A stretch of DNA of 64,000 bases from the NCBI GenBank assembly GCA_019358975.1, contig JAHHIL010000002.1, positions 62,001 to 126,000 on the forward strand, in the 5' to 3' direction. The stretch is from Trichocoleus desertorum ATA4-8-CV12 (GTDB lineage Bacteria; Cyanobacteriota; Cyanobacteriia; FACHB-46). A program made the translations under genes and the position numbers. Below, piece after piece: positions 1-64,000 of this stretch. Positions within the stretch are counted from its first letter, which is position 1, and the number at the start of each line of letters is the position of its first letter. Below the pieces are notes generated by a model, which saw nothing but the letters and a program-made list of their open reading frames with translations, made no database searches and was not told the DNA's origin.

Positions 1-2
1 TG

Positions 3-164
3 GTGATGACGCAGAAAGGCGACAAATGGGATTATCAGTTTTTCCCTGACTTGGAGCAAGCCAATGCCTATCTGGATCAGCAACCAAACAAGACTGGTAT
101 GATGGTGCGACCTTCCAACTTAGAAGACATTTTTGTTGAACTGACAGGACGTAATCTGGATTGA
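3..164 (+). CDS. ABC transporter ATP-binding protein, C-terminal end (partial)
   Basis: Only the last 53 codons are inside the window; the reading frame enters from the left edge and stops with TGA at 162-164. The tail reads NLEDIFVELTGRNLD, the C-terminal signature of DrrA/CcmA-type ATPases of two-component ABC exporters. Walker and signature motifs lie upstream of the window, so the substrate cannot be judged. The stop codon overlaps the TTG start of scpB (TTGA), which suggests translational coupling. Confidence 0.75.
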   Translation: MMTQKGDKWDYQFFPDLEQANAYLDQQPNKTGMMVRPSNLEDIFVELTGRNLD

Positions 165-706
165 GCGATCAACCAACGCTTTGGGAAGAACCGCCAAAAC
201 AGACGGGACTCGCCAGCACCATCGAAGCGATTCTTTACTTAAAAGCCCAACCGCTGGCGCTCAGTGAGATTGCCAAATATGCAGGCTGCGATCGCGCCAC
301 GGCAGAAGAAGGCTTGATCGAGCTTATGAACGACTATGCCCACCGCGACAGTGCCTTAGAAGTAGTAGAAACCCCAGAGGGCTACAGCTTGCAACTGCGA
401 CCTGCCTTTCATAAGTTAGTCCAAACCTTGATTCCGGTGGATTTGGGGGTGGGGGCTTTACGAACTTTAGCGGCGATCGCCTTGCGCGGCCCGATCGCCC
501 AAGCAGATTTGGTCAACTTGCGGGGGTCCGGTGCCTATCAGCATGTTCCGGAACTAGTCGAGCAAGGTTTTGTGCGGAAACGGCGACAATCGGATGGTCG
601 ATCCTATTGGTTACAAGTGACTGAAAAGTTCCACCAGTACTTCCAGGTAGACAAACTGCCGATCGCTCTAGAGCCGCAAAACTCAGAGTCTGCTGACGAG
701 CCGTAA
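161..706 (+). CDS. scpB: Segregation and condensation protein B (ScpB)
   Basis: A 181-residue protein with the two winged-helix layout of ScpB, the kleisin-associated subunit of the SMC-ScpA-ScpB condensin that compacts and segregates the chromosome. The N-terminal winged helix (about 18-90) contains LASTIEAILYLKAQPL and a helix-turn-helix-like ALSEIAKYAG. The second (about 95-165) contains LAAIALRGPIAQADL and VPELVEQGFVRKRRQ. Length is close to the family's usual 170-200. The start is TTG at 161, overlapping the stop of the ABC ATPase gene; no better start is seen downstream. ScpA and SMC are not in the window. Confidence 0.85.
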   Translation: MSDQPTLWEEPPKQTGLASTIEAILYLKAQPLALSEIAKYAGCDRATAEEGLIELMNDYAHRDSALEVVETPEGYSLQLRPAFHKLVQTLIPVDLGVGALRTLAAIALRGPIAQADLVNLRGSGAYQHVPELVEQGFVRKRRQSDGRSYWLQVTEKFHQYFQVDKLPIALEPQNSESADEP

Positions 707-761
707 ATTTTGTCTTTCACAGAAGCCCACTGATTACCCGTCCCTCAAGGTTCGGAATTTT

Positions 762-789
762 CACCCTTTTAAGACTAGTCTTAGGGGTG
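762..789. promoter_or_regulatory. Palindrome in the scpB-DUF760 spacer
   Basis: A perfect 14-bp palindrome (TAAGACTAGTCTTA, 770-783) is flanked by CACCC at 762-766 and GGGTG at 785-789, so the inverted symmetry extends outward with a small bulge. It lies about 55 bp before the DUF760 start. No run of T follows, which argues against a simple terminator of scpB and leaves an operator or a processing hairpin as options. A weak -10-like CACAAT follows around 800. Confidence 0.35.
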
Positions 790-841
790 GGTGGAAGTGC
801 CACAATAGTACAAATAAGCAAGCAAACCCTTTAGCGTCCTT

Positions 842-1198
842 ATGGTCTTTAACCCTGAAAGTGCTAAGTTCCTTGGCTCTGACCCCGAAAATGCTCAAGC
901 TAATCCGTTGCTGAAATATCTGCAACATCAGTCGCCTGAGGTGCTAGCGCGGGTTGCCAAGTCAGTCACGCCTGAGGTGAAACAAATTATTTCCCACAAC
1001 GTTCAGGGTTTGGTGGGAATGTTACCCAGTGAAGGCTTTAACGTTCAAATTACGACCGATCGTGACAATCTAGCGGGTCTGCTCGCCTCTGCCATGATGA
1101 CGGGCTATTTCCTGCGTCAAATGGAGCAACGTATGGAACTAGAAGGTGTTTTGGCGGGTTCGATGTCACTGTACGAAGATCCAAGCACCAACCCATAA
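842..1198 (+). CDS. DUF760 domain-containing protein
   Basis: A 118-residue soluble protein that I recognise as the DUF760 family, found in cyanobacteria and plant plastids. The family body covers roughly residues 20-105 (PLLKYLQHQSPEVLARVAKS, then GLVGMLPSEGFNV and LAGLLASAMMTGYFLRQMEQR). No catalytic motif, signal peptide or membrane segment is visible, and the biochemical role of the family is unknown to me. The ATG start at 842 lacks an obvious Shine-Dalgarno sequence. It is monocistronic, behind a palindrome-containing spacer, and converges on the protease gene across a hairpin-forming repeat. Confidence 0.8.
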   Translation: MVFNPESAKFLGSDPENAQANPLLKYLQHQSPEVLARVAKSVTPEVKQIISHNVQGLVGMLPSEGFNVQITTDRDNLAGLLASAMMTGYFLRQMEQRMELEGVLAGSMSLYEDPSTNP

Positions 1199-1250
1199 CC
1201 TAGAAGCTTTCTAATCTCTAAAAAGAATTTTTCAGGATCGCGAAGATTGA

Positions 1251-1292
1251 CCTAACCCCTAGCCCCTTCCCTGCCAGGGAAGGGGAATAAGA
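1251..1292. repeat. Dispersed hairpin repeat, copy 1
   Basis: CCTAACCCCTAG is followed by a perfect 10-bp inverted repeat, CCCCTTCCCT (1263-1272) and AGGGAAGGGG (1276-1285), with a 3-base loop. Near-identical copies occur at 7218-7259 and 30537-30577, with a variant at 56272-56328. Here it sits between two convergent genes and could act as a two-way transcription barrier. Confidence 0.75.
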
Positions 1293-1299
1293 TAGCAGA

Positions 1300-2508
1300 T
1301 TAGCCCATTTCTTCGCTGGGAAAAGCGCTGGGCTGAACTCGCAGGCGTTGAGCTTTGCCGTTGCGGTTAATTTCTAAATTGAGCTGTGCTCCTACAACAC
1401 TCGCCTCAACCATCTCTTGCACTTCAGAAGCGGTTCTAACGGGCTTATTATTGATTTTTTGAATCACATCTCCCTGCTGCAAACCTGCCTTGTCAGCGGG
1501 TGAGCCGTCTAAAACTTTGACAATCAAGACGCCTTGATCTTGCGTCACCTTAATGCCTAACTCGCGATCGCGATTGATTTCCTCTTTAATCTCGCCTGTT
1601 AGGTCAACCATTTGGATGCCCAGGTACGGATGCTCGGCGCGACCACTCCGAAACAGTTGCTCGGCAATGCGCTCAGCCGTCTCAATCGGAATGGCAAAGC
1701 CTAGCCCTTGAGCATCAGCCCGAATGGCTGTGTTGATGCCAATGACTTCTCCTTGCTCATTCAGCAAAGGCCCACCAGAGTTGCCCGGATTAATCGCCGC
1801 ATCAGTTTGGATAAATTGCACCCGCTTGTTGGGGACTCCCACTTGAGAACTAGAGCGGCCAATGGCGCTGATGATGCCAGCGGTGACGGTGTTATCTAGA
1901 CCTAAAGGATTGCCGATCGCGATCGCCCATTGTCCTGGCACTAATGATTGAGACTTGCCTAACTTAACGATAGGCAAGCTAGAAGCACTAATTTTGACCA
2001 CCGCTACATCTGTCACCGGATCGGTTCCAACCACTTTGCCGTCAAAGCTTCGACCATCCTTCAGCGTCACTTTAACGGTATCCGCGTTAGCGACAACATG
2101 AGCATTTGTCATCAGTCGGCCATCAGCACTGAGAATAAATCCAGAACCCGTACCTCGCTCCATTCGCTCCTCTGGGAGGGGAGCACCATTGCCAAAAAAG
2201 CGTTTGAACATGGGGTTCCTAAACGCCTCCGGCACATTATCCGCCACGGTCCGCGCCGAATCAATCCGCACTACCGCAGGCCCGACTCTTTCGACGGCGG
2301 CAGCAATAAAGTTAGAGCTCGTGTTAGGGATGGGCAGGTTGGTGGAGCGAGTTTCTGGCTCCTGCACAGGTTGCTGCAAAAAAGGCACTAGTCTGCTGGT
2401 TGCAGAGGTTCGATCAACGTTGAGGTAGCGGGTACCCCACGCTCCTGCACCACCACCAATGGCTAATAAAGCTAGGTAAATCGTTAGTTGTTTGAACGAC
2501 AAACTCAT
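1300..2508 (-). CDS. HtrA/Deg-family serine protease with one PDZ domain (HhoA/HhoB/HtrA type)
   Basis: A 402-residue trypsin-like protease for protein quality control in the periplasm or lumen. Residues 7-25 form an uncleaved signal anchor or signal peptide, followed by a Pro/Thr-rich linker. The catalytic triad is His137 (TNAHVV), Asp167 (VTDVAVV) and Ser244 (GNSGGPLL), all intact. One PDZ domain covers about 300-395 (YLGIQMV to GDVIQKINNKPV). Length and single PDZ match the cyanobacterial HhoA/HhoB/HtrA trio; which member it is cannot be decided from sequence alone. The gene is transcribed alone, divergently from the M23 peptidase gene. Confidence 0.92.
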   Translation of the reverse strand: MSLSFKQLTIYLALLAIGGGAGAWGTRYLNVDRTSATSRLVPFLQQPVQEPETRSTNLPIPNTSSNFIAAAVERVGPAVVRIDSARTVADNVPEAFRNPMFKRFFGNGAPLPEERMERGTGSGFILSADGRLMTNAHVVANADTVKVTLKDGRSFDGKVVGTDPVTDVAVVKISASSLPIVKLGKSQSLVPGQWAIAIGNPLGLDNTVTAGIISAIGRSSSQVGVPNKRVQFIQTDAAINPGNSGGPLLNEQGEVIGINTAIRADAQGLGFAIPIETAERIAEQLFRSGRAEHPYLGIQMVDLTGEIKEEINRDRELGIKVTQDQGVLIVKVLDGSPADKAGLQQGDVIQKINNKPVRTASEVQEMVEASVVGAQLNLEINRNGKAQRLRVQPSAFPSEEMG

Positions 2509-2619
2509 AGTCTCAACACTGATTGGCAGTGACGCAGGAAAACATACCTCTACTGTAATCGATGGGGCTTCTAAGCAGGAGAGTCAGCTAGAGCTAGGCG
2601 ATTGCTGTGGATTGCGATT

Positions 2620-2765
2620 CAATGAAGTTAGGAACTAGGAGCCAGAAGACAGGAGTCAGGAGCTAGGGGTATAGAAGACAGAATGCATAGATCTAAACCC
2701 TTGACTTACAATTTCTACTTTCTGGCTTCTGTCTCTCGACTTCCGTCTCTCGACTTCTGTCTCCT
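2620..2765. repeat. Purine-rich then pyrimidine-rich short repeats, with three 14-bp tandem units
   Basis: The spacer contains purine-rich words (AGGAGTCAGGAG and similar, about 2625-2670), then a pyrimidine-rich stretch with three adjacent 14-bp units at 2723-2736, 2737-2750 and 2751-2764 (consensus CGACTTCTGTCTCT). The last unit ends 7 bp before the first possible start codon of the downstream peptidase, so the leader has no classical ribosome-binding site. Similar words recur at 13410-13437 and 41700-41750. Confidence 0.6.
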
Positions 2766-2771
2766 CAAGAT

Positions 2772-3707
2772 GTGATGCTCATGAGTTTTTCTCGCTGGTT
2801 TTCTCTGCCAACTCTGTTCTGGCTCACTTTGTTTTCGCTTAGCAGTGGTGCTGTAACGCCGGAAGTGAGGTCGCAGGTGCTGCCAGGGGCGATCGCTCAA
2901 ACCTCCAATCTATGTCCAAAGCCTGCCTTAGAGCGTTTGACTCGCCACACGATCAAGTCCGGTGAAACGCTAGAGAGTATTGGTCAGAAGTACAATGTGA
3001 TTCCTGCCACCTTAATGGGGTTTAATCCTAGCCTCAGAAGCGGCAAGGTTACCTCTGGTGCAGAAATTGTGGTTCCGCCTTACAACGGGGTGCAGGTGAG
3101 CGTTCCAGCGGGGCAAACTTGGCGAGATGTCGCAGCTACCTACAAAGTACGGGCTGATGTATTGTTTGAAATCAATGGTTGCGCAGCTAAGCCCACCACT
3201 GTTTTTGTCCCCGGTGTGAATTGGTCTCCAGTCGGCTCCGCTCCGCCTAGTATTAGTCCCAAAGATCGCGATAACTACGGCTTAACAGGCTACCCTCTGC
3301 CCACCACTGCGACAGTGTTGCTCGGCTACGGTTGGCGGTTACAACCCGCGATCGCTCAAGTAGCCTTTCACAGTGGCATTGACCTAGCTGCTCCCCTAGG
3401 CACCAATGCGCTAGCCGCTGGAGATGGGGTCGTGGCTTTTGCAGATCAGCAAGGCAGCTATGGCAATTTAGTCGTGATTAACCATGCGGGTGGACGCCAA
3501 AGTCGGTACGCCCAGTTAGGCAGCATCAAAGTTAAGGCGGGCCAAACCCTAAAAAAAGGCACTGTGGTAGGTACGATTGGTAGGACTGGAACGCCTAGCT
3601 CAACAGCGGCTCACTTGCATTTCGAGGTACGCTACACCTCCAATTTGGGTTGGGTTGCCGAAGATCCAGAGCCTTATATTCAAGGCATGAAGGTGGCAAA
3701 ACAATGA
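2772..3707 (+). CDS. LysM and M23 (LytM-type) peptidoglycan peptidase
   Basis: A 311-residue secreted cell-wall hydrolase or hydrolase activator. A hydrophobic signal segment (about 5-25) is followed by a LysM module (about 57-105, HTIKSGETLESIGQKYNV to VVPPYNG) and a weaker second LysM-like stretch (VPAGQTWRDVAATYKV). The C-terminal M23 domain (about 175-300) keeps HSGIDLAAP and the HLHFEVR metal-binding motifs, so a catalytic Zn site looks complete. Starts at GTG 2772, ATG 2775 or ATG 2781 are all in frame; ATG 2781 gives the most typical signal peptide. The leader is built from short repeats. Confidence 0.88.
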   Translation: MMLMSFSRWFSLPTLFWLTLFSLSSGAVTPEVRSQVLPGAIAQTSNLCPKPALERLTRHTIKSGETLESIGQKYNVIPATLMGFNPSLRSGKVTSGAEIVVPPYNGVQVSVPAGQTWRDVAATYKVRADVLFEINGCAAKPTTVFVPGVNWSPVGSAPPSISPKDRDNYGLTGYPLPTTATVLLGYGWRLQPAIAQVAFHSGIDLAAPLGTNALAAGDGVVAFADQQGSYGNLVVINHAGGRQSRYAQLGSIKVKAGQTLKKGTVVGTIGRTGTPSSTAAHLHFEVRYTSNLGWVAEDPEPYIQGMKVAKQ

Positions 3708-3752
3708 TTCAATAAAAGACTATGAATAGATATTTATAAATAAATATTAAAA

Positions 3753-4619
3753 ATGAGCCACCCAACGCCCGAACAACTCCAAATCTTTTTAGATGTTGCC
3801 ACGGAAGCAGTGCTGGCCGCAGGAGTCATCTTGCAAGACTACTGGGGCCATCTAGAGGCGATTGAAGAGAAAGGCCGTCCCGGAGATTTAGTCACAGAAG
3901 CAGACAAGGCGGCAGAAGCGGCAATTTTACAGGTGCTACGCCGCCACGTTCCCGACCATCCCATTTTGGCTGAAGAATCGGGTCAGCTCAACAACAAGGC
4001 CAGTGAGTATTTGTGGGCGATCGATCCTCTAGATGGCACCACGAATTATGCTCATCAATATCCCGTGGCCGCCGTTTCAGTCGGGCTGTTGATTGAGGGA
4101 GTCCCTCACGTCGGCGCTATTTTTGATCCCTTTCGCCAAGAACTGTTTCGAGCCGCTACGGGTCTAGGGGCAACTCGCGATCGCCGTCCGATTCAAGTCT
4201 CAAAAACGGCTGAACTCGGTAAGAGCATCTTAGTGAGTGGTTTTGCCTACGATCGCCGCGAAACCTCAGACAATAACTATGCCGAATTTTGCCATCTGAC
4301 TCACCTGACCCAAGGGGTTCGTCGTAGTGGCTCTGCTGCCCTAGATCTAGCTTATGTGGCCTGTGGTCGTTTCGATGGCTATTGGGAGCGGGGGCTATCT
4401 CCTTGGGATATGGCAGCGGGCATCGTGTTAGTCCGGGAAGCGGGTGGGCAGGTTACAGCTTACGACCAAAGCCCTTTAGTCATTCCTTCCGGTCGCATTT
4501 TAGCCACTAATCAGCAAATTCATAACGCTTTGAGCCGCGAACTGTTACAGGTGAGCGCTGCATCAGCCGCAAGAAATGATAACAATGTATTAAGTCAGGA
4601 TGCTGGCCACCACTACTAA
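3753..4619 (+). CDS. Inositol monophosphatase family protein (SuhB-like)
   Basis: A 288-residue Mg2+-dependent phosphatase of the IMPase/FBPase superfamily. All metal and substrate motifs are visible: VTEADKAAE, the acidic pair in ILAEESG, WAIDPLDGTTNYAH and SPWDMAAG. Members hydrolyse inositol 1-phosphate or related sugar or nucleotide phosphates such as histidinol phosphate or PAP; the motifs do not separate these. Its position two genes upstream of hisZ makes a histidinol-phosphatase role worth considering, but this is inference. ATG 3753 follows an AT-rich leader. The C-terminal 25 residues are extra and polar. Confidence 0.85.
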   Translation: MSHPTPEQLQIFLDVATEAVLAAGVILQDYWGHLEAIEEKGRPGDLVTEADKAAEAAILQVLRRHVPDHPILAEESGQLNNKASEYLWAIDPLDGTTNYAHQYPVAAVSVGLLIEGVPHVGAIFDPFRQELFRAATGLGATRDRRPIQVSKTAELGKSILVSGFAYDRRETSDNNYAEFCHLTHLTQGVRRSGSAALDLAYVACGRFDGYWERGLSPWDMAAGIVLVREAGGQVTAYDQSPLVIPSGRILATNQQIHNALSRELLQVSAASAARNDNNVLSQDAGHHY

Positions 4620-4687
4620 GGCATGCATCCCCTGTGCGCAAAGTAAACTAGAAAGAATTTAGTAGTAGGAAAGTGAGACCACAAAAC

Positions 4688-5635
4688 ATGTCTTTTCAAC
4701 TTGACCGAGGGCTATTTAAGCTGGATTTCACTGACCACTACGCTATCCTAGGAGTTCCAATCAATTCGGACGCCAAGGAGATTCGAAAACGCTATCTCAA
4801 AATCGCGCGTAGTCTGCACCCAGATAGTTTTTCATCTGATTCTGAAGAACACAAACAGCAAGCGACCGAATGGTTGTCAAAGCTCGTCAATCCAGCCTAT
4901 GAGAAGTTGTCGCAAGACAGAGAACGAGCTGAGTACGAGGTGCTAGTGCGGCTAAAAGGCCAACAGGCTGTTAAAGAGAAGGATTCTGTTCAGATCTTGA
5001 GTGAAGTAGCGAACCAACTCTCTAAAGCCAGTGATGTCGATCATGCTTATAAAACTACACTGCATGAATTGGCGACTAAACAATATCAATCTCCAGATCA
5101 AATGCTGGAGCTGACGGGTCAAATTAGTGAACTGAATTTTGTGTATCTACTTCGTAAAGGTGGAGCAGGGATTCCGTCTTCGCAATCTAAAAATCCAGTG
5201 GGGGGAGGTGCTACCACTTCTGATCAAGCAGGCAAGCCCCCTACCCCAGCGGCTCCTGCGACTCCGCAACCCAAACTGACTGCTGTAGAACAATATTGCC
5301 GTCGGGCCGAAGAATTGATTCTTAGAAATGCTTTTGCTCAAGCTATTTTAGAACTCCGGGATGGTTTGAAATTAGAACCAAATAACAGCCGCTGTCATGG
5401 TTTATTGGGCATGGTGTATTTGAAGCAAAACCAAGCCAAAATGGCTAAGATTCATATTGAGCGGGCACTACAGCTAAATCCGAAAGATGAAGTAGCTTTG
5501 GAAGCGAAGCAAAAATTAGATAAGCTGTCTGCGGGGACTGACAGTAAGGGCAAAACAGCCAAGGCTGCTCAGTCGGAGAAGCCCCGTGATTCAGGTGGGG
5601 GTTTGTTTGGTTTGTTTGGTGGAAAGAAAAAATAA
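4688..5635 (+). CDS. J-domain protein with C-terminal TPR repeats
   Basis: The J domain is at about 13-80 (DHYAILGVPINSDAKEIRKR, then HPD), the region that stimulates Hsp70 ATPase. A middle Pro/Ala-rich linker (about 165-195) leads to a TPR pair (about 200-275, AEELILRNAFAQAILELRDGL and LLGMVYLKQNQAKMAKIHIERAL). The tail is Gly/Lys-rich (GGGLFGLFGGKKK). I chose ATG 4688 because the upstream in-frame GTG 4673 has no spacing from the AGGAAAG purine run, while 4688 starts MSFQLDRGLF just before the J domain. Its stop overlaps the hisZ start by one base, so the two are probably co-expressed. The client protein is unknown. Confidence 0.85.
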   Translation: MSFQLDRGLFKLDFTDHYAILGVPINSDAKEIRKRYLKIARSLHPDSFSSDSEEHKQQATEWLSKLVNPAYEKLSQDRERAEYEVLVRLKGQQAVKEKDSVQILSEVANQLSKASDVDHAYKTTLHELATKQYQSPDQMLELTGQISELNFVYLLRKGGAGIPSSQSKNPVGGGATTSDQAGKPPTPAAPATPQPKLTAVEQYCRRAEELILRNAFAQAILELRDGLKLEPNNSRCHGLLGMVYLKQNQAKMAKIHIERALQLNPKDEVALEAKQKLDKLSAGTDSKGKTAKAAQSEKPRDSGGGLFGLFGGKKK

Positions 5636-6864
5636 TGGTTTATCAACCACCTGCTGGAGCTAGGGACCTCCTGCCACTGGATGTGGCTCAAAAGCGCTGG
5701 ATTGAGAAGCACCTACAGCAGGTGTTTCATCGCTGGGGCTATCACCGCATCATTACTTCAACCTTAGAGCGGCTAGATACCCTGATGGCGGGGGGGGCGG
5801 TGCAGCGCTCTACGGTGATCCAAGTCCAAGATGCCGAAAATGAAGTGTTGGGACTGCGTCCGGAGCTGACTGCTTCGATCGCACGGGCAGCGGTAACTCG
5901 GATGGCAGGTGCCACGTATCCCCAGCGGCTTTATTACAACGCCAATGTCTTCCGGCGAGCGGCCCAAGCCAATCACAACCGTCAGCAGGAGTTTTACCAG
6001 GCGGGCGTGGAGTTGTTGGGCGGTGGTGGCCTTGTAGCGGATGCAGAGATTTTGCTTTTGCTAGCTGAGTGCCTAAAAACTCTCGGTATCGCTCAGTGGC
6101 ACTTGGTACTAGGGGAAGCAGGACTGACGCGATCGCTCCTGTCGCCTTTTCCCAGCCACTTGCAAGACACAGTGCGACAGGCGATCGCTCATTTAGACCG
6201 CATTGCTCTAGAAACTTTGCCCCTCTCGCTAGAATTGCGGGAACGAGCGCTTTTCTTAGTGGATCTGCGGGGTCGCCCTACTGATGTGCTGCAAAAGGTG
6301 TCGAGTTTAGATCTGGATGCGACTCAACGGCAAGCGGTGAATAACCTCAAGTCTTTGGTAGAGCTACTCAGCGATAGTTTTGCTGAACAGCCAGAGCAAT
6401 CTCCGCTGATTCTCGACCTTAGCTTAATCCAAACTTTTGACTACTACACAGGCATTGTGTTTGAAGTGGTGAGTGAGGCGGAAGCGGGACAGCGCGTTCT
6501 GGGTCAAGGGGGGCGCTATGATCAGTTGTTGGGTCTTTATCATCCTCAGGGAGAAAGTTATCCGGGGATTGGCTTCTCGCTCAATATTGAGGATTTGCAT
6601 CAAGTCCTGTTGCCGACTGATCAGTTGCCTCAAGAAACGCCTCACAGTGATTGGTTGGTAGTGCCAGAGAGCGCTCAAGCTTATACGGCGGCGTTTGCCT
6701 ATGCCCAAAAGTTGCGGGAATCGGCTGAGTTGGTGCGAGTAGAGGTAGACTTGGGCGATCGCGAAACTTCGGAGGCGGTGCGGGAATATGCTCGCGATCG
6801 CCGAATTGCTCAGTTGGTGTGGATCAAGGCGGATGGTTCTGCGGAAGTAGAATCTCTCACCTAG
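5635..6864 (+). CDS. hisZ: ATP phosphoribosyltransferase regulatory subunit HisZ
   Basis: A 409-residue paralogue of histidyl-tRNA synthetase that lacks aminoacylation and pairs with short-form HisG in the first step of histidine synthesis. The class II synthetase core is recognisable: motif 1 region PAGARDLLPLDVAQKRWIE, motif 2 region LRPELTASIARAA to QRLYYNANVFRR, and GGRYDQLLGLY plus PGIGFSLNIE near the C-terminal part. The usual HisRS anticodon-binding domain is shortened or diverged, as expected for HisZ. The start is ATG 5635 with a one-base overlap (TAATG) with the J-domain gene. HisG is not in the window. Confidence 0.9.
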   Translation: MVYQPPAGARDLLPLDVAQKRWIEKHLQQVFHRWGYHRIITSTLERLDTLMAGGAVQRSTVIQVQDAENEVLGLRPELTASIARAAVTRMAGATYPQRLYYNANVFRRAAQANHNRQQEFYQAGVELLGGGGLVADAEILLLLAECLKTLGIAQWHLVLGEAGLTRSLLSPFPSHLQDTVRQAIAHLDRIALETLPLSLELRERALFLVDLRGRPTDVLQKVSSLDLDATQRQAVNNLKSLVELLSDSFAEQPEQSPLILDLSLIQTFDYYTGIVFEVVSEAEAGQRVLGQGGRYDQLLGLYHPQGESYPGIGFSLNIEDLHQVLLPTDQLPQETPHSDWLVVPESAQAYTAAFAYAQKLRESAELVRVEVDLGDRETSEAVREYARDRRIAQLVWIKADGSAEVESLT

Positions 6865-6949
6865 CCTTCCCCTGAAGATTTAGGTTAATCCTGATAGCTT
6901 AGAAGAAGCAGTCAGATTGATTTGTTTTGCGTTTCTGAGAGAGAACACT

Positions 6950-7174
6950 GTGCCACATACGATTGTTACGAATACTTGTGAAGGCGTTGCCGATTGTGTA
7001 GATGCTTGCCCGGTGGCCTGTATTCACGAAGGTCCTGGTAAGAATACGAAAGGTACTGATTGGTATTGGATTGATTTCACGACCTGCATTGATTGTGGGA
7101 TTTGTTTGCAGGTTTGTCCGGTGGAGGGGGCGATCGTGCCGGAGGAGCGGCCTGATTTGCAAAAGACTCCTTAA
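6950..7174 (+). CDS. Two-cluster 4Fe-4S (or 7Fe-type) ferredoxin
   Basis: A 74-residue soluble electron carrier with eight cysteines: 10, 16, 20 and 24 (CEGVADCVDACPVACIHEG), then 46, 49, 52 and 56 (CIDCGICLQVCPVEGAI). The second set is a canonical CxxCxxCxxxCP; the first has the spacing of 7Fe or Alvin-type 8Fe ferredoxins. I chose GTG 6950 (MPHTIVT) over the longer frame beginning at 6917, since family members begin with this segment and a GAGAGAG stretch precedes it. The redox partner is unknown. The gene is monocistronic, followed by hairpin repeats. Confidence 0.88.
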   Translation: MPHTIVTNTCEGVADCVDACPVACIHEGPGKNTKGTDWYWIDFTTCIDCGICLQVCPVEGAIVPEERPDLQKTP

Positions 7175-7183
7175 GACTGGAAA

Positions 7184-7308
7184 CCTAACCCCCAACCCCT
7201 TCCCTACTAGTTAATGACCTAACCCCCAACCCCTTCCCTGATAGGGAAGGGGAGCAAGACAACTTCAAAGCCCCTCGCCTCCTAGGAGAGGGGTTTGGGG
7301 AGAGGTCA
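7184..7308. repeat. Dispersed hairpin repeats, partial copy, copy 2 and a second family
   Basis: A truncated copy (CCTAACCCCCAACCCCTTCC from 7184) is followed by a full copy at 7218-7259 with the perfect stem CCCCTTCCCT (7230-7239) and AGGGAAGGGG (7243-7252). A different palindromic element follows at 7271-7308, centred on CTCCTAGGAG. The tandem placement of a broken and a whole copy suggests repeated insertion or duplication at this site. Confidence 0.7.
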
Positions 7309-7376
7309 ACTCCAGAACTTGGAAGTTATTTACTCCACGCCGCTAAACACTAACTGCCAATCGCTAATCCCCCACT

Positions 7377-8108
7377 ATGACTCATTCTGCTCCCTTGCTT
7401 GAAGTTGAAGATGTCTATGCAGGTTATGTGCAGGACTTGAATATTCTGCAAGGCATCAATATGAAGGTGTATCCGGGGGAGTTAGTGGCGGTGATTGGCC
7501 CAAATGGGGCGGGTAAGTCAACGCTGGCGAAGACGGTTTTTGGGTTGTTGACACCGAATCGCGGCAAGATTACGTTTAACGGGGATAACCTTGCGGGTTT
7601 GAAGTCGAACCAGATTGTGCAGCGAGGCATGTGCTATGTGCCGCAAATCTCTAATGTGTTTCGATCGCTGAGTGTGGATGAAAACCTGGAAATGGGGGCT
7701 TTTATTCGCAATGAGCCATTAGAGTCAACCAAGGATCGTATCTACACGATGTTTCCTGATCTGGCGGGTCGGCGGCGACAGCGGGCGGGCACTTTGTCGG
7801 GTGGGCAACGACAAATGCTGGCGATGGGACGAGCGTTGATGCTGCAACCGAAGCTGATGTTGCTGGATGAGCCTTCGGCAGCGTTATCACCGATTTTGGT
7901 GAACAATGTGCTGGAACAAATTAAACAAATCAATCAAAACGGTACGGCAATCGTATTAGTAGAGCAAAATGCTCGTAAAGCGCTGGAAATGGCCGATCGC
8001 GGTTATGTACTAGAGGCAGGACGCGATCGCTTTGAAGGCCCAGGGCGTGACTTACTTTATGATCCCAAGGTGGGTGAGCTGTATTTAGGGGCAGGCAAAG
8101 CGCATTAA
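7377..8108 (+). CDS. Branched-chain/neutral amino acid ABC transporter ATP-binding protein (LivF/NatE type)
   Basis: A 243-residue ATPase. Walker A is GPNGAGKST (about 40-48), the signature is LSGGQRQML (about 140), Walker B is LMLLDEPSAALSP, and the H-loop is replaced by EQNARKALE, as is typical of LivF. LivF proteins energise import of branched-chain or neutral amino acids or amides; the cyanobacterial system is Nat. The permeases, LivG partner and binding protein are not nearby, which is usual for scattered cyanobacterial transporter genes. The start is ATG 7377 (MTHSAPLLEVEDVYAGY). The exact substrate is not decided by the sequence. Confidence 0.88.
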   Translation: MTHSAPLLEVEDVYAGYVQDLNILQGINMKVYPGELVAVIGPNGAGKSTLAKTVFGLLTPNRGKITFNGDNLAGLKSNQIVQRGMCYVPQISNVFRSLSVDENLEMGAFIRNEPLESTKDRIYTMFPDLAGRRRQRAGTLSGGQRQMLAMGRALMLQPKLMLLDEPSAALSPILVNNVLEQIKQINQNGTAIVLVEQNARKALEMADRGYVLEAGRDRFEGPGRDLLYDPKVGELYLGAGKAH

Positions 8109-8190
8109 ATCTCACTTCATTACTCAGGTGGGGTTGATTCTGACGTAGAATAGATAATCTAGCTCAGCAAAAATTTTTGACGATCCGTTC

Positions 8191-8682
8191 GTGATTCTGC
8201 AACTCGACTCTCACCACATTCAAGCGATCGCGGCTCAGGCTGAGCGCACTTACCCAGAAGAGTGCTGCGGTTTGCTATTGGGAAAAGTGAGTTCAGGTTC
8301 TATCGCATCAAGAACTGAATCAAGAACTGTGGTGGAAGTTCGCGCCACTGAAAATGTTTGGACTCAGGATTTAGGTGACGCGATCGAGTTGCCAAACGAT
8401 TGGGATGTGACCCAACACAAGCATTTCTGGATTGATCCCCGCGAGATATTGCAAGTCCAGCGGGAAGCACGCGATCGCCACCTCGACATTATTGGTGTGT
8501 ACCACTCCCATCCCGATCATCCCGCCACACCTTCGGAGATGGACCGAATGTGCGCCTGGGCGCACTACTCGTATGTTATTGTTTCCGTTCAACACGGTAA
8601 AGTTATAGATCTGCGTAGCTGGAGCCTGACCGAAGACCATCGGTTCCAGCCAGAAGATATTTTGATTGCTGAGGCTGTTTAG
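8191..8682 (+). CDS. JAMM/MPN-type metallopeptidase (Mov34/PAD-1 family)
   Basis: A 163-residue Zn peptidase with the full JAMM signature: Glu in EECCGLLLGK near the N-terminus and HSHPDHPATPSEMD (HxH, Ser, Asp) at about 107-120. Bacterial relatives, such as Mec of Mycobacterium, remove cysteine or small adducts from the C-terminal Gly-Gly of ubiquitin-like sulfur-carrier proteins. The gene begins with GTG 8191 (VILQLDSHH). The next gene, 54 bp downstream, is an E1-like MoeB-rhodanese protein, which supports a role in sulfur-carrier metabolism. No carrier protein gene is seen in the window. Confidence 0.88.
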   Translation: MILQLDSHHIQAIAAQAERTYPEECCGLLLGKVSSGSIASRTESRTVVEVRATENVWTQDLGDAIELPNDWDVTQHKHFWIDPREILQVQREARDRHLDIIGVYHSHPDHPATPSEMDRMCAWAHYSYVIVSVQHGKVIDLRSWSLTEDHRFQPEDILIAEAV

Positions 8683-8736
8683 TTTTAGCGATTTCTCCGA
8701 ACTCGCCTATCCCATCATCTCTTTGCATTCATTGCC

Positions 8737-9909
8737 ATGCTCAATCCCAATTTGGATGAGATCCAACTCACAAAAGACGAATACGAACGGTATTCTCGCC
8801 ACTTGATTCTGCCAGAGGTCAGTCTGGAAGGGCAAAAGCGCCTGAAAGCGGCTAGTGTCCTCTGCATTGGCACCGGCGGTTTGGGTGCACCTTTGCTGCT
8901 CTATTTAGCGGCAGCGGGTATCGGACGCATCGGTATTGTAGACTTCGATGTGGTCGATCACTCCAACCTCCAGCGCCAAGTGATTCACGGCACTTCTTGG
9001 GTGGGTAAGCCCAAGATCGAGTCGGCTAAGAACCGGATTCTCGAAATCAATCCCAACTGTCAAGTTGATCTGTACGAGACTCGCCTCAGTTCCGAAAACG
9101 CTCTCGATATCGTTGCGCCTTACGACATTGTGGTGGATGGCACCGACAACTTCCCCACTCGTTATCTGGTCAACGATGCTTGCGTGCTGCTGAACAAACC
9201 CAACGTCTACGGCTCCATCTATCGCTTTGAAGGCCAAGCAACGGTCTTTAACTACGAAGGTGGTCCTAACTACCGCGACCTCTACCCCGAACCCCCACCG
9301 CCAGGGCTGGTGCCTTCCTGTGCTGAGGGTGGTGTGCTAGGCATTCTGCCAGGAATTATCGGCGTAATTCAAGCCACCGAAACAGTCAAAATCATTCTGG
9401 GTAAAGGGACAACGTTGAGCGGTCGTTTGTTGCTTTACAACGCCTTGGAGATGAAATTCCGGGAGTTGAAGCTGCGGCCCAACCCAGTACGGCCTGTGAT
9501 TGAAAAGCTGGTGGACTACGAAGAGTTCTGTGGCATTCCTCAAGCTAAAGCTGCCGAAGCCCAGCAACAAGCCGAAATCCCTGAGATGACGGTGCTAGAG
9601 CTGAAGCAACTGCTCGACAGTGGTGCCAATGACTTTGTGCTGCTCGATGTTCGTAACCCCAACGAGTACGAGATTGCCCAAATTCCAGGTTCGATTTTAG
9701 TGCCCCTACCCGACATTGAAAGCGGCGAAGGTGTAGCTAAGGTCAAAGAAGCACTCAACGGCCATCGTCTGATCGCTCACTGCAAGATGGGCGGACGCTC
9801 TGCCAAGGCTCTTGGCATCCTGAAGCAAGCAGGTATTGCCGGAACCAATGTCAAAGGTGGTATCCAAGCTTGGAGCCGAGAAGTCGATCCTTCTGTGCCT
9901 GAGTACTAA
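8737..9909 (+). CDS. moeB: MoeB/ThiF-type adenylyltransferase fused to rhodanese domain
   Basis: A 390-residue E1-like enzyme that adenylates the C-terminal glycine of sulfur-carrier proteins (MoaD, ThiS or relatives). The ATP-binding glycine motif is GTGGLGAP (45-52), the acidic strand VDFDVVDHSNLQRQ follows, and the likely catalytic Cys is Cys195 (PSCAEGG). A C-terminal rhodanese domain (about 285-385) carries Cys349 in HCKMGGRSAK, suited to receive persulfide sulfur. The paired CxxC zinc motifs of E. coli MoeB are absent. The preceding JAMM peptidase suggests a shared carrier substrate. MoeB is the usual name, but the substrate could be a different carrier. Confidence 0.88.
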   Translation: MLNPNLDEIQLTKDEYERYSRHLILPEVSLEGQKRLKAASVLCIGTGGLGAPLLLYLAAAGIGRIGIVDFDVVDHSNLQRQVIHGTSWVGKPKIESAKNRILEINPNCQVDLYETRLSSENALDIVAPYDIVVDGTDNFPTRYLVNDACVLLNKPNVYGSIYRFEGQATVFNYEGGPNYRDLYPEPPPPGLVPSCAEGGVLGILPGIIGVIQATETVKIILGKGTTLSGRLLLYNALEMKFRELKLRPNPVRPVIEKLVDYEEFCGIPQAKAAEAQQQAEIPEMTVLELKQLLDSGANDFVLLDVRNPNEYEIAQIPGSILVPLPDIESGEGVAKVKEALNGHRLIAHCKMGGRSAKALGILKQAGIAGTNVKGGIQAWSREVDPSVPEY

Positions 9910-10687
9910 ATCCCTGAGCCCTAATCGCATTTCAGATTAGTTCTCATCGCCCCCTCACTTTTGTTATCCCCCTCTCCTCTGTTGAGTCGTTGGGTTGGCA
10001 AGGTGTAGGGGGCGATCGCGTTGATCCGAGCTATTTATAATTGATCCCCAGCTATCTTTTCCTTTTTTGTGTAGCTTAATCCGCTGGTGATGGTCGTTAC
10101 TTTCCCCGCGTTAAACTCATGCATTAATGTTGTTAGCTATTGCGCTTTGCTTTTTTGGACTGGGATGTAACAGCTACTGCATTCTTGAACGCGATCGGAT
10201 TTTGATTAACCGCTCTGGGGATCGATCCCTAAACTAGACATTTAGATTGCATTTGTCGGGTTTATTACCACCATAAAAAACAAAGTTTTTGTATCCAAAA
10301 AATGCTGTGTTACTGCTCGCAATGCAATTTGTCTCCCAAGACGGATGCTGGGGATCGCCCACTAGCTCTACCTTAGAGTTTAAGGAGCATAGGTCTTCAG
10401 TATTTGCTTAAGACATTTTTGAAGCCAGGTCTGGTAAGTCCCTAAGTCAACGAATCATACTTACGCTTCTTAGGAGGCTTAGTTTCATTCTCAACTGATC
10501 CATTGCTTAGCAGGTCGTTTCCTAGCCAGAGTGCTCTAACGTGACTCTAAAGGTGAACAATTGTAAAGCGATTGATCGATAGAAGTATCAGACCGAATTG
10601 CCAAGAACAATCGAGTGCATCAAATAAACTCGGCTCTTGAATCCCTATTAATTAACAAGTTTTAAACTGTTTGGAGAGCTAAGTGCC
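9910..10687. other. Long gene-poor spacer before the zinc-ribbon gene
   Basis: This 778-bp stretch holds no gene that I can recognise. It contains a perfect 12-bp palindrome GGGATCGATCCC (10218-10229), HIP1-related words, a similar GGGGATCGCCC at 10350-10360, and one hydrophobic micro-ORF (10127-10237, listed separately). A GGAG ribosome-binding site (10673-10676) lies before the zinc-ribbon gene. The length suggests a long 5' leader or an unannotated RNA, but no known riboswitch was identified. Confidence 0.4.
10127..10237 (+). CDS. Possible 36-residue hydrophobic small protein
   Basis: ATG 10127 opens a 36-codon frame ending in TAG 10235-10237. The first 14 residues (MLLAIALCFFGLGC) are hydrophobic and could form a short membrane segment or a lipoprotein-like signal; the rest is polar and basic. 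There is no convincing Shine-Dalgarno sequence, and I do not recognise the peptide. It may well be a chance frame; it is listed because it lies in an otherwise unexplained 0.78 kb spacer. Confidence 0.15.
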   Translation: MLLAIALCFFGLGCNSYCILERDRILINRSGDRSLN

Positions 10688-10885
10688 ATGAATAGCGATG
10701 TTAATAAATGCCCTTATTGCGATAGCCCTTTACTACGGCATGCTCGTCAGAAAGGAGTGTACTGGTTCTGCACTTCCTGTTGGCAAGAAGTGCCCTCACT
10801 CTCTAGCGCCGTACTGCGGAGTGAGACCCCTATGACCGCTTTAACCCCCAATAAAGCCACTTCTGCCTATCGTTCTAAGCAATAA
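10688..10885 (+). CDS. Small zinc-ribbon protein
   Basis: A 65-residue protein with two CxxC knuckles, CPYC (8-11) and CTSC (28-31), separated by PLLRHARQKGVYWF, followed by WQEVP and a disordered polar tail of about 30 residues. The YWFC..CWQE pattern is shared by small proteins that I associate with cyanobacteria; their function is not known to me. It probably binds one Zn and could contact nucleic acid or a protein. ATG 10688 follows GGAG at 10673. It is expressed alone, with a strong terminator downstream. Confidence 0.7.
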   Translation: MNSDVNKCPYCDSPLLRHARQKGVYWFCTSCWQEVPSLSSAVLRSETPMTALTPNKATSAYRSKQ

Positions 10886-10947
10886 GAGAGCTTTGTTTTA
10901 GCCAGATTGTTTTAGCCAGATCAAGTTTGAGTTGCATAAAGCCATGA

Positions 10948-10977
10948 CCCTGTCTCTAGTCGAGATGGGGCTTTTTT
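10948..10977 (+). terminator. Rho-independent terminator of the zinc-ribbon gene
   Basis: A nine-pair stem is formed by CCCTGTCTC (10948-10956) and GAGATGGGG (10962-10970), with two wobble pairs and a 5-base loop. It is followed by CTTTTTT (10971-10977). Confidence 0.85.
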
Positions 10978-11053
10978 ATGGAGCTAGAGGTGCAACTTAG
11001 CGTAGCCCTATCTTGATAAGATTGAGAGAATTCAAGGGTTTTGGGCAATTCCT

Positions 11054-12079
11054 GTGCTAGCAGCGCTCCTGTACGGTCAAGAAGATTTACGGTTAGAACA
11101 AGTTGCTGATCCTACTCCTGCTCCGGGCGAAGTGGTGATTCAAGTAGCAACCGCAACGACTTGTGGCACAGACCTCAAAGTCTGGCGACGTGGGGGCCAT
11201 GCCAAAATGCTGCGTCCTCCTACCTTGTTTGGGCACGAAGCGGCGGGCCCAATTGTCGCGATCGCGGCAGATGTGACTGGATGGAAAATTGGCGATCGCG
11301 TGGTGGCCAATAACTCCGCCCCTTGTCTCAACTGTTTTTTCTGCCACCGACAAGAATATTCGCTCTGCCCCAACTTAACGTTTAACAATGGCACCTTTGC
11401 GGAGTATCTAAGAATTCCCGCGCCGATTGTCCAACAAAATTTGCTACCCATCCCCGAAGATTTGCCAGCAGAATTGGCAGCCATGACCGAACCCTTGGCT
11501 TGTGTCTTGCATGGGGTGGCTCGCTCCAACGTGAAACCTGGCGATCGCGTCGTGCTGCTGGGGGATGGGGCGATCGGATTGATGTTTGTGGCCGCATTAG
11601 TTAACCAAGGTGCAGAAGTATTTTTATTTGGAGGTAGCGACTCACGCTTACAGGTTGGCTCTAAGTTTGGGGCAGCTCAAACCTTTAACTATCGGCAAGT
11701 GCCTGACCTGCCAACGAGAGTGCGAGAGCTAACCGATGGCTGGGGCGCTGACGTGGTGATTGAAGCAACAGGAGTTCCGGCGGCTTGGGAAACTGCGATC
11801 GCCTGTGCTCGTCCGGGAGCGACCGTAAATCTATTTGGCGGTTGTCCTCGTGATACCACCATTACCGTCAATACCGAACAACTCCACTACAGCGAACTGA
11901 CGCTGAAAGGCGTTTTTCACAACACGCCTCACTATGTCCGTGCTGCTTTGGCCCTGCTAGCCAGCCGAACCGTGCCGTTCGAGTTGTTAATTAGCGATCG
12001 CCAACCACTCGAACAGTTAGAGCAAGTGTTTCAAGACATGAAGGACCGCAAAGTCATCAAAGTTGCGATCACAAACTGA
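11054..12079 (+). CDS. Zinc-dependent medium-chain dehydrogenase/reductase
   Basis: A 341-residue NAD(P)-dependent alcohol or polyol dehydrogenase. The catalytic Zn ligands are Cys37 (TTCGTD) and His61-Glu62 (GHEAAG). The structural Zn site keeps four cysteines, 91, 94, 97 and 105 (PCLNCFFCHRQEYSLC). The Rossmann motif is LLGDGAIGLM near 170. This resembles the sorbitol/threonine dehydrogenase-like branch rather than ethanol dehydrogenase, but the substrate cannot be named. The start is GTG 11054 (MLAALLYGQEDLRLE). No neighbour suggests a pathway. Confidence 0.88.
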   Translation: MLAALLYGQEDLRLEQVADPTPAPGEVVIQVATATTCGTDLKVWRRGGHAKMLRPPTLFGHEAAGPIVAIAADVTGWKIGDRVVANNSAPCLNCFFCHRQEYSLCPNLTFNNGTFAEYLRIPAPIVQQNLLPIPEDLPAELAAMTEPLACVLHGVARSNVKPGDRVVLLGDGAIGLMFVAALVNQGAEVFLFGGSDSRLQVGSKFGAAQTFNYRQVPDLPTRVRELTDGWGADVVIEATGVPAAWETAIACARPGATVNLFGGCPRDTTITVNTEQLHYSELTLKGVFHNTPHYVRAALALLASRTVPFELLISDRQPLEQLEQVFQDMKDRKVIKVAITN

Positions 12080-12168
12080 TATATTTAGGGCGCAAATCGC
12101 CAATACTAGGGCATTGCTAATTCCCAATACCTAGGTGGCGGTTGTCATGTGTCAACAAGAGGCTTGTG

Positions 12169-12759
12169 ATGAGTAGAGTGCAACTGGGAGCGGTTCTGTC
12201 TTTTGGATTGATGCTAATGCTAGGGGGCGGGCAGGCGAATGCTCTACCTGGCCAAACAACTGAAGAGGTGGGGGCTTGGATTCAAGCGCATCCGACTCTG
12301 CGGCCTGCCAGTGGTGAAAGACTCCTGGTGCGTAAAAGCGATAGTGCTGCCCAGCGATTTATTTTTCAAGCCTCTGTGCTCGCTCCTGGCAAAGTGATTC
12401 CCTCGAGAGATTCCAGCACGATCCGCTCCGAGCGCCTATCAATCTTTGACATGATTAATGGGGTAACACGCGATCGCCTAGAAGAATCGCTCCGGGTCAT
12501 CTATGGTCTAGACGTCTATCAAGACTATGAACGAGCCAATCTGGTGTACAGCTATCCCGGAGAAGCGACCGCTTACCAAGCCCGACGGCGAGCCACTCCC
12601 TTGATGACAGCTTTACAGGGAGAACTCCGTATGGGCAATCGTTATGCTTATTGGACAGAAGTTGCTGAGAATCGCAACGGCCAGGCTTATGCAGGTCACG
12701 TTGCGGTGTTTTTTAAAAGCGACCTCACCAAATTAGAAACTGAGTTGCGCAATCGCTAA
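12169..12759 (+). CDS. Secreted hypothetical protein
   Basis: A 196-residue protein from ATG 12169, with a clear signal peptide (MSRVQLGAVLSFGLMLMLGG...ANA, cleavage near residue 26) and a mature part without known motifs. The chosen ATG has AGAGG six bases upstream; a TTG at 12142 and a GTG at 12166 are alternatives. The mature region is polar, with YQDYERANLVYSYPGEATAY and an AYAGHVAVFFKSDL segment near the C-terminus. I do not recognise the family; a periplasmic or extracellular role is inferred only from the signal peptide. Confidence 0.65.
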   Translation: MSRVQLGAVLSFGLMLMLGGGQANALPGQTTEEVGAWIQAHPTLRPASGERLLVRKSDSAAQRFIFQASVLAPGKVIPSRDSSTIRSERLSIFDMINGVTRDRLEESLRVIYGLDVYQDYERANLVYSYPGEATAYQARRRATPLMTALQGELRMGNRYAYWTEVAENRNGQAYAGHVAVFFKSDLTKLETELRNR

Positions 12760-12784
12760 GCCCGCAGCTCAAGGTAAAACTTGG

Positions 12785-13129
12785 CTAAGCTGACTTCCAT
12801 TCATCCGCAAAAATATTTTTGACGGCAGTTGCAATTCGCGTGATGTCTTCATCAAGTAGGGGTGGCCAAACCACTCCTGACTTGCGCTGCGATTCATACT
12901 GTTGGCGACTTTCTAGAGACAGTATGTGCAAAGTGTAAATCAATTCTCGGTCTATACTAGGCGCAGCTCGCAGGGCTTCAAATACAACTTTCAAAGCCAA
13001 CAATACGGAGGTAACTTGCCCTGGAATGGGAGGTTTACCTTGCCTAAGACGGAGTAGAAACGCATCTTGATTTGCGTTGGTCAATTGAGCTTGATTGATC
13101 AGAAAACTGCGAGCGGTTTCGTAATCCAT
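12785..13129 (-). CDS. Conserved hypothetical protein of cyanobacteria
   Basis: A soluble, mostly helical protein of 114 residues from ATG 13129 (MDYETARSFLINQAQLT); a longer frame starting GTG 13204 adds 25 residues that look less conserved in character. Segments such as GKPPIPGQVTSVLLALKVVFEAL and SGVVWPPLLDEDITRIA are reminiscent of cyanobacterial proteins sometimes labelled dethiobiotin synthase. I see no P-loop or other BioD motif and consider that label unsupported. There is no signal peptide or membrane segment. It converges on the secreted protein gene. Confidence 0.6.
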   Translation of the reverse strand: MDYETARSFLINQAQLTNANQDAFLLRLRQGKPPIPGQVTSVLLALKVVFEALRAAPSIDRELIYTLHILSLESRQQYESQRKSGVVWPPLLDEDITRIATAVKNIFADEWKSA

Positions 13130-13454
13130 GCCATTTGAGAACAGTGGAATTGCTGTAAAGCTACCGTATATACCGAAGAATGCCAAGGTTGCATCCGCAA
13201 GCACAACTTAAAAAGTTGGTAAAGCGGTTCTAAAGTTAGCGTAATTTTTCGGGTTCTTAATCTCTATTTCATCAACGCTATCCAGGATGTTATTGGAAGT
13301 TTATTAATTATGCGGGCACATTCATAGACTCTTCACCGTTTCACTATGTTCAAAATTCAGTAATTCGCCCATAACTAGATTAGGCCCCAATCAATACCCC
13401 TCTGTTTTTAACTTCTGTCTCTGCTGTAACTCCTGTTTTGAACATTTTTTGTCT

Positions 13455-14642
13455 ATGAATATCGCTGCTGAAACGATTCCATTTGTTGATCTCACACTGC
13501 AACATCAACCCATTCAAACTCAAATTGAACAAGCAATTCAGTCGGTATTACAGCAGGGAGATTATGTATTAGGCCAAGCACTGACAGAGTTTGAATTGGC
13601 CTTTGCCAGTGCTTGCCAGACAGAACATGGCATTGGAGTTGCTTGTGGCACGGATGCGATCGCTTTGGGTTTGCAAGCTTGCGGGGTTGGCCCTGGGGAT
13701 GAAGTGATTCTGCCAGCGAATACCTTTGTGGCCACCTTGATCGGCGTTCTACGGGCAGGGGCAACCCCAGTCCTCGTAGACTGCGAACTGGAAACAGGGC
13801 TAATGGATTTAGCTGCCGCTGCCAAAGCGATCACACCGAAAACTAAAGTGCTGTTGCCTGTGCATCTCTACGGCCAAATGGTGCCCCCACGCCAGCTTTT
13901 AGAGCTCGCCAACGCTCATAATTTGCTGATTTTTGAAGATGCCGCTCAAGCTCACTTAGCAGAACGGGATGGCTACCGAGCTGGTTCTGTGGGCATTGCT
14001 GCCGCCTTTAGTTTCTACCCCAGTAAGAACTTGGGGGCAGTAGGAGATGGTGGTATGGTAGTGACGCGAGATGCTGAGGTGGCTCAAACGGTGCGATCGC
14101 TACGCAACTACGGTGCATCCCGCAAATATTTCCATACGGAATATGGCACCAACAGTCGCTTAGACACGTTGCAAGCCGCTGTCCTGAATGTGAAATTACC
14201 CCATGTAGCTGGGTGGAACCGCGATCGCAATCAAACTGCTCAATACTATGATGCGTTGTTGCAGCCACTCCACTCTGAGGGTTTGGTACCCATCGTCAAC
14301 CAGAGTGGCGGTGGGCATGTGTACCACCTCTATGTCTTGCGGGTGCAAGATCTGTGTCCCTTAGAGCGCAAACTCATCCAAGAAAAATTATCTGCCCAAG
14401 GAATTCAAAGCGGCATTCACTATCCGATTCCTTGCCACCTACAACCTGCTTTTCAAAACTTAGGCTATGAGAAAGGCGACTTTCCTCAAGCAGAAAGGCT
14501 TTGCCAGGAAATTCTCTCTCTACCCATGTATCCTGGCTTGCAACCCGCTCAAGTAGAGCGAGTGGTGGCTTGCTTGCGGAGCCTGGTCAAAGCGTATCCC
14601 CCCGCTGTCAGCGTCCAGTTATGTACTCCGGTAGTGGCTTAA
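13455..14642 (+). CDS. DegT/DnrJ/EryC1/StrS family aminotransferase
   Basis: A PLP-dependent sugar aminotransferase of about 395 residues, typical of nucleotide-sugar modification for exopolysaccharide or lipopolysaccharide. Family landmarks are GVACGTDAIALGLQACG, VILPANTFVATL, the Asp of FEDAAQAHLAE, and the PLP lysine in FSFYPSKNLGAVGDGGMV. Substrate-side motifs RNYGASRKY and SRLDTLQAAVLNVKLPH are present. I chose ATG 13455 over TTG 13449. It ends 4 bp before the exosortase gene, so it probably belongs to the EPS operon and supplies an amino sugar. The exact sugar is unknown. Confidence 0.88.
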   Translation: MNIAAETIPFVDLTLQHQPIQTQIEQAIQSVLQQGDYVLGQALTEFELAFASACQTEHGIGVACGTDAIALGLQACGVGPGDEVILPANTFVATLIGVLRAGATPVLVDCELETGLMDLAAAAKAITPKTKVLLPVHLYGQMVPPRQLLELANAHNLLIFEDAAQAHLAERDGYRAGSVGIAAAFSFYPSKNLGAVGDGGMVVTRDAEVAQTVRSLRNYGASRKYFHTEYGTNSRLDTLQAAVLNVKLPHVAGWNRDRNQTAQYYDALLQPLHSEGLVPIVNQSGGGHVYHLYVLRVQDLCPLERKLIQEKLSAQGIQSGIHYPIPCHLQPAFQNLGYEKGDFPQAERLCQEILSLPMYPGLQPAQVERVVACLRSLVKAYPPAVSVQLCTPVVA

Positions 14643-14646
14643 AACC

Positions 14647-15561
14647 ATGCTAATTAGGCGAAAAGTTCCAATTGCGATCGAGCGATATTTGCTCAGTGGA
14701 GCAATTCTAAGTTTACTGGGGCTGCTCTACGCTCCTTTGCTGTGGCATTGGGTCGATGGCTGGCTCAACAAGAGTATCAGTACCGAGCATGAATACTTCA
14801 GCCACGGACTGATTGGCCTACCCTTTGCCGCTTATATTGCTTGGAACCAGCGAAAAGAGTGGTGGTGTTTACCTGAAGTCAACCATCCTCTAGGAATGGG
14901 TCTCTTAAGTTTAGGAGCCGTTTTCTACCTCAGTGGTCTCTCGGATCTAGTCAACTTATCTTTGCCAGCTATTTTGGTTGGCTTGTGTTTGTGGCTGAAA
15001 GGAATTCCAGGTCTGAAGCTACAAGGTTTTCCCCTCCTTTTGGTGTTTCTGGCCACTCCTACGGAGCTACCTTATCTAATTGCCCCCTATACCTTGCCAC
15101 TACAGCATTTTATTGCCGCGATCGCAGGGTTTATTCTCAATCAGTTCGGTATGGATGTGACTGTTGAGCAAATCTACTTGTATGTAGGCGATCGCATCGT
15201 AGAAGTTGCGCCTTATTGTGCTGGCTTAAAAATGTTGTTCACCAGCCTCTATGTGGGCTTGATGCTGGTTTATTGGACAGGCACGTGGACTTCGCGAACT
15301 AAAACCAGCTTGTTTTTCCTCGGCACCGTCGTGATTAGCATCAGCGCCAATATTCTCCGCAACACCATATTGACCTTCTTTCACGGCACTGGGCAGGAGA
15401 AAGCTTTTGAATGGTTGCATGCAGGTTGGGGAGGTGACTTGTACTCTGCTTGTATGTTGGGGCTGACGGTCTTTTTATTGACTGTGATTGATCAATACTT
15501 CTCCAGTAGCCCTGAGTTTAGTAGCTCTGAGCCTAGTAACTCTGAACTGAGTGGCTCTTGA
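14647..15561 (+). CDS. Exosortase, cyanobacterial type (cyanoexosortase B-like)
   Basis: A 304-residue polytopic membrane protein of the exosortase/archaeosortase family, thought to cut and re-attach proteins carrying a PEP-CTERM tail. The Cys-Arg-His set is visible: Cys191 in VAPYCAGLKML, Arg238 in NILRNTIL and His258 in WLHAGWGG. The N-terminal half holds several hydrophobic helices and SHGLIGLPFAAY. The next gene encodes a typical exosortase partner. The closest named type that I recall is cyanoexosortase B. Its place inside an EPS gene set is normal for exosortases. A likely substrate is the PEP-CTERM protein at 46819-47538. Confidence 0.85.
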   Translation: MLIRRKVPIAIERYLLSGAILSLLGLLYAPLLWHWVDGWLNKSISTEHEYFSHGLIGLPFAAYIAWNQRKEWWCLPEVNHPLGMGLLSLGAVFYLSGLSDLVNLSLPAILVGLCLWLKGIPGLKLQGFPLLLVFLATPTELPYLIAPYTLPLQHFIAAIAGFILNQFGMDVTVEQIYLYVGDRIVEVAPYCAGLKMLFTSLYVGLMLVYWTGTWTSRTKTSLFFLGTVVISISANILRNTILTFFHGTGQEKAFEWLHAGWGGDLYSACMLGLTVFLLTVIDQYFSSSPEFSSSEPSNSELSGS

Positions 15562-15617
15562 AGGGTTACTAAATAAAGCTTTATCCATTCCTTGAATAAT
15601 TTCGAGTAATTGCAAAA

Positions 15618-16421
15618 GTGACCCGTTCCCCTACCATCATGTGGTCTTTACCTAAATCCTGGCAGCAGTTGCAGTTACCTAAAATAGCTGTACTGCTGCT
15701 GTTGCTGTTGCTACTAGGAGTTGGGGCAGCCCCCAGCTACTTCACAGGGCACTGGCGTTGGGCCCATCCACCCGAAAACTTAGCCTTTAAGCAACTGCGA
15801 AACTTGCAGAAAACGGAATTAGCGTTACCTGGTTGGAAAACAACTAAGCGGCAAACGGTACCGATTGGAGGGCATAAATGGCTGTTACAGGAGCTGCAAG
15901 CTCAATCTCTGACCGTACCGAGCAGTTTGTCTAAGACTGAACCCGCACGAGCAGTACTTCTCCTGACTAGCCCTAGTGGGGACAATAGCCAGCCAGAAGT
16001 CGAGTGGATGGATATCAATGGCTTTCAGCGCTGGAATACAGATTCTGCTCGTCTGTCAAAGTTTACGGTAGACGTAGGAGATGCTTTTACAAGCAGTATA
16101 GGCCCGGATAACAGCTCTCAAACGTGGTCTCCTGTACAGGTGAAAGCTCGCTTTCTACGAGGCTGGAATCAGCAACAAACCTTTGCCGTCTTGCAATGGT
16201 ATTCTTGGCCCACAGGTGGTAGCCCAGCCCCGAGTGATTGGTTTTGGGCAGATCGTAAGGCCCAACTGCAGAACACCCGCCAGCCTTGGGTAGCAGTCTG
16301 TCTACTGATTCCTATAGAACCTCTAGGCGATATCGAATCTGCATGGCCTATCGCTCAGTCACTGGCCCAAAGAGTGCAAGCTGCCTTAATTACAGGCCCA
16401 CTCACAGCCCCACTGAAATAG
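15618..16421 (+). CDS. Exosortase system-associated protein (cyanoexosortase B partner)
   Basis: A 267-residue protein with one N-terminal membrane segment (about 20-40, KIAVLLLLLLLLGVGAAP) and an extracytoplasmic domain with PGWKTTKRQTVPIGGHKWLLQELQ and VKARFLRGWNQQQTFAVLQWYSWPTGG. Its position directly after the exosortase gene and its layout match the partner protein of the cyanobacterial system. The biochemical role is unknown; related EpsI-like proteins accompany exosortases in other bacteria. The start is GTG 15618, with ATG 15639 as an alternative. Confidence 0.7.
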   Translation: MTRSPTIMWSLPKSWQQLQLPKIAVLLLLLLLLGVGAAPSYFTGHWRWAHPPENLAFKQLRNLQKTELALPGWKTTKRQTVPIGGHKWLLQELQAQSLTVPSSLSKTEPARAVLLLTSPSGDNSQPEVEWMDINGFQRWNTDSARLSKFTVDVGDAFTSSIGPDNSSQTWSPVQVKARFLRGWNQQQTFAVLQWYSWPTGGSPAPSDWFWADRKAQLQNTRQPWVAVCLLIPIEPLGDIESAWPIAQSLAQRVQAALITGPLTAPLK

Positions 16422-16608
16422 TTGAGTAGATAGTCATAAATACTCTACGGGTAGGAACTGAAAGGATTTTACTTCGTCGTCCTGTCCTAAACTGAGTCCT
16501 ACTTCGGTTTCAATCAATAACCAAAAGTTAGATTTCGCCTTACTCTAAGGTTTTTAACCGACTTGCTCCCCTAGAAGTATAGAACCGCTCGCAACTCTTT
16601 CAATCCTT

Positions 16609-17904
16609 ATGTCCCAAGCTTCTCGGATACGTCAGTTTCGTGTCTTCTCACTAACCAGCTTGTATTCGGTGGCATCCACAGCCTCGTTTACGACTCTGAT
16701 TTGGGCAGCTAATGCTAGATTTTTGCCAGAAGCAGCTGTTGGGCAGACGGAACTGCAGTCTTTAACTATTGGTCAGAATCCCCCTAATTCTAATCAGCCA
16801 GTTGGCGATCGCCAGCCGCTACCCCTCGTTGTCCCAGCAAGCCCTGTTGCACCAGCCGTACAGCCACTGCCTAGCACTTTTCCCACAGCACCACTGCCTA
16901 ATTCCTTCCCTGCCAATCCACCCAATGCCCGAACTCAGTTCGATCTCTATCGACTAGGACCTGGAGATGCAATCGGTGTAATTGTTAATCGTTTTCCTGA
17001 TTTAAGTTTTACAGCCAACGTCAATCCCGAAGGCAACATTACAGCACCACTACTAGGAACGATTTCGGTTACAGGTCTCACTTTAGAAGAAGTTCAAGAA
17101 CGGTTGCGCATCGGCTTTAATCGGTATGTAATCGACCCAATGGTGACAGTCAACCTGGGAGCGCAACGCCCAGTGCAAGTGACCATTCTGGGAGAAGTTA
17201 CCAAGCCAGGTTTTTACCCTGTGCCCGGAGGGCAACCTCGGATCTCAAATGCTTTGCTAGCAGCGGGCGGCGCTACAAACCGAGCCGACTTAAGAGCAGT
17301 TCAGGTGCGTCGTACTTTAATTGATGGCACCGTAATTGAACAAAAAGTTGATTTGTTCACCCCCCTTGCCAACGGTGGCCAACTGCCAAACCTGCGTCTA
17401 GAAGATGGAGATGCGATCGTCATACCTAAACTAGATATAGGTATAGAGCAGGACTATGACCGTAATCTAGTTGCCCGCTCGACCCTTTCAAAGCAACAAA
17501 TTACAGTTCGAGTTTTAAGTTATGCCGGGAATGGCATTGGCAACATCAACCTTGCCAATGGCAGTACCTTCTTAGATGCTTTAACTGCAATTAGCCCCAA
17601 TTTGGAGAATACCAGACTCAAGAAAATTGCTCTGATCCGCTTCGATCAAGAGCAAGGTAAAGCAATTACCAAAGAATTAAATGCTAAGAAAGCTTTGATG
17701 GGCGATGTTTCCCAAAATGTCCCACTCCAAGATAATGATGTCATTGTTGTGGGTCGTAATTTGGTGGGTCGAATTACGTATGCTCTAAATACGTTTACTC
17801 AACCATTCCGCGATATTTTAGGATTTTTATTGTTCTTTGACGAAATTTCCGATAGTGCTAGTGACCTCTTCGGCCCTGGTTCTAATGATGACAATGACGA
17901 TTAA
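16609..17904 (+). CDS. Polysaccharide biosynthesis/export protein (Wza/OPX family)
   Basis: A 431-residue exporter of the outer-membrane polysaccharide export family. An N-terminal signal region (about 10-45) precedes a Pro/Ala-rich linker. The Poly_export domain (about 117-200) includes YRLGPGDAIGVIVN and GNITAPLLGTISVTGLTLEEVQERL, and SLBB-like domains follow (VTILGEVTKPGFYPV, ISNALLAAGGATNRADL). The C-terminal NTFTQPFRDILGFLLFF may be the membrane-inserting helix seen in OPX proteins. No lipobox Cys is apparent. It pairs with the Wzc/GumC-type protein downstream. Confidence 0.88.
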   Translation: MSQASRIRQFRVFSLTSLYSVASTASFTTLIWAANARFLPEAAVGQTELQSLTIGQNPPNSNQPVGDRQPLPLVVPASPVAPAVQPLPSTFPTAPLPNSFPANPPNARTQFDLYRLGPGDAIGVIVNRFPDLSFTANVNPEGNITAPLLGTISVTGLTLEEVQERLRIGFNRYVIDPMVTVNLGAQRPVQVTILGEVTKPGFYPVPGGQPRISNALLAAGGATNRADLRAVQVRRTLIDGTVIEQKVDLFTPLANGGQLPNLRLEDGDAIVIPKLDIGIEQDYDRNLVARSTLSKQQITVRVLSYAGNGIGNINLANGSTFLDALTAISPNLENTRLKKIALIRFDQEQGKAITKELNAKKALMGDVSQNVPLQDNDVIVVGRNLVGRITYALNTFTQPFRDILGFLLFFDEISDSASDLFGPGSNDDNDD

Positions 17905-18032
17905 GTGACAAGATACTTAAGTAACAAAGCGTAGCCAAATCTGCAACTAACTAGAAATGCTAGGTTACCTTAGAAGCTAACCTGCTTTATTCCCCCTTTC
18001 CCTGTCCCCATCTACTGCATTTTCCTGCTGCT

Positions 18033-20228
18033 ATGACTCCCCCCTTTGTCAAACGTTATCTCATTGCTCTGGATCGACATAAATGGGCTGGACTTGCGGG
18101 TTTTGCCCTAATTATGGGTGCCTCTGTATTAGTAGCGGCTCAACCAGAGGAAGCGCCTACCTACGTCGCCCAAGGAGCGCTAGCTAACAATCGCCCCCCT
18201 GTGACATTTTCTGAAACAGGGACTCAGATCCAGGCGCAAGGACAAGTTCTCAGTCCAGAAATTCTCCTAGCCGATAATGTGGTTGAGGCTGCAGCCAGCC
18301 AGGTCAATGCTGAGCCGAGTGAAGTAAAGCGCAACACCACGGTAGAAGAACCTAAAAAGGGCAAAGATAACAAAGACAATAATGCAGGTGGTTCATTCAT
18401 CGTTACCTATCGAGATGGTAGTGATCCAACGCGAGCCGCTGAGGCAGCTAAGGCATTGATGAATGGGATGGTGGAACAAAGTCGCCTCATCAATACAGCG
18501 CGTTTGCGGGCAATTATTCAGGAGCTCAATCAGCGTTTACCTCAAGCGACTAAAGAGCTGAGAGATGCAGAACAAAAGCTAGAGCAGTATGACCGCCGAG
18601 AAGGTCCTGCTTTGGTGGCGGCTCAAAACGGCAATGTAATTACGGCGATTCAAAACGCCGAGGAACAGCAACGGCAACTCCGCCTAGCCATGGAAGGGAC
18701 AATGGCTCAAATGCGGAGCCTACAGCAAAGATTGGGCTTAAATCCTGAGCAAGCGTACGCATCCTCTGCTCTCAGCGCCGATCCAATTATTGCCAATTTA
18801 CGAGCCCAAATTTACCAAAACGAATCGCAGATCGCGTTGCTGGCCCAGGACTTACGGTCTGAGCATCCCACAATGATTGATTTGCGCAATAAGCAGCAAG
18901 CTTACGAGCAGATGCTACAACAACGCGCTTCTGAAGTGGTGGGTGGAAACCAAGTTGCCGCACCATTGCTTGGTGGCAATCAAATTCGTCGAGACAGTAG
19001 CTTAGACCCAGCGAGGCAGCAGTTGGCCAACCAACTGACCGCTTTACAAACCCAATTGGATACCATGCGCCAGCAGATTGCGTCTGCAGCTCGAACTGAG
19101 CAAGAAATGCGGCGTGAATATGCCGTACTGCCTAACAAACAATTGGAGCGAACTCGCCTAGAACAGCAGGCAACTCTGAAACGTGCCTTCTATGACCGGA
19201 TGCAGGCGGCTCTAGTTGATGCCAAGGCCGCAGAGGCAGAAACGGCTAGTAGTTTGACGATCGCGAAGCCCCCAGAGGTTTCGCAAGATGTGAAAGCTCC
19301 TAAGAATGCTCCTTTGACGTTGGGAATTGGGGCTCTGGTCGGGTTGTTAGTAGGCGGCGGCTTAATCTTGCTACTAGACTCTCTCGAAGGCAAATTCTAC
19401 ACCTTGGAGGACGTACGAGAAGCACTACGTCAGCGCGAGATCGCCATTCTGGGTGTTTTACCGCTGTTGCCTGGGGCTGATTCTTACAACGGTGAGATTC
19501 CAGTTGTAGTCGATCCAGAATCTCCCTACGCCGACTTCTACGAGCGCTTGCGGAGTAATTTACGCCGCGTCGAAGGCAAGATGCTTAAAGTGATCTTGGT
19601 GACGAGCGTAGTGGGTCAAGAAGGTAAGACCATTAGTGCTTACAACTTAGCGATCGCCTCGGCCAGAGCAGGCAAGCGGACTTTGATTATTGAAACGGAT
19701 TTGCGATCGCCCTCTCAAGCGAGATCCCTTAAAATCACTCCAGATCCAGACAGTGTGATTGAACCGCTACGCTACTATGGCCAATTTGGCGACTGCATCC
19801 GTCTAGTCCCTGATATAGAAAACCTTTACATTGTCCCTAGCACCGGGCCACAACGTCAGGCTGCTGCGATTTTAGAGTCTAGCGAAATGCGCCGTCTGTT
19901 GGAGGATGTGCGAGGACGCTTTGATGTAGTCATTCTCGATACACCTTCGCTCAGCCTTTGCAATGATGCTCTCTTGTTAGAGCCTTATAGCGATGGCATG
20001 CTCCTCGTCACCCGACCCGGTTATACCGAGGATAGCTTGTTAGCTGAAGCCACTGACCAGCTGGCTGAATCAGACTTCCGGCTCTTGGGCGCTATCATCA
20101 ATGGCGTGGACATTCCCGTACAATCTATTGAGCCTTTAGAGGACGACGAACTCATCGTTCAGGCACTAGATGAGCCAGATGCTGAAGACCTAGAGCAAGT
20201 AGCCACTGGTGGTAGAGACTACCGTTAG
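18033..20228 (+). CDS. Wzc/GumC-type polysaccharide chain-length protein with BY-kinase-like domain
   Basis: A 731-residue inner-membrane protein that should control polymer length and export with the Wza-type partner. A Wzz part has a first membrane helix (about 18-36), a long periplasmic coiled coil (about 150-390) and a second helix (about 428-450). The cytoplasmic part resembles tyrosine autokinases: GQEGKTISAYNLA replaces the usual GEGKST loop, LIIETDLRSP has Glu in place of the first Walker A' Asp, and VVILDTPS is Walker B. The C-terminus holds one tyrosine rather than a cluster. Kinase activity is therefore uncertain. Confidence 0.85.
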   Translation: MTPPFVKRYLIALDRHKWAGLAGFALIMGASVLVAAQPEEAPTYVAQGALANNRPPVTFSETGTQIQAQGQVLSPEILLADNVVEAAASQVNAEPSEVKRNTTVEEPKKGKDNKDNNAGGSFIVTYRDGSDPTRAAEAAKALMNGMVEQSRLINTARLRAIIQELNQRLPQATKELRDAEQKLEQYDRREGPALVAAQNGNVITAIQNAEEQQRQLRLAMEGTMAQMRSLQQRLGLNPEQAYASSALSADPIIANLRAQIYQNESQIALLAQDLRSEHPTMIDLRNKQQAYEQMLQQRASEVVGGNQVAAPLLGGNQIRRDSSLDPARQQLANQLTALQTQLDTMRQQIASAARTEQEMRREYAVLPNKQLERTRLEQQATLKRAFYDRMQAALVDAKAAEAETASSLTIAKPPEVSQDVKAPKNAPLTLGIGALVGLLVGGGLILLLDSLEGKFYTLEDVREALRQREIAILGVLPLLPGADSYNGEIPVVVDPESPYADFYERLRSNLRRVEGKMLKVILVTSVVGQEGKTISAYNLAIASARAGKRTLIIETDLRSPSQARSLKITPDPDSVIEPLRYYGQFGDCIRLVPDIENLYIVPSTGPQRQAAAILESSEMRRLLEDVRGRFDVVILDTPSLSLCNDALLLEPYSDGMLLVTRPGYTEDSLLAEATDQLAESDFRLLGAIINGVDIPVQSIEPLEDDELIVQALDEPDAEDLEQVATGGRDYR

Positions 20229-20555
20229 CAACAAGTAGAGCGATCGCGTATTTAGGGCAAGTAAGAGGGGCTGCGATCGCGTAGCAACTTGCTTGCTAGA
20301 ACTTGAACTAGTAGCTCAACGGACTAGTTCAATCGAATCTTGTCTTGATCTCCGTAAAAAGCCTGATTTCGCAATTGGTACAATTGAACATACTGGTAAA
20401 CATGGCATTTTACCCTTTCAGCTTTAAATTTTTATAAGCTTGTGGCCATTTAACTCTGAGGCACAACGCGCCCGGAAATAAAGCCCAACCATTAAACTAA
20501 GCAAACTAAATGTCCACCAGCTTAACTTGATTGGGTTTCTCTACCACCCTTTAAC
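20229..20555. other. Spacer with inverted repeat before the HD-GYP gene
   Basis: A perfect 10-bp inverted repeat TTGAACTAGT (20303-20312) and ACTAGTTCAA (20323-20332) is separated by 10 bases. Two GCGATCGCGTA words lie upstream (from about 20240 and 20273). No T-run follows the inverted repeat, so it may be an operator for the downstream regulator or a weak terminator of the EPS operon. Nothing else is recognised in these 327 bp. Confidence 0.4.
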
Positions 20556-21602
20556 ATGAGGTTCCCAGTGAACGGTCTTGAGCTAGAACGGCCCAAAATT
20601 CTGGTAGTAGATGACCACCCAGCCAGCCGGATGACGGCTGTGGCTTTACTTTCTGTGGAAGGATACGATGTTCTAGAAGCAGACAGTGGGCCTGCAGCTT
20701 TGACTTGTGTCACTGAGGGCAACCCTGACTTGATTCTCCTAGATGTGATGATGCCAGGAATGGATGGCTTTGAAGTGTGTCGTCGGTTAAAACAAGATGA
20801 GCAGACCCGGCTCACTCCAGTCATTTTTATTACCGCATTAAACGATCGACGGGCGAGACTCAAAGGGATTGAGGCAGGGGGAGACGATTTTCTTACGAAA
20901 CCGTTTGACCAGTTAGAGCTATCGGCTCGTGTGAAGTCTTTGGTGGGCCAAAAACGGCTAAATGAAGACTTAGATCATGCTGAGCAAGTACTTTTTTCCA
21001 TTGCTCGCACCGTAGAGAGCCGTGACCCCAATACTGGTGATCACTGCGAACGCCTAGTAATGCGGGTTAAAGCTTTTGGAGAATACCTGAATCTATCTCG
21101 GAGTGAAGTGCGAGACTTAATGTGGGCAGGGTACCTGCACGACATTGGAAAAGTTGGAATTCCGGATGCTGTCTTGCTAAAAACAGCGGGCTTTACTCCA
21201 GAAGAATGGGAAGTAATGAAGCAGCATGTGCTAATTGGGGAAAAGATTTGCCAGCCTCTGAGAACCATGCGGGGCGTGTTGCCAATCATTCGCCATCACC
21301 ACGAGCGTTGGAATGGTTCGGGATACCCCGATGGGCTAGCTGGCAGTGACATTCCTTCTCTCGTCCAAGTCTTTCAGCTGATTGATATCTACGATGCCCT
21401 AACTCATGAGCGGCCTTACAAGCGAGCTTATAGCCCAGAGGAAGCCATCTCTATTTTGCTAGAAGAAACAGACAGGGGCTGGCGAAATCCTAAGCTAGTG
21501 AAACAGTTCCAGGATTTTGTTTATCAAAGTGAGATCAAACCGTTGCTCTCAAATCCCCAAGTTGAAACAGTTTCTCACCTGCTAGAATCACCTGTGAGTT
21601 AA
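20556..21602 (+). CDS. Response regulator with HD-GYP cyclic-di-GMP phosphodiesterase domain
   Basis: A 348-residue two-domain protein. The receiver (about 12-125) has the phospho-Asp in [14 protein letters not shown], the acidic pair in VVDDHPAS and the Lys in FLTKPFD. The HD-GYP domain (about 140-330) keeps DHCERL, the HD pair in [13 protein letters not shown] in [16 protein letters not shown] and the GYP triad, so hydrolysis of c-di-GMP is expected. It starts at ATG 20556. Its place right after the EPS genes fits c-di-GMP control of matrix production, although that link is inferred from position only. Confidence 0.93.
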
Positions 21603-21654
21603 TCGTAGTAGAACCACGGTATACTCCGGTGGAACAGACTGGAATCAGAAGGGA

Positions 21655-23022
21655 ATGGTAGCGGTAGCAATTTTAGCGGCTGGACGTGGAACACGTATGA
21701 AGTCGAACTTACCCAAGGTTTTACATGGCTTGGGTGGGCGATCGCTGGTGGAACGGGTTCTTAATAGTTTGTCTGAGATTGAGCCATCTCGACGAATCGT
21801 AATCGTCGGCTATCAAGGGCATCTTGTCCAAAAAGCTTTAGCATCTTTTACCGATGTTGAGTTTGTAGAGCAGGCAGAGCAGAAAGGGACAGGGCATGCC
21901 ATTCAGCAGTTATTGCCTCATTTAGCAGGTTTCCAAGACGATTTGCTAGTGCTGAATGGAGACGTGCCACTCCTGCGGCCAGAAACATTGCAACAGTTGT
22001 TAAAAACGCATCAGCAACACCAAAACGCTGCAACCATTTTGACGGCTCAACTGCCCAATCCTAAAGGGTATGGGCGGGTCTTCTGCGATAGCCAAAACAT
22101 TGTGAAGCAAATTGTGGAAGACCGAGACTGCACTCCTGCCCAGAAGCAAAATCATCGAATTAATGCGGGGGTGTATTGTTTCCGATGGCCTGATTTGGAG
22201 CGGGTACTCCCCCAGCTAAAAGCAAACAATGATCAACAAGAGTACTACCTCACAGACACGGTGAACTTCTTAGAGCCAGTCATGTCGGTAGACGTGGAAG
22301 ATTATCAAGAAATTCTGGGCATTAACGACCGTAAGCAATTGGCGGGTGCTTATGAGATTTTGCAGACTAGGGTAAAAGATGACTGGATGGATGCAGGTGT
22401 TACTCTGGTAGACCCAGACAGCATCACGATCGATGAAACCGTCCAAATTGAACCGGATGTGGTGATTGAACCCCAAACTCACTTGCGCGGCAAAACCACG
22501 ATTCGTGCGGGCGCTCGTATTGGCCCTGGTAGCTTGATCGAGAACAGTGAGATTGGTGAAAAAGTCACCGTTCTTTACTCTGTTGTTACGGACAGTACGG
22601 TGAAGTCTGCGGCTCGGATTGGTCCCTATGCTCATCTTCGGGATCATGTAGAGGTAGGCTCTGGCTGCCGCATTGGTAACTTTGTCGAGATCAAGAGCAG
22701 TACTTTAGGCGATCGCACCAACGTAGCCCATCTGTCTTACCTCGGCAACGCAACTCTAGGTGAGCGAGTGAATATCGGGGCGGGTACCATCACCGCTAAC
22801 TACGATGGGGTGAACAAGCATCCGACTGTGATTGGCGATCGCACTAAAACAGGTTCCAATAGCGTACTGGTAGCTCCCGTCACCTTAGGGGCAGATGTCA
22901 CTGTGGCAGCAGGTTCCGTCGTGACCAAAGATGTCTCCGATGATTCTTTGGTGATTGCTCGTGCCCGTCAGGTGACGAGAGTGGGCTGGCGCATGAAACC
23001 GCAGGCTGGAAGTGAGGGGTGA
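21655..23022 (+). CDS. glmU: Bifunctional GlmU: N-acetylglucosamine-1-phosphate uridyltransferase and glucosamine-1-phosphate acetyltransferase
   Basis: A 455-residue enzyme making UDP-GlcNAc for peptidoglycan, lipopolysaccharide and exopolysaccharide. The N-terminal pyrophosphorylase (1-230) shows [37 protein letters not shown] and NAGVYCF. The C-terminal left-handed beta helix (about 250-440) has hexapeptide repeats, the [12 protein letters not shown] histidine region and [15 protein letters not shown]. Length matches E. coli GlmU (456). The start is ATG 21655, with GAAGGG just upstream. Its closeness to the EPS locus may help supply amino-sugar precursors. Confidence 0.96.
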
Positions 23023-23069
23023 GACTCAGATTTCATCCCTCATCTTTTTCTCCGATTCCTTACGCCCCT

Positions 23070-23369
23070 CTACGCAACACAGGCCTGAAAAATCAACTGA
23101 TGCCAAACTTGTTTGAGCACTCTAGCAATTAAGATTCGTTCTTCAATTGAGCAGTGGAACTGGTCGAGTAAAGGCGCAACTCGACTTGCTTCTTCACTTG
23201 AGATGCCGTAACGGAGTAGCTCTTGTTCGTAGGCTTGATCTCTCATCTCCTTGACTGGATCTCGCCCCTGAGCTAAAAGCTCTAGGTATTCCTCATCAGA
23301 CATACCCAAGTCAATAATTTGTGGCTGACAATTTTGTGAATGATGTGGCACAGTTTGGCTCTGTAGCAT
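23070..23369 (-). CDS. Hypothetical protein, 99 residues
   Basis: A small acidic, probably all-helical soluble protein. Visible segments are SDEEYLELLAQGRDPVKEMRDQAYEQELL and CSIEERILIARVLKQVWHQL. There are no metal, nucleotide or membrane motifs. ATG 23369 and ATG 23303 (MSDEEYLELL) are both possible starts; the shorter begins at the more structured part. It converges on glmU. I do not recognise a family. Confidence 0.5.
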   Translation of the reverse strand: MLQSQTVPHHSQNCQPQIIDLGMSDEEYLELLAQGRDPVKEMRDQAYEQELLRYGISSEEASRVAPLLDQFHCSIEERILIARVLKQVWHQLIFQACVA

Positions 23370-23557
23370 TGCGTAAGGTGACTCTAAGCACCCAGGCTAC
23401 TGAGCAGATTGGTTACTGCTGTAATTAAGTAGCCTAATAAGTTGCTTCCATTCAGAGTGCCCGTTTAAGCCCTATAGCACTCAGATCTCAGCCCTTAGTT
23501 GTTTATAACCTGCTAATTAGCTGAGAAAGGATGGGTGATTTTTGATGCTACAGAGGC

Positions 23558-25336
23558 TTACTGCTTTGAGATTTCTGCGATGGCGGCAGAGGTGTTTTCG
23601 GGAGTACTAGCTGCAACCCAACGGCTAGCAATGGGCATACGCCATCCCGTACCAAAGGCGCGATCGGTAATTTTGATGCCAGGCGGCGCTTGACGGCGCT
23701 TGAACTCAGACCGTGTGACCATTTTGACGACGCGATCGACCACGGCAGCATCGTGCCCCGAAGCCACGATCGCATCAGGGGGTTGGTGCTCATGAATAAA
23801 GCGATCGAGAATGTCGTCTAGAACGTCGTAGGGTGGCAAAGAATCCTGGTCTACCTGTCCGGGCTTGAGTTCGGCACTAGGAGGCTTGGTGAGGACGTGA
23901 GTAGGGACAACCTCAGCTTGGGAATTTTGGATTTTGGACTTTAAATTGGAGAACTGGTGGGATTCGCAGGGGGAGTTGAGCCACTCACAGAGGGCGTAAA
24001 CACAGGTTTTGGGGACATCAGCGATCGCCGCCAAACCACCGTTCATGTCGCCGTAGAGGGTACAGTAGCCAACTGCCATTTCGGATTTGTTGCCTGTTGA
24101 GAGCAGCAGATGACCAAACTTATTGGCGATCGCCATTAACAAGTTGCCCCGAATCCGGGATTGAATATTTTCTTCAGCAATCCCAGGAGCAGTACCTGTA
24201 AATAAGTCGGTTAGACCTTGGTCGTAGTCCTGCATCAAACTACCGATGGGCAGGGTGTGAGTCTTGATCCCTAAGTTGTTAGCTAAATCCAGGGCATCGG
24301 TGATCGAGTGGTCGGAACTGTGGGGCGAGGGCATCAGCACGCCCAGGACGTTTTCTGGCCCCAAAGCTTCTGCGGCGATCGCGGCTACCAATGAGGAGTC
24401 AATGCCACCACTCAGGCCCAGCACCACTTGAGAAAAGCCACACTTACGCGCATAGTCTTGTACTCCTAGAACTAGAGCAGACCAAATTTCTGCGGTTTCG
24501 GAGCTTGGGTTGGAGGCGATCGCCGCAGGTGAATTCAGCGCTCTTAAATCCTGTTGTTCTGGGTCATACTCTAGCAGCACCAAGTCACTGGCAAACGCCT
24601 GCGCCTGAGCAATTAGTTCTCCTTGCCGATTCAGAGCAAAGCTGTTGCCATCAAAAATTAAGTCATCATTGCCGCCGACTTGATTGACATAAATAATCGG
24701 TTGCTGATAGCGAGTGGCGCTATACCGCAACATAGCAATGCGGGTTTGCTGCTTGCCAACGCTGTAGGGAGAAGCAGAAAGGTTGATGGTGAACGCTACG
24801 CCTGCTTGAGCTAAATCGGCGATCGGATTGGTCGTATAGCTGCGCTTGCCCCAAAATTCTTCATCGTTCCAAAGGTCTTCGCAGATGGTCACACCCATAG
24901 GCACAGAGTCGAGTTGGAAGTGATTGATCTGGCGACCTGGCTCGAAGTAGCGATCTTCGTCAAAGACATCGTAAGTAGGTAACAGTCGCTTATGAAAAAT
25001 CTGCTGCACCTGCTGCTGCTCTAGAAGTGCAGTGCTGTTAAATAGAGGTTTGCCGCCTTCTTTTAGCGATCGCGCATTCAACTCTACGGTTCCGACTAAA
25101 GCGGCCAATCCGGGTGGTAAATCCTGGGCCAACTGCTGTAGAACTCGCTGCATCGCTGCAATAAAGCTGGGATCTAGCAGCAGATCACGGGGTGGGTAGC
25201 CACACAGCGAGAGTTCTGGAGTCAGGAGTAGACGTGCGCCTTGGGCCGCCGCTTGTTGGGCTGCTGCCAGAATTCGCTGAGCATTCCCAGTCAAATCGCC
25301 AATGGTGGGATTAAGTTGAGCGATCGCAATTTTCAT
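23558..25336 (-). CDS. nadE: Glutamine-dependent NAD+ synthetase
   Basis: A 592-residue enzyme amidating nicotinic acid adenine dinucleotide to NAD+. The N-terminal nitrilase-type glutaminase (1-265) has the Glu-Lys-Cys triad in TPELSLCGY, FHKRLLPTYDVFDE and GVTICEDLW. The C-terminal synthetase has the pyrophosphatase loop LGLSGGIDSSLVAA (about 305-318) and RIRGNLLMAIANK, STGNKSEMAVGYCTLYGDM and KPPSAELKPGQ. An insertion (about residues 458-475, FSNLKSKIQNSQ) replaces a short loop and is encoded by a sequence resembling a dispersed intergenic repeat. Confidence 0.94.
   Translation of the reverse strand: MKIAIAQLNPTIGDLTGNAQRILAAAQQAAAQGARLLLTPELSLCGYPPRDLLLDPSFIAAMQRVLQQLAQDLPPGLAALVGTVELNARSLKEGGKPLFNSTALLEQQQVQQIFHKRLLPTYDVFDEDRYFEPGRQINHFQLDSVPMGVTICEDLWNDEEFWGKRSYTTNPIADLAQAGVAFTINLSASPYSVGKQQTRIAMLRYSATRYQQPIIYVNQVGGNDDLIFDGNSFALNRQGELIAQAQAFASDLVLLEYDPEQQDLRALNSPAAIASNPSSETAEIWSALVLGVQDYARKCGFSQVVLGLSGGIDSSLVAAIAAEALGPENVLGVLMPSPHSSDHSITDALDLANNLGIKTHTLPIGSLMQDYDQGLTDLFTGTAPGIAEENIQSRIRGNLLMAIANKFGHLLLSTGNKSEMAVGYCTLYGDMNGGLAAIADVPKTCVYALCEWLNSPCESHQFSNLKSKIQNSQAEVVPTHVLTKPPSAELKPGQVDQDSLPPYDVLDDILDRFIHEHQPPDAIVASGHDAAVVDRVVKMVTRSEFKRRQAPPGIKITDRAFGTGWRMPIASRWVAASTPENTSAAIAEISKQ
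23919..23950. repeat. Repeat-derived insertion inside nadE
   Basis: On the minus strand this stretch contains AAAGTCCAAAATCCAAAATTCC (interrupted here only for length: AAAGTCCAAAATCC then AAAATTCC). This is the low-complexity word type that I recall as a common dispersed intergenic repeat in filamentous cyanobacteria. It is in frame and codes for NLKSKIQNSQ within NadE. Confidence 0.55.
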
Positions 25337-25499
25337 CTACAGCTTGCTTAAATCTTTTGAGGCTTGGCTGTTTTCAGTTTAAATGAGTTGTCAGATTAGT
25401 TCTGGTTTAGGTAGGCAAATCGAGGTGTTGCTCAACTTCGACTCATCCACGCTACAGTTTTAATGAATTTGGTTGGGCTCGTGTCTGAAGCAATAGGTA

Positions 25500-25988
25500 A
25501 TGGAACTTAATCGTTTACTCTACGAGAAATCAGTCCCTGACAAAGGCCATTTGATTATTCCATTTGTCTTTGGCATGGCAGACACAGCCTATATCTACTC
25601 CTACAGGCTTTTAGCAGAGGCAGGGCATAAAAGTGAGTGGCATCAAGCAGAAAATCCAGCGCAGATGTACTCTAGCTCCCTGAAGGAAATTATCTGTATT
25701 GCTCAGGAGCATTTAGCGCGAAACTTCTTCTATGAGACTAGTGCAGAGAGTTTTAAGCATCGCTATACCTACTGTCATAACTTGATTATTGTCTCAGAAA
25801 TGGCAGGTAAATATTTCTATGATCACTACCCCCCTAGCCGACTCACTAACATCGCTGCCCCCAAGATTTTTGGGAGTGAAGCTGAGTGTATCAACTGGGT
25901 ACAGCAAGGTTTAGATCACGCTCGCTCTAGCTCCAAACCAGAAAGCCGAACAGAAACTGTAGAGCCTGGTTTGTTGCCGCCCGACTAA
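25500..25988 (+). CDS. Hypothetical protein, 162 residues
   Basis: A soluble protein without recognised domain. Features are the start MELNRLLYEKSVPDKGHLIIPF at ATG 25500, preceded by AGGTA, a helical and aromatic-rich middle (YIYSYRLLAEAGHKSEWHQAE, HLARNFFYETSAESFKHRYTY) and a disordered Ser/Pro-rich tail. His and Tyr residues are frequent, but no metal motif is clear. It converges on priA with a 19-bp gap. No function can be proposed. Confidence 0.6.
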   Translation: MELNRLLYEKSVPDKGHLIIPFVFGMADTAYIYSYRLLAEAGHKSEWHQAENPAQMYSSSLKEIICIAQEHLARNFFYETSAESFKHRYTYCHNLIIVSEMAGKYFYDHYPPSRLTNIAAPKIFGSEAECINWVQQGLDHARSSSKPESRTETVEPGLLPPD

Positions 25989-26007
25989 TGTTTTGGTTGG
26001 GCTGAAT

Positions 26008-28536
26008 CTAGAGCAAGTTTAATGGATCGACATCGACGGTCATGCTGACGTTGGGTGGGCAGAGCGATCGCAGCTCATTCCAGTCGGGCAGTTCCACCGC
26101 TTGATCCAGCGGCAACTTGAGGAGAACTTGCCAACGATACCGCCGTGCGACCCGTAAAATACTGGCGGGAGCTGGCCCCAACAATTCGTAGCCTGACTCT
26201 GCTTGTTGAGGAGCCAACACCGCAGCAATACGTTTGGCAGTTTTCTGCACCGCTAACGGATCAGGACTACTAAACTTCAGTAGCACCAGGCGATTGTGGG
26301 GCGGAAACCGCAGGGTTTGACGTTGCAGTAACTCAGCGGCCACAAATGGTTCATATTCATGGTGTTGTACAGCCTCCACCACAAAATGTTCGGGCGAATA
26401 AGTTTGAATAATCACTTGTCCGGGTTCATCCCCCCGTCCCGCTCGGCCTGCGACTTGAGTCAGCGTTTGAAAGGCTCGCTCACTGGCGCGGAAATCGGGC
26501 AGATGTAACAGCCCATCTGCGGCGATCACCCCGACCAGCGTTACTTGCGGTAGATCAATCCCCTTAGTTAGCATCTGCGTGCCCACCAGCAAATCTGCGT
26601 CGCCTTCTGCGAACTGCGTCAACAGCGCTCGGTGCGATCCTTTGGTGCGAGTAGTATCGCTATCAAACCGGAGGCAGCGCAGATCGGGCAGATGCTTCGC
26701 GAGTTCTTGCGTTACCCGTTGGGTGCCACTGCCAAAGAACTTTAGGTAAGGGGAGCCACACTCTGGGCATTGAGGCGGGTGGAGGGCCGTGTGGTTGCAG
26801 TAGTGACAACGCAGTAACTGAGTTGCCTCAGCGTGGGTGTGATGGTAGGACAAGGAAACATCACAGTTAGGGCAATCCACCACATAGCCGCAACTGCGAC
26901 AGGAAACAAAAGTGCTGTGCCCCCGGCGATGAATAAATAGAATGCCCTGCTGGCCTCGTTCTTGCAGCCGTTCTAGAGCCACCTGCAAAGCCCGACTGAA
27001 GATAGTTCGGTTCCCCTGTTGAAATTCCTGCCGCATATCAACCACTTCAATGGGTGGCAAAGGCCGCGATCGCACTCGACTTGGCAAAGCCAGATAATGC
27101 GGCCCAGACGAGTTAGCCTCTACGCTGGCCTTGGCGCTGACCCAAGTTTCAATCGAGGGCGTGGCAGAACCGAGAATCAAAGGACAATCGACTAACTCCG
27201 CTCGCCATTGAGCCACGGTGCGCGCATGGTAGCAGGGTGCAGGTTGATCTTGCTTAAAGCTAGAGTCGTGCTCCTCATCCAAAATAATTAGGCCGAGCTG
27301 AGGCAACGGCGCAAACACCGCCGATCGCGTCCCAATCACGACTTGTGGGCTACCGCTGAGCATTTGCCGCCAAGTGTCGTACCGCTCCCCCTCAGAGAGG
27401 GCACTGTGATACACACAAACCTTGCTGCCAAACCTAGCGCGAAAGCGATCGGTCAGTTGTGGCGTTAAGCCGATTTCTGGCACCAGCACCAGCGCTGACT
27501 GCCCCCGTTGTAGGACGGGTGCGATCGCCTGTAAATATACCTCCGTCTTGCCAGAACCCGTCACACCATGCAACAAAACCTGAGCAAAGCCAGAGAGTGA
27601 AGTGATAGTCGCTAGGGCTTGAGCTTGGTCAGGGGTGAGTTCTTTGGGTTGGTCGGGAGCGATCGCGACACCTGCTTCGGCCCGCAAAATTTCACGCGGC
27701 TGAATGACAATGCAACCTTTTTTGGCTAGGGTTTGCACTGTACCCGAACTAGTTCGACACAGTTGGAGGAGATCGCTGAGCCATAGATCTCCCCCTTCTC
27801 GCTGGAGGGTTTGAATGATTTCTTGTTGGCGTGGGCTCAGGCTTGTTTCTAGGTGGGGCGTAGCGACTAAAGTCACGGCTTGGCGTAGCTTGGGCCGCAC
27901 TGCACTGGGAGGTTCGAGATAGCTCTCCACCAAACGTTGTTTCAGCAGTTCTCTAAGTCCGCGCTCGGCCCCCGGAATTTTTTGTTGTAAGTACTGCCAA
28001 GTGTAACTACCTTGTTTTTGGGCTTGAAGCCTGCTGAAAACTTGTTGGGCAACTGGGCTTAATTGACTGAGATCAATTGTATCTAAAGCTTTTAGCTCAC
28101 TCAGGCGCACTCGTCGTTGCGATCGCCCCAACAACCCGGGGGGAAGTGCTACCCGAATCACCGCCATCAGGGAGGTGCAGTAGTATTCAGCCACTTGATT
28201 GAGCAAGGTCCAATAGGTAGCGGGAAAGAAGCCTGTACTCACCACCTCTTCTATCTCTCTAACCTGCGTCAGAGGTAAGTCTGGGGGAAGCTGAGCTAAA
28301 AGGTGAATTGCGATCGCTCCCACCTTCTGAGCCCCGAATGGCACCGTCAAGACATCCCCTGGCTGTACCGTCAACCCAGGCGGCAAAGCATAGGTAAAGA
28401 GCCCTTGGGCTCCGGGGCAATCTACTAAAACTTCCACCCAAGAGTGTGTAGTAAGGCCACAAGAGTAGCTAATTCCAGACTCAGCCAATACTGGAGTCGC
28501 AAGACTAAGACCGGAATCAGACATACCAAAACGCAT
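26008..28536 (-). CDS. priA: Primosomal replication restart helicase PriA
   Basis: An 842-residue 3'-5' DNA helicase that reloads the replisome at collapsed forks. The N-terminal 3'BD region (about 30-130) has DCPGAQGLFTYALPPGL. The helicase core has Walker A GVTGSGKTEVYLQ (about 322), DEEHD, GSATPS and GRAGRGDEPG. The zinc-binding insert holds paired cysteines (CRSCGY, CPNC, CHYC, CPECGS). A C-terminal domain follows (QQAESGYELLGPAPA). Start ATG 28536 is used; ATG 28524 (MSDSGLSL) is also possible. Length is longer than E. coli PriA (732), mainly at the N-terminus and in the linker. Confidence 0.95.
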   Translation of the reverse strand: MRFGMSDSGLSLATPVLAESGISYSCGLTTHSWVEVLVDCPGAQGLFTYALPPGLTVQPGDVLTVPFGAQKVGAIAIHLLAQLPPDLPLTQVREIEEVVSTGFFPATYWTLLNQVAEYYCTSLMAVIRVALPPGLLGRSQRRVRLSELKALDTIDLSQLSPVAQQVFSRLQAQKQGSYTWQYLQQKIPGAERGLRELLKQRLVESYLEPPSAVRPKLRQAVTLVATPHLETSLSPRQQEIIQTLQREGGDLWLSDLLQLCRTSSGTVQTLAKKGCIVIQPREILRAEAGVAIAPDQPKELTPDQAQALATITSLSGFAQVLLHGVTGSGKTEVYLQAIAPVLQRGQSALVLVPEIGLTPQLTDRFRARFGSKVCVYHSALSEGERYDTWRQMLSGSPQVVIGTRSAVFAPLPQLGLIILDEEHDSSFKQDQPAPCYHARTVAQWRAELVDCPLILGSATPSIETWVSAKASVEANSSGPHYLALPSRVRSRPLPPIEVVDMRQEFQQGNRTIFSRALQVALERLQERGQQGILFIHRRGHSTFVSCRSCGYVVDCPNCDVSLSYHHTHAEATQLLRCHYCNHTALHPPQCPECGSPYLKFFGSGTQRVTQELAKHLPDLRCLRFDSDTTRTKGSHRALLTQFAEGDADLLVGTQMLTKGIDLPQVTLVGVIAADGLLHLPDFRASERAFQTLTQVAGRAGRGDEPGQVIIQTYSPEHFVVEAVQHHEYEPFVAAELLQRQTLRFPPHNRLVLLKFSSPDPLAVQKTAKRIAAVLAPQQAESGYELLGPAPASILRVARRYRWQVLLKLPLDQAVELPDWNELRSLCPPNVSMTVDVDPLNLL

Positions 28537-29283
28537 CCAATGCTTAAAAACTTGAGGCGACCGTCAATTGGCCTTCCTCATTTTCGCCTAACTTGACCCG
28601 ATCCAGAAATGCAGAGTGTTGAAGTTTCCCTTAAATCATCTCGAAAGAGTAAAACAGTAAGTTTGGCCCTAAAAACGGCAGGTCTAATTGCTGAGTTCGT
28701 ATTAATCAGCTTCCGCATAAAATTAATATTAAATAAGAAAAATTTTTAACTATTCAGACTTCAATCTAAGGAGCAGAGGGCATTTCTCCCCAACGGTAGA
28801 GAAGGATATTTTTGTCAATATGAGATCCTGTTGTTAAAGAAAAGGTGATCAATCCAACTTTAAAACTAAAAAAGCTAAATGATTCTATTGCACCTACTGG
28901 GAGATCTTTTAAGTGCTAGTACTTTTTCTAACTAGTTACTACGGGTATGAGCACCTTTCTTGACAGAATGAGTTGCTTGAAGTGGTTGTGAGATAAGGGT
29001 GTAGGCCGATTCCCCCATCGGCTTCAGAAGACCCAGTTTGACTTTTTAACACTCGCACTTGGGAAGCAGGCGCTAAAAAATAGCTTTTAGCCAGTTTTGT
29101 TCTCAAAGTATCTAATATTTCCGCTGGAGCAACTTAACCCTCTGGTGATTTACGTAACCTATTTCAAAACAGGAATCAGATATCACTTATATGGTTGTCC
29201 TTGGATTCAGCCTGAGTGAATGAAGCGCTTTAGCCGCCTAAAAAGCTTAAATCTTAGCCCCCAAAAGAATACTGCTAAGCCAA
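28537..29283. other. Long leader/spacer between priA and the sigma factor gene
   Basis: This 747-bp divergent spacer is AT-rich in its first half (about 28720-28750) and holds no recognised gene. A perfect hairpin GCCGAT (29005-29010) and ATCGGC (29017-29022) with a C-rich loop is visible. A TTGACA word lies at 28960-28965 without a clear -10 partner. The length suggests a long regulated 5' leader for the sigma factor gene or an unannotated RNA. Confidence 0.4.
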
Positions 29284-30534
29284 GTGCCACCTCGTTATAT
29301 GTATCCACCCAATAGCCTCTCTAACACAGACACCCAGTTAGATTTTGATATGCGCTTTTCTGAGTTTGACCCTAGCAATACCTTACAAATCGGAACAGAA
29401 CCTGACTTCGTAAGTGTTACAACTTTTGAGGAGTCTCACCTAGCGGGAGGCGAAGTAGAGCCCAATGCTGCCGAACTAGCAACCCCTGATGCGCTGGACT
29501 TGGGAGACACTAACCTCTTAGAGCTAGAAGACCCAGACGCCACAGTCCAAATCGCTACTAGACTTTCGGGTTATAACAAAACCGTCTCGGATGATGCGGT
29601 CGGTGCCTTCTTCAAGGAGATGGCGCGCTACCCCCTACTCAAGCCGAACGAAGAAATTGAGTTGGCGCGTCGAGTGCAGTATCTAGTCGAAATTGATGAA
29701 CTGCATGAGCGATTGAAAACTGAATTGGGTCGTCAGCCGACCAAAGCTGACTTGGCAGCAGCCCTTGAATTGACTGAGCGGCAACTAGAACACCGTCTTT
29801 ACCAAAGCCGAGTTGCCAAACGCAAGATGATCCGCTCGAACTTGCGTTTAGTGGTTTCGATCGCCAAACGATATTTGAACCGGGGCGTGCCTTTCCTGGA
29901 TTTGATTCAAGAAGGTGCTTTGGGTCTCAACCGCGCCACTGAGAAGTTTGATCCCGACAAAGGCTACAAGTTTTCTACCTACGCTTACTGGTGGATTCGG
30001 CAGGGGATTACTCGGACGATCGCCAATGATGCTCGGACGATTCGGCTGCCAGTGCATGTGGTGGAGAAGCTGAATAAGCTGAAAAAAGTCCACCGCGATC
30101 TAAAGCGAGAACTAGGTCGTAACCCTAACGAGGAAGAAGTAGCAGAAGCTCTAGAAGTTTCGCCTCGACAGTTACGCGAACTGCAACAGGTGCGTCGGCG
30201 ATCGCTCTCCCTCAACCACCGCGTGGGTAAAGGGGAAGACACAGAGCTGATGGATCTGCTGGAAGATGGCAACACCCAATCACCAGAAGCTCAAATCAGT
30301 GAAGTGATGATGAGCCAAGATATTTGGGAAGTGTTGGCTGATGTGCTGACCCAGCGAGAGAAGGATATTATCTCTTTGCGCTACGGCTTGGCGACCGGAG
30401 AGCCTTGTACCCTGGAAGAAGTCGGTGGCTTGTTTAATCTCTCGCGGGAACGGGTGCGACAAATTCAAAGTAAAGCCATGCGAAAACTGCGCCGTCCTCA
30501 AGTAGCGGCTCGGCTGAAAGGCTGGTTGAAATAA
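29284..30534 (+). CDS. Group 2 RNA polymerase sigma-70 family factor (SigC-like)
   Basis: A 416-residue sigma factor. A poorly conserved acidic N-terminus (1-95) is followed by region 1.2 (VSDDAVGAFFKEMARYPLLKPNEEIELARRV), region 2 (SNLRLVVSIAKRYLNRGVPFLDLIQEGALGLNRATEKFDPDKGYKFSTYAYWWIRQGITRTI, shown here only as a landmark range of about 180-245), region 3, and region 4.2 with LSRERVRQIQSKAMRKLR. It lacks the long region 1.1 of primary RpoD. The N-terminal half resembles what I recall of SigC, but that subgroup is tentative. Starts GTG 29284, ATG 29299 and ATG 29350 are open. Confidence 0.85.
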   Translation: MPPRYMYPPNSLSNTDTQLDFDMRFSEFDPSNTLQIGTEPDFVSVTTFEESHLAGGEVEPNAAELATPDALDLGDTNLLELEDPDATVQIATRLSGYNKTVSDDAVGAFFKEMARYPLLKPNEEIELARRVQYLVEIDELHERLKTELGRQPTKADLAAALELTERQLEHRLYQSRVAKRKMIRSNLRLVVSIAKRYLNRGVPFLDLIQEGALGLNRATEKFDPDKGYKFSTYAYWWIRQGITRTIANDARTIRLPVHVVEKLNKLKKVHRDLKRELGRNPNEEEVAEALEVSPRQLRELQQVRRRSLSLNHRVGKGEDTELMDLLEDGNTQSPEAQISEVMMSQDIWEVLADVLTQREKDIISLRYGLATGEPCTLEEVGGLFNLSRERVRQIQSKAMRKLRRPQVAARLKGWLK

Positions 30535-30536
30535 AA

Positions 30537-30577
30537 CCTAACCCCTAGCCCCTTCCCTACCAGGGAAGGGGAACAAG
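30537..30577. repeat. Dispersed hairpin repeat, copy 3
   Basis: The same element as at 1251-1292: CCTAACCCCTAG, then stem CCCCTTCCCT (30549-30558), loop ACC and AGGGAAGGGG (30562-30571). It begins two bases after the sigma factor stop codon, so it forms the first structure of the 3' untranslated region and may end transcription. Confidence 0.75.
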
Positions 30578-30651
30578 ATTGTAGGCTAGAGCGAGGGCTT
30601 TTTAGTTCTGGCTAAATTGCTCTTGAGTTTTCTACCCTGTTTCTTGTGCTT

Positions 30652-31170
30652 ATGGCCGTGTTTGCTTTTCCCTGTGTGGTGCGTCCTGCGATCGCTGCTG
30701 ACATCCCCACGATTTTCGCATTGATTCAAGCTCTGGCTGAGTACGAAAAGTTATCGCATGAGGTGGTGGGTAGCCCAGAGGCGCTAGAGTCGCATCTGTT
30801 TGGCGATCGCCCTTATGCCGAAGCAATTATGGCGGAAGTAGCAGGTCAAGGCGTGGGGTTTGCGCTGTTTTTTCACAACTATTCCACCTTTCTGACTCAG
30901 CCAGGAATTTACCTGGAAGACTTGTTTGTGCTGCCAGAGTACCGAGGTCAGGGGATCGGCAAAGCGTTCCTAACATACCTGGCTCAGTTGGCAGTCGCTC
31001 GTAATTGTGGTCGTCTGGAATGGAGCGTTTTAGATTGGAATGCTCCGGCGATCGCGTTTTATGAACGGATGGGGGCGGATGTTTTACCCGATTGGCGCAC
31101 TTGTCGAGTTACACGTCAGTCATTAGCGAATTTAGCGGCGATCGCGCCTGTTACACCTCTGCCCAGCTAG
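30652..31170 (+). CDS. GNAT family N-acetyltransferase (diamine acetyltransferase-like)
   Basis: A 172-residue acetyl-CoA-dependent acetyltransferase. The CoA-binding motif A is LFVLPEYRGQGIGKAFLTYL (about 95-114), and motif B is WSVLDWNAPAIAFYERMGA. The N-terminal RPAIAADIPTIFALIQALAEYEKL and the FALFFHNYSTFLTQPGIYLEDL strand resemble spermidine/spermine and thialysine acetyltransferases of the SAT family. The actual amine substrate is not proven by motifs. ATG 30652 is chosen over GTG 30646. It is monocistronic. Confidence 0.82.
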   Translation: MAVFAFPCVVRPAIAADIPTIFALIQALAEYEKLSHEVVGSPEALESHLFGDRPYAEAIMAEVAGQGVGFALFFHNYSTFLTQPGIYLEDLFVLPEYRGQGIGKAFLTYLAQLAVARNCGRLEWSVLDWNAPAIAFYERMGADVLPDWRTCRVTRQSLANLAAIAPVTPLPS

Positions 31171-31312
31171 GCGCGATAAGTCTTGGCACCTGCTGTGACG
31201 GATTCTTGGGAATTGTAAACAAGGATACGATTTTGCTTGCTCTGAGCCGAGCTGTCCTGTAGAAATTGCTTTTAGGTAGAATAGTAAACCCAAAGCTTGG
31301 AGACACAACGCT

Positions 31313-31519
31313 ATGACAATTTGGGTAAACGAACAAATCGATCCCTCTGGCATTCTCTATTCTTGCATCGCCTCTTGCAGCGAGGATCACGCTAAGGATT
31401 GCCATGAATCGTTTGAAAGCAACCTCACCGAAACCCAAAAAAAAGCAGGTTGGGTGGCTACGCTGCGAACGGTTAGTTCTTGGGATGAAGTGCCTGCCAG
31501 TGCTTTGAAGCTAGACTAG
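31313..31519 (+). CDS. Small conserved hypothetical protein, 68 residues
   Basis: A short soluble protein (MTIWVNEQIDPSGILYSCIA at the start) with three cysteines in SCIASCSEDHAKDCHESF and a C-terminal GWVATLRTVSSWDEVPASAL. GGAGA at 31301-31305 is a good ribosome-binding site for ATG 31313. A possible -10, TAGAAT, lies around 31277. It precedes the Anbu gene by 83 bp on the same strand, which may be coincidental. The function is unknown; the cysteine spacing does not form a classic metal site. Confidence 0.6.
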   Translation: MTIWVNEQIDPSGILYSCIASCSEDHAKDCHESFESNLTETQKKAGWVATLRTVSSWDEVPASALKLD

Positions 31520-31602
31520 CTCTCCACTGGGTTTGAAGATGTTTTCCACCAGAACGGCTCTGGCTCTACAATCTAGAAAAATTCTTCATCCCCCAACCCA
31601 CC

Positions 31603-32370
31603 ATGACTTACTGTCTGGGAATCCTGACTAAATTTGGTTTGGTCATGGCTGCGGACTCGCGCACCAATGCTGGAGTTGACTACATCTCCACGTATCAAAA
31701 ACTGTTTGACTTGTCTCAGCCCGGAGAGCGGATTCTGCTGCTCTGCACCTCAGGCAATCTGTCGGTGACTCAAGGAGCCTTAACCCTCCTGCGGCAAGAC
31801 CTCCAGTCTGAAGCGGAAGTGAATCTGCATAACTTACCTAACTTCTATGAGATTTCTCGTTACATTGGGGAAAAGCTGCGCCAGATTCAAGAACAAGATC
31901 GCTCTTGGTTGCAGCAAGATGGAATTGATGCCAGTTGTACCGTGATTCTTGGCGGTCAGATCAAAGGGCAAGAACCAGAGCTGTACATGATTTACAGTCA
32001 GGGCAACTGTATCCACGCCACTAAAGACACCCCATTTCTACAAATTGGCGAAACTAAGTATGGCAAACCGATTCTCGACCGGACGCTAAACTTTGATACG
32101 CCCCTAGAATCAGCCGCTAAATGTGCCTTACTGTCGATTGACTCCACCATGAAGTCGAATATTTCGGTAGGGCCACCAATTAGCTTGATCATGTACGAAA
32201 CCAACACCTTTAGGATCAAGCATGAACTGCGGCTCCGGATTGGCGCGCCTTATTTGGCTCAAATTCGTAGACATTGGGAAGCCTGCTTGCGTCAAGCCTT
32301 TGAGTGCATGCCCGATATTGATTGGGAGCACACCCTACAAGACTCCAATGAAGATATCCCAATCGACTAA
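31603..32370 (+). CDS. Anbu, proteasome-like beta-subunit peptidase
   Basis: A 255-residue Ntn-hydrolase of the bacterial Anbu family (COG3484-type), related to proteasome beta subunits and HslV. After removal of Met1, Thr1 is the nucleophile (MTYCLGILT). Asp17 (MAADSR) and Lys32 (TYQKLFDL) complete the expected active site, counted from Thr. ATG 31603 places the nucleophile directly after Met. Anbu assembles into helical or ring oligomers; its substrate is unknown. It converges, with a 7-bp gap, on the transglutaminase, alpha-E and ATP-grasp genes, the partners that usually accompany Anbu. Confidence 0.93.
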   Translation: MTYCLGILTKFGLVMAADSRTNAGVDYISTYQKLFDLSQPGERILLLCTSGNLSVTQGALTLLRQDLQSEAEVNLHNLPNFYEISRYIGEKLRQIQEQDRSWLQQDGIDASCTVILGGQIKGQEPELYMIYSQGNCIHATKDTPFLQIGETKYGKPILDRTLNFDTPLESAAKCALLSIDSTMKSNISVGPPISLIMYETNTFRIKHELRLRIGAPYLAQIRRHWEACLRQAFECMPDIDWEHTLQDSNEDIPID

Positions 32371-32377
32371 AAAGCGG

Positions 32378-33280
32378 TTAAGTATTCGTCGCGAATTGGG
32401 AAAATCCAGAGTCCGTGAGAGCTTGAATGGATAAGTGATATTTCAGGCTAGATTGGACTGCGCCCGCTCGATTCAACGTCCCGGAAATGGGTGCAGCGTA
32501 ACCTGGAGCCGCACTCGCCACCAACGCAATGTGATGATCGGCCACTGCTAAGCCCTGGGTGGGATCATAACCGCGCCAGCCTGCTCCAGGTAAATACACT
32601 TCTGCCCAAGCATGGAGATGTCGCTCCGTGGCTTGGCGATCGCCTGCCTCATAACCACTGACAAACCGTGCCGCCAATCCCATCGCCCGACAAGCTTCCA
32701 TAAACAACACGGTCAAATCGCGACAGGAGCCTAAGCGTTGTGCCCAGGTGATCCCCGGCGCTAGAGGTTCGCCAAATTCGCGAATTGTATGTTTACAGGT
32801 TTGGTGGATGCGCTGACTCAGTTCTGAAAGAAAAGCGATCGCGTCTCCCCCAGTAGCTTGATGAATCTCCTGCGCTAACTTCACAGCGACGGGATCAAGA
32901 GCAGTGGAATAGTGTAGCGTTTGCCCGCTTAAGTAGGGTTTGAGCTGGGTATGTAGGGAGGCAGGATAATCAATCGGCAACTTCAACGCCCACGCCTCCA
33001 TCAAATAGTCGAAGGGGTTGCTCCGGAGCGTTTCGACTTGTGACAACACCTGAACTTGCAAGCGATCGGTTAACTCTTGCTGAAACCACAGCTTAACTAC
33101 TGCATTGCCGTCTAAGTCTGTGATCTGGGAGATACCCAACGGTTTAGGGTCAATCACTAACGAGAACGATTGCAATGATTGGCTGGCATCACAGCGAGGC
33201 CGCAGCCTGACCAAGTGGGGAGCCAAGGTCACAGGCTGACTGTAGCTGTAGGTAGTGGTGTGGGCGATTTGGTAATGCAA
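32378..33280 (-). CDS. Transglutaminase-like cysteine protease/acyltransferase (Anbu-associated)
   Basis: A 300-residue protein of the transglutaminase-like superfamily (COG1305-type). An N-terminal beta-rich region (about 1-85, MHYQIAHTTTYSYSQPVTLAPHLVRL) is typical of the bacterial subgroup. The catalytic triad is visible: Cys in QRLGSCRDLTVLFMEACRA, His in RHLHAWAEVYLPG and Asp in GWRGYDPTQGLA. Known members act as peptidases or amide-bond-forming enzymes. It is the last gene of the minus-strand operon with alpha-E (50-bp gap) and ATP-grasp, next to Anbu. Confidence 0.92.
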   Translation of the reverse strand: MHYQIAHTTTYSYSQPVTLAPHLVRLRPRCDASQSLQSFSLVIDPKPLGISQITDLDGNAVVKLWFQQELTDRLQVQVLSQVETLRSNPFDYLMEAWALKLPIDYPASLHTQLKPYLSGQTLHYSTALDPVAVKLAQEIHQATGGDAIAFLSELSQRIHQTCKHTIREFGEPLAPGITWAQRLGSCRDLTVLFMEACRAMGLAARFVSGYEAGDRQATERHLHAWAEVYLPGAGWRGYDPTQGLAVADHHIALVASAAPGYAAPISGTLNRAGAVQSSLKYHLSIQALTDSGFSQFATNT

Positions 33281-33330
33281 GGGGAGTTAGGAGGAGAGGG
33301 GGAGAATGGAGCGATCGCGTGATCCAGGCT

Positions 33331-34281
33331 TTATACCGGATTGACGGCGACAAAGGTAGAAAAGACTTTTTCGCCAATGTCATTCAGTTGGCGCTGAATT
33401 TTATCTAAAAACTCATGTAACCCTGCTTCAATAATGTCGTCAATCGTCAGGTAGCCCAACTCGGAGCGCAACCGTCCTACTGCCCGCTCCGCTGGGTTAC
33501 TCCAAGTTCCGGTTGGGGTGCCTGTGATCAGATGCAGCGATCGCTCCGCTTGTAGAATGCAAAACTGAATCGAGCGGGGAAATTCGCGATCGAGAACCAG
33601 GAACTCTGCCACTGCAGTTGGGTTAATTCGGTGCCGCTGCCGTTTGCGATACATTTCGTAAGCACTGGCTGACCTCAGGAGCGCCATCCACTGCAACTGA
33701 TCCAAAGTGGTGCCCACATCTTTAGCCGAGGGGAGCAGGATAAAGTATTTCACATCTAGAATGCGCGCTGTTTTGTCCGCTCTTTCTAGCAAGCGGCCAA
33801 TTTGCCCAAAGTGCCAACCTTCGCTGTGGGTCATTGTGGCATCCATAATCCCCGCGAACAAATGGCTAGACATTTTTACCTCAGCAAAGAAGTCCTGCCA
33901 TTCAGGTGTCGCCTCTGCCTCAGCCGCCTCTTTCACCATAAAGTAGAAGGCATTGAGCTGCTGCCACATCTCCGAGGAAATCACCTCTCGCACCGAACGA
34001 GCATTCTCGCGGGCTGCGGACAGACAAGAGAGGATCGAATTCGGATACTGGCGATCGAAGGTGAGAAACCGCATCACATTGTCTGCGGTCGCTTCGCCAT
34101 AGCGCTGCTGAAACAAAGGTAAGTCGCCTGTAGTCAGGATCAGGGGCTCCCACTGCTGGGTGACTCCGGCGGGAGAGTCTAGCAATAAATTCAGATTTAC
34201 TTCAATGAAACGAGCCACATTCTCGGCCCGCTCTACATACCGATTCAGCCAATAAATTGAATCCGCGACTCGACTGAGCAT
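33331..34281 (-). CDS. Alpha-E domain protein (Anbu-associated)
   Basis: A 316-residue, nearly all-helical protein of the alpha-E family (COG2307-type). Landmarks are the start MLSRVADSIYWLNRYVERAENVARF, the SYAREN-like region CLSAARENARSVREVISSEMW, and LLERADKTARILDVKYF. The family has no assigned activity; comparative genomics links it to circularly permuted ATP-grasp proteins and transglutaminases in a putative peptide-tag or peptide-synthesis system. Start ATG 34281 lies 13 bp after the ATP-grasp stop, so co-translation is likely. Confidence 0.92.
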   Translation of the reverse strand: MLSRVADSIYWLNRYVERAENVARFIEVNLNLLLDSPAGVTQQWEPLILTTGDLPLFQQRYGEATADNVMRFLTFDRQYPNSILSCLSAARENARSVREVISSEMWQQLNAFYFMVKEAAEAEATPEWQDFFAEVKMSSHLFAGIMDATMTHSEGWHFGQIGRLLERADKTARILDVKYFILLPSAKDVGTTLDQLQWMALLRSASAYEMYRKRQRHRINPTAVAEFLVLDREFPRSIQFCILQAERSLHLITGTPTGTWSNPAERAVGRLRSELGYLTIDDIIEAGLHEFLDKIQRQLNDIGEKVFSTFVAVNPV

Positions 34282-34294
34282 AATTTCTACCTCC

Positions 34295-35728
34295 TTACTT
34301 GCAGACCACCCAAGTATCTTTGCTGCCGCCGCCCTGAGAGGAGTTGACGACGAGAGAGCCTTTTCTCAGCGCTACCCTGGTTAAGCCGCCAGGACTAACG
34401 TAGATGTTTTTGCCGTAGAGAATGTAGGGGCGTAGATCGACGTGACAGCCTTCAATTTGCTCTTCCATTAAGGTGGGCACACGAGAGAGACAGAGCGTCG
34501 GTTGGGCGATGTAGTTGCGGGGATTGGCCTTGATTTTTTCGGCAAAAGCTTCACGCTCTGCTGGAGAGGCTTGAGAACCGATCAACATCCCATACCCGCC
34601 GGACTCGTTGGCAGCTTTGACCACCAGCTTGTCTAGATTCGCTAAAACATGGCTTTGCTGTTGCGGTTCCCAGCAAAGGTAAGTTGGCACATTGGCCAGA
34701 ATCGGTTCTTCGCCTAAGTAGTAGCGAATAATCTGCGGCACATAAGCGTAAATGACTTTATCATCAGCTACGCCTGTCCCTAGGGCATTAGCCAAACCCA
34801 CTCGTCCGGCGCGGTAGACCTCCATCAGCCCTGGAACCCCTAGCAGCGAGTCTGAGCGGAAAGCTTGGGGATCAATAAAATCATCATCAATGCGACGGTA
34901 GATCACATCGACTCGCTGCAAACCTTTGGTCGTTCGCATTTGCAAATAGCCATCGGCAACTACTAGATCCCGCCCTTCCACCAGTTGCACGCCCATTTGT
35001 TGGGCCAGGAAAGAATGCTCAAAGTAGGCGGAGTTGTAGATACCGGGACTCAGCACCACGACGGTGGGGTCACTAAGATACTCTGGCGCTAAATTTAGCA
35101 ACGTTTCTAGGAGGTGACTGGGGTAGTCTTCTACGGGTTGAATCGGCATCGTGTTGAAGAGTTGGGGGAAAGTACTCTTCATGACACGCCGATTTTCTAG
35201 CACATAGGAGACACCAGAGGGACAGCGGAGATTGTCTTCTAGCACATACCAGCGCCCATCGCGATCGCGCACCAAATCAGTTCCAGTAATGTGACACCAA
35301 ATGCCTCCCGGTGGATTCAGGCCGAGGCAAGGCTTGAGAAACCCTGTAGCTGAGTAAATCAGTTCTGCTGGAATCACGCTATCCCGCAGAATTTTTTGCT
35401 CATTGTAGATGTCATGCAGAAACAAGTTCAGCGCGTAGATACGTTGCTTTAAGCCTTGCTCTAGTTCTTTCCATTCTTGCGCGGAGACAATGCGGGGAAT
35501 GATATCAAAAGGCATGATGCGTTCTGTGCCTTGCCCGTCGCTATAGACATTGAATGTTACACCTAGTTTCATTAAGGCAATTTGGGCCGATTGCTGACGA
35601 CGTTTAATTTCACTAGCTGAGAAAGAATTGAACCGTTCGATTAAGAGGGTGGCTTCCGGGCGGGGCTGGCTTTTGGCAGTGAACAACTCGTCATAAAAGC
35701 CCTCTGGATCGTAGTGATCAAATCGCAC
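34295..35728 (-). CDS. Circularly permuted ATP-grasp type 2 protein (Anbu-associated)
   Basis: A 477-residue protein of the permuted ATP-grasp family (COG2308-type). Recognisable segments are [62 protein letters not shown] (ATP and metal region), [20 protein letters not shown] and [19 protein letters not shown]-grasp enzymes join a carboxylate to an amine or thiol, so peptide-bond formation is expected, with unknown substrates. It is the first gene of the minus-strand operon. The divergent spacer to the zinc-ribbon gene should hold its promoter. Confidence 0.93.
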
Positions 35729-35867
35729 AGCAAACCACCCAACTTGTTGGAGTATTTGATCCTTGATAGAGGCTGAGGGAGTTCAATACTGTAGCAACCG
35801 CTACGAAAAACGCCTTGACTTGCACGTTAACCTGCTAGTGAACGCGATCGCCCTGCTTAAAGTTTCT

Positions 35868-36485
35868 ATGGCTTATGTTGGCAATCTCAGCAGTACCGAG
35901 CAGCTCCAGGTCGAAAACGTAGGCACCCAGACTGCGATCGCTCTAAGCAGCTTGAGTGGAGGGCAACAGCAGAGCCAGTGGACTAGTCTCACGACCGGAC
36001 ATTGGGCAGTACCGCCCACGCTATTTCGCACGCCAAGCGGATGGATTCTGCGGATTGAGGCCGCTGAAGGTCAGTTCTTTTTGCAAATTGCGGCAGGAAG
36101 TATCAATTTGCTACCTGCGCCGCCGACCTTGATGGGGGCAGAAATTTTGCCGCTGCAACCCGTGATTGCAAGCCATGATAATGTTGCTGCTGCGTCATCC
36201 CTGCCGCCTATGCCGCCTATCTCTCCGATGCCGCCTATCTCTCCGATGCAGCCAATGTCTTCACTGCCACCCCTGGCTCCACTGCCACCTATGCAGATGG
36301 GAGATATGCAGATGCAGCTAGAACCCATGCAGATGCGAATGGGCAATATGCAAATGCAAATTGGCACCCCTCCCCCAACTCCAGGCACCGAAGCAACCCA
36401 GCGCTTTTGCTCCCAGTGTGGCAAAGCAGTGAGCCTGGGCGATCGCTTTTGCGCTCAATGTGGCCATCAACTCACGCCCCCGTAG
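35868..36485 (+). CDS. Hypothetical protein with Met/Pro-rich linker and C-terminal zinc ribbon
   Basis: About 205 residues from ATG 35868 (MAYVGNLSSTEQLQVENVGTQ); an upstream TTG 35763 would add 35 residues of unlikely sequence. The N-terminal part (1-90) is beta-rich and may be a small globular domain. A low-complexity middle consists of MPPISPMPPISP and then MQM/MQL-type repeats. The C-terminal double CxxC ribbon is FCSQCGKAVSLGDRFCAQCGHQL. I do not know the family. The gene is divergent from the ATP-grasp gene, so shared regulation with the Anbu set is possible. Confidence 0.6.
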   Translation: MAYVGNLSSTEQLQVENVGTQTAIALSSLSGGQQQSQWTSLTTGHWAVPPTLFRTPSGWILRIEAAEGQFFLQIAAGSINLLPAPPTLMGAEILPLQPVIASHDNVAAASSLPPMPPISPMPPISPMQPMSSLPPLAPLPPMQMGDMQMQLEPMQMRMGNMQMQIGTPPPTPGTEATQRFCSQCGKAVSLGDRFCAQCGHQLTPP

Positions 36486-36507
36486 AGCTGACTAGTAGAA
36501 CTGAGCT

Positions 36508-37596
36508 TTAAGTGTGCTTGGGTAGACGAGGCACGCGATGGCGAATCGGCCCCAGGACTTGATTGAGTTCGCGCAGTTGCTCAGCAGTTCCTATAGAAAT
36601 GAGCACATCCCCGCTCATCAAAGTGGTGTCGGCAGTGGGACCTGCAATTAAGCTTCCATCGGCACGGCGAATCGCTAACACTAAGGCTCCCGTTTGCCCA
36701 CGCAGACGAGCTTCCCGTAAGGTTTGGCCTACATAAGGGCAGGTTCCTGGCTCCAGCAGGCACTCCTCCATGTAGAATGCTCGGTCTGTCCCGGTCAAAA
36801 TGCCATCGACAAAATCCATCACTTGGGGTCTGAGGGCTGCGGCTGCCATACGTTTCCCCCCGGTGATGTAGGGAGACACGACAGCATCTGCGCCACCGCG
36901 TTGCAGCTTTTTCATCGCTTCTTCGGTACTGGCTCTGGCGATCGCCCGAACTTGCGGATTCAGAGTTTTAGCCGAAAGCACTGTATAGAGATTCTCAGCA
37001 TCGGACGGCAAAGCGGCAACGAGGCAAACCGCTTGCTCAATCCCCACACCAATTAGCACCTCATCGAGCGTGGCATCTCCTTGAATGGCAATATAGCCTA
37101 GCTGTTGAGCCTCGTGAACTTGGCTCAGGTCAGAGTCGATGGTAATGAAGGAAATTTCTTCCGCCTGAAACTCTTGGGCAATCTGACGGCCTGTACGCCC
37201 AAATCCACAAAGAATATAGTGTTGCGAGAGTGATTCCATGATGCGTCGTCGCTGCTGTAACTGCAGTCCTGCTTGAAAGTACCCTTGAATTAATGCTTCT
37301 ATGAACCGATTGACGATATAGCCGATCGCCATCACTCCCATAAAGATCAAGATGATGGTGAATAACCGTCCGCGATCGCCCAACTCATGGACTTCCATAA
37401 AGCCGACCGTGGAGAGAGTAATCACGGTCATATAGGCGGCATCGGGCCAGCGCCACCCCTCAATCCAGTGATACCAAACCGTACCAATCAGAAACACTCC
37501 AGCCAGAGCGATCGCGCCGCCAATCAGCTCAGCTTGGATGCGCCGATATCTTTGCTCAATGGTGGTTTGAGAGTTAAAGAAGTTGTTGGGATTCAC
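36508..37596 (-). CDS. Two-helix potassium channel with RCK (TrkA-N/TrkA-C) domains
   Basis: A 362-residue cation channel subunit. TM1 is about 22-44, the pore region is TVITLSTVGFMEVHELG (about 57-73) and TM2 is about 77-98. An NAD-binding RCK domain (about 124-240) begins with YILCGFGRTGRQIA, and a TrkA-C domain (about 265-350) follows. The filter is TVGFME rather than TVGYGD, so selectivity should be checked. The start is ATG 37596. It is divergent from a KTN-domain protein gene, and an NhaP-type antiporter lies beyond. Confidence 0.88.
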   Translation of the reverse strand: MNPNNFFNSQTTIEQRYRRIQAELIGGAIALAGVFLIGTVWYHWIEGWRWPDAAYMTVITLSTVGFMEVHELGDRGRLFTIILIFMGVMAIGYIVNRFIEALIQGYFQAGLQLQQRRRIMESLSQHYILCGFGRTGRQIAQEFQAEEISFITIDSDLSQVHEAQQLGYIAIQGDATLDEVLIGVGIEQAVCLVAALPSDAENLYTVLSAKTLNPQVRAIARASTEEAMKKLQRGGADAVVSPYITGGKRMAAAALRPQVMDFVDGILTGTDRAFYMEECLLEPGTCPYVGQTLREARLRGQTGALVLAIRRADGSLIAGPTADTTLMSGDVLISIGTAEQLRELNQVLGPIRHRVPRLPKHT

Positions 37597-37759
37597 ACAA
37601 CAGCGCTGAAGGGTCTATGTTTGCAGCATACCCGCGATCGCAGGGCGTAGCGCAGAAGCGTTATGGGATCATCCCTCAAGGCTGAGTGACTCGTCGTACA
37701 GTCGCGAGTTGTCCAAAGTTTGTACAGTAAAGCAAAAGGGCCGTCAACCAGGGAAATCA

Positions 37760-38437
37760 ATGTACGTACTAATTGGTGGAGCAGGGCTGATTGGACTCAA
37801 CTTAGCCCAGAGATTAGTCGATTTAGGACATACGGTAGCCGTGATTGATATTGACCCGGTTGCTTGTCGCTACGCACGCGAGCAAGTGGGAGTCATGGCT
37901 TTCGAGGGCAGCGCTGTCAGCACAGAAGTTTTACTAGAAGCGGGGATTCGCAAAGCCGATGCTCTAACTGCGGTTTTACGAGATGATGCTCTGAATTTAG
38001 CCATGGCAACTTTGGGTAAGCACTACGGGGTGCCGCAGATCATGGTGCGGATGCGACATCGAGATTTTGGCGAGCCTTACCGGATTGCAGGTGCGACTCA
38101 TGTGATTAATGCGATCGAACTAGCGGTCTCGACGATGGTGAATGCGATCGAGTATCCGGAAGTGGAATCGATCATGCACTTTGAGCAAGGCCAAATCGAA
38201 GTATTGAAGCTGGCGATTCCGGGTCAATGCCATGTGGTGGGACGGAGTGTGGCGGAAGTGGCGCAAGATCAACGCTTTCCGACTGGATCTCTGATTATTG
38301 GCTATCAGCCCCACCCTCAAATGCCTCTGACTATCCCCAATGGCAGCACAGTCCTAGAACCTGGTTCGACCATTTTGATTGCCACTAAGCCAGGAGCCTT
38401 GCATGAGGTGATTGATTTTGTGCAGGGTTGTACCTAA
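37760..38437 (+). CDS. TrkA/KTN-domain potassium transport regulatory protein
   Basis: About 225 residues from ATG 37760 (MYVLIGGAGLIGLNLAQRL); the upstream TTG 37709 is less likely, and CAGGGA precedes the ATG. The Rossmann domain (1-120) has GGAGLIG and an acidic VIDIDP end of strand 2, the usual NAD(H)-binding sign. A TrkA-C domain (about 140-220) ends with GSTILIATKPGALHEVIDF. Such proteins gate Trk/Ktr potassium importers or antiporters. The stop overlaps the convergent NhaP-type gene by 4 bp. The partner pore protein is not certain; the divergent channel already has its own RCK. Confidence 0.85.
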   Translation: MYVLIGGAGLIGLNLAQRLVDLGHTVAVIDIDPVACRYAREQVGVMAFEGSAVSTEVLLEAGIRKADALTAVLRDDALNLAMATLGKHYGVPQIMVRMRHRDFGEPYRIAGATHVINAIELAVSTMVNAIEYPEVESIMHFEQGQIEVLKLAIPGQCHVVGRSVAEVAQDQRFPTGSLIIGYQPHPQMPLTIPNGSTVLEPGSTILIATKPGALHEVIDFVQGCT

Positions 38438-40116
38438 TCGTCTTCCAATCCTAATAGCTGCTCATCAATGCTACGCAAGCGCGATCGCACGATCTCCGGA
38501 GACAGAACCCGTTTCCGCAACGCATCGTTGAGGGCTCCTTTCTCTACTAAGAGTAAGCGTCTACGAATGGCATCAAGCTTGATGCGATCGCCAAACGTTT
38601 CTGCCGAGCCATGCCCTACGACCGCTGGATCAGTGCGACGGTTAAACAAGTCGCGTAAGCTTTTCTCCGCCGAAACTACCTGCACCTGATAAGCAGAGCG
38701 CATTTCTTCAAAAATTGAGCGAGGTAGTACTCCCGTTTTCAACAACCCATCTAATTCATCTTGAGCGGCTTTGGCGGCAATGAGCTGCGCCTGTAACTCC
38801 TCTACCTGCTGGCCTGCATGGGAGATTGGAGACAGTTGCAGCCGCCGTACAATCCAGGGCAAACTGAGACCCTGGGCCACCAGTGACAGCAATACCGCGC
38901 CAAACACCAGCACAATTAATTCTCCTCGCCCTGGCAAGCTAGTAGGCAAACTGAGTGCTAAGGCCATTGACAGCGACCCTTTGATGTTGCCGAGAAACAG
39001 GACATGCTGCCACCGCAACGGTACAGCGCGATCGAACTTGCCCACAATGGCTAATAAGGGATACACACAGAGCGATCGCCCCACTTGGTAGGCCAAAACT
39101 CCCAGTAACACCGCAGGCAGCGTGCGCCACAGCGTTGGCAAATCAATTTCTAAGCCAATCAGCAAAAAGATAAACGTATTAACTCCGAACCCCGCGTAGT
39201 CCCAGAAACTCAACAGCGTGATGCGGCTAGAAGCAGACACCCCTCGCGACAAGCCTAAGTTGCCGAGAATTAACCCCGCCACAACTACCGCTACCACCCC
39301 AGAGACAGCAATCAGTTGGGAAAGCTGAAAGGCCCCCAGCGCCACTGCTACGGTGAGCAAAATGCTGCTGAGTGGGTCATCCGAGCGCACAAATAGCCCT
39401 GTGCTTAAGTACCCTAAAGCAGCTCCGACTAAAGAGCCACCGATCATCACTACGATCAGTTCTTGGATACTCTCGCCCACCGTGAGCGACCCTGTTTCGT
39501 AAACCTGCAAAATCAAGCTGAATAAAACCAGGGCCACCCCGTCATTAAATAGGCTCTCGCCCTCTACGATGGTGGACAGTCTCCCTGGAACTGGGACCTC
39601 CTTAAACACAGCAATAACCGAAACCGTATCGGTGATTGCCAGAATCACGCCGAGCAAAAGTGCTGGAATCCAAGCTAAGGCCAAACCAAATTTGAGGATA
39701 ATGGCGGTCACCCCCGACGCGATCGCCACTCCAGGCCCAGCTAACAACACAATTGGCTTCAGCATGCTGCGGAGACGACTGATGTCTGTGTTGATTGCCG
39801 CTTCAAACAACAAAATGGGCAGAAACAAATTCAGAATCAGAGAGGAATCTAGGCCGATGCGGCTTGGTAAGAATTCAGCGATCGCTAGTCCTGCCAACAC
39901 CAACCCAGTCACATAAGGAATCCGGAACCGCCGCGACAACAAAGCAACGACTGTAGCGACCAGCAAAAGAATGATCAGCGTGGGTACTAAGGCTGCAACT
40001 GGCCCTTGATTGGAACTAATCAGCAATAACGGTACGTTTTCAAAGAATCCAGTCAGTTGGCTCAAGTGCATGGTTTGGGACATGGGTAGATGCAGACGAC
40101 GAGATTGATTGGGCAA
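38434..40116 (-). CDS. Na+(K+)/H+ antiporter, NhaP/CPA1 family
   Basis: A 560-residue polytopic antiporter with about 12 hydrophobic segments between residues 30 and 420. Landmarks are LPILLFEAAINTDISRLR, the functional motif in VEGESLFNDGVALVLFSL, and the conserved charge in LGNIKGSLSMALALSLP. A cytoplasmic tail (about 430-560) is helical (VEELQAQLIAAKAAQDELDGLLKTG) and may be regulatory. It moves Na+ or K+ against H+ for pH and salt balance. Starts ATG 40116 and ATG 40083 are possible. Confidence 0.88.
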   Translation of the reverse strand: MPNQSRRLHLPMSQTMHLSQLTGFFENVPLLLISSNQGPVAALVPTLIILLLVATVVALLSRRFRIPYVTGLVLAGLAIAEFLPSRIGLDSSLILNLFLPILLFEAAINTDISRLRSMLKPIVLLAGPGVAIASGVTAIILKFGLALAWIPALLLGVILAITDTVSVIAVFKEVPVPGRLSTIVEGESLFNDGVALVLFSLILQVYETGSLTVGESIQELIVVMIGGSLVGAALGYLSTGLFVRSDDPLSSILLTVAVALGAFQLSQLIAVSGVVAVVVAGLILGNLGLSRGVSASSRITLLSFWDYAGFGVNTFIFLLIGLEIDLPTLWRTLPAVLLGVLAYQVGRSLCVYPLLAIVGKFDRAVPLRWQHVLFLGNIKGSLSMALALSLPTSLPGRGELIVLVFGAVLLSLVAQGLSLPWIVRRLQLSPISHAGQQVEELQAQLIAAKAAQDELDGLLKTGVLPRSIFEEMRSAYQVQVVSAEKSLRDLFNRRTDPAVVGHGSAETFGDRIKLDAIRRRLLLVEKGALNDALRKRVLSPEIVRSRLRSIDEQLLGLEDD

Positions 40117-40224
40117 CCTGAAGTTGCCTTACGCTCAGTCCAAAGTTTAAGTCGTTATCAAACCTTGAATAAACTCTGCCTAGAAGCTGCACAGGTTTTT
40201 GCAAAATTCGATTAATCTAGGAGT

Positions 40225-41538
40225 TTGATTAGTTCTTCGCAGTTTAGTACTCGTACAAGGATTAAGTCTGTGAGCCCAGAAACGCTAGTTCCCCATCTTC
40301 CTGTAGAGCCCTCAGCGACTGCTTTTAGTGCGGCTGAGTTTGATGAATATGTCATGACCACCTACGGTCGTTTTCCCTTGGCACTAGAGCGAGGATTAGG
40401 TTGCCGCGTTTGGGACACAGAAGGCCGAGAGTACCTAGACTTTGTAGCGGGAATTGCCACTTGCACGCTGGGCCATGCTCACCCTGCTTTGGTAGCAGCC
40501 GTAACGCAGCAAATCCAAACTCTACATCATGTTTCTAATCTCTACTACATTCCGCAGCAAGGTGAGTTGGCCAAGTGGTTAGTAGAGCATTCTTGTGCCG
40601 ATCGCGCCTTTTTCTGTAACTCCGGGGCGGAAGCCAATGAAGGGGCGATCAAGCTAGCCCGCAAGTATGCCCATACGGTTTTGCATATTAGTGATCCGGT
40701 GATCATCACGGCCCATGCCAGTTTCCACGGGCGCACTTTGGCGGCGATCACAGCCACAGGTCAGCCCAAGTATCAGAAGAACTTTAACCCCTTGGTGCCA
40801 GGGTTTCACTATGTGCCCTATAACGACTTGGCAGCGCTAGAAGCGGCGATCGCGGAGTTAGACAGCCAGGAACGGCGCGTGGCAGCAATTCTGCTGGAGC
40901 CGTTGCAAGGAGAAGGCGGCGTGAATCCGGGTGATGTGGCTTACTTCCAGCGAATTCGCGAAATTTGTGACCAGAAGGGCATTTTGCTAATTCTGGATGA
41001 AGTGCAAGTAGGGATGGGACGCTCTGGCAAGCTCTGGGGCTATGAGAACTTGGGGATTGAACCTGATGTTTTTACGTCTGCCAAAGGTTTGGGTGGTGGC
41101 ATCCCAATTGGGGCGCTGCTGAGCAAATCGTTCTGTGATGTGTTTGAGGCGGGCGATCATGCCAGCACTTTTGGTGGCAATCCCTTTGTTTGTGGCGTGG
41201 CTTTGAGTGTCTGCCATACCCTAGAGCAAGAGAATTTGCTGGCGAATACTCAAGCGAGAGGGGAGCAGTTACGGGCTGGGTTGGAGGCGATCGCTCAGCG
41301 TTATCCGACCTTGCTCGCTGAGGTACGGGGTTGGGGGTTGATTAATGGTTTGGTGTTGCGGTCAGAGGTTAGCTTAACTGCTGGGGATATTGTGAAGGCG
41401 GCGATGGCGGAGGGGTTGTTGTTGGTTCCGGCAGGGCCGAAGGTGTTGCGGTGGGTGCCACCGTTGATTGTGAGTGAGGCGGAGGTGGATTTGGCTTTGC
41501 AGGCGGTGGAGCGGGCGATCGCGAAGTTGACAAGCTAG
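40225..41538 (+). CDS. argD: Acetylornithine aminotransferase
   Basis: A 437-residue class III PLP aminotransferase of arginine synthesis. The landmarks are MTTYGRFPLALERGLGCRVWDTEGREYLDF, FFCNSGAEANEGAIKLARK, ILDEVQVGMGRSGKLWGYE and the PLP lysine in FTSAKGLGGGIPIGALL. It could also use succinyl-ornithine, but ArgD is the standard assignment. The start is uncertain: TTG 40225 has TAGGAG only two bases away, while GTG 40270 has AAGG about nine bases upstream and still leaves a full enzyme. Confidence 0.92.
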   Translation: MISSSQFSTRTRIKSVSPETLVPHLPVEPSATAFSAAEFDEYVMTTYGRFPLALERGLGCRVWDTEGREYLDFVAGIATCTLGHAHPALVAAVTQQIQTLHHVSNLYYIPQQGELAKWLVEHSCADRAFFCNSGAEANEGAIKLARKYAHTVLHISDPVIITAHASFHGRTLAAITATGQPKYQKNFNPLVPGFHYVPYNDLAALEAAIAELDSQERRVAAILLEPLQGEGGVNPGDVAYFQRIREICDQKGILLILDEVQVGMGRSGKLWGYENLGIEPDVFTSAKGLGGGIPIGALLSKSFCDVFEAGDHASTFGGNPFVCGVALSVCHTLEQENLLANTQARGEQLRAGLEAIAQRYPTLLAEVRGWGLINGLVLRSEVSLTAGDIVKAAMAEGLLLVPAGPKVLRWVPPLIVSEAEVDLALQAVERAIAKLTS

Positions 41539-41597
41539 GCTTTTGGGGTTGGCAGGTTAAAAGGTTGTCTTGTGCTTAACTCTGCTAAATCCGAGCC

Positions 41598-41644
41598 TTG
41601 GGGGCACTCGCCCCCAAACCCCCGCTGAGGGACGGTTGCGTCCC
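41598..41644. terminator. Paired hairpins downstream of argD
   Basis: TTGGGGGC (41598-41605) and GCCCCCAA (41610-41617) form a perfect 8-bp stem with loop ACTC. A second stem, GGGACG (41629-41634) with CGTCCC (41639-41644), follows. The motif looks like a dispersed palindromic repeat and may also end argD transcription; no T-run follows. Confidence 0.5.
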
Positions 41645-41688
41645 CCAGACCCCCTCCAAACGAAGCTGGGTGTGAGTGTTTCGAGGCT

Positions 41689-41842
41689 TTGATTGTTACT
41701 ACTTCTTCATTTCTGACTCCTAACTCCTGGCTTCTGACTCCTGACTCTTCACTCCTCTCTCCTCACCCCTCACCTTCTTCTTTCATCCTTCATCCCTCCT
41801 CCTTCATCTTTCATCCTTCATCCCTCCTCCTTCATCCTTCCT
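41689..41842. repeat. Pyrimidine-rich tandem repeats after the CaCA gene
   Basis: About 150 bp composed of CTTCTGACTCC-type and TTCATCC-type words. A unit of about 30 bp (TTTCATCCTTCATCCCTCC plus CCTTCATC) occurs twice in tandem around 41779-41835. The stretch runs up to the stop codon of the minus-strand exchanger. The ORF that can be read through it on the plus strand is a repeat artefact (SSFILHPSSF-like). Confidence 0.65.
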
Positions 41843-42937
41843 CTAAGCTGGATGGAAGTAAAAGGCTGCCCCCAAGACGGTATAGGTTGCGAGCAATAAT
41901 GCGCCTTCTAGCCAGTTGGATCGCCCGTCTAGGCTGATTAGGTTGGCGACGACGACGGCGATCGCGACGGCGACGATTTCGAAGGGGTTGAAGCTGAGGT
42001 CCATCGGTTGACCGATGATTTGTCCGACTAGGACTAAGATGGGGGCGACTAGGAGTGCGACTAGGAGGCTGGACCCCATTGCTACGGAGACGGAGAGGTC
42101 CATGTTGTTTTTGATGGCGACACGGACGGCGGTGACGTATTCAGCCGCACCACCGACGAGTGGCAGCAAAATGACGCCAGTAAACAGGGGGGTGAGTCCT
42201 AAGCCTGCGGTGGCTTCCTCGACAACGCCAACAAACATTTCTGACTCGAAGGCGACTCCTAGGGTGGCGATGACTAGAACCCCGATCCAGAGAGGTAAGT
42301 TGGGTTTATGCTCAGTAGATTCAGCGTGGCTTGTTTGGGACGATTGCTCTTCTAAATCGACTAAACCCACTTCGTAAAGATAGCTATGGGTTTTGAGGGA
42401 AAACAGTAAGGTTAAGCCGTAAACAATCACCAGAACGGCGGCAACGGTAACAGAGAGGTGAGTCATCGCGGCTGGTTCCACCCCATCGGAGGTGTAAAGC
42501 ACAACCGCAGGCAAGACGAGTGCGGTCACCGCTAAGGTCATGGAGGAGCCATTCACCCGCGCCACAATCGGCTGAAAGTCTTGCTCTTTGTAGCGTAAGC
42601 CGCCTAAAAACATTGACAGGCCCATCACTAAAAGTAAGTTGCTGATGATGGTGCCAGTGATGCTGGCTTTCACAATATCAATCAGCCCTGCTCGGAGTGC
42701 AACCAAGGCAATGATTAACTCGGTGGCATTGCCAAAAACCGCGTTTAACAACCCGCCAATGGAGGGGCCAGTGATCACAGCGACTTCTTCGGTGGCTGTA
42801 CTCAACCAAATTGCCAAGGGAACGATCGCGATCGCTGAGGTGATAAAGACGGCCAGTGATCCCCAGTGCAGTTGTTCTGCCGCAATGGAAATAGGGATAA
42901 AGACTAATAGACCAAGCGAAAACAGTTTTTTTACCAT
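41843..42937 (-). CDS. Calcium/proton exchanger, CaCA family (CAX type)
   Basis: A 364-residue exchanger with about 11 membrane helices in two homologous halves. The two alpha-repeat signatures are GGLLNAVFGNATELIIALVALRAG (about 60-83) and PLVGGAAEYVTAVRVAIKNNMD (about 256-280), both with the key acidic residue. It expels Ca2+ (or other divalent ions) using the proton gradient. An acidic loop (about 192-210) separates the halves. Start ATG 42937 is preceded by a short leader. It complements the nearby K+ and Na+/H+ genes. Confidence 0.92.
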   Translation of the reverse strand: MVKKLFSLGLLVFIPISIAAEQLHWGSLAVFITSAIAIVPLAIWLSTATEEVAVITGPSIGGLLNAVFGNATELIIALVALRAGLIDIVKASITGTIISNLLLVMGLSMFLGGLRYKEQDFQPIVARVNGSSMTLAVTALVLPAVVLYTSDGVEPAAMTHLSVTVAAVLVIVYGLTLLFSLKTHSYLYEVGLVDLEEQSSQTSHAESTEHKPNLPLWIGVLVIATLGVAFESEMFVGVVEEATAGLGLTPLFTGVILLPLVGGAAEYVTAVRVAIKNNMDLSVSVAMGSSLLVALLVAPILVLVGQIIGQPMDLSFNPFEIVAVAIAVVVANLISLDGRSNWLEGALLLATYTVLGAAFYFHPA

Positions 42938-43039
42938 AAAGCCACTTGTGGCGTGGATGAGATAACGGGCATTGCCAATCTAGCAGGCTAGATTAGAATA
43001 TGCTGCCTATACATTTCAATTTCGTTGGTGGCATTTCCG

Positions 43040-44074
43040 ATGATTTCCAGCCAACCCAAAATTGTTGCAGGCATCTACGAAGTTTGTATCGGTGTGGTGG
43101 ACCCACTGGCATCGATTCAGTACTGGGAGCAATTTGGCTATCGGATTGGGCAAATTGGCGAGTTAACGTCAGAAACCGCTCAGCAATTGTACGGCGTGAA
43201 TTCAGCGGTGCGATCGCTGCGGTTGTACCACCAAAACGCCGATCATGGCTTGATTCGTCTTATGGTCTGGGAGTATCCCACCAACGAAGGCTTGGGTTTA
43301 GATTCGATGAAGGTGAAAGGTAATCGCTGGGCCACCACCATGACTGCCGATGCCCTTACTTTGTGGAACCATGCCGAGGAAGCTGCTATTGCGGGATGGC
43401 CCATCCGTTACATCCAACCGCATTGGGAAGTCATCTACAACAAAGATCGCAAAAGTCAGCCTTTTACAGGAGAGGCGATCGGTGTGCGCGAAATGCTGCT
43501 GCTGCAACCTCTAGTTCGCCAAGTCTTGTTTCAGCGATTCGGCTACAGCCTGCCCCACTACGGCACCATTCACGAACATGCCCTCTTCCAAACTAGCCAA
43601 TTCACCCACATGGGCTTGGTGATTCAAGACGACAGCAAAGCCAGCCTCAAATTTTACGAAGACGTACTGGGCTTAGTGCGAGTCCGTGACGACGTAGAAA
43701 CCAGCTACGAAAGCTCACCTGCCGGACGCCAGATCTTTGACCTAGAACCTGGAGAGCGCTTCCTCGTCACTGCCTTTGATGAACCCCGCTCATCCCCAAC
43801 AGATCTCCAAGCTGCCCGCTCTGGTAGACTCTACATCATCCGCTTCCCCGAATCCATCCCACTCCGCGATCGCCACACCGATACCCAGCCCGGAAGCTTA
43901 GGCATGTCCCTCTACACTTACCGGGTCCAAGGAATAGAAGCGTTCCGCGATCGGATTCAGGCTAGCTCAGCAGAGCAACTCACCCCCATCCTCTCCAACG
44001 AATTCGGCGAACCCAGCTTTTCCTTCACAGCTCCTGATGGCTACGTTTGGACTTTAGTGGGTGAGGAGGAATGA
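43040..44074 (+). CDS. Two-module VOC (glyoxalase/bleomycin-resistance fold) protein
   Basis: About 344 residues, with two vicinal-oxygen-chelate modules (about 8-130 and 185-340). The first begins AGIYEVCIGVVDPLASIQYWEQFGYRI, the second FTHMGLVIQDDSKASLKFYEDVLGLVRVRDD and ends with FTAPDGYVWTLVGEE. Metal-binding His and Glu residues are plausible, but the substrate and activity cannot be assigned; dioxygenase- or isomerase-type roles are all possible. I chose ATG 43040 over TTG 43025. Its stop overlaps the next gene's start (ATGA), so the two are probably translated together. Confidence 0.75.
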   Translation: MISSQPKIVAGIYEVCIGVVDPLASIQYWEQFGYRIGQIGELTSETAQQLYGVNSAVRSLRLYHQNADHGLIRLMVWEYPTNEGLGLDSMKVKGNRWATTMTADALTLWNHAEEAAIAGWPIRYIQPHWEVIYNKDRKSQPFTGEAIGVREMLLLQPLVRQVLFQRFGYSLPHYGTIHEHALFQTSQFTHMGLVIQDDSKASLKFYEDVLGLVRVRDDVETSYESSPAGRQIFDLEPGERFLVTAFDEPRSSPTDLQAARSGRLYIIRFPESIPLRDRHTDTQPGSLGMSLYTYRVQGIEAFRDRIQASSAEQLTPILSNEFGEPSFSFTAPDGYVWTLVGEEE

Positions 44075-44547
44075 GAGTTAAAGTTATGGCTTCACTTGAT
44101 TCAGGCCGTAATTTACTGGCTCGCTGGGTTCAACTACCGCTCAAAATTAATAGTTTAGGCTTACGTACTCCGACTTTAAAGATGCGAATCAGTTGGGCGA
44201 TCGCCGCTTTGATCACAAGTAGTATGAATCTTTTCCTAGCTGCACCTGGAACTGCGGGTGGGCTAGGGGGAGCTTGGTCGGAGTGGTTGCCGTCAGGAAC
44301 GACTAATCAGAGTGCTTGTTTGAGTAAAGCCCGACAATTTCTGCTAGCTCAGCGCTTAGTCCGAGTGGCATCTGACGGCACTGTGACTTACGGCGATGTC
44401 AATTCCAAGTTGAATATCTCCGTGTTTATGATCTGCTCCGATTTGGGCGATCGCGTTTTGCTCTTGCTGAGCAGCCGAGATGTGAACCAAGCTGAGCTAC
44501 AAAGAATTCGCACCAGCCTAGCCAACAGTTTTCGGACTCAACCTTGA
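44071..44547 (+). CDS. Secreted or membrane-anchored hypothetical protein
   Basis: A 158-residue protein with an unusually long charged N-region followed by a hydrophobic stretch (about 38-62, ISWAIAALITSSMNLFLAAPGTAGG), consistent with a signal peptide if an internal ATG at about 44086 or 44182 is used. The mature part has ACLSKARQFLLAQRLVRVAS and VFMICSDLGDRVLLLLSSRD; two cysteines could form a disulfide. The family is not recognised. The start overlaps the VOC gene stop by 4 bp. Confidence 0.6.
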   Translation: MRVKVMASLDSGRNLLARWVQLPLKINSLGLRTPTLKMRISWAIAALITSSMNLFLAAPGTAGGLGGAWSEWLPSGTTNQSACLSKARQFLLAQRLVRVASDGTVTYGDVNSKLNISVFMICSDLGDRVLLLLSSRDVNQAELQRIRTSLANSFRTQP

Positions 44548-44631
44548 TCGGAGGGGACAGGCAGAACTGATAATGGTCGGATAACTATTTCCGCTTCCCT
44601 CCCGTTTTCTTCGCCGCATCCTTTGGCCACA

Positions 44632-45531
44632 ATGCAGAAATTAATTTCTAAAGACGGTGCTTTTAGACAACAGCTAACTCCCTACTTATTCCTGTTGCCA
44701 GCGCTGATTGTTCTGAGCCTGACCGTTTTTTGGCCTGCTCTACAGGCGTTTTATCTTAGTTTTACCCGCTTTGAATATGACCTGACCCAACCGCCGCAAT
44801 GGGCAGGATTCAGCAATCTCCAGCGCCTATGGACTGATCCTGTATTTTGGCAAACTCTACGCAACACGGTGCTTTATCTGGTTTGTGTCGTGCCGATTTT
44901 AGTCATCGCACCCCTGGGCTTAGCAATCTTAGTTAACCAAAAGCTGCGCGGTATTCGTTGGTTTCGGGTGGCATTCTACACACCTGTCGTGATCTCAATG
45001 GTGGTGGCTGGGATTGCTTGGCGCTGGCTCTACGCCGATAACGGCCTCCTGAATCAATTTCTTAAGGCATTGGGGATGACGGAAGGGATTCCTTGGTTGA
45101 CCAGCCCTCGGTTTGCCCTGTTCAGTGTCATGGCAGTCACCATTTGGAAGGGTTTGGGCTACTACATGGTGATTTATTTGGCAGGACTACAATCGATTCC
45201 GGCAGATTTATATGAAGCCGCAGCGATCGATGGCTCCGATGGCATTAAGAAGCATTGGGACATCACCGTTCCCTTGATGCAGCCCTATTTGTTTCTCGTG
45301 GCGGTGATCTCCTCTATTTCTGCCACCAAAGTCTTTGAGGAAATTTACATCATGACCCAAGGTGGCCCGCGCAATAGTTCTAAGACGATTGTGTACTACC
45401 TCTACGAGCAAGCTTTTCAAAACCTAGAGATGAGTTACGCCTGCACAATTGGGCTAGTGCTGTTTCTAATTATTCTGAGCTTATCCATTGTGCGCTTGTG
45501 GATTGGAGGTCAAGAATCAGCGGTGAGCTGA
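44632..45531 (+). CDS. Carbohydrate ABC transporter permease (MalF/UgpA-like)
   Basis: A 299-residue inner-membrane permease with six predicted helices. The EAA loop that docks the ATPase is EAAAIDGSDGIKKHWDITVPLMQP (about 200-222), with the conserved Gly. The N-terminal FLLPALIVLSLTVFWPALQAFYLSF is typical of the MalF/UgpA/LacF side of sugar importers. The partner permease, binding protein and ATPase genes are absent from the window. ATG 44632 is chosen over TTG 44623. Confidence 0.88.
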   Translation: MQKLISKDGAFRQQLTPYLFLLPALIVLSLTVFWPALQAFYLSFTRFEYDLTQPPQWAGFSNLQRLWTDPVFWQTLRNTVLYLVCVVPILVIAPLGLAILVNQKLRGIRWFRVAFYTPVVISMVVAGIAWRWLYADNGLLNQFLKALGMTEGIPWLTSPRFALFSVMAVTIWKGLGYYMVIYLAGLQSIPADLYEAAAIDGSDGIKKHWDITVPLMQPYLFLVAVISSISATKVFEEIYIMTQGGPRNSSKTIVYYLYEQAFQNLEMSYACTIGLVLFLIILSLSIVRLWIGGQESAVS

Positions 45532-45534
45532 GTC

Positions 45535-46224
45535 CTAAACAATGCCTGGGGTTGTTGGTGTAGGAGGCGATGTGGTTGGAGCTACTTCTGGCAGGGGAGG
45601 TCGCAGGCAGAGGTAGATCAGAGGCCCAAACAAAGGGAGTAGAGCGGCTAGCCAAAAAAGTTGTGGGTTATGCAGACCCCGACGGGCCATGTCATCGTTC
45701 AACAAGGTCGATATGGGAAAGATCAGGCACATCAGGCAAAAGTCGATGCTGATTAAATGCACAAAAGACCTTGTTTGCCACTGCTGCACGAAGTCTGTCC
45801 AATCCCCCACTATCAAGGCGTAAGCAATCAAAGCGATCGCGCACACAGTTAAGCCAATCCCCATAGAACGGGAATCTAACGTTTGCAGCCAGTTGTCTTT
45901 AGGCCCAGCAAAAGATTGGTTCGGTTGTCGTAATCCTAAGTAGGGCAACAAACACAGCACACCTGTCCCGTTAGAACCCAGGAAGTAGGGCCATGCGGGA
46001 ATCGATTGCATCCGCCCATCCGCAAACATCAAGCAGGCATAGATCATCGGCCATACTCCCATCAGACAGAAGATCACCACAAGATAAGTATTCAAGTCTG
46101 CCCACTGGAGGGTGAGCAACTTGCGGGCGATCGCCCAGGTATCGGGTTGATCGAGCGGTGCCAAGCGGATGGTGTATAAGACAAACCCTGCCCAAATCCA
46201 CCACAGCAATATTTTTCTGATCAT
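45535..46224 (-). CDS. Conserved integral membrane protein
   Basis: A 229-residue protein with about six hydrophobic segments (near 6-20, 45-65, 80-98, 125-142, 158-175 and 190-207). The conserved-looking parts are DLNTYLVVIFCLMGVWPMIYACLMFADG and LLNDDMARRGLHNPQLFWLAALLPLFGPLIYL, and the tail is Pro/Thr-rich. This layout occurs in cyanobacterial and plastid hypothetical membrane proteins. I cannot name a function. It converges on the sugar permease gene with almost no gap. Confidence 0.65.
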   Translation of the reverse strand: MIRKILLWWIWAGFVLYTIRLAPLDQPDTWAIARKLLTLQWADLNTYLVVIFCLMGVWPMIYACLMFADGRMQSIPAWPYFLGSNGTGVLCLLPYLGLRQPNQSFAGPKDNWLQTLDSRSMGIGLTVCAIALIAYALIVGDWTDFVQQWQTRSFVHLISIDFCLMCLIFPISTLLNDDMARRGLHNPQLFWLAALLPLFGPLIYLCLRPPLPEVAPTTSPPTPTTPGIV

Positions 46225-46353
46225 GACCGGAAAGCGCCTGAAGTAACGCTCAGTTCATTGATGTCCGCTCAGTCTAAAGTAGAAACGCAGCGTGCTACGT
46301 CTGCCTGAAGTCAAATCAGTTAAATCAGCAGTCTAGTTGGATGGAAGTTGAAG

Positions 46354-46686
46354 ATGGAGCCAGAAACTACCCAGCGCTATGGCGTTGTTTTCGTGACAGC
46401 CTCCTCCCAAGCAGAAGCCGAGGCGATCGCAGAAGCTTTGATTACCTCGAAGCTAGCAGCTTGTGTCAGTTTCACCCCGATTCATTCGGTTTATACCTGG
46501 CAGGGGCAGGTTCACAAAGACCAAGAATGGCAGCTTTTAATCAAAACAGACTTAACGAAATTTGCAGCTTTGGCTGCTAAAGTCCAGGAAGTACATTCCT
46601 ACGACGTGCCAGAAATTATTGCCTTGCCTATCGTGGCAGGTTCCCCATCATATCTACAGTGGTTAGGTGAGCAAGTAGAGAGATAG
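46354..46686 (+). CDS. cutA: Divalent-cation tolerance protein CutA
   Basis: A 110-residue ferredoxin-like, trimer-forming protein. Family features are the start segment VVFVTASSQAEAEAIAEALITSKLAACVSF, VYTWQGQVHKDQEWQLLIKT, and HSYDVPEIIALPI near the C-terminus, with Cys in the AACVSF strand. CutA is linked to copper tolerance in E. coli, but its cellular role is unclear and similar to signalling PII-like folds. ATG 46354 with GGAAG upstream is preferred over TTG 46348. Confidence 0.93.
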   Translation: MEPETTQRYGVVFVTASSQAEAEAIAEALITSKLAACVSFTPIHSVYTWQGQVHKDQEWQLLIKTDLTKFAALAAKVQEVHSYDVPEIIALPIVAGSPSYLQWLGEQVER

Positions 46687-46745
46687 CTCAGCTTCCCCCG
46701 ATGTACTTTAACCAGCTAGAGCGATCGCCTTTTGAAACTCAAGTT

Positions 46746-46782
46746 AAAAACTGCCGTATCTTTTGATGGCAGAAACGGCAGT
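46746..46782 (-). terminator. Rho-independent terminator of the PEP-CTERM gene
   Basis: On the minus strand ACTGCCGT and ACGGCAGT (46782-46775 and 46757-46750) form a perfect 8-bp stem with a 17-base loop. The stem is followed by a run of T (46749-46746). It is placed about 40 bp after the stop codon. Confidence 0.7.
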
Positions 46783-46818
46783 AGCTAAACTTTAAAAATA
46801 GATTCTGATTTTATTCGC

Positions 46819-47538
46819 CTATGCTTTGACGACAACCTTCTGTTGCTGTTTGCGCTTCAGTGAACCTGCACCCAAAGTACCTAAAGCTAGAAAACCTAAT
46901 ATAGAGGATGGTTCAGGAACTTTTTCGCTAGTACCATTTAGGTTAAAGGCATGATTGATCCCGTTGTCTTCCCAGTTATCGAAGGTTCCCTGGAAAGATT
47001 CTTTGCCAGTTGAACCAAATCCAGCGCTTGTACTCTCCCAATGAATCTCATCTCGATCAAAATCAAAGGAAAGGTGCAAACCTAGCCAATATTTTGTACT
47101 GGCTGATAAGGAAATTGAATTTTGAAGATTGAACGAGTACTTGTACTCTTGAAGATTGAACCCGTAGTCATCAAAGGGATTATTAGTATTACCAGTTGCT
47201 TGCTTAACTATATTGACTCCATTGCCAGAAACAAAGGGAGTATTGGCAGGTAAACCGCCATTATCATTAAAGAGAAAGTACGAGAGATTTCCATCCCAAT
47301 TCTTTCCAGAACTGCGTTCAAGAGTCCAGAACTGAACAGCTGTTAGAGATTGAGCGGTACTTAAGATAAAATCGTCAGTCTGCACCCACGCAGTCATCTC
47401 ACGGCCAGTTTGTGGATTTGGGCCACCGCCATCAAAGATTATACTGTTTGCTTGGGCCGATGTTGCTGCGCCTAAAGCGATTACAGAGGCTCCTAGAGTA
47501 GCAAGTGATAATTTTTTCAACACACTTCCAGTAGTCAT
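46819..47538 (-). CDS. PEP-CTERM sorting-domain protein
   Basis: A 239-residue secreted protein. An N-terminal signal peptide (1-30, ending SAQA) precedes a beta-rich extracellular domain (LTAVQFWTLERSSGKNWDG, TKYWLGLHLSFDFD). The C-terminus has the complete exosortase recognition tail: VPEPSS, a hydrophobic helix (ILGFLALGTLGAGS) and a basic end (LKRKQQQK). It should be processed by the exosortase encoded at 14647-15561. The function of the mature domain is unknown. ATG 47538 is the start, and the gene is monocistronic with its own terminator. Confidence 0.9.
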   Translation of the reverse strand: MTTGSVLKKLSLATLGASVIALGAATSAQANSIIFDGGGPNPQTGREMTAWVQTDDFILSTAQSLTAVQFWTLERSSGKNWDGNLSYFLFNDNGGLPANTPFVSGNGVNIVKQATGNTNNPFDDYGFNLQEYKYSFNLQNSISLSASTKYWLGLHLSFDFDRDEIHWESTSAGFGSTGKESFQGTFDNWEDNGINHAFNLNGTSEKVPEPSSILGFLALGTLGAGSLKRKQQQKVVVKA

Positions 47539-48258
47539 AGATTTCTTTCTGCACGAAGGTGAGCAGTAATATTAGAGCTAGTTTGACGTTAGCTTTTCGA
47601 TCCGATCGGTCCAGCTTTACCGAAGCCAAAGCAAATCTTTCCCTATCTCCAACCACTGTTTGGGAGGTAAGGGCGATCGTAAAACTCAATTTACGTAGAT
47701 GCTTTCAGGGGCTAGCTTGCTTTTGCACTGCTGCGCTTTAGGACGCTTCCCTGTTGAAATCAACCATGCCATCCTCTCTGTAGCGATCGCAAGCAGCCAT
47801 GCCTACCCTTTACCGAAGAAGTACATACTTTAGATAATAGATGTAATTACTACAAAACTGGCTGCAACTACCCAAAAGTCAAAAACCGCAGGGCTTTCAT
47901 CTACCTGGATTGACGACCGTAGCTCAGGCGATATTTCATACAAACTATTTACGTATTAGCACCACTTCTCTTAGACTTGAGTACATATTCAAGGGAAGCA
48001 AGCTCTCCTCAATTGTCCGCCGACTACTGAAGGCACCAGCTTGGAAGACGCTTGGGTAAAGCTAATTAAAGCTTTTGACGAATCTTTCCTTGGCTAGCGA
48101 TCGCTTGTAAGTTACTGTCTTAATTTCACTAATGAATTTTGCAGCAATCAAACAAGTGAAAGCAGCAAGAGTTTGGCAAAGGTTGATATTGTCTACTTTT
48201 GCAAGAATTTTAGGGGGTGTTCTACCTGTCATCCTTAGCCCCCAAAATTACTTTTGAG
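47539..48258. other. Long spacer, no gene recognised
   Basis: About 0.7 kb of divergent spacer. It contains scattered HIP1-like words and an AT-rich part (about 47820-47860), but no convincing ORF, RNA gene or hairpin. A 60-codon plus-strand frame (47559-47741) has no codon or motif support. Promoters of the PEP-CTERM gene and of the small membrane protein gene are expected here. Confidence 0.4.
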
Positions 48259-48600
48259 ATGCCAGAAACAGAGCCTATTGATTCTTTTAGTAGCAAACCT
48301 GTTGGTGAAGCTGCGATCGCTTCGAAGTCTTGTTTAGTTCAGCCACGAAGAACGCAAAAAACACATCGCTCCAGCCCCACATTGCTTCAACTTTTTGCCC
48401 TTGGCCTTCAGGTAGCGCTCTTCTTGACTGCTAGCGCCAGTGTTGGATACGGCTTGTTCTACTCGCCGTTGTCTCTACTTTCTTCGGCGTTTCACCCAGC
48501 TGGAATTCCTTGGCTAACGACCCCAGACAGCTGTGAACAAACTGGACGCACTTGGCATCAAGGCCGTTGTTTCGATTACGACCACAACCCATTGTTTTAA
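48259..48600 (+). CDS. Small single-pass membrane protein, hypothetical
   Basis: About 113 residues from ATG 48259 (MPETEPIDSFSS); GTG 48217 would add 14 residues. A cytoplasmic basic stretch (VQPRRTQKTHRSSP) precedes one hydrophobic helix (FALGLQVALFLTASASVGYGLFYSPL). An outside tail follows with two cysteines (SCEQTGRTWHQGRCFDY) that might form a disulfide. No family is recognised. It converges on the phosphate transporter gene. Confidence 0.55.
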   Translation: MPETEPIDSFSSKPVGEAAIASKSCLVQPRRTQKTHRSSPTLLQLFALGLQVALFLTASASVGYGLFYSPLSLLSSAFHPAGIPWLTTPDSCEQTGRTWHQGRCFDYDHNPLF

Positions 48601-48646
48601 TTGGTCTGGTTTAGCCCCTTTTGTTTAGTCACATAGGGTGATCGCT

Positions 48647-49930
48647 TTACAACCAGAAAAATCGAATACTGGTAAAGATCAAAGCTGATAATGCAGCAGC
48701 AACGGGAATCGTTACCAACCAAGCCAAGCCGATCTCCCGGAGGGTGGCAAACTTGATTGAACGCCAACTTTTCACCAATCCCACGCCTACCACGCCACCT
48801 ACCAGCGCATGAGAAGTAGAAACGGGTAGACCTAAGCGCGAAGCTAGCAGAACGGTGGCAGCGGTGGCTAACTCAGCACAGAATCCTCCACTCGGTTGCA
48901 GCGCGGTGATGCCTTCCCCAATCGTCGCGATCACCTTTTTGCCCAAAACCGCCAAACCCGCCACAATGCCAACCCCACCAATCACCAAAATCCATAGAGG
49001 AACACTGAAATTTTGGGTTGGCACGAAACCTGTTTGCTGAATGTAGGCGATCGCAGCCAAGGGAGCAACGGCATTCCCAACATCATTAGAGCCATGAGCA
49101 AACGCCACAAAGCAAGCACTGAGTACTTGAAATTGCCCAATTTGTCGCTCTACCTGCCTGGGAGCATCCTCTAGCTGTCCTCGCCCTGCCAGTTGTTGCC
49201 AGTTCACCCAAGTTAATCCCATTGTGGCGATCGCTCCGATCAGCAAGGGAATATCGTGCTGGGGCAAGGTAATACCGAGGCGAGACACTAAAAACTGCTG
49301 AATTGGTTGGCTCAGGGATGGCAAAACAATCACCCCAAACACGCTGAATAGCGCCACACTCAGCCAAGGAATCCATTCATCCAAACATCGAATCGGATCG
49401 GCTTGATCCAAAATCCAACGCTTGACCAAACTGTAGAAGCAGGCTGCGATCGCTCCACTAATCAGAGGCGTAATTACCCAGGTCAGAGAAATTAAACCAA
49501 CCGCTTGCCAATCGACTGCTTGTGATCCAACAGCAACCCAACCAAACCCTGCTAAAGCACCAACCACCGCGTGGGAGGAAGATACAGGCAAACTTAAGCT
49601 GGTCGCAATTTGCAGCCACAGACCACAACTGATTAAAACCGCAACCATACCCGCCACTAGTACTTGTGGCCTAGTGGCAAACAGTTCTGGGTTGACGACT
49701 CCAGTCGCCAGCGTCCCAGCTACCTCATGTCCAAATAAAACCGCGCCCGTAAACTCCAAAATGCCTGCAATCACCAGTGCTTGCCGCAAGGTGACGGCTT
49801 TGGAACCAACCGAGGTGCCCATCGCATTGGCTACATCGTTGGCTCCCAAGTTCCAGGCTAAATAGAGGGCCAGTAAACTCGTCAGTACCAGTGGCAGAGA
49901 TGCTTGATTCAACATGAATCCTGGGATCAA
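48647..49930 (-). CDS. Inorganic phosphate transporter, PiT family
   Basis: A 427-residue, roughly ten-helix permease that takes up phosphate (as metal-phosphate) with H+ or Na+. Two inverted repeats carry the signatures LGANDVANAMGTSVGSKAVTLRQAL (about 28-52) and FAHGSNDVGNAVAPLAAI (about 277-294), each with the conserved Asn-Asp. SSSHAVVGALAGFG and STSHALVGGVVGVG are the matching helix ends. The start is ATG 49930. The gene is single, and no pho box was identified. Confidence 0.93.
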   Translation of the reverse strand: MIPGFMLNQASLPLVLTSLLALYLAWNLGANDVANAMGTSVGSKAVTLRQALVIAGILEFTGAVLFGHEVAGTLATGVVNPELFATRPQVLVAGMVAVLISCGLWLQIATSLSLPVSSSHAVVGALAGFGWVAVGSQAVDWQAVGLISLTWVITPLISGAIAACFYSLVKRWILDQADPIRCLDEWIPWLSVALFSVFGVIVLPSLSQPIQQFLVSRLGITLPQHDIPLLIGAIATMGLTWVNWQQLAGRGQLEDAPRQVERQIGQFQVLSACFVAFAHGSNDVGNAVAPLAAIAYIQQTGFVPTQNFSVPLWILVIGGVGIVAGLAVLGKKVIATIGEGITALQPSGGFCAELATAATVLLASRLGLPVSTSHALVGGVVGVGLVKSWRSIKFATLREIGLAWLVTIPVAAALSALIFTSIRFFWL

Positions 49931-49962
49931 TAACGCACTATCCTAAGCATCCTAGCTCCTAG

Positions 49963-51840
49963 CTAACTCGCCTTGGGTTTCATCTGTCCTCGCATCCGTT
50001 CAAAGTTCAAACCCGCTACTCCCAACGTCACCAACAAAACCCCAAACCACTGGCGACTTTGCAGTTGGTCTTGAATAATCAACCAAGCGAGAATAGCGGT
50101 GAATGCGGGTCCTGTGGCACTAATAATGGAGGCGGGAGCCGCACCAATTAAACGAATTCCAATATTGGTAAAGAGATAGCCGAGCAAAGTCGCAGTTCCT
50201 AAGACCAAACAACCCAGCATGAAACCAGGCCACATATCTGGCTGGATTTTAACCGTCAACGCTTGGGCGGGGAACATCAAAACCAAGCTGGAGAGCACAA
50301 AAATCGTAACAAATTGAATGAGGCTGACTGGCACTGGATGCAGCTTCCGAGTACACAGGCCAGTCAAAATCACATAGCCAGCAAAGGCAAATCCTGAAAC
50401 AGCAGCAGCTACGCTCCCTAGCCAGAGATTACCCGTTGCAGGCCCCGTGACTTGAGGCAAGGCTAAAATGCCGCCTGAGCAAATCACGGCCATGACGACT
50501 AGTCGAAATACGGTGGGGCGATCGCCAAAGATCTTCCAGGCCAAGAACACGGTAATGGTGGGATATATAAAGAAAATGGTAATGGCGGTTCCAGCAGCGA
50601 TCTGGGCTAGGGCGGTGTAGATCAAAACTTGCGACAGAAACAGAAACGCACCACTCCCTACAACATTGCGTAAAGGACGGCGATCTGGGGCCAGCAAAAA
50701 CCGTTTAATCTCTTGCCACATGGGTGGATAAAGCACGGGTGCCAGCAAAGCCAACAAAGGCACGACAATCAACATCCGCATCCACAGGATGAGCAACGAG
50801 TTGCCCAAACCAGGCGTAATAACTCCCCCCAACTGACCAATGCCAAGGACCATATGGGCCTTAAACAGAACTTTAACCACCACGTTGTGGAATGACAGCG
50901 CCACGGATGACAGCAGCACCAAGATCAAACCCACCTGCACTTGCGAGGGTCGCTTGGCTTGGGTCTTAGTTTGGGGAGGAACAGTCGGTGGCTCTTGGGC
51001 TCCTTGAGCGCTGGGTAGGGGCGAAGGTAAGGAGGGTTCTGCACTAGAGCCTCTGGGTTCCAGTGGCCGATTGACTGGCTGGGTCGTGCTTTGAGGTAGC
51101 GATCGCGCTTCTGTAGTGGGCTCTATAGAGGGAGTAAAGCGATCGCCTGATAGCAGTTGAGCAGGGTTACTTTCTTCTGAGTGAAGTTGTTGGCGCAAAC
51201 GCTGGACGAGTGCGGCTAAAATTGTTTCTCCCTGTTGCTCCAGACTGTGCATACGATTGAGCTGTTGTGACAACGAGCTTTGGTAGCTGTTTAGCTCCTG
51301 CTGCAAAGTTCTGAAGGTAGTACTAAAGGTTGTTTCTAAAGACGCCAGAATTTGGTAAATCTCAGCATTGTTAACACTATTGGCGTTAGCACTATTGGCA
51401 TTAGCACTATTGGGAGCACCATCAGAATTGGATGAACGGTTGGCATCTGCGATCGTCTGCCCCGAATTCTGCCGAGTACTGATGCCCGATTGATTCAGGC
51501 GCTGCATCAAGAAGATTTGCAGATGATCTGCGATCGCCTGAGCCAGTTGCTTCGCCCAAGCCTGCTGTTGAGCTAGTTGACGTTGTTCTAAGGCTTCATG
51601 ACTTTCAGCCTGCAATTGCTGATGCTGGCCGCGCAGTTGATCAATGTCTTCAATTAAGTGAGATTTTTCGGCTTGAAGGCGGGCAATATCTTGAGCAAAT
51701 TGCACAATCAAGTCTTGATGCAGGCGCTTGAGTTCCTGCGACACGGCTTTGAGCGTCTGCTCTGTCTGTGGCTCTCCTGCTTCCACGCTTGCCAATGGAT
51801 CGCGGAGCGGTTCTGATGGAGTGTTATTCAATTGCCCCAT
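49963..51840 (-). CDS. EamA/DMT-family transporter with large N-terminal coiled-coil extension
   Basis: A 625-residue fusion. Residues 1-310 are cytoplasmic: an N-terminal coiled coil (about 25-115, LKAVSQELKRLHQDLIVQFA onward), a repetitive NSANA linker (about 140-160), a second helix (about 165-215) and a Pro/Ser-rich spacer. Residues about 325-620 hold ten hydrophobic helices in two EamA units (LILVLLSSVALSFHNVVVKVL; SVAAAVSGFAFAGYVIL; ATLLGYLFTNIGIRLIGAAPASIISAT). DMT transporters export metabolites or amino acids; the substrate is unknown here. Typical EamA proteins are only about 300 residues. Confidence 0.85.
   Translation of the reverse strand: MGQLNNTPSEPLRDPLASVEAGEPQTEQTLKAVSQELKRLHQDLIVQFAQDIARLQAEKSHLIEDIDQLRGQHQQLQAESHEALEQRQLAQQQAWAKQLAQAIADHLQIFLMQRLNQSGISTRQNSGQTIADANRSSNSDGAPNSANANSANANSVNNAEIYQILASLETTFSTTFRTLQQELNSYQSSLSQQLNRMHSLEQQGETILAALVQRLRQQLHSEESNPAQLLSGDRFTPSIEPTTEARSLPQSTTQPVNRPLEPRGSSAEPSLPSPLPSAQGAQEPPTVPPQTKTQAKRPSQVQVGLILVLLSSVALSFHNVVVKVLFKAHMVLGIGQLGGVITPGLGNSLLILWMRMLIVVPLLALLAPVLYPPMWQEIKRFLLAPDRRPLRNVVGSGAFLFLSQVLIYTALAQIAAGTAITIFFIYPTITVFLAWKIFGDRPTVFRLVVMAVICSGGILALPQVTGPATGNLWLGSVAAAVSGFAFAGYVILTGLCTRKLHPVPVSLIQFVTIFVLSSLVLMFPAQALTVKIQPDMWPGFMLGCLVLGTATLLGYLFTNIGIRLIGAAPASIISATGPAFTAILAWLIIQDQLQSRQWFGVLLVTLGVAGLNFERMRGQMKPKAS
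51373..51417. repeat. Three 15-bp tandem units in the DMT transporter gene
   Basis: Units at 51373-51387, 51388-51402 and 51403-51417 (consensus AGCACTATTGGCATT on the plus strand) encode NSANA pentapeptide repeats in the linker between two coiled-coil parts. In-frame expansion would change linker length only. Confidence 0.75.
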
Positions 51841-51853
51841 GAGCGTTTAACCT

Positions 51854-52039
51854 CTAACCTCTTAGCCATTGAGCGATCGCCGTCCTTAGAACTGATTCAG
51901 CTTCTTTGTCAGTACTCCCAATCAGTATGCCCAAGTCGTTTTTAGAAATGTAAGTTAAGGGTTGCAATGGACTAATTGCTTCGTGATCGAGCTTTTGTCG
52001 CCATTTTATTGCAGCAGTGCAGTGGGTGAGTACAAACAA
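51854..52039 (-). CDS. Possible small protein before the DMT transporter gene
   Basis: A 61-codon frame from TTG 52039 ends 13 bp before the transporter start. The C-terminal half, NDLGILIGSTDKEAESVLRTAIAQWL, looks like a regular helical segment. No good ribosome-binding site or family is seen, so it may be a chance frame, a truncated gene, or a small operon partner. Confidence 0.3.
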   Translation of the reverse strand: MFVLTHCTAAIKWRQKLDHEAISPLQPLTYISKNDLGILIGSTDKEAESVLRTAIAQWLRG

Positions 52040-52194
52040 GGCAGTAGGTGCCCCAACCGAAATCCCTTGAGATTATCAGATTCAGGTTCTCTTTTGGTTT
52101 ATCTCCGGAGTTTTGGCGCGCATCTATAGAAATTTTTAACACCTTGCCGATGCTTGTAGCGCAATGTTGCTTGCTTAAGCAATAAACATGAGCC

Positions 52195-53232
52195 CTAGCT
52201 AAGCGGAGGGGGCTGAATCTGTAAAGATCGAGCGCAAGGCTGAGGCCCGCTCACTGCTCGATTTCTACCTTCAGATTTAGCTTGCAATAAGTTCTGGTCG
52301 GCTCGTCGCAACAAGCTAATGCCTTTTGGATCATCATCTGGCTCTAAAGAAGCAACACCAGCACTGATCGTGGCTTGAATTTCTAAGGTGGCGTCAATGC
52401 TAAAAGCTTGATCACTTACGAGACGGCAAATGCGTTGCCCGACGATCGGCGCTTCTTGACCATCAGTGTTGCTCAAAATAATCACAAATTCTTCGCCACC
52501 ATAACGAAACGGTGTGTCATAAAAGCGGAGGTTGTGGCGCAGACGAGCCGAGAGCAGCTTCAACATGCGATCGCCTACTAGATGGCCGTAGGTATCATTG
52601 ACCGCTTTGAAATAATCCACATCCAACATCACCAAGCTCAAAGGTAGAGAACGAGCACGGGCGTTTTGGATCTGACGCGGTAATTCCCACTCTAAAGCTC
52701 GACGATTATTGAGTTCAGTTAGGGGATCGGAAAGGGCGATCGCTGATAACAAGTCATTGGCTCGCATCAGCTCACGATGATTTCGCACCATCCGTAATCC
52801 AGCCTGAATCTGAGCCTGTAACAGGTGGTTTTGCAGCGTCATAGATTCAGCCAGCAGCAATTCACTGGTTTGGCAGTTGAGGTTCATTGCCAAATAAGCA
52901 TCTGCTCCCTGCTCTAGAGCCTCTACTTGTCGTTCCATGCCCCTACTAACAGACATCTCTGTCATCGCATGGCTCGCAGTTGCATCAGGCTCTGCGATCA
53001 GGAGGCAGTAAATCCAAGCTAGCCGAGCTTGTTCTTTAATCTGTTGACATAAATAGAGGCTAGCGGCACTAGCCTGTAAGACGAGCAAATCGGGCTGCTG
53101 GGCCTGAATCAGTGGAATTGCCTCGCCCGGAGTAGGTGCTGTTTCAACAGTGCAGTCTGCCAGATCGTGGAGCCGATCTAGAAGTGCGTCTAGAAAATAA
53201 TTTTCCCCAACTATCAGGATCGAAGCAGTCAT
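52195..53232 (-). CDS. Diguanylate cyclase (GGDEF) with degenerate receiver domain
   Basis: A 345-residue protein. The N-terminal domain (about 4-135) has the receiver fold pattern (ILIVGENYFLDALLDRL, PDLLVLQASAASLYL), but the phospho-acceptor Asp position after LLVL is Gln, so phosphorylation there is unlikely. The GGDEF domain (about 160-330) has DPLTELNNRRALEWELPRQ, VMLDVDYFKAVNDTYGHLVGD and an intact GGEEF. An RxxD inhibitory site (RFYD) lies five residues before it. It should make c-di-GMP with product feedback. Input may be a protein contact. ATG 53232. Confidence 0.9.
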   Translation of the reverse strand: MTASILIVGENYFLDALLDRLHDLADCTVETAPTPGEAIPLIQAQQPDLLVLQASAASLYLCQQIKEQARLAWIYCLLIAEPDATASHAMTEMSVSRGMERQVEALEQGADAYLAMNLNCQTSELLLAESMTLQNHLLQAQIQAGLRMVRNHRELMRANDLLSAIALSDPLTELNNRRALEWELPRQIQNARARSLPLSLVMLDVDYFKAVNDTYGHLVGDRMLKLLSARLRHNLRFYDTPFRYGGEEFVIILSNTDGQEAPIVGQRICRLVSDQAFSIDATLEIQATISAGVASLEPDDDPKGISLLRRADQNLLQAKSEGRNRAVSGPQPCARSLQIQPPPLS

Positions 53233-53638
53233 TGGCGTTTTAGAAGCCTGGTGAAGAAATCAAGGCCGTAACCTTCGCAAATTCCAAAATCTGCTACTGC
53301 TGTTAACGCCTAGATCTGGCAAATCCGCATTCGGGGTGAGGCCCGCCTCTAGGTGTTACTGAGTGTGCTCATGCTGCAACTATTTACACCTAACACTAAG
53401 AATGATCCGCAACCAGCAGTTGAATTACTGATTCCCTCAGCTAGGTCGAGGCTTTTTGCTGAAAGGCAACCCGTATATTCCCCAAGGAAAGGGAATGCGC
53501 GGGTAGGATTGAGCTTCGACCAGACCCACACTATTTCTCTTCAGAACTTCATGTGGCTAAAGCCCAGAGTTGGTCGAATCATGCGGCATCATAGATGAGA
53601 GGTCATTGTTCAGTCTGAATTCGCTTTAAAAAGGTTCC
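53233..53638. other. Spacer before alaS
   Basis: About 0.4 kb with no recognised RNA or hairpin. An 81-codon frame on the plus strand (GTG 53353 to 53598) has no motif, no ribosome-binding site and an unconvincing composition, and is not called. The alaS promoter probably lies in 53500-53635. Confidence 0.35.
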
Positions 53639-56269
53639 ATGGTTACCCCCCTCAGCGGCGCTCAAATTCGGCAAAAGTTTCTTGATTTTTATGCAGCCAG
53701 AGGCCATCAGATATTACCGAGTGCCTCCTTGGTTCCCGAAGATCCAACGGTGCTGCTGACGATCGCGGGTATGTTGCCCTTTAAGCCGATTTTTTTGGGA
53801 CAGCGATCGCCCGAGTTTCCTAGAGCTACGACATCTCAAAAGTGTATCCGCACGAATGATATTGAGAACGTGGGTCGTACCGCCCGACACCACACTTTTT
53901 TTGAGATGTTGGGCAACTTTAGCTTTGGAGATTATTTCAAAGAACAAGCGATCGCTTGGGCCTGGGAACTGGCGACTGAGGTATTTGGGCTACCACCAGA
54001 GCGCTTAGTGGTAAGTGTTTTTGAAGAAGACGACGAAGCATTTGCCCTGTGGCGGGACAAAATTGGCATTCCGGCGCACCGAATTCAGCGCATGGGCGAG
54101 AAGGATAATTTCTGGGTATCTGGCCCCACCGGACCTTGCGGGCCTTGCTCCGAGATTTACTACGACTTCCACCCCGAAAAAGGCGACGACCACATTGACC
54201 TCGAAGACGATACTCGGTTTATCGAGTTCTACAACCTGGTGTTCATGCAGTACAACCGGGATGCCGAAGGTAACCTGACGCCGCTGCAAAACAAAAATAT
54301 TGATACAGGGTTGGGCTTGGAACGGATGGCCCAGATCCTTCAGAAAGTTCCGAATAACTACGAAACGGATTTAATTTTCCCCATCATTCAAACTGCCGCA
54401 GACATTGCGGGGATTGATTACAGCCAAGCGGATGAGTCTACCAAAGTTTCGCTGAAGGTGATTGGAGATCACGTCCGGTCAGTGGTGCACATGATTGCCG
54501 ATGGCATTGCGGCTTCTAATATCGGTCGCGGTTATGTGTTGCGGCGCTTGATTCGTCGGGTCGTACGACATGGCCGATTGATTGGCATCGAAGGTGAATT
54601 CACCACACGAGTTGCAGACGCTGCGATCGCCCTGGCTGATTCGGCTTATCCCAACGTGCGGCTGAAGGAAAACAGCATCAAAACCGAGTTGCAGCGCGAA
54701 GAAGCCCAATTCCTCAAAACCCTCGATCGCGGTGAAAAGCTGCTGGCAGAAATTTTGGAGCGCGAAACGGTTCAGGTTTCTGGGCCTGATGCCTTTAAGC
54801 TCTACGACACCTACGGTTTCCCCGTTGAACTGACTCAAGAGATTGCTGAGGAGAAAAACCTCACGGTTGATCTTGAAGGCTTTGAAGCCGAAATGGAGAA
54901 GCAGCGCGATCGCTCTCGTGACGCTCACGAAACTATCGACCTGACTGTCCAAGGCTCTCTAGATACATTGGCGGAGCATGTTCATGCCACTGAGTTTCTT
55001 GGGTATGTGGAACGCTCGGCCACAGTTCAAGTTGAAGTGTTACTGGTGAATGGCAAATCGGCTGAAGCGGCTGAAGCGGGCACTGAAGTTCAGATCATCT
55101 TAGACAAAACGCCCTTCTACGCTGAGTCTGGTGGTCAGGTGGGCGATCGCGGCTATTTGTCTGGCGATGCAGTGCTGGTGCGTATCCATGACGTGAAAAA
55201 AGAATCCGATTTCTTTGTCCACTTTGGGCGAATTGAGCGGGGTACGCTGCAAGTGGGGGCTACTGTCACGGCGCAAATTGACCAAGCTTGTCGGCGACGC
55301 GCCCAAGCCAACCACTCCGCCACTCACCTGTTACAAGCCGCGCTGAGGAGATTGGTTGATGACTCGATTTCTCAAGCGGGTTCTCTCGTGGCCTTCGATC
55401 GCCTGCGGTTTGACTTCAACTGCCCCCGCCCTCTGACTCCAGAGGAAGTGCAACAGGTAGAGGAGCAAGTCAACCTGTGGGTGGCTGAAGCGCATACGGC
55501 GCAAATTGAAGTGCTGCCTATCGCGGAGGCAAAAGCCAAAGGCGCGATCGCGATGTTTGGTGAGAAGTATGGCGATCAAGTTCGGGTACTCGATTTCCCT
55601 GGTGTGTCAATGGAGTTGTGTGGCGGCACCCATGTCAGCAACACCGCAGAAATCGGCGTGTTCAAAATTATTTCTGAAACAGGGGTGGCCTCTGGGGTAC
55701 GGCGGATTGAAGCGGTGGCTGGTCCCTCAGTTCTGGACTACCTGAACGTCCGCGATCGCGTGGTGCGGGATCTGAGCGATCGCTTCAAAGCCAAGCCAGA
55801 AGAACTCACTGACCGGATCGCCAATTTGCAAAACGAGCTGAAAAACACCCAAAAGCAATTGGAAACTGCAAAAGCTGAACTAGCTCTAGCCAAATCTGAT
55901 CAACTATTGGGCCAAGCTGAATCAGTGGGTGACTTCAAGCTCTTGGTAGCGCAACTAGAAGGGGTAGATCCGGAGTCGCTCAAGACTGTGGCAGAGCGCT
56001 TAGGCCAGAAATTAGGGGAAGGTGCTGTCGTGCTCGCCTCGGTGCCTGAACCCGACAAAGTGAGTTTGGTGGCTGCTTTCAGTCCTGCTGTGGTTAAATC
56101 TGGCTTGCAAGCAGGTAAGTTTATTGGCGCGATCGCTAAGCTCTGTGGCGGTGGTGGCGGTGGCCGACCCAACTTAGCCCAAGCAGGGGGACGAGATGCT
56201 AGCAAGCTCCCCGAAGCTCTGGCTGAAGCTCGCAATCAACTGCAATCTAGTTTGGGCAACACGAAATAA
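53639..56269 (+). CDS. alaS: Alanyl-tRNA synthetase
   Basis: An 876-residue class II synthetase charging tRNA-Ala. The catalytic core (1-240) has [24 protein letters not shown] and [32 protein letters not shown] (motif 2 region). The tRNA-binding domain follows. The editing domain has the metal motif [13 protein letters not shown] (about 560) and CGGTH (about 661), which clears mischarged Ser and Gly. The C-Ala coiled coil and domain (about 720-876) ends with the glycine-rich [18 protein letters not shown] 53639 is the start. The length matches E. coli AlaRS (876). Confidence 0.97.
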
Positions 56270-56271
56270 AA

Positions 56272-56328
56272 CCTAACCCCCAGCCCCTTCCCCACTTAGC
56301 TTGCTTCCCCACAGGGGTGGGAAGGGGA
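56272..56328. repeat. Dispersed hairpin repeat, copy 4 (variant)
   Basis: CCTAACCCCCAG and CCCCTTCCCCAC (56284-56295) are followed by a longer loop (TTAGCTTGCTTCCCC) and GTGGGAAGGGG (56317-56327). The stem contains one extra C compared with other copies, and the loop is about 20 bases. It lies 3 bp after the alaS stop codon, the same relative position as copy 3. Confidence 0.7.
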
Positions 56329-56386
56329 GGCAGCTTCTGCGTACACAGTGGCTAAATGTAGCTGTTAGGGGGCGATCGCTTCATCT

Positions 56387-57094
56387 TTAAGGATCAATAG
56401 CGGTAGGTTCCAAATTTTGGTAATGCTGCTCAATGACTTGGTAGCATTCCGCCACATTCCTTTGTTCTCTCAGCGCCTCTACCAAAGCTGTATAGGCTCC
56501 TTGGTGCTCTTGCAGCAGATTGTGGGCTTTGAGGACCGCCCCACGTTCCTTTTCCTGCCCTTCCCGGTTAGGACGACGCAGTTGTGCCCAGATGGTGCGA
56601 AACTTTTTCAGGTCATCTGCGCCACCTTCCGCATCGCCGTAGACCCGCGTTTCTGCCACGCCGCCTGCCATCCAAACCGTACAGTAGTGCTCTAGTAGTT
56701 GGGCCGAAAGGTTGCCTTGCTGTAACTCTGCTTCCAGTTCCTCACAGTCAAAGGTGACTCCGCCTTGACCTGCTTGGCCTTGGCGGAAAGCCTCCCAAGC
56801 ACTTAGGGCATAGCCTGTGATCGGAATATTCAGCAGATAAGCTACCAAAAAATGCCCTGCTTCGTGATGAATGACGCGATCGCGATGGGCAGGTGAGCGT
56901 CTGGCAAACCAATCGACGACTAGGATGCCTCCTGTGCCTTGCCAAGCCAAGCGATCGACCGTGACCAAACCCATCAAGACGACTACGGCAAGCGCCGGAA
57001 CCAGCGGTGAGAGATGAATCAGCGGTCCTAAGAGGCTGGTCATCGTCACCGTAAAAATAGAAATAGCAACTAAGTTAAACGTGATTTGACTCAT
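56387..57094 (-). CDS. FtsH-like M41-type zinc protease domain protein without AAA+ module
   Basis: A 235-residue membrane-anchored protein. Two N-terminal hydrophobic helices (about 5-25 and 30-45) precede a domain with the zinc motif HHEAGHFLVAYLLNIPI (HExxH, about 77-92) and a second conserved region, YCTVWMAGGVAETRVYGDAEGGADDLKKFR, in which a Glu/Asp may be the third ligand as in FtsH. The AAA+ ATPase part of FtsH (about 250 residues) is absent. Plastid and cyanobacterial proteins of this short type exist; their role is unknown to me. ATG 57094. Confidence 0.7.
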   Translation of the reverse strand: MSQITFNLVAISIFTVTMTSLLGPLIHLSPLVPALAVVVLMGLVTVDRLAWQGTGGILVVDWFARRSPAHRDRVIHHEAGHFLVAYLLNIPITGYALSAWEAFRQGQAGQGGVTFDCEELEAELQQGNLSAQLLEHYCTVWMAGGVAETRVYGDAEGGADDLKKFRTIWAQLRRPNREGQEKERGAVLKAHNLLQEHQGAYTALVEALREQRNVAECYQVIEQHYQNLEPTAIDP

Positions 57095-57133
57095 GGGGCT
57101 GACCGAATCACCAAGCGAAGGACAACGGAAAAA

Positions 57134-57949
57134 CTACTGGGAGCTATCGGTGCTACTGGGGGCAGCAGGCACTGGATTTCTAGCTTTATAGAAGGTTTCT
57201 AAGCTGGTGCGATCGCCCACAAACCGCCAATGCCAAGGTTCATAGCTCACTCCCTGAGAATTGCCTTTGGCAAAAGAAATTTCAAAGTTATAGCGGGCCG
57301 CATTATTTTTGAGCCACTGAAAAGCTGTGGTTGATTCAAAGCTAGTACTCAAGTTGGTATCTGGTGCATTGGCATCGCCTATGTCAATGGCATAGCCCGT
57401 GTGGTGCTCACTGTATCCGGGTGGAGCGCTAACCTCTGCCCGCTTGGGTGCATCTTGGCCCCGCTCTGCTTTGACATCAAAAAAGACATGCTGCTGATCT
57501 GCCAATGAGCGAAACCCTGAAATTGGGACAAGTGTCACGCCATCAGCCGCAGCGGCTGCTACCATCGACTCAAACGCTGCCGCTGCGGCTCTCCTCAGCC
57601 TGATATTGCCATCCATCGACAGCGGCTCTAGCTCTGCAACGGGCGCTTCTGGATAAGGTAAGTGTCCCAGCAAGGTCTCGCCATTCGGTCCTACGGTTGG
57701 CTCTGCCTGGGGTGGAGCCACTGTACCATTAGAAATTTCTGAGGTGGGTGCAGGACTTTTCTGGGCTTGGGAGAATAACCAAACGCCGCTGAGGAGAGCG
57801 ATCGCGCTTAGCCCCACTACTCCCAAAAGCCATTGTCGAGGCAGTTTAGGTTGAGGTTGAATCTCTGGGGTTTCCCGCACTGCTTCAGGGATGTCGCCCA
57901 GTGAAGCAGGAACTTGCGGTGGTTTTCCAGGCAGATCTGGATTATTCAA
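57134..57949 (-). CDS. D-alanyl-D-alanine carboxypeptidase, VanY/M15B family
   Basis: A 271-residue membrane-anchored peptidase. A short cytoplasmic N-terminus with prolines is followed by one helix (about 40-62, WLLGVVGLSAIALLSGVWLF). A Pro/Thr-rich linker leads to the M15B domain (about 100-260). Zn and catalytic motifs are visible: SGFRSLADQQHVFF, SEHHTGYAIDIGD (His and Asp) and EPWHWRFVG (Glu and His). It should trim peptidoglycan stem peptides in the periplasm. ATG 57949. It is 40 bp from the FtsH-like gene on the same strand and may be co-transcribed. Confidence 0.9.
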   Translation of the reverse strand: MNNPDLPGKPPQVPASLGDIPEAVRETPEIQPQPKLPRQWLLGVVGLSAIALLSGVWLFSQAQKSPAPTSEISNGTVAPPQAEPTVGPNGETLLGHLPYPEAPVAELEPLSMDGNIRLRRAAAAAFESMVAAAAADGVTLVPISGFRSLADQQHVFFDVKAERGQDAPKRAEVSAPPGYSEHHTGYAIDIGDANAPDTNLSTSFESTTAFQWLKNNAARYNFEISFAKGNSQGVSYEPWHWRFVGDRTSLETFYKARNPVPAAPSSTDSSQ

Positions 57950-58074
57950 ATTTCAACTCCTGCCTTGAGGTCGCAGCATAACAACTCAAGCGATCGCAAT
58001 ATTACGATCGCAATATTAAAAATTGTAGACCGGAGCCGATCGATCGACCGTACTCGTCTTCCTTTGATCCCACC

Positions 58075-59046
58075 ATGCCTAGTTTAGGAATTAGCCTCTT
58101 AAAACTTTATGTGCCCTTGATTGGCTGGGTACTGCTGGGGCTAATTCTAGGCCAACGCCTTTCCCCTGCGATCGCTGCTATTTTAGGCAAATTTCTCTTT
58201 TGGATTGGCGTCCCGATTAGTATCGTGGCATTTTTGCGGCAGGCTAGCTTGAGTGGCCCTATTTGGATTGCTCCCGTTGCCGCCTGGGTTGCAATGCTTT
58301 TAGGGGTAGGGCTGGCTTGGTTGTGGTGGCAACAATACCACCCACCACACCCTCCACATCTCAATTGGGCTTCAGGATTAGCAGACAGGGCTTCTAGTGT
58401 CAGCCAACCTACCCAAGGCAGCTTTTTATTAGCGGCAATGGTAGGGAATACTGGATATTTAGGCTACCCAGTCATACTGACTTTGGTTGGGTCAAAATAT
58501 TTTGCTTGGGCACTGTTCTACGATTTACTCGGAACCACCTTAGGCGCTTACGGGCTGGGTGTGCTGATGGGGGCGCACTATGGCATCGGGAGCCAGTCTT
58601 CTGGGTGGTTAGCTCAGGCTCTGATCAAAAACCCAGCGCTTTGGAGTTTAGGGCTGGGACTAATGCTACGAACTGTCCCCTTGCCCCTAGCAGCAGAGCA
58701 AAGTCTTTATTTAGCTGCTTGGAGTAATGTAGCTTTGTCTTTAATTTTGATTGGAATGCGATTGAGCCAGGTGTCTTCTTGGCGCAGTCTTCGGCTCGCT
58801 TCCATTAGTGTTGGCATCAAGATGCTGCTAGTGCCCTTGCTGCTCGGCTTTGGATTGTGGCTGATTGGCATCAAAGGGTCTGCTCAACTGGTGATTGTGC
58901 TGCAAATGGCCATGCCACCCGCGTTTGCCACGCTCGTAATTGCCGAGGCTTACGATTTAGATCGAGATTTAGCCGTAACTGCTCTGGCGGTGGGTTCCAC
59001 AGGTCTTTTGTTTACCTTGCCACTTTGGTTATGGTTTTTCAGCTAG
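58075..59046 (+). CDS. AEC (auxin efflux carrier) family transporter
   Basis: A 323-residue protein with about ten membrane helices in two halves, typical of AEC carriers for organic anions. Landmarks are the start LGISLLKLYVPLIGWVLLGLILGQRL, SFLLAAMVGNTGYLGYPVILTLVG (crossover region of the first half) and MAMPPAFATLVIAEAYDLDRDLAV in the second half. A variable loop with Pro/His lies near residue 95-125. The substrate is unknown. ATG 58075; it is divergent from the VanY gene. Confidence 0.85.
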   Translation: MPSLGISLLKLYVPLIGWVLLGLILGQRLSPAIAAILGKFLFWIGVPISIVAFLRQASLSGPIWIAPVAAWVAMLLGVGLAWLWWQQYHPPHPPHLNWASGLADRASSVSQPTQGSFLLAAMVGNTGYLGYPVILTLVGSKYFAWALFYDLLGTTLGAYGLGVLMGAHYGIGSQSSGWLAQALIKNPALWSLGLGLMLRTVPLPLAAEQSLYLAAWSNVALSLILIGMRLSQVSSWRSLRLASISVGIKMLLVPLLLGFGLWLIGIKGSAQLVIVLQMAMPPAFATLVIAEAYDLDRDLAVTALAVGSTGLLFTLPLWLWFFS

Positions 59047-59076
59047 GCTGTTGGCGCTCCAGTTCAGGCGCTGCAC

Positions 59077-59469
59077 TTAGCCTGCCCAACTGACATCCTC
59101 ACCCGTGCTATTCACGGTGGGCAGAGGCTTAGTAATCGGTACTTCTCGCCGCAGCGAATCTTTTGGTATTTCCGATTGAGACTGCCGCCCTCTAGGAACC
59201 TGCTGCTCAGGTTTGCGCTTTTGAACAGCTTGGCGCTCAGGCACAATCACTTTTTGCATCAAATACTCAATGGTTTGCTGCTTAACCCAACCGCGTGTTA
59301 CCAGAATGTCACCAAAGCGCATTCCCGTTAGCTTTTGGTCATTTAAGGCCACATCAATTTGCCCAGGGGTTAGCAAGCCAGCTTCCATCAAGTATCCACC
59401 CAACCGCTTTATATGACTTGCGTGATCTGGCATTGGTTGCCTCTCCGAGCGATCGCTTCTGTTCGGCAT
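59077..59469 (-). CDS. Hypothetical protein with GspE N-terminal/MshEN-like segment
   Basis: A 130-residue soluble protein. Residues about 20-75 (IKRLGGYLMEAGLLTPGQID, then GMRFGDILVTRGWVKQQTIEYLM) show the two short helix-turn units seen at the N-terminus of type II secretion and type IV pilus ATPases, where related MshEN domains can bind c-di-GMP. The rest is disordered and basic. ATG 59433 (MPDHASHIKRLGG) is a good alternative start. Nucleotide binding is not shown by the sequence alone. Confidence 0.6.
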   Translation of the reverse strand: MPNRSDRSERQPMPDHASHIKRLGGYLMEAGLLTPGQIDVALNDQKLTGMRFGDILVTRGWVKQQTIEYLMQKVIVPERQAVQKRKPEQQVPRGRQSQSEIPKDSLRREVPITKPLPTVNSTGEDVSWAG

Positions 59470-59567
59470 TTGTTCGGCCTTGTGATCTCAGTCTATCAAG
59501 CTGCTTTGGGTCTACTTCACAGTCCGAAATCCTAATTCCTAAAATTTACGGAACCTACATTTTCAAC

Positions 59568-60119
59568 CTAGATTGACTGAGATTGAGCATTGGTGGGCGG
59601 CGCGATCGCCTGAGGTGCTGCTAAATCCGCTGGGTTCATTTGCTCATACTTCTCAAAGGGTTGATGAATCCAAGGATTGTCGGGTAAGTAATCTACGTAA
59701 TAGTCCGGGGTAATGACAGAACAAGCTTTATACCAAATCGCAGCCGTTCGGACTTCTTCTACGTAAAATCCATATTTGCGATCGAGCCAAGTTAAGGTGC
59801 GCTGTAGTGTAATCCCCGAATCTACTAGGTCATCAACCAGCAAAATATGACTGCCTAAGTTAGGTGTAGTCATGGTGAGATCACGGGAAAAAGTAATCGA
59901 ACCTCTGACTTGATTGTTCAACCCGCCATAAGAGGAAGTAGCCAAAATTGCTAAAGGTTGGTTATAGATGCGTGACAAAATATCACCGACACGCACCCCC
60001 CCTTTAGCCAAACAAATAATTTGATTGAACTGCCAATTGGACTGATAAATCTTGGCGGCAAGCGCTTCAATTTTTTGATGGTACTCAGTCCAAGAAACGT
60101 GAAGATCCACCATAATCAA
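59568..60119 (-). CDS. Phosphoribosyltransferase family protein
   Basis: A 183-residue type I PRTase. The PRPP-binding motif is HILLVDDLVDSGITLQ (about 93-108), and the hood/N-terminal parts include IICLAKGGVRVGDILSRIYNQPLAILATSSYGG. This arrangement resembles xanthine-guanine or hypoxanthine PRTase-like proteins, but the base cannot be deduced. The C-terminal tail has DNPWIHQPFEKYE. ATG 60119 or ATG 60113 may be used. Confidence 0.85.
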   Translation of the reverse strand: MIMVDLHVSWTEYHQKIEALAAKIYQSNWQFNQIICLAKGGVRVGDILSRIYNQPLAILATSSYGGLNNQVRGSITFSRDLTMTTPNLGSHILLVDDLVDSGITLQRTLTWLDRKYGFYVEEVRTAAIWYKACSVITPDYYVDYLPDNPWIHQPFEKYEQMNPADLAAPQAIAPPTNAQSQSI

Positions 60120-60221
60120 TTGAGAAGTGAGAATGATGAGAATGATACCTTGCTTGGGGCGATCGCTTTTAACAAAACTTGAACAAGAGATTATCCTTCA
60201 AAGTATGAAGCTAATTCTTGA

Positions 60222-60352
60222 AGAGCCATTTATCAGCTGACTCCTAATCAGAAAATGCAGTTGTTGATATTCGTAAACTGCGTAATTACTGCCTTAATCC
60301 AAGACACAATGATGGAAAGCACAAAGCTCGGCTATTTTCCTCGATTCTTGAC
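60222..60352 (+). other. Out-of-register N-terminal remnant of the DUF6883 gene
   Basis: The frame of the downstream gene stays open back to 60248 and encodes SENAVVDIRKLRNYC and RHNDGKHKARLF, which looks like the normal N-terminus of the DUF6883 family. It has no ATG, GTG or TTG and is closed by TAA at 60245. Shifting register just upstream gives QLTPN, as if one base had been lost near 60248. This points to a damaged start region or a non-canonical initiation codon. Confidence 0.6.
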
Positions 60353-60565
60353 ATGACGGCTGACAATGCTGAAGAATTACGTCAAATTTTGCTTGAAGCC
60401 ATCAAAACTCATGAGGCTCAATTAGGAAGACAGGATGAGTTTGGACAACGCTACACTCTCGATTTCATAATCGAACGGCAAGCTAGAAGTGCAACTCTAC
60501 GAAGTGGCTGGATCATTGAAAATGGTTCAGAGGTGCCAAAGTTAACGACCTGCTATCCTCTGTAA
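60353..60565 (+). CDS. DUF6883-like protein, N-terminally truncated as read
   Basis: Seventy residues from ATG 60353 (MTADNAEELRQILLEAIKTHEAQ) with the family's C-terminal signature RYTLDFIIERQARSATLRSGWII to LTTCYPL. Family members that I recall are about 105-115 residues, so roughly 35-40 N-terminal residues are missing from this reading; they are visible upstream in the same frame but lack a start codon. DUF6883 is often found next to DUF4926 and is suspected to be a toxin-antitoxin-like or mobile defence module; that role is unproven. The stop lies 21 bp before the DUF4926 start. Confidence 0.6.
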   Translation: MTADNAEELRQILLEAIKTHEAQLGRQDEFGQRYTLDFIIERQARSATLRSGWIIENGSEVPKLTTCYPL

Positions 60566-60586
60566 TTAATGGAGGTAATGAGCACG

Positions 60587-60832
60587 ATGAATAATACAGT
60601 CAAGTTGCTAGATGTGGTTGCCCTGACCGTTGACCTTCCCCAGTACAATTTGTGGCGTGGGCAGGTTGGAACAGTTGTTGAAACACTAGCAGATGGTATT
60701 GCATTCGAAGTTGAATTTAGCGATCGCAACGGGCGTACCTACGAGTCTTTAGGGTTGCGCCCAGAACAAATGATGGTTCTGCATTTTGAGCCAGTATCAC
60801 CCGATTCAAAAGCTGAAATGCTTACAGTGTAA
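60587..60832 (+). CDS. DUF4926 family protein
   Basis: An 81-residue protein with the DUF4926 pattern: KLLDVVALTVDLPQYNLWRGQVGTVVETL, then FEVEFSDRNGRTYESLGLRPEQMMVL. The fold is a small SH3-like beta barrel by appearance. ATG 60587 lies ten bases after a strong GGAGGT (60571-60576) and starts right at the domain; ATG 60569 and 60578 are too near or overlap it. It pairs with the DUF6883-like gene upstream; it may be the partner or antidote of that protein, but this is inference. Confidence 0.78.
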   Translation: MNNTVKLLDVVALTVDLPQYNLWRGQVGTVVETLADGIAFEVEFSDRNGRTYESLGLRPEQMMVLHFEPVSPDSKAEMLTV

Positions 60833-60835
60833 ACA

Positions 60836-62197
60836 GTGCACTTTAATTTTTCCCTAGTTCCTCTTCCAGCTTGGATGCAGAAGAAAAAGTTGATTTTGTG
60901 GGTTTGCGGGGGCTGTATCGGCTTTGTTAGCTTGCCTGTGCTGTGGATCTTGGGCGGTAATTGGGTCGCTCACCAGCAAGAAAACCAGTCTCAGCAACAA
61001 TGGCAAGCACTGAACGCTCAGTTTGACCATGCGGGTGCTAACCAGTCAGCCTTACAGCTAGAAGCCTTAAGTGCGGGTTTGGGAATTAACTTGCTGGGCG
61101 TCAAAAGCGATCGCCCCCTTCTGTCTCAAGCAGAAACTAAGCAGGCTGAGTCGATTCATCAAGAACTACAAGCATTTTTAGAACGGCAACTAGAAGATAA
61201 TACTGATGCGATTGAGCCAATCCCTCAGCGCTTGCAGAACTATCTAAAGGTGCATGCAACCCAGCTAGAGGCTATCCGTCAGCAAGGGTTACAAGGTGAA
61301 ATGCCCCAGTGGGAGTCAGCTACCCCCTATCCTGATGTCACGCAAGTGCGGCCTACCTTTGCTGGCTTCGTCAAACTTCAACGCCTGCTGATTGCGGATG
61401 TCTTAGAGAAGCATCGACTGGGGCAAACCGAAGCTGCGATCGCCAGTCTGGAAGCAAGCTGGAAACTGAATCAAGCTTTGCGCGATCGCCCAGAGCTGAT
61501 GAGCCAAACTGTGGCCCTGATTGTGACCAAAACACAAGCAGGCACCCTCCGCAAAATGGATCGCTTACCCCCCGTCTGGCAGCAGCGCCTGATGGAACAC
61601 GACTATCGTCAATCTTTTCAGACCGCACTGAACTGGGAAAGCTGGCTCGTGGCTGATGTGATTCGTAAAACTGATTTACAAACTCAGCCAGAATCCCTAT
61701 CGGGGGTATCAAGATTTTGGTATTCACTCCGCCAACCCTATTTACGCTTGGCAGCTTTGGATGCGGCTAGCAAAATGCGACAAGCTTACCGATCGCTTCC
61801 CCAAGAAAACACCTGTCTCTTTGATGCTCCCACTTTCGATATGGACTTAGATACCTCATTAGCTACCTGGAATGGTGAGAGAGGGGTAATCTTGTTTGGG
61901 TTTGCTCAACAGTGGCGAACGGCAGGCTTCTTGATGATCGATCTAGAACTAACTCAAAAAGTTCTAAAGACCAAAGCGGCGATCGCCCAGCCCCAGACAG
62001 AACCCCAGCCTCAGCTAAAACCTGTCAACTCGACCCACCGACCCTCTGTTGTTTGTCCTCATGCTGGGTGGATCTATCGAAACTTGCCAGACCAAGGGTG
62101 GTCTCTCACCTTTAGCCAAACGCTAGAACGACCTGCCCAGGAAGTCAAGGGTCTAGTTCTACCGTTAACTTATCGTGCTAAAGCACAGAAACTCTAA
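60836..62197 (+). CDS. Membrane-anchored hypothetical protein
   Basis: A 453-residue protein from GTG 60836 (ATG 60875 also possible). One N-terminal helix (about 18-45, KLILWVCGGCIGFVSLPVLWILGG) anchors a large, mainly helical extracytoplasmic domain with many Gln and Leu residues, for example EALSAGLGINLLGV, AAIASLEASWKLNQALRDRPELMS and GVSRFWYSLRQPYLRLAALDA. The C-terminal part contains two cysteines (NTCLFD, VVCPHAGW). No catalytic motif is evident. It follows DUF4926 with 3 bp between stop and start, but its different character suggests that it is not part of that module. Confidence 0.6.
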   Translation: MHFNFSLVPLPAWMQKKKLILWVCGGCIGFVSLPVLWILGGNWVAHQQENQSQQQWQALNAQFDHAGANQSALQLEALSAGLGINLLGVKSDRPLLSQAETKQAESIHQELQAFLERQLEDNTDAIEPIPQRLQNYLKVHATQLEAIRQQGLQGEMPQWESATPYPDVTQVRPTFAGFVKLQRLLIADVLEKHRLGQTEAAIASLEASWKLNQALRDRPELMSQTVALIVTKTQAGTLRKMDRLPPVWQQRLMEHDYRQSFQTALNWESWLVADVIRKTDLQTQPESLSGVSRFWYSLRQPYLRLAALDAASKMRQAYRSLPQENTCLFDAPTFDMDLDTSLATWNGERGVILFGFAQQWRTAGFLMIDLELTQKVLKTKAAIAQPQTEPQPQLKPVNSTHRPSVVCPHAGWIYRNLPDQGWSLTFSQTLERPAQEVKGLVLPLTYRAKAQKL

Positions 62198-62293
62198 GAG
62201 TTTCTGATAGTTTTGATAAACCCTTTGTGAGTGAGCAAAGATCTTGTCTCATTCCATACCAAGGGTTGCTCTTTTTTGCCCTTTCTAACTGCT

Positions 62294-63778
62294 ATGAACG
62301 ACCCCTTCTCCACTGCGGACGCTGCCAACGTTTCAGAAGACAAGCTGAGTTTAAGTACCAAGCTGGCCTATGGAGCGGGAGATTTGGGGCCTGCAATTAC
62401 AGCGAATTTGCTGGGCGTATTTTTGTTGTTCTTCTTCACGAGTGTGGCAGGACTAGGGGCAGGGTTAGCCGCCAATATCTTGATGATTGGCAAGGTGTGG
62501 GATGCAGTCAACGACCCGGTTGTCGGCACATTGAGCGATCGCACAAAGAGTCGCTGGGGTCGGCGGCATCCTTGGATGATTTTTGGAGCCATACCCTTTG
62601 GCATTTTCTTCTTTTTACAATGGCTGGTGCCCCGCTTTAGCGATAACCCTGGAACCAACCAGTGGGGGTTGTTCTGGTATTACGTTGGCATCTCGATTTT
62701 GTTCAACACGTTTTACACAGCTGTCAACCTACCGTATACCGCTTTAACGCCAGAACTTACCCAGGACTATAACGAGCGCACCAACCTCAACAGTTTTCGC
62801 TTTGCCTTCTCCATTGGTGGCAGCATTCTCTCCTTAGTGTTAGCCCTAGTCGTTTTTAATACAGTCAAGGCTGACTCTGCCCAGCAGTATCTCGTTCTCG
62901 CTGGCGTCTGCACCATTTTGTCAGTGCTGCCGATCTATTGGTGTGTTTGGGGCACCAGAAAACGAGTGAGTGTCACCGAACGACAACGCCAAGCGAGTAG
63001 TGATGGTACTGACCCTTTACCCTATTTGAAACAGCTACGCATTGTCTTTAGCAATCGCGCGTTTCTTTTTGTAGTTGGTATTTATCTTTGTTCTTGGATC
63101 GCTGTGCAAAATACAGTTGCAGTGATTCCTTACTTTGTCGTTAACTGGATGGGTCTATCCCAGAACACCTTCACTCAGGTGGTACTGGTCATTCAAGTGA
63201 CCGCTTTAATCATGCTGTTTGTCTGGAGCCGAGTGAGTGAGCGGTTGGGTAAAAAAGCGGTTTACTTCATGGGCATGAGCTTGTGGATCATCGCTGAAAT
63301 TGCTCTATTTTTCCTCCAGCCAGGGCAAGTACTGCTGATGTTTTTTCTGGCCTTTCTAGCGGGATTTGGCGTGTCAACTGCCTATCTGATTCCTTGGTCT
63401 ATGATGCCCGACGTGATTGAACTAGACGAGCTACAAACTGGACAGCGCCGTGAAGGAATTTTCTATGGCTTTATGGTGCTGCTCCAGAAAGTAGGACTCG
63501 CGTTCGGCTTATTTATGGTCGGCAAAGTTTTAGATGGAGCGGGTTTTATTGCGACCACTTCCGGACAGACGCCGCCCCAGCAACCTGAATCTGCTTTATT
63601 AGCAATTCGCTACTTAGTGGGGCCGTTACCCATCGTATTTCTGCTTCTGGGGTTAGGCTTGGCATATTTCTATCCCATTACTCGCGAAGTTCATGCTGAA
63701 GTTCTTTTAAAGCTTAGAGAGCGCAAAGCGAACCAAGGTAAAAGTCCTCACTCCGATGCTCCTGAGTCAAGCCTTTAG
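62294..63778 (+). CDS. GPH-family (MelB-like) MFS sugar or glycoside symporter
   Basis: A 494-residue transporter with 12 predicted membrane helices. The GPH signature region is KLAYGAGDLGPAI near the start, and the loop with MIGKVWDAVNDPVVGTLSDRTKSRWGRRHPWMIFGA (helix 2-3) is diagnostic. The second-half signature has YLIPWSMMPDVIELDEL and GQRREGIFYGFMVLLQKVG. These carriers import sugars or glycosides with Na+ or H+; the substrate is unknown. ATG 62294 is preferred over GTG 62231, which would add 21 unlikely residues. Its stop overlaps the convergent kinase gene. Confidence 0.9.
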   Translation: MNDPFSTADAANVSEDKLSLSTKLAYGAGDLGPAITANLLGVFLLFFFTSVAGLGAGLAANILMIGKVWDAVNDPVVGTLSDRTKSRWGRRHPWMIFGAIPFGIFFFLQWLVPRFSDNPGTNQWGLFWYYVGISILFNTFYTAVNLPYTALTPELTQDYNERTNLNSFRFAFSIGGSILSLVLALVVFNTVKADSAQQYLVLAGVCTILSVLPIYWCVWGTRKRVSVTERQRQASSDGTDPLPYLKQLRIVFSNRAFLFVVGIYLCSWIAVQNTVAVIPYFVVNWMGLSQNTFTQVVLVIQVTALIMLFVWSRVSERLGKKAVYFMGMSLWIIAEIALFFLQPGQVLLMFFLAFLAGFGVSTAYLIPWSMMPDVIELDELQTGQRREGIFYGFMVLLQKVGLAFGLFMVGKVLDGAGFIATTSGQTPPQQPESALLAIRYLVGPLPIVFLLLGLGLAYFYPITREVHAEVLLKLRERKANQGKSPHSDAPESSL

Positions 63779-64000
63779 GCATCGATAGAGACGTCAGAGC
63801 CGTGCTGAATCGGCAGTGTTAACAAAAAAGTAGTCCATCCCGCCCCACTTTCTACTCGAATATTGCCTTTCAGCCGTTCTGCCAGTCGTTGGACTAGAGC
63901 CAAACCCAGACCTGTGCCACCTTGCTTCCAGGGGTCAGCATTCGGCACCCGATAAAATTTTTCAAAGATCCGAGGTAGCTCGGTGGCAGGAATTTCTACT
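63775..64000 (-). CDS. Sensor histidine kinase, C-terminal end (partial)
   Basis: The minus-strand frame enters from the right edge and stops with TAA at 63777-63775. The visible end reads ELPRIFEKFYRVPNADPW (F-box region) and GGTGLGLALVQRLAER (G2 box of the HATPase domain), typical of histidine kinases. The sensor and phosphorylated His are outside the window. It overlaps the MFS gene stop by three bases. Confidence 0.88.
   Translation of the reverse strand, partial: VEIPATELPRIFEKFYRVPNADPWKQGGTGLGLALVQRLAERLKGNIRVESGAGWTTFLLTLPIQHGSDVSIDA

What the first reader, a model, noticed from the sequence alone, without database searches (positions are those of the whole stretch)
60205..60832. DUF6883/DUF4926 pair with a damaged or unusually initiated first gene
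Seen: 35 codons of family-like N-terminus lie in frame upstream of ATG 60353, but no start codon exists before TAA 60245. One lost base near 60248 would restore register to QLTPN. The partner gene is intact with a strong ribosome-binding site. Known: DUF6883 is commonly beside DUF4926. Inference: the first gene decayed while its partner was retained, as expected if the pair is a toxin-antidote type module.
Basis: partly seen in the sequence, partly recalled or inferred. Interest (0 to 1): 0.58.

Follow-up and report, generated by a model that had tools for sequence, protein, structure and literature searches.

The report
Broken toxin gene beside intact antidote
In this cyanobacterium a small gene that looks like an RNA-cutting toxin has lost its start while its partner, the likely antidote, is intact; the same one-sided decay recurs across cyanobacteria, which suggests that this unnamed gene pair is a toxin-antidote system.

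Summary
An open DUF6883 frame (60248-60562; Pfam E 3e-28) has no ATG/GTG/TTG in its first 35 codons. DUF4926 downstream is intact.

(1) One-sided decay in 388 cyanobacterial genomes: of the 150 best DUF6883 hits, 149 of 149 testable have DUF4926 beside them; of the 150 best DUF4926 hits, 59 of 147 testable have only a broken DUF6883 (27) or none (32). (2) The DUF6883 model (pLDDT 96) matches tRNA-cutting CdiA-CT toxins of the BECR RNase fold (6cp9, Z 11.2, 100 residues, 2.4 A); its invariant Lys15, Tyr19 and Thr/Ser106 fall where catalytic residues lie. DUF4926 models as an SH3/KOW-like barrel.

Toxicity, RNase activity and binding are untested; the pair model gave no confident interface. The window locus is an accessory gain with an ordinary, probably recent, lesion. 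The family assignment is the interesting part: I found no paper on DUF6883. Less secure: orphan DUF4926 genes often follow ParE, HicAB or PIN modules.

The parts
60248..60565 (+). DUF6883 (PF21814) reading frame, 105 codons plus stop, without a usable start codon; predicted BECR-fold RNase toxin, inactivated
   Evidence: fold from an intact relative
60232..60250 (+). lesion zone: the start codon present in relatives is absent and the register changes by one base
60353..60565 (+). only conventional ORF left of the first gene (70 aa); lacks the first two helices with Lys15, Tyr19, His25, Lys31, so it should be inactive
60570..60575 (+). GGAGGT ribosome-binding site of the partner gene
   Evidence: direct reading
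60587..60832 (+). DUF4926 (PF16277), intact, predicted SH3/KOW-like barrel, proposed antidote (longest ORF 60569-60832)
59568..60119 (-). phosphoribosyltransferase, left border of the accessory site; conserved in both genus mates
60836..62197 (+). 453-aa protein without Pfam hit, right border of the site; conserved in both genus mates

Best explanation
DUF6883-DUF4926 is a two-gene toxin-antidote module. DUF6883 is a metal-independent ribonuclease of the BECR fold, most like the tRNA-cutting CdiA-CT toxins of Klebsiella 342 and E. coli 3006 (inferred from model and residues); DUF4926 is a small SH3/KOW-like barrel that neutralises it, probably by covering the active site (inferred, not shown). 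In the window the toxin gene has been inactivated by loss of its start codon and of register, apparently recently, while the antidote gene stays intact with its own ribosome-binding site. The order toxin-then-antidote lets toxin-killing lesions happen without harming antidote expression; the reverse loss would be lethal and is not seen.
For: Lesion. Asymmetry: DUF6883 best 150 in 388 genomes: 149 of 149 testable have DUF4926 adjacent, 1 at a contig edge; DUF4926 best 150: 88 with unbroken DUF6883, 27 with broken, 32 with none, 3 at contig edges; Fisher p 7e-22, or 3e-11 counting broken remnants only. The 22 fetched remnants lie in 22 genomes of 14 families, so they arose many times. Stops inside the domain: DUF6883 8 of 150, DUF4926 1 of 150. 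Six genomes with DUF6883 but no DUF4926 hit: 3 have a divergent DUF4926-like gene next door, 1 is at a contig edge, 2 have only broken DUF6883. Fold: pLDDT 96.3; the 5 best Foldseek rows all come from CdiA-CT/CdiI complexes, best E 7e-4; Z 11.2 to 6cp9_G, 9.0 to 6vek_A, then BrnT 6.5 and 6.2, RelE 5.2. Residues: Lys15 84/84, Tyr19 84/84, Lys31 84/84, Trp93 83/84, Arg/Lys103 80/84, Thr/Ser106 84/84, in the places of Lys157/Lys204, Tyr208, Arg252 and Thr255/Thr330.
Against: No activity, toxicity or binding is shown. The read-through pair model had pTM 0.57, so no confident interface. Residue matching rests on the ends of aligned ranges, not on a printed alignment; Tyr160 of 6cp9 is one residue off Tyr19 in that register. 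His25 is only 70/84. The survey used the top of score lists, and start codons of 83 'unbroken' partners were not checked. 32 of 147 DUF4926 have no trace of DUF6883, which also fits an independent role for DUF4926. A distant viral DUF6883 (L260) has no DUF4926 hit nearby. No sign of relaxed selection in the window copy.
Confidence: 0.75

Rival explanations
1. The lesion is a sequencing or assembly error and the gene is intact in the cell.
For: Draft of 90 contigs; the frame behind the lesion is open and about as constrained as in intact relatives (window vs L028 dN 0.105, dS 0.63); the catalytic-type residues are kept.
Against: Two separate differences (start codon and register) within about 20 bases, not in a long homopolymer. 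Genome completeness 99.98. Like lesions occur in many other genomes.
Confidence: 0.1
2. The first gene is still translated, from a rare start codon (CTG, ATT) or through frame slippage.
For: The frame is open for 105 codons and shows no relaxed selection; CTG and ATT codons lie in the frame.
Against: No slippery heptamer was seen by eye at the register change, and the upstream frame has no ATG/GTG/TTG between its last stop and that point; the CTG in the frame would start after Lys15's neighbour codons; nearly all intact relatives use ATG.
Confidence: 0.1
3. DUF4926 is not an antidote but an independent regulator or housekeeping barrel; DUF6883 is a harmless or regulatory RNase that needs it, and orphan DUF4926 persist because they are useful.
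For: 32 of 147 testable DUF4926 have no DUF6883 trace; NusG/KOW and NdhS-like fold; orphans stand downstream of other modules.
Against: Does not by itself explain why intact DUF6883 was never found without DUF4926, nor the CdiA-CT-like fold with a conserved catalytic set.
Confidence: 0.15
4. DUF6883 is a polymorphic (delivered) toxin domain and DUF4926 an immunity gene, so the window is an orphan toxin-immunity cassette rather than an addiction module.
For: Closest folds are CDI toxins; DUF6883 also sits at the C-terminus of several unrelated proteins and of a phage head-protein-like ORF.
Against: Most listed cyanobacterial copies are stand-alone open frames of about 110-140 aa, without a carrier; no known domain was found on the four fused N-termini scanned.
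Confidence: 0.2

Closest known systems
CdiA-CT/CdiI of Klebsiella pneumoniae 342 (6CP9) and E. coli 3006 (6CP8, 6VEK)
   Same: BECR fold; Lys, Tyr, Thr (and Arg) of the active site in matching places; toxin gene followed by a small partner gene
   Different: CDI toxins are the tips of very large secreted proteins; DUF6883 is mostly a stand-alone small protein; DUF4926 is an SH3/KOW-like barrel; sequence identity 15-18%
Type II toxin-antitoxin modules with BECR toxins (RelE, BrnT, HigB)
   Same: two small adjacent genes, toxin-first order as in BrnT and HigB (order recalled and in PMC11980606, passage), one-sided decay, partly similar fold (Z 4-6.5)
   Different: no recognised DNA-binding antitoxin; structure is nearer to CDI tRNases
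Colicin D-type tRNases (Tox-ColD)
   Same: CdiA-CT Kp342 superimposes on the colicin D active site (PMC6851490, passage); MuF carriers are known for Tox-ColD (PMC3482391, passage), compare L260
   Different: colicin D itself was not among the listed structural rows; no sequence link found

Membership tests
DUF6883 (PF21814) | profile match over the curated cut-off | tested here: met
   98.7 bits against 27; first five positions missing
DUF4926 (PF16277) | profile match over the curated cut-off | tested here: met
   95.2 bits against 29.1, full length
BECR-fold RNase toxins | helices followed by a four-stranded antiparallel sheet, structural match to members | tested here: met
   (intact relative L028, not the window copy)
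BECR-fold RNase toxins | conserved catalytic-type residues with an alcoholic residue in the fourth strand | tested here: met
   Thr/Ser106 84/84, Lys15 84/84, Tyr19 84/84; places by range ends only
BECR-fold RNase toxins | RNase activity | not testable with these tools
   no experiment
Type II toxin-antitoxin module | two short adjacent co-directional genes | tested here: met
   87 of 88 listed neighbours same strand, DUF6883 first, profile gaps 20-61 bases
Type II toxin-antitoxin module | toxin not kept without its antitoxin | tested here: met
   149 of 149 testable; six exceptions by profile gave no intact lone DUF6883, one of them being at a contig edge
Type II toxin-antitoxin module | antitoxin binds toxin | tested here: inconclusive
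   pair model pTM 0.57
Type II toxin-antitoxin module | toxin arrests growth, antitoxin relieves it | not testable with these tools
   no experiment
CDI / polymorphic secreted toxin | toxin is the C-terminal tip of a large secreted carrier | tested here: not met
   window frame is stand-alone; of 150 listed DUF6883 open frames the longest is 329 aa; no other Pfam domain above cut-off on four fusions

The most novel reading that the evidence does not exclude
DUF4926 is a general-purpose antidote or damage-control barrel: besides guarding against DUF6883 it is clipped as a third gene onto complete antitoxin-toxin operons (ParE/RelE, HicAB, DUF433-DUF5615), perhaps by protecting a shared target (tRNA or ribosome) rather than one toxin.
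Probability: 0.12. Interest if true: 0.75.

Novelty: new variant of a known kind. Interest (0 to 1): 0.5.

Why it matters
Two Pfam families of unknown function, found in 213 and 238 of 388 sampled cyanobacterial genomes, get a testable role: a stand-alone relative of CDI tRNase toxins paired with an SH3/KOW-like antidote. If true it adds an antidote fold that I did not find described and would explain why many cyanobacteria carry lone DUF4926 genes.

Tried and rejected
Read-through of the pair as one chain to see an interface: domains folded, orientation not confident. Sequence search of the PDB with DUF6883 and DUF4926 profiles: nothing below E 0.6. PADLOC: no hit for either window protein or L028; the fused copy L240 gave PDC-S05 at E 0.011 on its N-terminal part, disregarded. 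PHROGs: one weak hit for DUF4926 (E 0.0095) and nothing below 0.2 for DUF6883. NCBIfam: no hit for either. Relaxed selection in the window copy: not seen; 2 changes at highly conserved columns (G40D, W82R) against 0-6 in 23 others. Colicin D was not among the 50 listed structural rows; that excludes nothing. Promoter-like scan of 60100-60900 found 4 sites against 1.7 expected; not used. Literature: DUF6883 0 papers; DUF4926 1 paper, one mention seen as a passage; Pfam accessions 0 papers; SH3/KOW-type antitoxins, 3 listed papers, none on topic by title.

Full report
WHAT IS THERE. The window lies in a genome of 6.06 Mb in 90 contigs; that it is a cyanobacterium is inferred from its relatives and repeated GCGATCGC sites. 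Behind TAA 60245-60247 an open frame of 105 codons runs to TAA 60563-60565. It matches DUF6883 (PF21814) at E 3.1e-28 from profile position 6 to 108, and the next ORF matches DUF4926 (PF16277) at E 1.5e-27 over its full length. The first 35 codons contain no ATG, GTG or TTG; the first is ATG 60353, which would give 70 aa. Of the 35 named loci found in public genomes, 27 have a full DUF6883 without stops with DUF4926 behind it, 4 have a broken DUF6883 with DUF4926 (L020, L023, L030, L034), 2 have a broken DUF6883 and no DUF4926 hit (L033, L035), 1 ends at a contig edge (L012) and 1 has a replaced N-terminus (L017). The usual start is M-L-I-P-N-A-E-N-A-V-V-D-I-R-K-L. Aligned with 9 relatives the window lacks their common ATG and changes register by one base shortly after: two lesions. 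Intact copies exist in many genomes and in the genus.

RECENT AND ACCESSORY. Between the same two neighbours (phosphoribosyltransferase and 453-aa protein) genus mate G002 has about 200 bases and no pair, and G001 has a GNAT-type ORF of 162 aa instead (GNAT is my reading of that ORF, not a profile result). The pair is therefore an accessory gain at a variable site. The remaining frame is still constrained: window against L028 dN 0.105, dS 0.63; intact L028 against L001 0.055 and 0.71. It has 2 changes at columns at least 90% conserved in the other 23 sequences, where those have 0-6. So the lesion is recent, or an error. The own genome has two further places: an intact pair on contig C5, with DUF6883 at the end of a longer ORF, and on C24 a DUF6883 cut to its last part with DUF4926 open; a fourth DUF4926 (C13) is alone. 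Thus 2 of 3 DUF6883 in this genome are broken and all 3 of their DUF4926 are open. G001 has one further DUF4926 without DUF6883.

ONE-SIDED DECAY. I searched 388 genomes of the class (a sample of a larger group). DUF6883 occurs in 213, DUF4926 in 238. The output lists the best 150 hits of each; lower-scoring hits were not listed and are not counted. 88 of each list are neighbours within 600 bases, 87 of 88 on one strand with DUF6883 first; the 88th (G338) also has a DUF4926 in the usual place. I fetched the other 62 + 62 places and searched them with home-made profiles. DUF6883 side: 61 of 62 have DUF4926 adjacent (60 scored intact, L127 an open 161-aa stretch with a divergent domain end; in L122 the order is reversed), and 1 of 62 is at a contig edge. 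Total 149 of 149 testable. DUF4926 side: of 62, 5 have intact DUF6883, 22 a broken remnant, 32 none within the 0.9-1.8 kb fetched upstream, 3 are at contig edges. Of the 88 listed neighbours, 4 DUF6883 carry an internal stop and the window lacks a start; the other 83 were taken as unbroken on the absence of stops alone. Total of 147 testable: 88 unbroken, 27 broken, 32 none. Fisher test 149/0 against 88/59: p 7e-22; against broken only (88/27): 3e-11. These p-values ignore relatedness; the 22 fetched remnants lie in 22 genomes of 14 families. Of the 22 remnants, 12 keep only the 3' part next to DUF4926 and 4 only the 5' part; the other 6 are split, frameshifted or carry stops. In two (L166, L170) a short insertion with inverted ends sits inside DUF6883, beside an open DUF4926 (seen by eye). 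Six genomes with DUF6883 but no DUF4926 profile hit were re-read: L290, L291 and L292 have a divergent DUF4926-like gene right behind, L293 ends at its contig edge, L294 and L295 are broken DUF6883. A distant viral case (L260) has no DUF4926 hit.

STRUCTURE. DUF6883 of L028 (intact relative) was modelled with 36 sequences: pLDDT 96.3, pTM 0.87, three helices then four strands. The five best Foldseek rows against the PDB come from CdiA-CT/CdiI complexes (best E 7e-4). VIA-align: 6cp9_G Z 11.2 (100 residues, 2.4 A, 18% identity), 6vek_A 9.0, 6cp8_A 8.6, 7vd7_A (toxin-antitoxin complex) 6.5, BrnT 3u97 6.2, RelE 1wmi 5.2. The two CdiA-CT are BECR RNases acting on tRNA-Ile; active-site residues are given as K157, Y160, H170, R252, T255 (Kp342) and K204, Y208, H256, R260, T330 (EC3006) (PMC9086364 and PMC6851490, passages seen). 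From the ends of the aligned ranges, Lys15 falls on K157 and K204, Tyr19 on Y208 (one off Y160), residue 103 on R252 and residue 106 on T255 and T330. In 84 non-redundant DUF6883, Lys15, Tyr19, Gly28, Lys31 are 84/84, Trp93 83/84, Arg/Lys103 80/84, Thr/Ser106 84/84, His25 70/84. The window frame keeps these residues, while the 70-aa ORF from 60353 would lose Lys15 to Lys31. Choice of tRNA as target is inference from the nearest structures.

PARTNER. In the read-through pair model DUF4926 folds as a small barrel (block pLDDT mostly 78-88); best rows for that part are Hpy99I (3fc3_A, Z 9.7, 55 residues), Ssl0352/NdhS (3c4s_A, 9.0), NusG (1m1g_A, 8.8). pTM 0.57 gives no reliable interface.

ORPHAN DUF4926. 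Of the 32 DUF4926 with no DUF6883 trace, 24 have an ORF of at least 45 aa ending just upstream. Of these 24, 5 match ParE_toxin, 1 DUF5615, 1 HicB (7 of 24), plus 1 XisI and 1 Uma2. By reading, several are complete antitoxin-toxin pairs with DUF4926 as third gene (antitoxin names there, such as HicA and DUF433, are my reading). Controls: genes downstream of DUF4926 0 of 58 with these toxin-antitoxin families, genes upstream of DUF6883 pairs 3 of 47 (2 ParE, 1 PIN, only the top 25 of 65 families shown, so a lower bound). Fisher 9e-5 and 0.025; with the near-identical L172 and L181 counted once 3e-4 and 0.051. This is suggestive only.

DUF6883 AS A MODULE. At least four unlike N-terminal extensions precede DUF6883 in longer ORFs; in the four scanned, Pfam found only DUF6883 above cut-off. 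L260 carries it at the end of a 392-aa ORF that reads like a phage head-morphogenesis protein (identity by reading). This is the usual behaviour of toxin domains.

VERDICT. Observation confirmed, inference supported though not proven. The window copy itself is an ordinary broken gene; the worth lies in a testable role for two common families. Literature searched; papers seen as passages only: PMC10343443, PMC9086364, PMC6851490, PMC11980606, PMC3482391.

Noticed in passing
G000 contig C24, locus L241 3313-3694 (and L038): Second damaged copy in the same genome: DUF6883 reduced to its last 45 or so positions beside an open DUF4926.
   Followed up: partly
L172, L181, L186, L195, L196, L199, L212: DUF4926 as third gene directly behind ParE/RelE, HicAB or DUF5615 modules, without DUF6883.
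   Followed up: partly
L166 1278-1411 and L170 1467-1581: Short insertions with inverted ends (MITE-like) interrupt DUF6883 in two cyanobacteria; DUF4926 stays open.
   Followed up: no
L260 2170-3348: DUF6883 domain at the C-terminus of a phage head-morphogenesis-like protein in a viral contig, as in MuF-type toxins.
   Followed up: partly
L245 943-1431: In genus mate G001 the same intergenic site holds a GNAT-type acetyltransferase ORF; in G002 it is empty: a variable insertion site.
   Followed up: yes
L229, L233, L240; L231, L232, L234; L242; L228: Uncharacterised N-terminal domains fused to DUF6883, several types recurring across genomes, no Pfam hit in the four scanned.
   Followed up: partly
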